Positions 1 to 23,557 of a DNA stretch of 23,557 bases are shown here, piece by piece. Position numbers and translations under genes: made by a program. Each line of letters opens with the position of its first letter. Positions within the stretch are counted from its first letter, which is position 1. The stretch spans positions 1-23,557 of the IMG/VR virus record IMGVR_UViG_3300021085_000221, one strand, 5' to 3'. The stretch comes from a virus. The notes beneath the pieces were generated by a model. The model had not been told where the DNA came from and made no database searches. It saw only the letters and a list, made by a program, of their open reading frames with translations.

Positions 1-2
1 AT

Positions 3-388
3 ACTAGTAAAGTAGGAAATCGAGACGGAAGTAAGTTGGTTGTGAGAGGTTGTTCCGTATAGAAAAGGTGTTCCACACTGTTAAAGTCAATTAAGACGTG
101 GCATATAATCGTGAGGTGTGGATAGAAACCGAACAGAGAAGTACTTGAAATTTTTGACGAATTGGGAAAGTATGGTAAACGAATTTCTTTATGGTCACTA
201 CCTATTGACCTAGATAAAATTGGGGTAAGGCCTCACTAGAAGGACACGGTGTAAAGAATTGGGTTAATCCCCAAGACATTGAACGATTAGAGTTAACTTT
301 GAAGGAAAGGATAATAAGGCATGATTCGGAAAGATGCAGTCCCAATTTAAAGACAAAAAAAAGGGTCTCGAAAGACCCTTTTAAATGA
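3..388 (+). pseudogene. Gene-free end of window; possible decayed plus-strand coding remnant
   Basis: No intact gene lies between the end of gp23 and the window edge. On the plus strand, fragments that read like protein alternate between two frames. Frame 2 is open from 35 to 91 and from 95 to 145, frame 3 from 126 to 236 (including EVLEIFDELGKYGKRISLW), and frame 2 again from 218 to 385 (including NPQDIERLELTLKER), stopping at 386-388. None of the fragments has a convincing ATG and ribosome binding site. This could be a gene broken by several small indels, an error-prone stretch of sequence, or chance open frames. I do not recognise the family. No tRNA-like arms were seen. The direction would converge on gp23. 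Confidence 0.25.
355..382 (-). terminator. Rho-independent terminator after gp23 with UUCG loop
   Basis: Read on the minus strand, a perfect 10-bp stem (arms at 373-382 and 359-368) closes a TTCG tetraloop and runs into a T tract; with the end of the second arm this gives eight consecutive T at 362-355. It begins about 20 bases after the gp23 stop codon, so it should end the late capsid transcript. On the plus strand the same stem is followed by only four T, so any terminator activity in that direction would be weaker. Confidence 0.92.
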
Positions 389-401
389 ACTACTAAAATT
401 C

Positions 402-1697
402 TTACAGAATGTTAGAAACTGCCATTTTTCTGAAGTACTGGTTAGTACCTGCAGAAGCAAGACCATTTGGTGGTGTTGAACCAACAAAAGGATTACTTAC
501 CATACCATATCTAGTTTTGAAACCGATTTTTGGTTGGAAAGTATTCTCACCGACTGCACGAACCATTTGTAATGGAACGTATGGGCAATAGAATAAACCA
601 GCGTCATAAGGATTTGAACCTCTGTAACCTACAGTCATGTAGTCTGAAGAAGCATATGGGTCTATATAGACTTTAACTCTTCCGTTTAATGTACCAGCAA
701 AAGTATTACCAGTGTCATCTACATTTAGTCCTGTATTAAGAGCAGGTGTATAATCTAATACACCAGCCATTGATAATGCAGAAGCAACATCAGAAGAACA
801 TAAGATAAAGTTACCTTTTCCTCTTCTTGTTTCTTTTGCGATTACGTTAGCTTCTCTTTCGATTTGGAACAATAATCCTTTGAACTTCTCAACAGACCAT
901 CTACCGTTAGCATCAACATCTAAGTTGAATGTACCAGCAGCAGCAGTAGCAGCCGCACCAGTTTTAGCCTGGTTGTTAACTCCTCTGATTACTTCTCTGT
1001 TTATCTCTGCAAGTATTTCACTTGAAAGAATGTTTGCAAGTTCTGACTCAGCGTCAAGACCATGAATTGCTTTAAGGTCTTGTGCAAGTTCTAATGTGTA
1101 TTCTGCTTTTAATGCTCTGGAAACTGCTGTCACAGTAGCTTTTTCAATTGAGAAACTCATTTCTGCGAAATGATTGTCTGATGCATCACCTAAAGCTTCC
1201 GCTTCAGCTGTTGACATACCTGTTTCTGTTTGAGAAGCGTAAGAACCGTTAAACGGGTCTCCACTGTGGTCTGTACCTACAGTCGTAGATTCTGTTTGTG
1301 GGTTAGCAGAATAACCAGTTCTTGCTTCGTTGTGAAGCGCCTCTGATTCTGCTGTCCTAACAGCGTTTACGTCATCATGATATCTTGCCTTCATAGCAAA
1401 GATAAGACCTGTAGGGCCAGTCATTGGTTGAACACCACAAATGTCGTAAGCAACGAGATTTGGCATAGCACGTCTAACGAGACTGATTAAAATCGGGTCC
1501 CAGTTAGATATCGCACTTCCAGTAGCATTTAAAGGTGCTGCTTCACCTAGAGTTGCTCTATCTTCTTTAAGAGCAATTTCTTGGTTTTCTAATATTACAG
1601 CAGTAACAGCCTTCTTGTAGTTATCCTCGATTTTTGGCAAATCGGAATGTTCTAGAATCGGACTCCACTTTTCTTGTAAGTTTTCTGATAAAAACAT
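402..1697 (-). CDS. gp23: Major capsid protein gp23
   Basis: This protein forms the hexamers of the head shell. It is 431 residues long against 521 in T4, a shortness common in marine T4-like phages. The N-terminus resembles the gp23 propeptide, with LQEKWSPILEH near residue 8. A match to the T4 prohead protease rule (L/I-x-E before A/G) occurs at L50-G51-E52/A53, so I predict removal of a 52-residue propeptide by the nearby gp21. The rest keeps gp23 character, including an N-arm with LVRRAMPNLVAYDICGVQPM and a C-terminal region with FKTRYGMVSNPF. The start is ATG at 1697, preceded by AAAGGA. It follows gp22 by 17 bases and is the last gene before a strong terminator, as expected for the most highly expressed late gene. 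Confidence 0.97.
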   Translation of the reverse strand: MFLSENLQEKWSPILEHSDLPKIEDNYKKAVTAVILENQEIALKEDRATLGEAAPLNATGSAISNWDPILISLVRRAMPNLVAYDICGVQPMTGPTGLIFAMKARYHDDVNAVRTAESEALHNEARTGYSANPQTESTTVGTDHSGDPFNGSYASQTETGMSTAEAEALGDASDNHFAEMSFSIEKATVTAVSRALKAEYTLELAQDLKAIHGLDAESELANILSSEILAEINREVIRGVNNQAKTGAAATAAAGTFNLDVDANGRWSVEKFKGLLFQIEREANVIAKETRRGKGNFILCSSDVASALSMAGVLDYTPALNTGLNVDDTGNTFAGTLNGRVKVYIDPYASSDYMTVGYRGSNPYDAGLFYCPYVPLQMVRAVGENTFQPKIGFKTRYGMVSNPFVGSTPPNGLASAGTNQYFRKMAVSNIL

Positions 1698-1714
1698 ATT
1701 ATTTTTCCTTTAAA

Positions 1715-3055
1715 TTAACCTAATGGTTTTAGTTTTGATAATGCGTTAGCATAAGTTGCGATTTCAGGTGCAAGTACTGGTTCGTCTGATTCTTCAGATA
1801 TCACCCCTGTACCTTCTTCAACAACAGTATCTTCAACTAGTTTTTCACCTTCAACAGGGAAGTATGCATTCTTAACTTCTGAAACTTTCTCAGCGAAATC
1901 TTCAGCGTCTTTAAAGTCTACTCCTTCTGCAAGTGAAACTAGTTTCTCTGTTTGTGATTCAGTTAGGTCTTCGCAGGCCTCTGTTATCACATTTGCTCTT
2001 TTGAGTGTATCCAACTCTTCAGTGATGTCCATGTTCTTAGTGACTTCACCGTCAAGTTTTTGTTCCATCTCATCCAAACGATTTGCGAGTTCATCAATAA
2101 CATCATACTTATCTTCAGGGACATCAACATAATGTTCTACGAACAATGTTTTTAATCCTTCGATAAAGTTTTCAGTCATTTCTGACCTCAAACCTCTTTC
2201 TATCGCAAGTTCGTTTTCTTTCGTCCACTCTTCTGCACAATATGTTAAGTATTTGTCAACACCTTCCGAAAGGTCAGTTTTAACTTTCTCAACCGAGGTT
2301 TTTAATTCTTCGGAGTATTGAGACTCCAACTCTTCTTTAATCTCTGCAACTTTTGAAGTTACTGCAGCCTTAAAGATTGTTTTCGCCTTTTCAGCATTTT
2401 CTTCTGAAAGGTCTAAAGATTCTGAAATTTTAGATAGGTCGTCATCTATTTCGATTTCAACTAAAGAAGACTCAAGTTCAGTAGATACTTCTTCATCTAC
2501 TTCTACTTCAACTTCTTCTTCAACTTCTTCGTCTTTCTTTTTAGACATTTTGCCATAAGTTTCAGTAACTTCTTCTTCTGTCATAGACTTTAAAGATTCT
2601 ACTACTTTTCTAGCAACTTCTGCCTTTGTCAAACTTTCGTCAACTTCCTCTTCAGATATTGTTCCCAATACTGATTGGATTTCTTCCTTAGTCATTTCCT
2701 TCATGTTGTTGACGATAGCCTTGATTGATTCCATTTTTGAAGATTTGACTTCGTCTTTTTTAGACTCTTCTTCATCTTCTGAAACCTTTTTCAATTTTGG
2801 TTGTCCTTCTGCCTTGTCTGCATTTTTTTGTTGTGCATCACCAGTTACTGGTTTCACATTTTCTGCAGATTTGATACTTGAGACTGCTTTGTCAACAGGA
2901 TTTTCTTCAGGTTTGACGACTTCAACTTTTCCTGACTCTATTGACTCAGCATCAGATGAACCTTGTTTGACTGGTTTAGTGTCGCCTTTCTCAGCACCGT
3001 CATGAGGTTGTTTTACCTCTTCGATACTTTCTAGGTTGTTTTCTAACTCTGCCAT
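1715..3055 (-). CDS. gp22: Prohead core scaffolding protein gp22, with long acidic N-terminal extension
   Basis: This is the internal scaffold around which gp23 assembles; in T4 it is later digested by gp21. The C-terminal half is typical gp22: a helical region around residues 270-310 (ENELAIERGLRSEMTENFIE), then a VDVPEDKYDVIDELANRLDEMEQKL coiled-coil-like stretch and LTESQTEKLVSLAEG at 364-378. The protein has 446 residues against 269 in T4. The first ~200 residues are extra, rich in Glu, Lys and Ser, with two related helical units (MKEMTKEEIQSVLGTIS near 118-134 and LKSMTEEEVTETYGKMS near 155-171) and a Glu/Val run at about 175-190. The start is ATG at 3055 after AGGAGA. A TATAAATA late promoter lies 39 bases upstream. 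Its place between gp21 and gp23 matches T4. Confidence 0.93.
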   Translation of the reverse strand: MAELENNLESIEEVKQPHDGAEKGDTKPVKQGSSDAESIESGKVEVVKPEENPVDKAVSSIKSAENVKPVTGDAQQKNADKAEGQPKLKKVSEDEEESKKDEVKSSKMESIKAIVNNMKEMTKEEIQSVLGTISEEEVDESLTKAEVARKVVESLKSMTEEEVTETYGKMSKKKDEEVEEEVEVEVDEEVSTELESSLVEIEIDDDLSKISESLDLSEENAEKAKTIFKAAVTSKVAEIKEELESQYSEELKTSVEKVKTDLSEGVDKYLTYCAEEWTKENELAIERGLRSEMTENFIEGLKTLFVEHYVDVPEDKYDVIDELANRLDEMEQKLDGEVTKNMDITEELDTLKRANVITEACEDLTESQTEKLVSLAEGVDFKDAEDFAEKVSEVKNAYFPVEGEKLVEDTVVEEGTGVISEESDEPVLAPEIATYANALSKLKPLG

Positions 3056-3094
3056 TTTTTTCTCCTGTTTAGTTTCTAATTGAACTACTTAATT

Positions 3095-3102
3095 TATTTA
3101 TA
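3095..3102 (-). promoter_or_regulatory. T4-type late promoter box for gp22-gp23
   Basis: Minus-strand TATAAATA, identical to the T4 late promoter box, sits in the 49-base gap between gp21 and gp22. In T4 this box is read by the gp55/gp33/gp45-modified host polymerase. It leaves 39 bases before the gp22 ATG, room for a leader containing the AGGAGA ribosome binding site. Confidence 0.85.
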
Positions 3103-3104
3103 TA

Positions 3105-3758
3105 TTATAGGTTCTCAACGAACTTTTTCCAAAGGTTTAACTTCGTTTCTTCTAAGTTATTTAGGGAAGCAGACTTTAGTTGTCTTTGCATCCTTTCCAT
3201 TTCTACTGCCTTTAATATACCATTCTCCATTACCCATTCTACTCCTTCCATGATACCTTCAACGAAGGCCTCGGGAGCAGAGGGGTCAGCAACGATATCA
3301 CCTGCAGTTGCAAGTTGAAAATCGTCCTTCACATATTGAGCACCACCTTTTTGTTCTAGTGAACCTAGTCCACGAGATGATACTCCTAATTTAGCACCGT
3401 CATCTATCAAATTTCTTACAATTTGACCGTTTGGTGTACTTAAAATCTTTGCTTTACCCACATAATTGTTACCATCTTCTTCTAAAGATGTAATCATGTG
3501 TGATACTTTATCCAAATTAATTGTCGGGCCGTCAGGATGTCCTAACTCACCGAATGCACGTTTTTTCTCTACAAATTCTTTACAATAACGGTTAACTTCT
3601 TTTCTCATAACCTCTTTAGGATATACTCTACCGTTTCTGTTTTTAATTTCAGATTGCATAAAAATACCTTCTATGAAGTATTCTTTTTCACCCTTTTCGT
3701 TTTGTTCTATAATTACAGGTTGAACTGCGTAATCATTAAACTCTGATATTAATTTCAT
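3105..3758 (-). CDS. gp21: Prohead core protease gp21
   Basis: This is the T4-type serine protease that cleaves scaffold and capsid propeptides during prohead maturation. At 217 residues it is close to the 212 of T4. Family landmarks are present: EYFIEGIFMQSEIKNRNGR near residues 26-43, ELGHP at 71-75 with the likely catalytic His74, and GVSSRGLGSL at 125-134 with the likely nucleophile in the Ser pair 127-128. A conserved tail follows (DIVADPSAPEAFVEGI from 154). The substrate motif it should recognise is visible in gp23 at residues 50-53. The start is ATG at 3758 after AGAGGAA. Its first 23 bases overlap the end of gp68, suggesting coupled translation. Confidence 0.96.
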   Translation of the reverse strand: MKLISEFNDYAVQPVIIEQNEKGEKEYFIEGIFMQSEIKNRNGRVYPKEVMRKEVNRYCKEFVEKKRAFGELGHPDGPTINLDKVSHMITSLEEDGNNYVGKAKILSTPNGQIVRNLIDDGAKLGVSSRGLGSLEQKGGAQYVKDDFQLATAGDIVADPSAPEAFVEGIMEGVEWVMENGILKAVEMERMQRQLKSASLNNLEETKLNLWKKFVENL

Positions 3759-4035
3759 TGATAATTTCCTCTATCTTTGTATCCTTTTCAATCAAATCGT
3801 TCATAATAATACGGATATTGTTAAATTCTTTCTCTGCTTCTCTTACACTTGTAAAAGATTCACTTAATTTGTTACCATCTATGATGATATTGAAGTCTTC
3901 ATTAGTTCTAGTTAAGACTACATTAACTCTTTGTTCTCCTATTTCAACGAAGTTTCTTTTAACTTCAAATGCATTAAACGGAATATCATTACGAGATTCG
4001 TTTAATTCAGTTAAAACAGAAGAGAAACTTTTCAT
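3736..4035 (-). CDS. gp68: Prohead core protein gp68-like
   Basis: A 99-residue protein at exactly the T4 gene 68 position, between gene 67 and the gene 21 protease. T4 gp68 is a minor prohead core component of 141 residues. Sequence similarity is hard to judge by eye: the N-terminus (MKSFSSVLTELNE) has the look of gp68 proteins, and the C-terminal half is predicted helical and charged. The ATG at 4035 shares one base with the stop of the preceding gene (TAATG), and AGGTGAG lies just upstream, so translation is probably coupled. The identification rests mainly on synteny. Confidence 0.68.
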   Translation of the reverse strand: MKSFSSVLTELNESRNDIPFNAFEVKRNFVEIGEQRVNVVLTRTNEDFNIIIDGNKLSESFTSVREAEKEFNNIRIIMNDLIEKDTKIEEIINEINIRV

Positions 4036-4214
4036 TACTCACCTGTTGGTTCAGTTGTTGGTGCATCTACCCAGTCTACTTGCATCTCAACTCTTTTCAT
4101 ATCAACTGCATCTGCAGCCTTTTGTTTAATACCTTGTGCAATACTTGTCTTTGCATCTTGCAGTTGACCATTTTCTATTTGGTCTACTATTTGTTTTGCA
4201 ATTTCACTACTCAT
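4035..4214 (-). CDS. gp67: Short prohead core protein gp67-like
   Basis: A 59-residue protein starting MSSEIAKQIVDQIENGQL and ending in TTEPTGE, placed between portal and gp68 where T4 has gene 67. The body resembles the helical N-terminal part of T4 gp67: a short helix, a Leu/Ala-containing turn (QLQDAKTSIAQGI), then a helix with DMKRVEM. T4 gp67 has 80 residues and a long acidic tail; here that tail is almost absent. GGAGG, lying within the last gp20 codons, gives a good ribosome binding site 10 bases before the ATG. The stop codon overlaps the gp68 start by one base. Confidence 0.78.
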   Translation of the reverse strand: MSSEIAKQIVDQIENGQLQDAKTSIAQGIKQKAADAVDMKRVEMQVDWVDAPTTEPTGE

Positions 4215-4216
4215 TA

Positions 4217-5752
4217 TTAGAATCCTCCAAAGTCATCATTATCTTCATCTCCACCTTCATCTTTTTCGGTGTTGATTTGTTTATCAATTAATTTTATATC
4301 CTCATCTGATTGCATTAAAACATATTTTCTAACCCAATCTTTAGAGTAATACTGTCCAACATACTCTGATACTTGTCCGAGAGTGTCTATTCTCTCCTTT
4401 AGTATCTCTGCATCTTTCAACTCTGTAAAGTGGTTGTCGGTTGCAAATTGAAACTGAACAAATTCTTTTACTGTACTATCATACTCTTCTGCATTGATTA
4501 TCTCTTTTAGAACTAATTGTGTTCTAAGGATATCAATGAAAACCCTTGCAAACTTCTTCTGAAGTCTGTTAGTGAACTTATTAAACTTAAGTTCATCTCT
4601 ATTAATCTCTGAAGCACGACCCATGTTAAATCCATTGTCGGCCTCCATTCTAGAAGCAGGTACATTAAGAGATTGATATAACTTCTTCTTGAAGTATTCT
4701 ATATCATCTATGTCTGCAAGGTTTTGTCCACCAGGCAATGTACTAATCTCTGTTCCTCTACCACCTTCTCTTCTAGGTAACCAAAAATCTTCTAACATAC
4801 TCATATGTTTTCTATCATCTTTGATTTCACCAGTATCTGCATTGTAAACAAGTTTATTCTTATACTTGTTCATTGTCTCTGCAAGGTACTGTTCTGCCTT
4901 TGCCTTAGGTAAGTTACCTACATCAATATAAAAAATTCTTCTTTCAGGAGCCCTTGATATACGGTATATAACAAGTGCATCTTCCATCATTGATAACTGA
5001 TTTGCAGTCTTCAATGCCTTATGCAAATACCCGATTACAACATTCTTTGTGTAATCAAGTAGACCTGAAGTAGTATATGATACAGCCTCGGGTGCAATTT
5101 TAACTGTTGTTCCTTCTGTTGCAGAAGACTTATCGAATCCTCTGTCATTAAACATGTAGAACTCTTCCATCTTTTTGATTCGTTCTATACCTGTCTTAGG
5201 GTCTTTATCCTTTTCAACATGTCTAACTTTTTTAATTTTTAATGGGTCTACGTTCCTTAAGTCTACTATACCTAATTTAGGTCTTTTAGAGTCAACGACT
5301 TTATGGAAATATACTCTTCCATCAACGTACCACTTTCTGAATATTTCATGAGAGTTCTGATTGAACTTCATCATCCCTAAGATGTGATTAAACTCGTCTT
5401 GTATCTTTCCTTTGATACTATCAGAGAGTTTAACGTCTCTCAAGTCGAGTGTCACAATCTTATCTGAAACATCAGACGTGATACACTCATTAACTATGTC
5501 TTCGATTGCAGAGTCACACTCTGGCACCAAAGAAGTTTCACGATATCTACGAATGAGTTCTGCCTCATTTTTGATACCACCTTCCATGTCGACATAGGCA
5601 CCATAAGCACCTCCTGCGACATAACCTGCCTGTTGAGCAATGACGGGTGTTCCATCATCATCAACTGGTGGCACGAATGACTTAGCATTCGGTGCCTCCG
5701 TATTCCTTAACTCGTCTTTTTTACGAGTAATTTCGTACCCAAATAATTCCAT
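4217..5752 (-). CDS. gp20: Portal vertex protein gp20
   Basis: This is the dodecameric portal at one head vertex, through which DNA enters and on which the prohead core starts. At 511 residues it is close to 524 in T4. Clear gp20 stretches include FRKWYVDGRVYFHKVVD at about 138-154, NVVIGYLHKALKTANQLSM, VIYRISRAPERRIFYIDVG and a DNHFTELKDAEILKERIDTL region near the C-terminus. The tail is acidic and ends DEDNDDFGGF. The chosen ATG at 5752 gives a typical MELFGYEI start. No good ribosome binding site is present at normal spacing (GGTGG lies 13 bases upstream). A TATAAATA box ends only 5 bases before the ATG, so a transcript from it would begin at the start codon. Confidence 0.97.
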   Translation of the reverse strand: MELFGYEITRKKDELRNTEAPNAKSFVPPVDDDGTPVIAQQAGYVAGGAYGAYVDMEGGIKNEAELIRRYRETSLVPECDSAIEDIVNECITSDVSDKIVTLDLRDVKLSDSIKGKIQDEFNHILGMMKFNQNSHEIFRKWYVDGRVYFHKVVDSKRPKLGIVDLRNVDPLKIKKVRHVEKDKDPKTGIERIKKMEEFYMFNDRGFDKSSATEGTTVKIAPEAVSYTTSGLLDYTKNVVIGYLHKALKTANQLSMMEDALVIYRISRAPERRIFYIDVGNLPKAKAEQYLAETMNKYKNKLVYNADTGEIKDDRKHMSMLEDFWLPRREGGRGTEISTLPGGQNLADIDDIEYFKKKLYQSLNVPASRMEADNGFNMGRASEINRDELKFNKFTNRLQKKFARVFIDILRTQLVLKEIINAEEYDSTVKEFVQFQFATDNHFTELKDAEILKERIDTLGQVSEYVGQYYSKDWVRKYVLMQSDEDIKLIDKQINTEKDEGGDEDNDDFGGF

Positions 5753-5757
5753 ACTAA

Positions 5758-5765
5758 TATTTATA
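5758..5765 (-). promoter_or_regulatory. T4-type late promoter box directly before gp20
   Basis: Exact minus-strand TATAAATA in the 43-base gap between gp19 and gp20. If spacing follows T4 late promoters (box at about -13 to -6), the first transcribed base would be the A of the gp20 ATG at 5752, giving a leaderless message. A small 5-bp inverted repeat (5765-5769 with 5776-5780) touches the upstream end of the box. Confidence 0.65.
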
Positions 5766-5795
5766 CCACCTAAATGTGGTGATATTCACAACTAT

Positions 5796-6293
5796 TTACT
5801 TAACTCTATCCCAATGCGAGTATGAGAACGTAACTTCAAATGTTTCCAATGCAGAAGCCTCATCACTTGATAAAGAGATAGCGTTTATTGCATTTGGGAA
5901 AATATTAAAGAACTCATATCTAGCAAGGACGGAGTCGTCTTTATGTAACTGTTCAACATATGCACGAGAAAGTAAATAATCCGTGTTTGTTGATGCATCA
6001 GTTGTAGTCAATGAAGCAATATCTTCTTGCCATGCCTCTAAAGCAGTTCTAGAAGAAAATTCTACATCATTTATTAATGTGATTGTCCAGTCTTCAAAAG
6101 TCCTATCTCCTGCGAGTTTAAGATTTTGTCCTCTGAATGGTACACTAATAACATTTACACTAGCAGCAGGAATCTGAGCAGCAGAACATAAAAATTCTAT
6201 CTTTTCTCCACTTCTAGGTATAAAGACTCTGTATCTGTTTGCCCTAGGGCCTCCACCTACAAGTTGTGCTTTAAATTGGTCTATTGTTGCCAT
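5796..6293 (-). CDS. gp19: Tail tube protein gp19
   Basis: Subunit of the inner tail tube that conducts DNA. Its 165 residues compare with 163 in T4. The N-terminal half is the recognisable tube fold: RANRYRVFIPRSGEKIEFL, then QIPAASVNVISVPFRGQNLK and FEDWTITLINDVEF. The C-terminus ends in the conserved ALETFEVTFSYSHW pattern. The ATG at 6293 follows AGGAG by 8 bases. It lies 13 bases after gp18, so sheath and tube are probably made from the same message. Confidence 0.96.
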   Translation of the reverse strand: MATIDQFKAQLVGGGPRANRYRVFIPRSGEKIEFLCSAAQIPAASVNVISVPFRGQNLKLAGDRTFEDWTITLINDVEFSSRTALEAWQEDIASLTTTDASTNTDYLLSRAYVEQLHKDDSVLARYEFFNIFPNAINAISLSSDEASALETFEVTFSYSHWDRVK

Positions 6294-6306
6294 TTATATA
6301 CTCCTG

Positions 6307-8319
6307 TTATACTGCACTATAAATTTCTTCAAACTCAATCCCTGACCTTGCAGCCACGAAGTTAAGTGTAATGAAGTTGATTGATTTAGCAGGTTTTACA
6401 AAGATTGAACAAACAAATTCGTTTCTATCAATCACTGAATCAGTATTGTTTGTTTCGTCACAAACTACTGAAAAGTCTACTAAACCTCTTCTGTTCTTAA
6501 CATCTCTTAGGAAAGGTTCTACTGCACTTCTAAATTGAGCACGAGTGAATGCATCATTGTATTCAAATAATTGTGCTTTAGCGGCAGTTGCAATTGCCTT
6601 TTCTAGGACAATGAATAGTCTTCTTACATTGACTCTATCGAATGCAGAAGGACTTGTTAATGCAGTTTTATCTCCGAACAATACTGTTCCTTGACCTGCA
6701 AATGTAACTATTGGGTTGATTCTTGCACGATATAAGTCGTCTCTTGAAGACTTCTTAGGATTAAATGCAAGTTTAGTAATACCTAAGTATTGACCTCTTG
6801 AGAATCCAGCAGGTGAGAACCATGCATCACTCAATAAGTCTGACCTTGCCATAATACCTGCAGTGTGTCCATTTCCTGGCACCCAACAGTATCTGTCGTT
6901 AAATCTGTCGTATTGGTATACCCAACCACTGTCTAATACTGCGTAAGAACTAGATGTCACGTTTGTGAAATCAGTCTTAACATTTTCAACTTGAGTAGAT
7001 TCTAATGCGACATTAACTAGTGAACTTCTTCTTGGAGAAGCAACCAGCATACAGTCTTTTCTATCTTCACAAAGTAATACTAATTGATTTAAAATTGTGT
7101 TATGGTCTGCAATAGTGTCTTGTTCTGTTCCACTACCGTTATCTGTTCTTGTTGAACCAACTAAGACTAAAGAGATGTCTATTGTTTCTGCATCTCCGAA
7201 GTGTGTTGTGTAAGCGTCTGTTTTTTGTCCTGCAGTACCTAATCTTCCATCACTTCCACCACTAAATCCTGTTTGTAATGGTAATAAAGGTTGTCCGAAT
7301 GCAGTTCCACCAGCAACTGTTGCAAGTGTTCTTGATTCTGTTGCAGATGTGTGAGTTGTAGTAGCGTTACCTGACCAATAAACATAGTCTGAACCTCTTG
7401 CGAGTACATCTCTGTAGTAGTTAGAACGACCTTGTTCATCTTTAGCATCTGATGCCATTGATAAGAACCCGTATGTTTCTAATACTTCGCCTGGAATTCC
7501 TGTTAATAGACCTTCTTCGTCTAAAACAACAATATGACACTCGTCATTTACTGCACCTACTTTAATTGCGTTTGCAGATGAGCCTGGTGCCTTATCGAAT
7601 AAGTTGTGGAATTTCCAATATCTATCGATAGTAGTTCCATCAGGGACTGCAACTGTTAAACCTGTCTTTGTTGGTGTTCCTATAGTCTCAATTGTTAATG
7701 TTACTGCAGTCGGTGTTGTTAATACTTTATATTGTTGTGAGTGGTTTGCAAACTGTACTATGTCTCCAATTTGGAATACATTACTACCGTCTACCTCAAC
7801 TGTTGTTGTTCCTACTGCAAGGTCTACTGCAGAATCTCCTGAAACACTGTTAACAGCGGTTACTGCATCATTGTAATATGCATTTGAAGAAGCACATACT
7901 TCTACTGAAAGTGAATTACCTAATGCTCCTGCATATTTTGATATAAATGTTCCTACCGTTGATGCTTGTGAACCGTCTCTATAATCTTCTATATATTGTT
8001 CATTATTTTTTAGTAGTTTAGACCCACCTAATGCGTTTGCAGAAAGTAATCCTGTTGAATTTAATCTTACCACTCTCAATGAAGAACCATATTTTAAGAA
8101 AGATTCTGCAGTAAAATAGTCTTCTGAACCTGCTTCTGTATTTGCAGGATTACCGAACACACTATTAAAACCTTTTGAATCTGAAACTGTTATTACTTCA
8201 TCAACAGGGCCCCATTGAAATGAACCAGCGAATGCACCAGTTGTGCTTGAAACTGCTGGTACAACATTTGTAAGGTCGACTTCTTTGACCTGTACGCCTG
8301 GTGATACTTGAAATGCCAT
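6307..8319 (-). CDS. gp18: Contractile tail sheath protein gp18
   Basis: Sheath subunit that contracts to drive the tube into the host. At 670 residues it is close to 659 in T4. The N-terminus has the family start (FQVSPGVQVKEVDLTN), followed by TGAFAGSFQWGPVDEV and SFLKYGSSLRVVRL near 73-86. The C-terminal core is also typical, with YRARINPIVTFAGQGTVLFG, DRVNVRRLFIVLEKAI and a last strand FEEIYSAV. Residues about 163-225 look like an inserted small beta module (VFQIGDIVQF). The start is ATG at 8319 with AGGAGA upstream, and an exact late promoter box lies 41 bases before the ATG. Confidence 0.97.
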   Translation of the reverse strand: MAFQVSPGVQVKEVDLTNVVPAVSSTTGAFAGSFQWGPVDEVITVSDSKGFNSVFGNPANTEAGSEDYFTAESFLKYGSSLRVVRLNSTGLLSANALGGSKLLKNNEQYIEDYRDGSQASTVGTFISKYAGALGNSLSVEVCASSNAYYNDAVTAVNSVSGDSAVDLAVGTTTVEVDGSNVFQIGDIVQFANHSQQYKVLTTPTAVTLTIETIGTPTKTGLTVAVPDGTTIDRYWKFHNLFDKAPGSSANAIKVGAVNDECHIVVLDEEGLLTGIPGEVLETYGFLSMASDAKDEQGRSNYYRDVLARGSDYVYWSGNATTTHTSATESRTLATVAGGTAFGQPLLPLQTGFSGGSDGRLGTAGQKTDAYTTHFGDAETIDISLVLVGSTRTDNGSGTEQDTIADHNTILNQLVLLCEDRKDCMLVASPRRSSLVNVALESTQVENVKTDFTNVTSSSYAVLDSGWVYQYDRFNDRYCWVPGNGHTAGIMARSDLLSDAWFSPAGFSRGQYLGITKLAFNPKKSSRDDLYRARINPIVTFAGQGTVLFGDKTALTSPSAFDRVNVRRLFIVLEKAIATAAKAQLFEYNDAFTRAQFRSAVEPFLRDVKNRRGLVDFSVVCDETNNTDSVIDRNEFVCSIFVKPAKSINFITLNFVAARSGIEFEEIYSAV

Positions 8320-8360
8320 ACTTTTCTCCTGTTAATGTAAAAAGTTTGTTTTACTTGATA

Positions 8361-8368
8361 TATTTATA
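8361..8368 (-). promoter_or_regulatory. T4-type late promoter box for gp18-gp19
   Basis: Exact minus-strand TATAAATA in the 77-base gap between gp17 and gp18, the longest gap in the structural block. It leaves 41 bases before the gp18 ATG, including an AGGAGA ribosome binding site. This would boost sheath and tube production independently of the terminase transcript. Confidence 0.85.
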
Positions 8369-8396
8369 ACTTTAATAACTCTAACAAATAAATTAA

Positions 8397-9983
8397 TTAA
8401 GAAATATTGAACCATCTATCCCCTGTAGAATCTACAAAAGTCTCGGGTTCATCATAAGAACCACTACCAAAATGACCTGCTGGTAGAATATCATCTTCTA
8501 TCATTTTCTGTTGTTCCGAATACAGTAAGTCTTTAACTCTAGTATCTGTTAAGTGACTAAAGTATTCAGTTGTTATAAACCATGCAAACAATACATTGTT
8601 CATAACCAAATCATCATTATAACCTCTATCAGCCTCATATGAGTTACCTTTGATAACAAAGGTCATTAGTTCGGTTATAGTTGCTCTGTCTACTATATTT
8701 AGTCGATTCTCTTCTAGTATTTCTTTTAGAGTAGAACAACCAATTCTCTTAATTCTTTTATTCATTGTTACACCGATATCTTCTGCCTTAGTTTGTCCTT
8801 GTGTAAAGACACTAGGGTACTCTATATCATAGTGCAACTGTTGTGCAACCATTCCACCTTCAGCATTGTTTTCTATAATTACGAGTGCTTCGTTGTATGG
8901 TCTAACATATTTATTAATTATGTCTGCCAACAACATAGGTGATGTTGTGTTATTCCTATAAACCAATACTTGTTCAAATGGTTGGGTTGATACATCAAAT
9001 ATTGTAAAGGTAGAATAGTCCAATCCTTTACCTTGTGATACATCAACTGTACATATATAGTTATGATTTTCTATAGGTCTCTTATATAGACTTATTCCAT
9101 CTTTAACCCAATCCGAATCTATAGATTTTAAACCTAGTAAAGTGTTTGAGTTAATAAGAGTCGACCCAGTTCCTAAGAATGAGTTACCATACTCCTGTTC
9201 AAACTGTGCTTCAGAAGTGTTTGCAATGGTCTCTTTCTTCCATGCTTCGTCTCTGCCTGGCACGTCATACCAGTTGATGGTGAATGATTTATATTCTGAT
9301 TGGTCATGTATCGCACTCTCATATATCTTATGGAACATGTTACCAACACCATTTGCAGTAGAGGTAATAATAACCTTAGAGTCCTTACCCGAGGTAACAA
9401 CGGGATATGTTGCAGTATAGAATGTCTCTGCATCATCTACGAATGCAAACTCATCTAAGTATAGCAAGTTAATTGACATACCACGAATTGAACTTGAAGA
9501 TGTTGCGGCCGCAACGACTTTACTATCATTTGCAAATTCTATAGAACCTTTGTTAAGAATCTTAACTCCTGGCTGTAAAAAGAACGGAACAGATTCCAAC
9601 ATAGTAACAAGACGAGCAATCATCTCTCTTGCAATTGCACCTTTGTTAGCAAGGATTGCAACAGTCACTTCGGGGTGAAATAATAGAAACCATAATAGAT
9701 ATGCACAAGAAGTTATTGATTTACCACTCTGTCTACTTGCAAGGACAACACTAAAACGAGAGTCGTTGTAGTGGTTAATTAACTTATCTTGATACCCACG
9801 AAGTTTGAAAGGAACCATACCTTCGTCTAGTGAAATAATTTGTGTATAGTTTTCTATGAAATGACAAGGGTTTTTAGAACATTTTAGATATTCATCTAAT
9901 TCTTCTTTTGCGTATTGAGTTTCAATACCTGCTCTTTTGATAAGATTATTTCCAAGATAACCTTCATTCTTATTAACCGTCAT
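8397..9983 (-). CDS. gp17: Terminase large subunit gp17
   Basis: ATPase motor and nuclease that packages DNA through the portal and cuts the concatemer. It has 528 residues against 610 in T4. The ATPase domain shows a Walker A variant SRQSGKS at 83-89, Walker B LLYLDE at 173-178 and coupling motif STAN at 208-211. The RNase H-like nuclease domain shows TVDVSQGKGLDYS at 312-324 with Asp314, IIENNAEGG at 369-377 with Glu371, and YNDDLVMN at 455-462 with Asp457/458. All expected catalytic residues are therefore present and no intron or break is seen. The ATG at 9983 overlaps the end of gp16 by 11 bases, a common arrangement for coupled terminase subunits. The ribosome binding site is weak (purine-rich GAAAG region). 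Confidence 0.98.
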   Translation of the reverse strand: MTVNKNEGYLGNNLIKRAGIETQYAKEELDEYLKCSKNPCHFIENYTQIISLDEGMVPFKLRGYQDKLINHYNDSRFSVVLASRQSGKSITSCAYLLWFLLFHPEVTVAILANKGAIAREMIARLVTMLESVPFFLQPGVKILNKGSIEFANDSKVVAAATSSSSIRGMSINLLYLDEFAFVDDAETFYTATYPVVTSGKDSKVIITSTANGVGNMFHKIYESAIHDQSEYKSFTINWYDVPGRDEAWKKETIANTSEAQFEQEYGNSFLGTGSTLINSNTLLGLKSIDSDWVKDGISLYKRPIENHNYICTVDVSQGKGLDYSTFTIFDVSTQPFEQVLVYRNNTTSPMLLADIINKYVRPYNEALVIIENNAEGGMVAQQLHYDIEYPSVFTQGQTKAEDIGVTMNKRIKRIGCSTLKEILEENRLNIVDRATITELMTFVIKGNSYEADRGYNDDLVMNNVLFAWFITTEYFSHLTDTRVKDLLYSEQQKMIEDDILPAGHFGSGSYDEPETFVDSTGDRWFNIS

Positions 9984-10383
9984 CTTTTTTACTTTCTTTC
10001 TTTAGGAACTTTTGAAGTTCTGAAGTAGAACCAACATATAAATGATTATGTTGTGTTTTAACACTTCCGTTTTCATCTTCTAACTTCTTCAATTTGGTTT
10101 GAACGTCTAGTAACTTCTCTGCAGTTTCACCTACAGTTTTAATTAACTGACCTGCTACTTCATATGCACGAGGATTCTCTGTCTCTTTACATACATCTAG
10201 AATACCATCTATTGCATCTTGTCCTCTTTCTACAAGTCCATAAAGATTTTCTCTAGTGTACTTATAGTCCGTTTGGACATTATCAGCCTTAGGTGGGGAT
10301 TTGATTACTTGAGTTGTTTCTTTCTTTATTTCTGAAGAAATATCAAGTACATCATTTAATTTTGAATCTATATCTTTTGCCAT
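9973..10383 (-). CDS. gp16: Terminase small subunit gp16
   Basis: Ring-forming partner that recognises the packaging substrate and stimulates gp17. It has 136 residues against 164 in T4. The central helical pair typical of gp16 is visible (RENLYGLVERGQDAIDGIL at 44-62 and NPRAYEVAGQLIKTVGE at 70-86), followed by a coiled-coil-like segment to about 105 and a Lys-rich tail. The ATG at 10383 lies 2 bases after the gp15 stop with no strong ribosome binding site, so translation is probably coupled to gp15. Confidence 0.93.
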   Translation of the reverse strand: MAKDIDSKLNDVLDISSEIKKETTQVIKSPPKADNVQTDYKYTRENLYGLVERGQDAIDGILDVCKETENPRAYEVAGQLIKTVGETAEKLLDVQTKLKKLEDENGSVKTQHNHLYVGSTSELQKFLKKESKKDDG

Positions 10384-10385
10384 AA

Positions 10386-11438
10386 TTAACTTGCATCAGT
10401 CACTTTATCCTCTGTAAATGTAGAAGGAGCGCCATCATCATAAAATGTTACAGTTTCTGCAACAACAAAGGTGTCGCCTGGGTCTACTGAACCAACAAAC
10501 TTGAGTGAAGTATTACTACTAATAGTAACTGCATTGGACACTACTATTGATAGTTTGTCTTCTGCAATACTTGAAATAGTTGGATTGGTTGTTAAGTTTG
10601 TTCCAAATACTTCATCACCCACACTTATACTATTATTTATTGCAGTTGAAAATGGTATTGTTGTGGAATCAGATACTGCAGTGGATGTCACTTCTGCGAA
10701 TGCAGGTTCGTAATGTTTAACTTCTTTTATTAGACCTGAATCATCTATTTGACTTGTTGTAAATAACCCACTTGTTGTATTAATATAATCTCTTTCAATA
10801 ACATTCTTAATGACTTTACCAGTATAAACAGGGCCAAAGTAGTTTAATTGCATTGTAAAACTTAGATTGTATTCTATTACTCGTCTTTCAGTAAAGTCCC
10901 CTTCATATGTATCTGCAAGTTCAACACTATTCAATACAATTGGTACATCTCTATAGTCGGTCATAGAATCAATCATCTTCATTGTGACTGTATATTCGGG
11001 TTGGAAATAAGGTATTATCTGTTCCACTATCTGTAAAGCGTCACTCATATTCTTCGCTAGAATACTTAAAGTGAACGATAGGTTGTAAGGTGCAGGTTGG
11101 TATTGATATGCTCTGTTAGACGTGTCAGCGCTCTCTAGCGTCATTTTCTGATGTCTTATAAGTTTGTTCTGTTGTCTTGCTGGGTCATACTCATAACCAC
11201 TAAGTTCAAATGCTATACGAGGTAAACTAATTGCAGTTCTGTTATTGTCATTTAGATTTGGTTCTTCTGCAAGTCTTTGTAGGAATTTCTGTTTAGGGCC
11301 ATATGAGATTGGGACTTTCTGTTCTGTTATTACAGTACCATCTTCCTTTATCTTCTTTACTGTTAAATTATTAAAAAGAGTTCCAAATATAGATACTGCT
11401 CGTTTTGTTGTCTCATTATAAAAGAATGTCCCAAACAT
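10386..11438 (-). CDS. gp15: Tail terminator / proximal sheath stabiliser gp15
   Basis: Hexameric cap on the head-proximal end of tube and sheath, needed for joining tail to head. The first ~245 residues match gp15: FGTFFYNETTKRAVSIFG at 2-19, KVPISYGPKQKFLQRL at 41-56, LPRIAFELSGYEYDPARQ at 72-89 and the FGPVYTGKVIK region at 201-211. At 350 residues it is longer than T4 (272). The extra part lies at about 250-317 and reads as a small beta module (SVGDEVFGTNL), followed by an acidic tail. The ATG at 11438 shares one base with the gp14 stop (TAATG). Confidence 0.94.
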   Translation of the reverse strand: MFGTFFYNETTKRAVSIFGTLFNNLTVKKIKEDGTVITEQKVPISYGPKQKFLQRLAEEPNLNDNNRTAISLPRIAFELSGYEYDPARQQNKLIRHQKMTLESADTSNRAYQYQPAPYNLSFTLSILAKNMSDALQIVEQIIPYFQPEYTVTMKMIDSMTDYRDVPIVLNSVELADTYEGDFTERRVIEYNLSFTMQLNYFGPVYTGKVIKNVIERDYINTTSGLFTTSQIDDSGLIKEVKHYEPAFAEVTSTAVSDSTTIPFSTAINNSISVGDEVFGTNLTTNPTISSIAEDKLSIVVSNAVTISSNTSLKFVGSVDPGDTFVVAETVTFYDDGAPSTFTEDKVTDAS

Positions 11439-12292
11439 TATGTGACCTCACCGAATGGATTTGTTTCAGAGAAGTCTAAGTATTCGTCTGCTTTTGTTTC
11501 AAAGTCTGTATTTTGTGCAGAACCATCATTACTAAATGTCAATACATCTTCTATAGATTGAATAGTGTATTCTGCAGCTGAACTTGCACCAATTAAAACA
11601 TCATTATCTGCAAGTGTTATTGTATTATCTTTTACGGATAATAAATGATTTTGTGGAGACCATGAAACCACTTCTCCAACAACAACTCCATCTTTAGTGA
11701 CATTCTCATTAACAGTATAATTACCACTACCACTATTAAACATGGTTAATTTAACTTGATATGCTTGGTCTAGTTCTACTAAGTCTGCGTTTGTTCCAGT
11801 ATCAAAATCTTCTCCACTGTATTCAAAGAGTTCACATTGCAATTTAAATACAAATAATTTACCTACTTGATAGAATGGATTCTCATGTTCTACGAATTTT
11901 ATTTCGAACATTGAACCACTAAGAGGGAAGTGTATTAAATCACCTTCGTTAGGTCTTAGAGATGTTGCAAGGTTAGAGTCTAATGATATGAATCTTTCCC
12001 ATGTTCGTAAAGATATGACAAAGGTTGCAGTATCCCTTACTTGTACACCGAACTTACTAAAGAGGTCACCCTCTCCTTCAAAGCCATCAGTATTTTCTAT
12101 ATACATCTCTACAGAATATGCATCACCGAATGTTGATTGCACATCTTCACCAAGGATAGAATCTTCCTCTACAATTTCTCTTGGTAGATAGAATGTTTCG
12201 TGTCCATACATTCTTAACGACTCAACAACTAAATCCTCGTAAAGGTGTTGTTCAGTTGATACTGCATGGTTAAAAAATACATTTGTTGGCAT
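11438..12292 (-). CDS. gp14: Neck protein gp14
   Basis: Head-closure and neck protein that, with gp13, seals the portal after packaging and receives the tail. It has 284 residues against 256 in T4. The N-terminus (TEQHLYEDLVVESLRMYGHE at 13-32, then FYLPREIV) and the segment FGVQVRDTATFVISLRTWER at 81-100 are typical. The C-terminus ends in the family signature YLDFSETNPFGE. Residues about 183-245 form a beta-rich module with YTVNENVTKDGVVVGEVVSW. It starts at ATG 12292, 3 bases after gp13, with GGGAT as a weak ribosome binding site. Confidence 0.94.
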   Translation of the reverse strand: MPTNVFFNHAVSTEQHLYEDLVVESLRMYGHETFYLPREIVEEDSILGEDVQSTFGDAYSVEMYIENTDGFEGEGDLFSKFGVQVRDTATFVISLRTWERFISLDSNLATSLRPNEGDLIHFPLSGSMFEIKFVEHENPFYQVGKLFVFKLQCELFEYSGEDFDTGTNADLVELDQAYQVKLTMFNSGSGNYTVNENVTKDGVVVGEVVSWSPQNHLLSVKDNTITLADNDVLIGASSAAEYTIQSIEDVLTFSNDGSAQNTDFETKADEYLDFSETNPFGEVT

Positions 12293-12295
12293 AAT

Positions 12296-13111
12296 TTATC
12301 CCATTAAGTCCATGACTGGCATTTCAAAATTCAGTCTTGACTCTTCTTCTAATCTTGTAATCTCTTCTTGTGCTTCTGTTTTAATTTGTTGTGCATCAAG
12401 TGTAACCCCGCCTGGAAGTGCGATACCTTGGAACTTAGATAGATTCTCACCCCACTGATACTTAACAAGTGCAGTTGCATACTTCTTAAGGAACATATCG
12501 TTATATATGTCTGTAAAGTCTACAGGGTCTATTTTCCTATAACATTCTATTATTATGTACTCTCCAGCAGTTAACTTTGCAGTAGTATAATCAATATACA
12601 ATCTATTTTGATGAGAGTTGTATCGTATTGGTATCTGTCCGACTAACATATCGTTTATTAATTTTATATGTTGTTGAACTTGTGAGTAGTATAGTACACT
12701 TGTTGATGTTAAATCCCAAAGGTCATTTAGTCTCAACTGATACTGTATGTCAAACATACTAGATGTTTGTCCTGAATTAAATGGAAATATTCTTAGTACA
12801 CTTAACACATGTTCGGGTAGTGTTACATAACTTTTACTCTCTTTGTAAGATTGATTTGAGATTGCCTGTGTTCCACTTGTAGAACCAGTAAGAGTGTCAT
12901 CTGTTTTAAATGAATCAATTTCTTCTTGTGTGATTTGGTGTTTTAAATACGTCTTAATGGAACCATTGTAATGATATTCATGAAAGTATTGTAATGCCTC
13001 ATCAATTCTGTCATCTAACTGGTCATCATCAACATTAATCTCTAATACTGGAGCTCCAAGTTTCCTCTTTATATAGTCTTTTAAGGTACTTTTTGATGTT
13101 GGTTCTGCCAT
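12296..13111 (-). CDS. gp13: Neck protein gp13
   Basis: Portal-binding neck protein that completes the head before tail attachment. It has 271 residues against 309 in T4. The N-terminal segment LKDYIKRKLGAPVLEINVDD and the following DRIDEALQYFHEYHYNGS are the strongest family signatures; the C-terminal third is helical (FLKKYATALVKYQWGENLSKF). The ATG at 13111 follows AGGAA at good spacing. An exact TATAAATA box lies 31 bases upstream, so this gene probably opens the late neck-terminase transcription unit. Confidence 0.94.
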   Translation of the reverse strand: MAEPTSKSTLKDYIKRKLGAPVLEINVDDDQLDDRIDEALQYFHEYHYNGSIKTYLKHQITQEEIDSFKTDDTLTGSTSGTQAISNQSYKESKSYVTLPEHVLSVLRIFPFNSGQTSSMFDIQYQLRLNDLWDLTSTSVLYYSQVQQHIKLINDMLVGQIPIRYNSHQNRLYIDYTTAKLTAGEYIIIECYRKIDPVDFTDIYNDMFLKKYATALVKYQWGENLSKFQGIALPGGVTLDAQQIKTEAQEEITRLEEESRLNFEMPVMDLMG

Positions 13112-13142
13112 AGTATTCCTGTAGTAAATTTGTGTCTACTAC

Positions 13143-13150
13143 TATTTATA
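13143..13150 (-). promoter_or_regulatory. T4-type late promoter box for gp13 unit
   Basis: Exact minus-strand TATAAATA, followed by GTAGTA, in the 51-base gap before gp13. It leaves 31 bases before the ATG, enough for a leader with an AGGAA ribosome binding site. It marks the border between the accessory block and the conserved T4 module. Confidence 0.85.
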
Positions 13151-13162
13151 TGAATTTAGAAC

Positions 13163-13423
13163 CTATTCTTGGAAGTAAGTCTTAGATTGTAGACGGTCTA
13201 TCTTCTCGTCTATCCTGTTCATAGTAGCGATTAGTCTTTCAGACACAATTTCCACTTCTTCACGAGTAACATATTCTTTTGCTAACTCTTCTCTTGTCTT
13301 ATTGACAAGTATATCTATTCTCTTCTGTTCGGATAAAAGGTTTCTTATTAGGAATCCTAAAGGTGCTAACACGAATGTTATCATAAGGTTCCAAAGAAGG
13401 TGAGTGTCTATTACTATTTCCAT
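13163..13423 (-). CDS. Small membrane-anchored coiled-coil protein, unknown function
   Basis: An 86-residue protein. Residues about 9-27 form a hydrophobic stretch (LLWNLMITFVLAPLGFLI), probably one membrane segment. The rest (residues 31-82) is a charged, heptad-like helix with Glu, Lys, Arg and regularly placed Ile/Leu, likely a coiled coil. I do not recognise a family. The topology is the reverse of XhlA-type lysis proteins, which carry the coiled coil first. It could be an anchored assembly factor or a lysis accessory. The ATG at 13423 has no clear ribosome binding site; a near-promoter TCTAAATA ends 5 bases before it. Confidence 0.72.
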   Translation of the reverse strand: MEIVIDTHLLWNLMITFVLAPLGFLIRNLLSEQKRIDILVNKTREELAKEYVTREEVEIVSERLIATMNRIDEKIDRLQSKTYFQE

Positions 13424-13428
13424 ACTAC

Positions 13429-13436
13429 TATTTAGA
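13429..13436 (-). promoter_or_regulatory. Near-match late promoter box before the 86-residue gene
   Basis: Minus-strand TCTAAATA differs from the T4 late box at one position. The following GTAGT leads straight into the ATG, and this 16-base stretch matches the one before gp20 at 14 positions. It also overlaps a small inverted repeat (CTATT CTA AATAG). Function is uncertain. Confidence 0.4.
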
Positions 13437-13440
13437 ATAG

Positions 13441-14145
13441 CTAGTCGGTTGAAAGGTCTCCATTGGGATGAACATTATAAACAAATTCATCATCATTGTA
13501 GTTTGGTATGTCACCACTATGACCACCTTCAGCAGGATATCTCATTTCTATATTAAATGATATTGAATATCTTTCTTTATCAGTTACATTTGGTTCTACC
13601 ATATGCATAAGACCACTTGGAAAAAGTATGAGTTTACCACCTTTGGGTTCAAATCCTTTACTCGTTGCAGTTCTAGGTGAGTTTGGAAAATCTGCGACAA
13701 CTTTAGGATGTGTATCAATCATTTCAATATGACCTTCATCTCCATCTGCTTTTATATAAAACACACCACTATACCAACAACCATTATGCAAGTGTGGTTT
13801 GTTCCATGCAAGATGGTCGTTAATATTTGCCCAAGAATTTCCTATATGCATATTTGCTTTGTTACGGTCTAATCCATGGAAAGGCCATATCTCATCATAA
13901 AACATAGTTTGTATTCTATTCATTAGTTTTTGGAATGCAGGATTAGATTCACAACCATCATGTGATTGCCAACCAGTGTATGCATTAGAAAGTCTTCTAC
14001 CTTCGGGGTCTTTTCTTCTCATACCATCCATAGTATCAGTAAGAAGGTCTAAGTAATTTTGGTCTACACCTCTATTTGAATCTAAACTAGGGTCTAGTAA
14101 ATCTCTCTCAAAGATATATGTTGGGAAAAGTAATCTAACTGCCAT
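13441..14145 (-). CDS. 2OG-Fe(II) oxygenase (2OG-FeII_Oxy_5-like)
   Basis: A 234-residue protein predicted to use Fe(II), O2 and 2-oxoglutarate to hydroxylate an unknown substrate. The double-stranded beta-helix core is recognisable: PHLHNGCWYSGVFYIKA at 117-133 with probable metal ligands in the His118/His120 segment, then LILFPSGLMHMVEPN at 172-186 with distal His181, and Arg192 in ERYSISFNIEMR as the likely 2-oxoglutarate contact. This layout is that of the PF13759-type family found in many marine T4-like phages. I chose ATG 14145 (MAVRLLFPTY) over upstream codons because it places only 11 bases inside the previous gene and begins the conserved fold; GGAG lies 10 bases before it. Confidence 0.85.
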   Translation of the reverse strand: MAVRLLFPTYIFERDLLDPSLDSNRGVDQNYLDLLTDTMDGMRRKDPEGRRLSNAYTGWQSHDGCESNPAFQKLMNRIQTMFYDEIWPFHGLDRNKANMHIGNSWANINDHLAWNKPHLHNGCWYSGVFYIKADGDEGHIEMIDTHPKVVADFPNSPRTATSKGFEPKGGKLILFPSGLMHMVEPNVTDKERYSISFNIEMRYPAEGGHSGDIPNYNDDEFVYNVHPNGDLSTD

Positions 14146-15025
14146 CGAAATCAAACTCCAATTGTGTTTCTTCTGAAACTTCTTTGTTGTGAAAAGGACA
14201 CTCGGGTGGTGGATTCTCTTCTTTATAAAGTTTGCCTTTTGGTTTCCAATAACCCTGTCTACGGTATGCACCAAACTCTTTTACACTGTCTTCGTCAAAT
14301 TCTACTAACTGACTCCACTCTTGCATAGATTTATTTGTAGAAACTGTTCTATCGAACTCTGATGTTCCTGTTCCACGATTATCAATCCAAGATTTATGTG
14401 TATTGACTTGATAGGAACCAACCCACTTCTCTCTTTTATATGGTATTATCTGACAAAGAGGAGTCCCTTTTGGTATTACAAATGAGTAATCTACTTTAGG
14501 ATAAAAAATTATTTGTGCATTGTCCATACCCACATTAAAGTCGTCTGTATCTATGATACCTTGCCATGTTGCAAAATGATTATTCTGAAATAGGAATGGG
14601 TCTAGGTAAAAACAAGAATAGCCAGGTGGTGTTTTGATATTCCAAGGGTTTCTCATTTTAAATGCATCCTTAATTGGTTTACCACCACCTAAGTATTCAA
14701 ATGCATCTAGTGTTTGTGTTGTTGGATGACTATTAGAATTGTAACCACCCCCATGTGGGTCAAAGGTTGCGAGAGTATCACTACCTCTATCGTCTCCACC
14801 AATTCCGTTTATAACATGTATATCTCTATTTGCCAATAGTATCCAACCACTCTTTAACCAATCATCCATGGCTGGACAGGCACGAATGGTCTGTTGAACC
14901 GTACCATTTACTAACTCACCTGCTTTTGCTTTCTTCCACCAATCAGGTGATATAGAACTTGCAAGGACTGGTTTAAAGTCTTTGAGTGTTTCTTTATTAT
15001 ATGTGTGAAATTCTATCGTTGGCAT
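14135..15025 (-). CDS. Unknown protein between two oxygenases (possibly DUF6065-like)
   Basis: A 296-residue soluble protein starting MPTIEFHTYNKET from ATG 15025; a TTG one codon earlier is less likely. It is rich in aromatic residues and looks beta-rich in the middle (GYSCFYLDPFLFQNNHF, then DYSFVIPKGTPLCQIIPYKR). No metal-ligand pair or nucleotide-binding loop stands out. The composition and context recall uncharacterised marine phage proteins found near 2OG oxygenases, perhaps the DUF6065 group, but I am not sure. Near the end a CPFH motif precedes an acidic tail. It overlaps both flanking oxygenase genes (29 and 11 bases), so all three are probably translated as a set and may act in one pathway. 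Confidence 0.8.
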   Translation of the reverse strand: MPTIEFHTYNKETLKDFKPVLASSISPDWWKKAKAGELVNGTVQQTIRACPAMDDWLKSGWILLANRDIHVINGIGGDDRGSDTLATFDPHGGGYNSNSHPTTQTLDAFEYLGGGKPIKDAFKMRNPWNIKTPPGYSCFYLDPFLFQNNHFATWQGIIDTDDFNVGMDNAQIIFYPKVDYSFVIPKGTPLCQIIPYKREKWVGSYQVNTHKSWIDNRGTGTSEFDRTVSTNKSMQEWSQLVEFDEDSVKEFGAYRRQGYWKPKGKLYKEENPPPECPFHNKEVSEETQLEFDFDGS

Positions 15026-15716
15026 CAAAAAACTCTGATTGGTCTACTAATCTTACTTCGTCCCCTCTCAAGACTAGTGACCTTCTGTCTATGTATCTTG
15101 CTGATGGAGTAGGTGCATCTGCACCATGAGGTATTCTACCATCAAACATTATTAATCTATTTGGTTTAAATTCTATTTCTGCAATCTGATGGTTGTCAAT
15201 ATGTTCTTGTCTTCCATCTAAACCTTGTTGCATCTTATTATATAGTCGTAACTTACCACCCCAATTTTTGTTCCAAAACTTATTGGTGTAGTATAGGAAT
15301 GAAAGGTTCCAATCATCTTCTTCTTGACAATCTGCATGGGTAGTTCCCTGCAATCCTTGTGTTTGTGAGTTTAAACCCATGTACTGAAATCGTTGCCACT
15401 TGAATCCAAATTCTGTTTGCAATCTTCTATTCATATAGTATGGAAAAAATGTATGAAGTTTATCCATATCCTTTTCCAACTCCATATCATTTCTATAGAA
15501 TGTTGCACCCCAAAAACTATGATGTGGTAATCCTGTTGGACTTCCACTAGAAACTTGATTTGTTTTAGACCAAAGATTATGTCCAACTATATAGTCATCA
15601 AAATGGTGATGAAGTTCAGTTGCAAGATAGTTATCTAAAACATAAACATCTTTAAGTGGTAAGTCTTCTATTTTAAAGGGTTCATCTATATAGACAACCT
15701 TTATATCGTCATACAT
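14997..15716 (-). CDS. 2OG-Fe(II) oxygenase, prolyl-4-hydroxylase type
   Basis: A 239-residue protein with the full Fe(II)/2-oxoglutarate signature: HxD at His127-Ala128-Asp129 (THADC), distal His197 in RIPHGADAP, and an Arg pair at 211-212 in YIDRRSLVLRG suited to bind 2-oxoglutarate. Between them lie core strands NLSFLYYTNKFWNKNWGGKL (137-156) and AEIEFKPNRLIMFDG. The spacing and strand pattern are those of prolyl-4-hydroxylase-like enzymes, which modify protein side chains or small substrates. The substrate is unknown. The start is ATG 15716, 3 bases after the upstream gene, with a weak purine-rich AAAGATAAG ribosome binding site. The next gene starts inside its end. Confidence 0.88.
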   Translation of the reverse strand: MYDDIKVVYIDEPFKIEDLPLKDVYVLDNYLATELHHHFDDYIVGHNLWSKTNQVSSGSPTGLPHHSFWGATFYRNDMELEKDMDKLHTFFPYYMNRRLQTEFGFKWQRFQYMGLNSQTQGLQGTTHADCQEEDDWNLSFLYYTNKFWNKNWGGKLRLYNKMQQGLDGRQEHIDNHQIAEIEFKPNRLIMFDGRIPHGADAPTPSARYIDRRSLVLRGDEVRLVDQSEFFDANDRISHI

Positions 15717-15719
15717 GAC

Positions 15720-16277
15720 TTATCTTTCGTGGTCGGGTAATAAAGAAGCTTTTGGTAGTTGTACAACATACTCTTGTAATGGTTTAAGATAGTCTTCTCT
15801 AGTAGCGAAAATTTCATTTACAAGTTGGTCATATATTACATATTGTGAATCTGCAAATTCTAAAATTCTTCTTGCATTTGACCTATATGGATGGTTAGAA
15901 CCCTCTCTACCAGCAAATGTTGCTTCTGATAAATCATCAAATCCATAGTTATCAGTAAACTCTGAAATGTTATTTTTAACTTCACCAATCAAGTCTTGTA
16001 CATACTGATTGTTTAATGTGGTTCCAGCTGGTGGTTCAGAGTTATCTATGTAGTTTTCTATAATATCTTTTTCAGCACTAGTTATATCTCTTTTAATTTG
16101 GTCATCAAAACAGAGATTGTCATCCCATTTTTCAATTACAACTTCTATATCATCATATACAAGAACATCAAAATCGAATCCTAGTTCGGGTTGGTCTGTA
16201 TTATCAAATTCATATTGTAAACCATTTGGTTTTCTTACTATTAGTTTTTGGTCTTCTGTGTAAATTAGTGCGTTCAT
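15720..16277 (-). CDS. Unknown protein, possibly fibre-assembly related
   Basis: A 185-residue acidic protein from ATG 16277 (MNALIYTEDQ); an in-frame TTG 18 bases earlier lacks a ribosome binding site, while GAGG lies 12 bases before the ATG. The N-terminal half is beta-rich and acidic. The C-terminal third is helical with GREGSNHPYRSNARRILEFA followed by a Tyr/Asp-rich helix. This arrangement recalls tail-fibre assembly or DUF4376-type phage proteins, but the match is by feel only. Its place between the glycosyltransferase and oxygenases suggests a role in the same fibre-related block. Confidence 0.75.
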   Translation of the reverse strand: MNALIYTEDQKLIVRKPNGLQYEFDNTDQPELGFDFDVLVYDDIEVVIEKWDDNLCFDDQIKRDITSAEKDIIENYIDNSEPPAGTTLNNQYVQDLIGEVKNNISEFTDNYGFDDLSEATFAGREGSNHPYRSNARRILEFADSQYVIYDQLVNEIFATREDYLKPLQEYVVQLPKASLLPDHER

Positions 16278-16325
16278 ACTGTTATTATACCTCAATTTTA
16301 TGTATTTTACAAGCGGTTTTCATTT

Positions 16326-17891
16326 TTATTTTTTCCACTTTCTATAATCTTCTAAGTTATTTATGTGACTAGAATCCATGTCATCTATCCACGGGCCTCC
16401 TCTAGTGTAGTGAATACCAGTGTAATCCCATTTAACTTTAGGGTCGTCATATCCCTCAACAAATATGTATTTTTCGGGTATTGGACTTATCTTATCTGTC
16501 CACTCAAACTGATGTAACTGTTTTCCAGTCCAAGTGTTGACAACTTCGGGTGTTAGTTTCTTACAATCTTCATGTCCATTATTAAAAAACATCATTGAAG
16601 ACCACAACTTACATGGATAGTCTATATTCACTTCTCCATCAAATTTAGTTTCATCATGTTTTATTTGTGGATATTTAATACATGCAACTGCATCATCAGG
16701 ATTTAGATAGTAAAACATTGGTAGTATAGACTTGTTGAAAATAAAATCATCATCTATAAATAAACTAAATCCTTCATAGTTTTCTAAGTATGGGATTAAG
16801 AATCTACTATATGTGAATTCAGTAGATTGATTTGCATATTCTCTAGTATACTCGGAAATTTTAGACTTGTCAAGAAATTTAATTTCGGGTGTAAACTTAT
16901 TATAGTTTACAAATCTACCACCACCGATAGACTTTTGAATAGAATGTAATAAAGATTCTTTACATATATCTTGTAGGTCGTTGTGCCTACTATCATATCC
17001 TATGTAAACATTCAAGGGTTTACCTTTAGAAAGTTTAGTAACTTTCTCACTATGTTCCCAAACATATTTTCTAAAATCTACATTACTAAAGTCTGCCTGA
17101 AATTCTATAGTACCCATTGTCCATATTGCAGAGAGACCTTTATACTTTGGTTTTCTAACTCCATTACATACTTTGTCTTGCCAATACTCTAAACATTCCT
17201 TGACTGTTATAGGTTCTACTGGTATAATATCATGAGAGTCCCACAATAATAATTCATTAGTTGGGTCTTCCATCTCTTCAAAACAACCTGAACGAACAGA
17301 GCCAGGATGTATCATTAATTGAACTTTATCACCCGTAGATTGAGTTACACCCTGTATGGGTGCCCAGAGTCCTTCTTCCATAATACTTTGAGTTAACCAA
17401 TGTGCTTTTGCACTATGATAATACATAGAATTTAATGAAACTGGAAAATCTTCAGCTTCAAAATCACCTGTTTCTAACTCATCACCAACGTAATCTTTTA
17501 TCTCTACTATTGTATCACCACTTGGTTCTGATACTGCAAATTTTGTAGAAGGCGCTCCATGTTCATTTATAGAACCTGATGTATAAACTTTTGGGAAGAA
17601 TTTATGGTATGAATTTGCCTGAAATCTAAGACCTTGCCATCCAAGTAGTTCACCACTTTTTCTTAGTGGGTCTAAGTCTGACCATTTGCATTTTTTGAGT
17701 GGTGGCATATTCTCAAACATGTATTCAAGAATTTTAAAGAATTCCGACTCCTCATCTATATTAGATAAGTCATCTAGTGAACCCAAATGCCATTGGTCTA
17801 ACTCTCTTCTTGTTCTATGAGTTAGTTCTGTAAATGACTCGGGTATCTCTAGGAATTCTTTTGTTTGCTCTAGGGTTTTTAGTTTATCCAT
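16326..17891 (-). CDS. Two-domain protein: unknown N-terminal domain plus GT8-like glycosyltransferase
   Basis: A 521-residue protein. Residues about 293-521 look like a GT-A fold glycosyltransferase related to family 8: LNVYIGYDSRHNDL at 293-306 opens the Rossmann-like half, LFIDDDFIF at 377-385 holds the DxD metal/sugar-nucleotide motif (Asp380-Asp382), and IHYTRGGPW at 493-501 resembles the GT8 C-terminal H-x(n)-KPW-like motif. Residues 1 to ~285 form a separate domain I cannot name; SIMEEGLWAPIQG followed by IHPGSVRSG at 169-202 loosely recalls ParB/sulfiredoxin-like proteins. The start is ATG 17891 with AGAGGA 8 bases upstream. It directly follows the repeat protein gene, so a virion protein could be its acceptor. 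Confidence 0.75.
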   Translation of the reverse strand: MDKLKTLEQTKEFLEIPESFTELTHRTRRELDQWHLGSLDDLSNIDEESEFFKILEYMFENMPPLKKCKWSDLDPLRKSGELLGWQGLRFQANSYHKFFPKVYTSGSINEHGAPSTKFAVSEPSGDTIVEIKDYVGDELETGDFEAEDFPVSLNSMYYHSAKAHWLTQSIMEEGLWAPIQGVTQSTGDKVQLMIHPGSVRSGCFEEMEDPTNELLLWDSHDIIPVEPITVKECLEYWQDKVCNGVRKPKYKGLSAIWTMGTIEFQADFSNVDFRKYVWEHSEKVTKLSKGKPLNVYIGYDSRHNDLQDICKESLLHSIQKSIGGGRFVNYNKFTPEIKFLDKSKISEYTREYANQSTEFTYSRFLIPYLENYEGFSLFIDDDFIFNKSILPMFYYLNPDDAVACIKYPQIKHDETKFDGEVNIDYPCKLWSSMMFFNNGHEDCKKLTPEVVNTWTGKQLHQFEWTDKISPIPEKYIFVEGYDDPKVKWDYTGIHYTRGGPWIDDMDSSHINNLEDYRKWKK

Positions 17892-17919
17892 AATATATCC
17901 TCTTACACTTATTTAGTGT

Positions 17920-19002
17920 TTAAGAAGATATAGGTGTTCCAGGCCACGTTTGTGATAAATTACCATCCCATCTAATAACAGGTGTTCTACCTTGTCTAGC
18001 ATATGTGCCAGGTTGTCTATTTTGGTATGTAAACGGTGTTTGACCCTGTCTAGCATATGTGCCAGGTTGTCTATTTTGGTATGTAAACGGTGTTTGACCC
18101 TGTCTAGCATATGTGCCAGGTTGTCTATTCTGATAAGTGAATGGAGTCTGACCTTGTCTAGCATATGTGCCAGGTTGTCTATTTTGGTATGTAAACGGTG
18201 TTTGTGCATTAACTGGATTCTGATAGATACTAGGTTGTCTATTCTGATAAGTGAATGGAGTTTGTGCATTAACTGGATTCTGATAGGTACTAGGTTGTCT
18301 ATTTTGGTATGTGAACGGTGTTCTACCTTGTCTTGCATAGGTGTTAGGTTGTCTATTCTGATAAGTGAATGGAGTCTGTCCTTGTCTTGCATAGGTGTTA
18401 GGTTGTCTGTTCTGATATGTAAACGGTGTTTGACCCTGTCTTGCATATGTTCCAGGCTGTCTGTTCTGATATGTAAATGGTGTTCTACCAGTTCTTTGAT
18501 ATGTACCAGGCTGTCTGTTACTATATGTAAATGGTACTCTGTAACTTACAGGGTTTCTGTATGTAAATGGTGACCTGTTACTATATGTAAATGGTACTCT
18601 GTAACTTACAGGGTTTCTGTATGTAAATGGTGACCTGTTCTGATAAGTGAACGGTAACTGATAACCTACTGGGTTTCTGTATGTAAATGGAGACCTTCTC
18701 TGATAAGTGAATGGTTGTCTAGCATTAGCAATATATGGAACCCTGTATGTAAATGGATTTCTATATGTAAATGGTTGTCTAGCATTCGCAATATATGGTA
18801 CACGATAGGTAAATGGGTTTCTGTATGTAAATGGTTGTCTAGCATTCGCAATATATGGAACCCTGTATGTAAATGGGTTTCTGTATGTAAAAGGAGACCT
18901 TCCATTAGCGATATATGGCACACGATAGGTAAACGGCACCCTATATGTAAATGGTTGCCTAGCGTTTCCTATATTAGGTACTTGATAATTTCCTATTGCC
19001 AT
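17920..19002 (-). CDS. Pro/Tyr-repeat protein A (PFTY repeats), probable fibre or adhesin
   Basis: A 360-residue protein: 8 leading residues, a 332-residue repeat tract (9-340) and a 20-residue tail (PVIRWDGNLSQTWPGTPISS). The tract consists of 44 units, each starting with Pro, of exactly 6, 8 or 10 residues (examples PFTYRN, PYIANARQ, PGTYARQGQT). The first half is mostly a 20-residue super-unit (8+6+6) and the second half an 18-residue one (8+10). Tyr is usually at unit position 4 or 2. No acidic residue occurs in the tract and Arg/Lys content is high, so it should be strongly basic. No Cys, signal peptide or membrane segment is seen. I know of no named function; the position next to fibre genes suggests a virion surface fibre. 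ATG 19002 follows AGGAA by 9 bases. Confidence 0.85.
   Translation of the reverse strand: MAIGNYQVPNIGNARQPFTYRVPFTYRVPYIANGRSPFTYRNPFTYRVPYIANARQPFTYRNPFTYRVPYIANARQPFTYRNPFTYRVPYIANARQPFTYQRRSPFTYRNPVGYQLPFTYQNRSPFTYRNPVSYRVPFTYSNRSPFTYRNPVSYRVPFTYSNRQPGTYQRTGRTPFTYQNRQPGTYARQGQTPFTYQNRQPNTYARQGQTPFTYQNRQPNTYARQGRTPFTYQNRQPSTYQNPVNAQTPFTYQNRQPSIYQNPVNAQTPFTYQNRQPGTYARQGQTPFTYQNRQPGTYARQGQTPFTYQNRQPGTYARQGQTPFTYQNRQPGTYARQGRTPVIRWDGNLSQTWPGTPISS
17983..18978 (-). repeat. Coding tandem repeats (54- and 60-bp super-units) in protein A
   Basis: DNA encoding residues 9-340 of protein A. Some copies are exact and adjacent, for example the 54-bp unit repeated around 18000-18115 and a 60-bp unit whose 39-base block at 18541-18579 recurs at 18601-18639. 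Others encode the same residues with different codons: PFTY appears as CCG TTT ACA TAC, CCG TTC ACA TAC and CCA TTC ACT TAT. The tract therefore mixes recent duplication with old, selected copies. Confidence 0.9.
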
Positions 19003-19013
19003 TTATATTTTTC

Positions 19014-19316
19014 CTATACTACTTCTATTAAAAGAGAACCGTAATGTCCTGTAAGAGTTCTCATATTATCAGGTACATCAATATCATCAGGATATGGAAG
19101 AACGTAAGACATTGAGATAATCTCGGTGATTATATTGTTTTCCACAATCTGTAAAAAGTTATTACAAGCCTCATCATCTACAGTAGTTCCTACCGTAAAT
19201 TCACTTTCATTTACATTAACATCTACTTGATAGTCTACACCATCAATAGTTACCTCTTTTAGAGGATTACTCTTTCTATGTTTTATTCCGTTTTTTAAAA
19301 ATGTTGTTGTTGCCAT
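19014..19316 (-). CDS. Small unknown protein between the two repeat genes
   Basis: A 100-residue soluble protein, starting MATTTFLKNGIKHRKSNPLK and then mostly acidic and beta/helix mixed (VTIDGVDYQVDVNVNESEF, later LQIVENNIITEIISMSYV). No known motif is visible. The ATG at 19316 has a strong ribosome binding site (GAGGAG) and the gene lies 11 and 15 bases from its two repeat-protein neighbours, so the three genes are probably co-transcribed. Its acidic nature beside a basic repeat protein would fit a chaperone or capping partner, but this is a guess. Confidence 0.78.
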   Translation of the reverse strand: MATTTFLKNGIKHRKSNPLKEVTIDGVDYQVDVNVNESEFTVGTTVDDEACNNFLQIVENNIITEIISMSYVLPYPDDIDVPDNMRTLTGHYGSLLIEVV

Positions 19317-19331
19317 GTTATTTTCTCCTCA

Positions 19332-20966
19332 TTATAAAATTGCTAAACTGTTTGGTGAACCACTAGGTGCGACATAAAAAGCAGCACCATTAATGTTTAC
19401 TGTTTTGTAACAGTAAGTGTCGTTGTAAGGGTAGAATGTAAACCCTGCAAAAGGATAATCATTCTGACCAGCAGGGGTTATTACTCTAAATTTTGTTGCC
19501 GGTGAAGCAGGTAAACTAACATATGCACCACTTATATAGAACTGACCAAGGGTTACTGTACCATTTGGACTAGTGCCTGGTGTAAATATTGTAAATTGTT
19601 TCCCTGTATTCTCTGACCATGGTATAGTTGGGTTTTGAGGCCAGTTACCGTTAGTTCCCAACGGATTATTTCCTGTAGGAGCAAACGGAGATTGACCAAA
19701 GTCAAAACCATTTTTCAATGAACTATACCCATAGCCAGGGTAAATAGTAGCTGAAGTTGACGTGAATGGCCCAGCAACTAATGGGTCGGGATACGGATAT
19801 GTACCTGGCGTTCTAAATGAATATGTAAATGGTGTCTGTCCATTTGCAGGATATCTTGCATTCGCAGGATATCTAGCACTGTAAGTAAAAGGTTGTCTAG
19901 CATTACTAGGTGATTGAGCATTCGCAGGATACCTAGCATTGTAAGTAAACGGTGATTGTGCGTTACTAGGTGATTGAGCATTCGCAGGATACCTAGCATT
20001 GTAAGTAAACGGTGATTGTGCGTTACTAGGACTCTGAGCGGCAGCAGGATACCTAGCATTGTAAGTAAACGGTGTTTGACCATTCGCAATAACTGGTTGT
20101 TGTGCAGATACTGGGTTTCTATAACCTCTTGGAGTTCTAGCATTCGCAATATACGGTTGTTGTGCAGATACTGGGTTTCTGTATCCTGCAGGTTGTCTAG
20201 CGTTAGCAATATATGGTTGTTGACCGTTTACAGGGTTTCTATATCCAGCAGGTTGTCTAGCGTTCGCAATATATGGGGTCTGACTGTTAGCAATATAAGG
20301 ATATGGTTGCTGAGCGTTAGCGATATAAGGCGTTTGACTGTTTGCAATATACGGATAAGGTTGTTGTGCAGATGCAATATAAGGCGATTGACTATTCGCA
20401 ATATATGGATACGGTTGTTGTGCATTCGCAATGTAAGGACTCTGACTATTAGCAATATACGGATAAGGTTGTTGTGCAGCTGCAATATATGGTGTTTGTG
20501 CATTTACTGGATTTCTGTATGTACTAGGTTGTCTTGCATTCGCAATATAAGGTGTCTGAGCGTTACTAGGATTTCTGTATGTACTAGGTTGTCTAGCATT
20601 TGCAATGTAAGGTGTCTGACTATTTGCAATGTACGGATATGGTTGCTGAGCATTTGCAATGTAAGGACTCTGACTGTTTGCTATGTACGGATATGGTTGT
20701 TGTGCATTTGCAATATATGGAGTCTGACTATTAGCAATATAAGGATACGGTTGTTGAGCGTTAGCGATATAAGGAGTTTGACTATTTGCAATATACGGAT
20801 ACGGTTGTTGAGTATTTTGTTGACCTGATGCATTATTCCACCCTGTAGGTGTTTTTACATATATTTGGTCTACAGCCTTCCACGTTGTAGAACCTGTTTT
20901 AACCCATCCACCTTGAGTTGAACTCCAACCCGAAGGTGTTTTTACCTTTTGTGACCCTGTTGCCAT
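19332..20966 (-). CDS. Pro/Tyr-repeat protein B (PYIAN repeats) with N-terminal GW units and C-terminal globular domain
   Basis: A 544-residue protein in three parts. Residues 1-54 carry GW-type units (VKTPSGWSS, GGWVKTGSTTWKAV, VKTPTGWNN) like those common in phage tail proteins. Residues 55-386 are a 332-residue tract of Pro-initiated units of 6, 8 or 10 residues, mainly PYPYIANSQT plus PYIANAQQ (18 residues together), with PFTYNARY-type units near the end. Residues 387-544 form a Gly/Tyr/Pro-rich, probably beta-rich domain with two Trp and one Cys that could be a receptor-binding tip. The tract shares unit types (PYIANARQ, PFTY, PVNAQT) with protein A, so the two are related. ATG 20966 has AAGG 11 bases upstream, and the fibre gene terminator lies just before it. 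Confidence 0.85.
   Translation of the reverse strand: MATGSQKVKTPSGWSSTQGGWVKTGSTTWKAVDQIYVKTPTGWNNASGQQNTQQPYPYIANSQTPYIANAQQPYPYIANSQTPYIANAQQPYPYIANSQSPYIANAQQPYPYIANSQTPYIANARQPSTYRNPSNAQTPYIANARQPSTYRNPVNAQTPYIAAAQQPYPYIANSQSPYIANAQQPYPYIANSQSPYIASAQQPYPYIANSQTPYIANAQQPYPYIANSQTPYIANARQPAGYRNPVNGQQPYIANARQPAGYRNPVSAQQPYIANARTPRGYRNPVSAQQPVIANGQTPFTYNARYPAAAQSPSNAQSPFTYNARYPANAQSPSNAQSPFTYNARYPANAQSPSNARQPFTYSARYPANARYPANGQTPFTYSFRTPGTYPYPDPLVAGPFTSTSATIYPGYGYSSLKNGFDFGQSPFAPTGNNPLGTNGNWPQNPTIPWSENTGKQFTIFTPGTSPNGTVTLGQFYISGAYVSLPASPATKFRVITPAGQNDYPFAGFTFYPYNDTYCYKTVNINGAAFYVAPSGSPNSLAIL
19809..20804 (-). repeat. Coding tandem repeats (54- and 60-bp super-units) in protein B
   Basis: DNA encoding residues 55-386 of protein B. 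The dominant super-units are 54 bp (10+8 residues) and 60 bp (8+6+6 residues). A 50-base block at 19921-19970 recurs exactly at 19981-20030. Elsewhere copies differ at synonymous sites, for example the Ile-Ala-Asn codons of PYIAN. The region leaves several other frames open by chance. Confidence 0.9.
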
Positions 20967-20989
20967 ATTCTATATTACCTTATAAAGTT

Positions 20990-21017
20990 AAAAATTAAAT
21001 ACTCTTACTAAGAGTAT
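20990..21017 (-). terminator. Terminator containing the stop codon of the fibre gene
   Basis: Minus-strand hairpin at 21017-20999: a 9-base inverted repeat around one central base (ATACTCTTA G TAAGAGTAT), realistically a 7-bp stem with a TAGTA loop. It is followed by a T-rich run broken by AA (TTAATTTTT). The TAG stop of the fibre gene lies within the hairpin, mostly in its loop. The interrupted T run suggests partial rather than full termination. Confidence 0.6.
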
Positions 21018-23557
21018 AAAACCCATAAATCACCAACTGCACCATCACTACCTGTAGGAGATGAAGTTGATTGATATATGTTTCTCACATATCCACCCGA
21101 GTTCGAAGTGTTACTAGTTGTTATTGTTCCTAGTGTTGCATTAGAACCACTCTCATATTTAGTGTTTAAGGCAGTCTGTAGTCCGTCAACATTTGCAATT
21201 GTGTGATTATGCGAATCGTCTGCAACTGCAGCTGAAATTGTAATATTACCAGTTCCATCAAATGATGCAGAACCTGATAAGTCTCCACCCAATGCAATTG
21301 TTCTTGCAGTAGTTAACTTAGCAGCACTAGATGCAGTAGAAGCGTTTCCTGTTAATGAACCTTCAAAAGAAGATGCCTTAACATTATGTGAACCAAATGT
21401 CCATTCGTCTTCTGACTCGTCCCATGTCAATGAAACATTAGCAGAAGTTCCTCTTTCAACTTCAATACCTGAATCCTGTGAAGGTGTTCCAGTAACATCA
21501 TTGTTAAGTGTAATGATATTATCAGATACATTAAGCGTTGCAGTGTTAACAGTTGTTGTAGTTCCGTTAACAGTCAAATCACCTGAAAGTGTAAGGTCTG
21601 CGAATTGAACATCACTAGTTGTTGAAACTGCCTGTCCAATACTAATTGCACCACCACTGAATCCAACACCAGTACCTGCACTTAAATGAGCACGAGTCTC
21701 AGCAGCACTTGGGCCTGTATATGTTATCACACCAGTACCACTGTTATATGCAAGTGAACCATCTCCACCTGAATCTGTTACTGATAGTTTACCTCTTACT
21801 TGTGAATCACTGATACCTGAATATGTGATTGCACCAGTTGAAGAGTTGTATGATAGCGAACCATCTCCAGCGTTATCTGTTACCGATATTAGTCCTCTTA
21901 CTTCTGCATCTGTTCTTTCTGTGAATGAGAAAGCACCAGTTCCACTGTTGTATGATAAATCTCCACCAGCAGATAATAAACCTCTAATACTTCCATCTGA
22001 TAAACCAGCAAGTGTAAGTGTTCCAGCAGTATCGTCATATGTAGAAGTGATGTTTGTTCCACCAACTACTAAACCATTTACGATATCTTCGATTTCTTCT
22101 TCAGTTTTTCCTGAAGTGTTAATTGTAAGTGTTCCAGCAGTGTCATCATATGATGTTGTTATGTTAGTACCACCAACCAATAATGCATTTACTCTGTCAT
22201 CAACTCTTTCTGAAGTATGATATAAGTTACCATTTTCTGAAATATCACCAGTGTCTAGTGTTACTGAAGAACCTAATGCAGTTGAACTTCCGTTAACTGT
22301 TATTGTTGAGTTCGCAAGTTTATTATTTGCGATTGAACCTGCAAGTTTACTTTGATTGATTGAACCTGCCAACATAGCATTAGTAATACCTGATGCCTTA
22401 ACCTGAACTGTATCTGTATCTATTTCTAATGAACTGTCATCAACATTTACGTTTAAAGTTACATCACCTGAAGTTCCACCACCAGTTAAACCAGTACCAG
22501 CAACTACGGATTCTATATCACCAGCATCATTTGTGAATGATATTACACCACTAGTAGAGTTATATGATAAATCACCACTAACACTAATCGCACTTCTTGC
22601 CCTTGCAGCAGTATGATAAAGGTTATTCGAACCTTCTGTAATTTCGTCTGAATTGTCTTTAGTAGCAACTTGAGCATCAACATATGCCTTTACGGATTGC
22701 TGTGATGGAAGTTTTGTAGCACTATCAGAGACCATGTTGTCTTCGTCTATTAATGCATTAGTAATTCTTGCATCTACTCTTGCAGATGTGTGATAAAGGT
22801 TAGTTGAACCTTCAGTGATTTCGTCTGTATTGTCTTTACCTGCAACTTGTGAGTCTACATATGCCTTTACGGATTGTTGTGAAGCAGCGTGAGATGCACT
22901 GTTTGATGTCATATCATCTTCATCTTTAAGGTCTAAGTTTACAGTAACAGCACCTGAAGTTCCACCACCAGTTAAACCTGTTCCAGCAACTACAGATTCT
23001 ATATCACCTGCATCATTAGTAAATGATATTACACCAGTTGAACTATTGTATGATATATCACCACTTGCAGATAGAGCAGCTCTTGCTCTTGCATCTGTAA
23101 AGTAAAGATTGGAACCTTCTGTAATTTCGTCTGTATTGTCTTTACCTGCAACTTGTGAGTCAACGTATGCTTTTACTGACTGTTGACTTGGAAGTTTAGT
23201 AGCACTATTTGATGCCATATTATCTTCATCAACTAATGCATTTGTAATTCTAGCATCTGCTCTTGCATCTGTAAAGTAAAGGTTACTTGAACCTTCTGTT
23301 ATTTCATCTGTATTGTCTTTTGTTAGAATACTTGCATCAACATAAGCTTTAATTGATTGTTGTGATGCAGCGTGAGATGCACTGTTCGAAGACATATCGT
23401 CTTCGTCTTTAAGGTCGATTGCAATGTCATCTGCGTTTACAGTAATACCTGTACCAGCACCAATGTTTAATGTTGCATCACCTGAAGTTGCAGTACCAGT
23501 TAAACCAGCACCAGCATTTACTCCTGTGATATCTCCAACATTACCTGTGATTGTTAA
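21008..23557 (-). CDS. Large fibre-like structural protein, partial (N-terminus outside window)
   Basis: The frame stays open to the window edge, so the visible 849 residues are the C-terminal part; the ATG at 23395 is only an internal Met. The visible N-terminal half has repeats built on ASQQSVKAYVDSQVAGKDN, DEITEGS-NLYFTDARA and GDIESVVAGTGLTGGGTSG, typical of long phage tail fibres and marine phage structural proteins. The middle carries LSYNSSTGAI-type units. The last ~230 residues include LTLSGDLTVNGTTTTVNTA, an NIITLNNDVTG region, ALGGDLSGSASFDGTGNITI and a terminal GAVGDLWVLYS, common fibre-tip endings. It is almost free of aromatic and Cys residues compared with the next two genes. 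It ends in a hairpin terminator. Confidence 0.85.
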   Translation of the reverse strand, partial: LTITGNVGDITGVNAGAGLTGTATSGDATLNIGAGTGITVNADDIAIDLKDEDDMSSNSASHAASQQSIKAYVDASILTKDNTDEITEGSSNLYFTDARADARITNALVDEDNMASNSATKLPSQQSVKAYVDSQVAGKDNTDEITEGSNLYFTDARARAALSASGDISYNSSTGVISFTNDAGDIESVVAGTGLTGGGTSGAVTVNLDLKDEDDMTSNSASHAASQQSVKAYVDSQVAGKDNTDEITEGSTNLYHTSARVDARITNALIDEDNMVSDSATKLPSQQSVKAYVDAQVATKDNSDEITEGSNNLYHTAARARSAISVSGDLSYNSTSGVISFTNDAGDIESVVAGTGLTGGGTSGDVTLNVNVDDSSLEIDTDTVQVKASGITNAMLAGSINQSKLAGSIANNKLANSTITVNGSSTALGSSVTLDTGDISENGNLYHTSERVDDRVNALLVGGTNITTSYDDTAGTLTINTSGKTEEEIEDIVNGLVVGGTNITSTYDDTAGTLTLAGLSDGSIRGLLSAGGDLSYNSGTGAFSFTERTDAEVRGLISVTDNAGDGSLSYNSSTGAITYSGISDSQVRGKLSVTDSGGDGSLAYNSGTGVITYTGPSAAETRAHLSAGTGVGFSGGAISIGQAVSTTSDVQFADLTLSGDLTVNGTTTTVNTATLNVSDNIITLNNDVTGTPSQDSGIEVERGTSANVSLTWDESEDEWTFGSHNVKASSFEGSLTGNASTASSAAKLTTARTIALGGDLSGSASFDGTGNITISAAVADDSHNHTIANVDGLQTALNTKYESGSNATLGTITTSNTSNSGGYVRNIYQSTSSPTGSDGAVGDLWVLYS
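22460..23430 (-). repeat. Duplicated ~162-residue block in the fibre gene
   Basis: A block of about 483-486 bp occurs twice in tandem; boundaries are approximate. For example, the sequence coding GDIESVVAGTG lies near 22501 and again near 22987, and the KAYVD-coding segment near 22681 recurs near 23164. Each block itself holds two shorter, diverged ASQQSVKAYVD units. Copies differ at many synonymous positions and by a codon indel. Confidence 0.75.

What the first reader, a model, noticed from the sequence alone, without database searches (positions are those of the whole stretch)
17983..20804. Even-number rule: all Pro-initiated units in two repeat proteins are 6, 8 or 10 residues
Cutting both tracts before each unit-starting Pro gives units of only 6, 8 or 10 residues in protein A (44 units: 332 residues accounted for exactly) and the same in protein B (PYPYIANSQT counted as one unit of 10). 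No odd unit occurs. Super-units are therefore 18 or 20 residues. Copies are not independent, so this is not a simple probability, but unit types differ (PFTYRN, PYIANARQ, PGTYARQGQT, PVNAQT) and all obey it. Strict parity keeps every unit-starting Pro on the same side of an extended chain for over 300 residues, with Phe/Tyr/Val mostly on the other side. That suggests a continuous extended or beta-type fibre whose register must not break. I know of no described fold with this rule.
Basis: partly seen in the sequence, partly recalled or inferred. Interest (0 to 1): 0.85.

Follow-up and report, generated by a model that had tools for sequence, protein, structure and literature searches.

The report
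Phage repeat proteins with even spacing
A marine virus of bacteria encodes two neighbouring proteins built largely of short proline-led repeats whose lengths are always even numbers of residues, a rule that many related viruses share, and beside them lie enzymes that may chemically decorate these probable surface fibres.

Summary
In protein A (17920-19002, minus strand) 44 consecutive Pro-led units are 6, 8 or 10 residues (332 residues); in protein B (19332-20966) 56 prolines from Pro55 to Pro395 share one parity. In 133 distinct homologous tracts, reduced to 52 diverged representatives, 1855 of 1856 prolines (tract ends left out) share one phase. Tyr and Phe lie over 99% on the opposite phase. 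Gaps between related tracts are odd in 26 of 730 cases, against 2386 of 3439 in neighbouring genes; the commonest tract gap is 2 residues, mostly inside units. So a two-residue register is kept by selection. That implies an extended, beta-type chain; which fold is unknown (AlphaFold2: A unfolded, B weakly solenoid-like). New here: in 154 of 158 loci a glycosyltransferase follows the tract within 300 bases, then oxygenase genes (one P4H-like) in fixed order up to the neck gene as far as each locus reaches; the other four loci end in the tract. All 54 testable loci found through the oxygenase carry a tract. Most likely: enzymatically modified virion fibres; virion location and modification are inferred.

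The parts
17920..19002 (-). Protein A, 360 aa, almost all tract; 44 Arg, 0 Lys, 1 acidic residue; conserved C-terminal end RWDGNLSQTWPGTPISS
17983..18978 (-). Tract of A: 44 Pro-led units of 6, 8 or 10 residues, 332 residues in one phase
19014..19316 (-). 100-aa protein between B and A; no Pfam match up to E 0.1 and no PHROG match up to E 0.01; a relative in 30 of 158 homologous loci
19332..20966 (-). Protein B, 544 aa: conserved N-terminal domain, tract, exchangeable C-terminal domain
19785..20804 (-). Tract of B, residues 55-394, all Pro in one phase (units 2, 4, 6, 8)
20805..20966 (-). N-terminal domain of B (VKTPSGW/IYVKTPTGW), conserved in the family; pLDDT 56-74 in the blocks of residues 11-50
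19332..19784 (-). C-terminal domain of B (window type); relatives carry other types, among them Hint domains and Gly-rich tails
16326..17891 (-). Glycosyltransferase (sub-threshold GT8 match in the C-terminal half; DxD D379, D381 invariant in 26 rows); within 300 bases after the tract in 154 of 154 loci that hold it
15720..16295 (-). 191-aa protein of unknown function, conserved in the cassette
14997..15716 (-). 2OG-Fe(II) oxygenase 1 (PF13640); H126, D128, H196 invariant in 24 rows; only PDB sequence match is a prolyl 4-hydroxylase
14135..15028 (-). 297-aa protein, phrog_7084, unknown function; a relative lies near tail genes in haloarchaeal virus HCTV-8 and one beside tryptophan halogenases in cyanophage P-TIM40
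13441..14274 (-). 2OG-Fe(II) oxygenase 2 (PF13759); H160, H162, H223, R234 invariant in 28 rows; the alignment suggests the true start at Met43 (about 14148)
13163..13423 (-). 86-aa protein, last gene before the neck gene
12296..13111 (-). Neck protein (head-tail adaptor Ad2, T4 gp13-like)
21008..23557 (-). Tail-fibre-like structural protein upstream of B (cut by the window end)

Best explanation
A and B are a pair of fibrous structural proteins of a T4-like marine phage whose chains are extended and beta-type, with a strict two-residue register: Pro, Ile and most Thr, Gln and Arg face one side, Tyr, Phe and most Ala, Val and Gly the other. Units may be gained or lost only in steps of two residues because a one-residue shift would turn all later side chains to the wrong face. 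The co-encoded Fe(II)/2-oxoglutarate oxygenases and glycosyltransferase most likely hydroxylate the repeats (Pro the likeliest target) and then add sugars, making a decorated fibre or adhesin on the virion, with exchangeable C-terminal domains on B at the tip. Shown: the register, its conservation, the scarcity of odd gaps, the fixed gene cassette, conserved catalytic residues. Inferred: beta structure, virion location, substrate and modification.
For: Even spacing in window and homologues; aromatic side bias and 99.5% even aromatic-aromatic spacing; 26 of 730 odd gaps in tracts against 2386 of 3439 in neighbouring genes, the 2-residue gaps lying mostly inside units (only 3 of 137 are a PY unit); amino-acid constraint. 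Position between a tail-fibre-like gene and the gp13-like neck gene. Order GT-p191-2OG1-p297-2OG2-p86-gp13: all seven in 119 of 158 loci; 35 more hold the first ones and end within 177 bases of the last one seen; 4 end in the tract. 54 of 54 testable loci found through 2OG1 have a tract. 2OG1 profile's only PDB sequence match is a prolyl 4-hydroxylase (E 3e-4); catalytic residues invariant in the aligned rows. Pelagibacter phage Mosig has a run of 2OG oxygenases between its tail-fibre genes and its neck gene; syn9 has halogenases and 2OG oxygenases just after tail-fibre assembly genes.
Against: No structure supports it: A is unfolded in AF2, B weak and possibly artefactual, Foldseek found nothing significant in PDB. 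Fixed gene order between neck and fibre genes can be inherited without shared function; the loci are related phages, many contigs sampled twice. Relatives of 2OG1 in P-SSM2 and S-SSM4 lie away from fibre genes, and 2OG oxygenases of cyanophages have been proposed for nitrogen signalling or DNA repair (PMC3037559, passages). Oxygenase 2 matches only uncharacterised PDB entries and the glycosyltransferase none. Hydroxylation and virion location are untested. Arg-rich, acid-poor A could instead bind nucleic acid or be a disordered adhesive.
Confidence: 0.55

Rival explanations
1. Neutral bookkeeping: the ancestral unit set happened to be even, and tracts change only by recombination of whole repeats, which preserves parity without any structural meaning.
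For: Many gaps between related tracts are whole units or super-units (8, 10, 12, 18, 20, 40 residues); DNA periods of 54 and 60 bases.
Against: The commonest gap is 2 residues (137 of 730), mostly inside units (YI, RN, NN, NA and others; 3 of 137 are PY), while 1-residue gaps, commonest in each of eight neighbouring gene families, are 8 of 730, 7 of them within 7 residues of a tract end. One prefix occurs with 4, 6, 8 and 10 residues in several unit families.
Confidence: 0.07
2. Single-chain beta-solenoid: each 18- or 20-residue super-unit is one coil, with short strands at YIA or FTY and turns at the Pro.
For: AF2 of B puts 3-residue strands at 8/10 spacing from residue 57 on; VIA-align matches this part to beta-helical chains such as the Agrobacterium phage 7-7-1 tail fibre, Z 8.3, rmsd 4.5, 199 residues.
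Against: pLDDT only 53-67; the top VIA-align row, Z 8.4, is an Sf6 portal:gp7 chain at rmsd 6.9, and Z near 8 is usual for models without a clear match; AF2 is known to draw false beta-solenoids for perfect repeats (PMC11795689, abstract); A, with the same rule, gave nothing.
Confidence: 0.25
3. Homotrimeric beta fibre: three chains wind round one axis, each unit forming one strand on a face, as in the octad repeats of the T4 gp5 needle (recalled).
For: Phage fibres are usually trimers (established knowledge); an even unit length keeps inside and outside positions; single-chain AF2 would miss it, as may be the case for A.
Against: No VxGxxxxx octads; unit lengths vary 6/8/10; trimer prediction could not be run here; one B relative gave only a sub-threshold Gp5_trimer_C match (16 bits, cut-off 30.9).
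Confidence: 0.25
4. Disordered adhesive or condensing tract (mussel-foot or extensin type, recalled): hydroxylated, glycosylated Tyr/Pro/Arg repeats act as a sticky chain, without a fixed fold.
For: Tyr-, Arg-, Pro-rich low-complexity composition; A has 44 Arg, 0 Lys, 1 acidic residue; AF2 sees no fold in A; oxygenase and glycosyltransferase genes adjoin.
Against: A disordered chain has no reason to forbid one-residue shifts or to keep aromatics on one parity over 99%.
Confidence: 0.15
5. The oxygenases and glycosyltransferase act on something else (host surface, DNA, 2-oxoglutarate pool) and are merely neighbours.
For: 2OG oxygenases are common in cyanophages and were proposed to act in nitrogen signalling or DNA repair (passages); relatives of 2OG1 in P-SSM2 and S-SSM4 lie among replication or terminase genes.
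Against: Fixed order with the tract in every testable locus; the nearest isolate by terminase, Phage C48C1, lacks tract and enzymes together between fibre and neck genes.
Confidence: 0.3

Closest known systems
2OG-Fe(II) oxygenase clusters beside tail-fibre and neck genes of pelagiphage Mosig and cyanophage syn9
   Same: T4-like (Kyanoviridae) gene order with several oxygenases between or just after fibre genes
   Different: The Mosig neighbour inspected (Mosig_00062) is a Gly-rich protein without such repeats; tblastn of A in 50,697 phage records gave 6 records at 35-41% identity and of B none (records very near the window may be left out there)
Prolyl 4-hydroxylases (bacterial 6t8m; a chlorovirus enzyme as cited in PMC9301287, passages read)
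   Same: 2OG1 matches the family by profile and keeps H, D, H
   Different: Substrate unknown; similarity weak (23.6 bits over 55 positions)
Silk-type (Gly-X)n sheets and T4 gp5 triple-stranded beta-helix octads (both recalled)
   Same: Two-residue alternation along a beta chain
   Different: No Gly-X or VxGxxxxx motif; Pro every 6-10 residues; variable even unit length
Mussel foot protein mefp-1, extensins, mimivirus collagen-like fibres with hydroxylase-glycosyltransferase (all recalled)
   Same: Repetitive chains that are hydroxylated and, in some, glycosylated
   Different: No sequence relation tested; modification here is inferred
Hint (Hedgehog/intein) autoprocessing domains
   Same: C-terminal domains of some B relatives match PF01079, PF14890, PF14623 and keep a Cys after Gly residues and a late HN
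   Different: The window's own B does not end in this domain

Membership tests
Collagen-like phage fibre | Gly at every third residue (Gly-X-Y) | tested here: not met
   Units are even and Gly is 1048 of 33600 tract residues
T4 gp5-type triple-stranded beta-helix | Constant octads VxGxxxxx (motif recalled) | tested here: not met
   Unit strings of A and B show no such octads; lengths 6, 8, 10
T4 gp5-type triple-stranded beta-helix | Homotrimer | not testable with these tools
   Only single-chain prediction on hand
Beta-solenoid | Stacked coils with short strands | tested here: inconclusive
   B residues 55-240 only, pLDDT 53-67, VIA-align Z up to 8.4; A none
2OG-Fe(II) oxygenase (2OG1, 2OG2) | Family match and candidate metal-binding residues | tested here: met
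   PF13640 37.5 bits over cut-off 27; PF13759 68.6 over 27; H126/D128/H196 invariant in 24 rows, H160/H162/H223 in 28 rows
Prolyl 4-hydroxylase (2OG1) | Hydroxylates peptidyl proline | not testable with these tools
   Only a sequence match to 6t8m
Glycosyltransferase family 8 | Pfam match above cut-off | tested here: not met
   PF01501 19.3 bits against cut-off 24.3
Glycosyltransferase family 8 | DxD motif | tested here: met
   D379 and D381 invariant in 26 aligned rows; a cruder text pattern missed 29 of 154 reading frames
Hydroxyproline-rich glycoprotein | Hydroxyproline with O-linked sugar | not testable with these tools
   Needs mass spectrometry

The most novel reading that the evidence does not exclude
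A new class of viral beta-fibre with a two-residue register held over hundreds of residues, made by an obligate cassette in which the phage hydroxylates and glycosylates its own fibre: a bacteriophage counterpart of extensin or mussel foot protein, with a changeable, sometimes self-cleaving tip domain.
Probability: 0.3. Interest if true: 0.87.

Novelty: new variant of a known kind. Interest (0 to 1): 0.72.

Why it matters
A sequence rule this strict (1855 of 1856 prolines in phase across 52 diverged tracts, ends left out) is a direct, testable statement about an unseen structure and gives designers a repeat in which only even steps are allowed. It also proposes a concrete target for 2-oxoglutarate oxygenases of marine T4-like phages, whose role has been guessed as nitrogen signalling, DNA repair or collagen-like modification (passages of PMC3037559 and PMC9301287).

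Tried and rejected
Pfam and PDB sequence searches with A and B or their profiles gave no family above a cut-off (PDB was searched with the A profile only). Sub-threshold Pfam names (RhaB_D2, SplA, HTH_Tnp_IS1, Cementoin) and two PHROGs without function that match 24 residues of A (phrog_4041, phrog_33328) were set aside as compositional. tblastn of A in phages: 6 records at 35-41% identity; of two inspected the match lies among regulatory or unannotated genes; their Pro spacing was not tabulated. Foldseek of the B model: no PDB match below E 3; one BFVD match below 0.001, TM-score 0.14. Genome contigs: 21 pattern matches, one confirmed, L163 on a contig binned with a Sphingobacteriales MAG, not followed. 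The A model was too poor to search. Literature: searches listed no paper on these repeats or on fibre hydroxylation in phages; that is absence from those searches of an open-licence library only. Of papers I saw: passages of PMC9301287, PMC9611531, PMC3037559, abstract and outline of PMC11795689, search listings for the rest.

Limits of the counts. Tracts were chosen by Pro density and a motif filter, not parity; 61 tracts failed the filter and served as control; contained tracts were dropped (121 to 117); of 18 new tracts the 16 with at least 12 prolines were used (23 of 507 units odd, all among the first or last three). The side-bias figures and the aromatic spacing use the longest even stretch of each tract, so 100% Pro in phase is by construction there, the aromatic bias is not. 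One search leaves out the first and the last four prolines of each tract. Of the 26 odd tract gaps 7 lie within 7 residues of a tract end; several others are paired with another odd gap and seven 13-residue ones sit at one place against one group of sequences; I did not resolve each. The 158 loci come from two searches that hit many of the same contigs (distinct enzyme reading frames: 51-54 each; lists). In one search, 26 of 80 loci were set aside for less than 3.5 kb upstream; 8 of them still show a tract. Each scan returns at most 80 loci of 197, 222 and 313 confirmed, so distant relatives with other habits may be missing. Rows of alignments A3-A5 are 24 of 51, 28 of 54 and 26 of 54 distinct sequences, stop-to-stop frames with some residues before the start.
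Full report
What is there. The window is the structural-gene stretch of a T4-like marine phage, read on the minus strand: a tail-fibre-like protein (21008-23557), B (19332-20966), a 100-aa protein, A (17920-19002), a glycosyltransferase, a 191-aa protein, oxygenase 1, a 297-aa protein, oxygenase 2, an 86-aa protein and then the neck protein. The genes after it, which from length, order and recall are gp14, gp15, small terminase, large terminase, sheath, tube, portal, protease, scaffold and capsid, are confirmed here by tblastn for the large terminase only (nearest isolate Phage C48C1, 54.6% identity; Kyanoviridae).

The rule in the window. One search confirms it exactly for A: 44 units, 18 of six, 18 of eight, 8 of ten, 332 residues. 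In B all 56 prolines from residue 55 to 395 share a parity; counting every proline, units of two (PY, PD) and one of four (PGTY) also occur.

The rule in relatives. Two scans of viral contigs gave 78 and 80 loci. From them and the window come 117 distinct tracts with 4832 Pro-Pro distances, 98.9% even, and 730 distinct unit strings. Odd units lie at tract ends; the one pair well inside a tract (L064, PFTYQ then PRS) sums to eight and is best read as a substitution to Pro within an eight-residue unit. A third scan started from the oxygenase, not from the repeats, and gave 16 more tracts of usable length: 23 of 507 units odd, all among the first or last three. After reducing all 133 tracts to 52 that share less than half of their six-letter words, 41 of 2116 units are odd, 39 of them within five units of an end, and 1855 of 1856 prolines are in phase when the first and last four are left out. 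Pro-rich tracts of other reading frames in these loci are 479 of 837 even.

Side chains follow the same register. Over 33,600 residues Tyr is 99.6%, Phe 99.8%, Val 98%, Gly 88% and Ala 87% on the phase opposite to Pro; Ile is 97% on the Pro phase, Arg 74%, Gln and Thr 68%; Asn shows little bias (55%). Aromatic-to-aromatic distances are 99.5% even.

Is it selection or mere copying? Whole-repeat recombination would preserve parity by itself, so I compared gap lengths. In eight neighbouring gene families of the same loci 2386 of 3439 gaps are odd, one residue being the commonest length in each family. In tract pairs 26 of 730 are odd; two residues is the commonest length (137) and four-residue gaps occur (30). 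The two-residue gaps are mostly inside units, with only 3 of 137 equal to a PY unit. So changes smaller than a unit happen, but in twos. Silent sites between units are more diverged than others. Pairs are not independent and no exact probability is claimed.

What fold? A two-residue period is that of an extended beta chain (established knowledge). AlphaFold2 with a 42-row alignment left A unfolded (mean pLDDT 39). For B with a 38-row alignment it drew short strands at each YIA from residue 57 on, at pLDDT 53-67 as far as about residue 240, and nothing in the rest of the tract beyond two short pieces. VIA-align likens that part to beta-helices among other chains (Z 8.4 and lower), Foldseek to nothing significant in the PDB. 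AF2 is known to draw unreal solenoids for perfect repeats (PMC11795689, abstract read). Solenoid and trimeric fibre both stay open.

The cassette. The order after the tract is glycosyltransferase, p191, oxygenase 1, p297, oxygenase 2, p86, neck gene. All seven are present in 119 of 158 loci; in 35 more the first ones are present and the locus ends within 177 bases of the last one seen; the remaining four are 6.9 to 8.0 kb loci that end in the tract. In all 154 loci with the glycosyltransferase its reading frame starts within 300 bases of the tract's end. Searching by oxygenase 1 alone, 54 of 54 loci with at least 3.5 kb upstream have a tract; 26 were too short to test. Oxygenase 1 keeps H126, D128 and H196 in 24 rows and its only PDB sequence match up to E 0.1 is a prolyl 4-hydroxylase. 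Oxygenase 2 keeps H160, H162, H223, R234 in 28 rows and matches two uncharacterised PDB proteins. The glycosyltransferase keeps D379 and D381 in 26 rows, but its Pfam GT8 match is below the cut-off and its profile matches no PDB chain. Phage C48C1 has neither tract nor enzymes between fibre and neck genes. Pelagibacter phage Mosig has four annotated 2OG oxygenases in that place behind a Gly-rich protein, and cyanophage syn9 has halogenases and oxygenases after its fibre assembly genes. I infer that modification of fibre proteins is a wider theme, and that here A and B are the substrates. Against this, relatives of oxygenase 1 in P-SSM2 and S-SSM4 sit elsewhere.

Tips and charge. B relatives share the N-terminal domain and exchange the C-terminal one: of 57 B-type proteins not cut at their end, 12 end in a Hint-type stretch by a crude text sorting (14 distinct sequences with fragments), with a Cys after Gly residues in all 14. 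Of seven B relatives scanned, three have Hint-type Pfam matches, in two of them above a cut-off (L107 Hint, L062 Vint). A is basic: 44 Arg, no Lys, one acidic residue in the window; in 61 A-type sequences Arg is 20-62 and Lys 0-2, while acidic residues range from 1 to 20.

Verdict. The fibre reading is the best one; structure, location and modification need experiments.

Noticed in passing
L107, L112, L117, L136, L138, L142, L154, L156, L158, L035, L062 and others (C-terminus of B relatives): B relatives with a C-terminal Hint (Hedgehog/intein-type) domain after Gly residues, its Cys conserved in 14 of 14 distinct sequences, ending in VHN plus a few residues; suggests self-cleavage or covalent attachment of a fibre protein.
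   Followed up: partly
window 17920-19002: Protein A has 44 Arg, no Lys and one acidic residue in 360 aa; 61 A-type sequences have 0-2 Lys.
   Followed up: partly
window 3095-3102, 5758-5765, 8361-8368, 13143-13150 (minus strand): The four minus-strand copies of TATAAATA (T4-type late promoter motif, recalled) each lie 6 to 42 bases before a structural reading frame, the last one before the neck gene; none lies before A or B. The total of 5 copies is not above chance (expected 3.1).
   Followed up: no
window 16326-17891: The N-terminal part of the glycosyltransferase, about 290 residues, has no family match but is present in the conserved profile.
   Followed up: no
L248 4723-8657 and L251 1946-8585: In cyanophages P-TIM40 and syn9 tryptophan halogenases sit beside a p297-like gene or an oxygenase run, in syn9 just after fibre assembly genes, hinting at further fibre chemistry.
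   Followed up: no
window 22451-23416: Upstream tail-fibre-like gene carries a 483-base tandem duplication (2.0 copies, 80% matches).
   Followed up: no
L163 6001-7238: The only confirmed relative in the bacterial genome collection lies on a 121-kb contig binned with a Sphingobacteriales MAG, perhaps a phage contig and a host hint.
   Followed up: no
window 14997-15716: phrog_274, which oxygenase 1 matches, is labelled DNA endonuclease V; the label looks wrong for this oxygenase family and similar labels stand in phage records (L245, L250, L251).
   Followed up: partly
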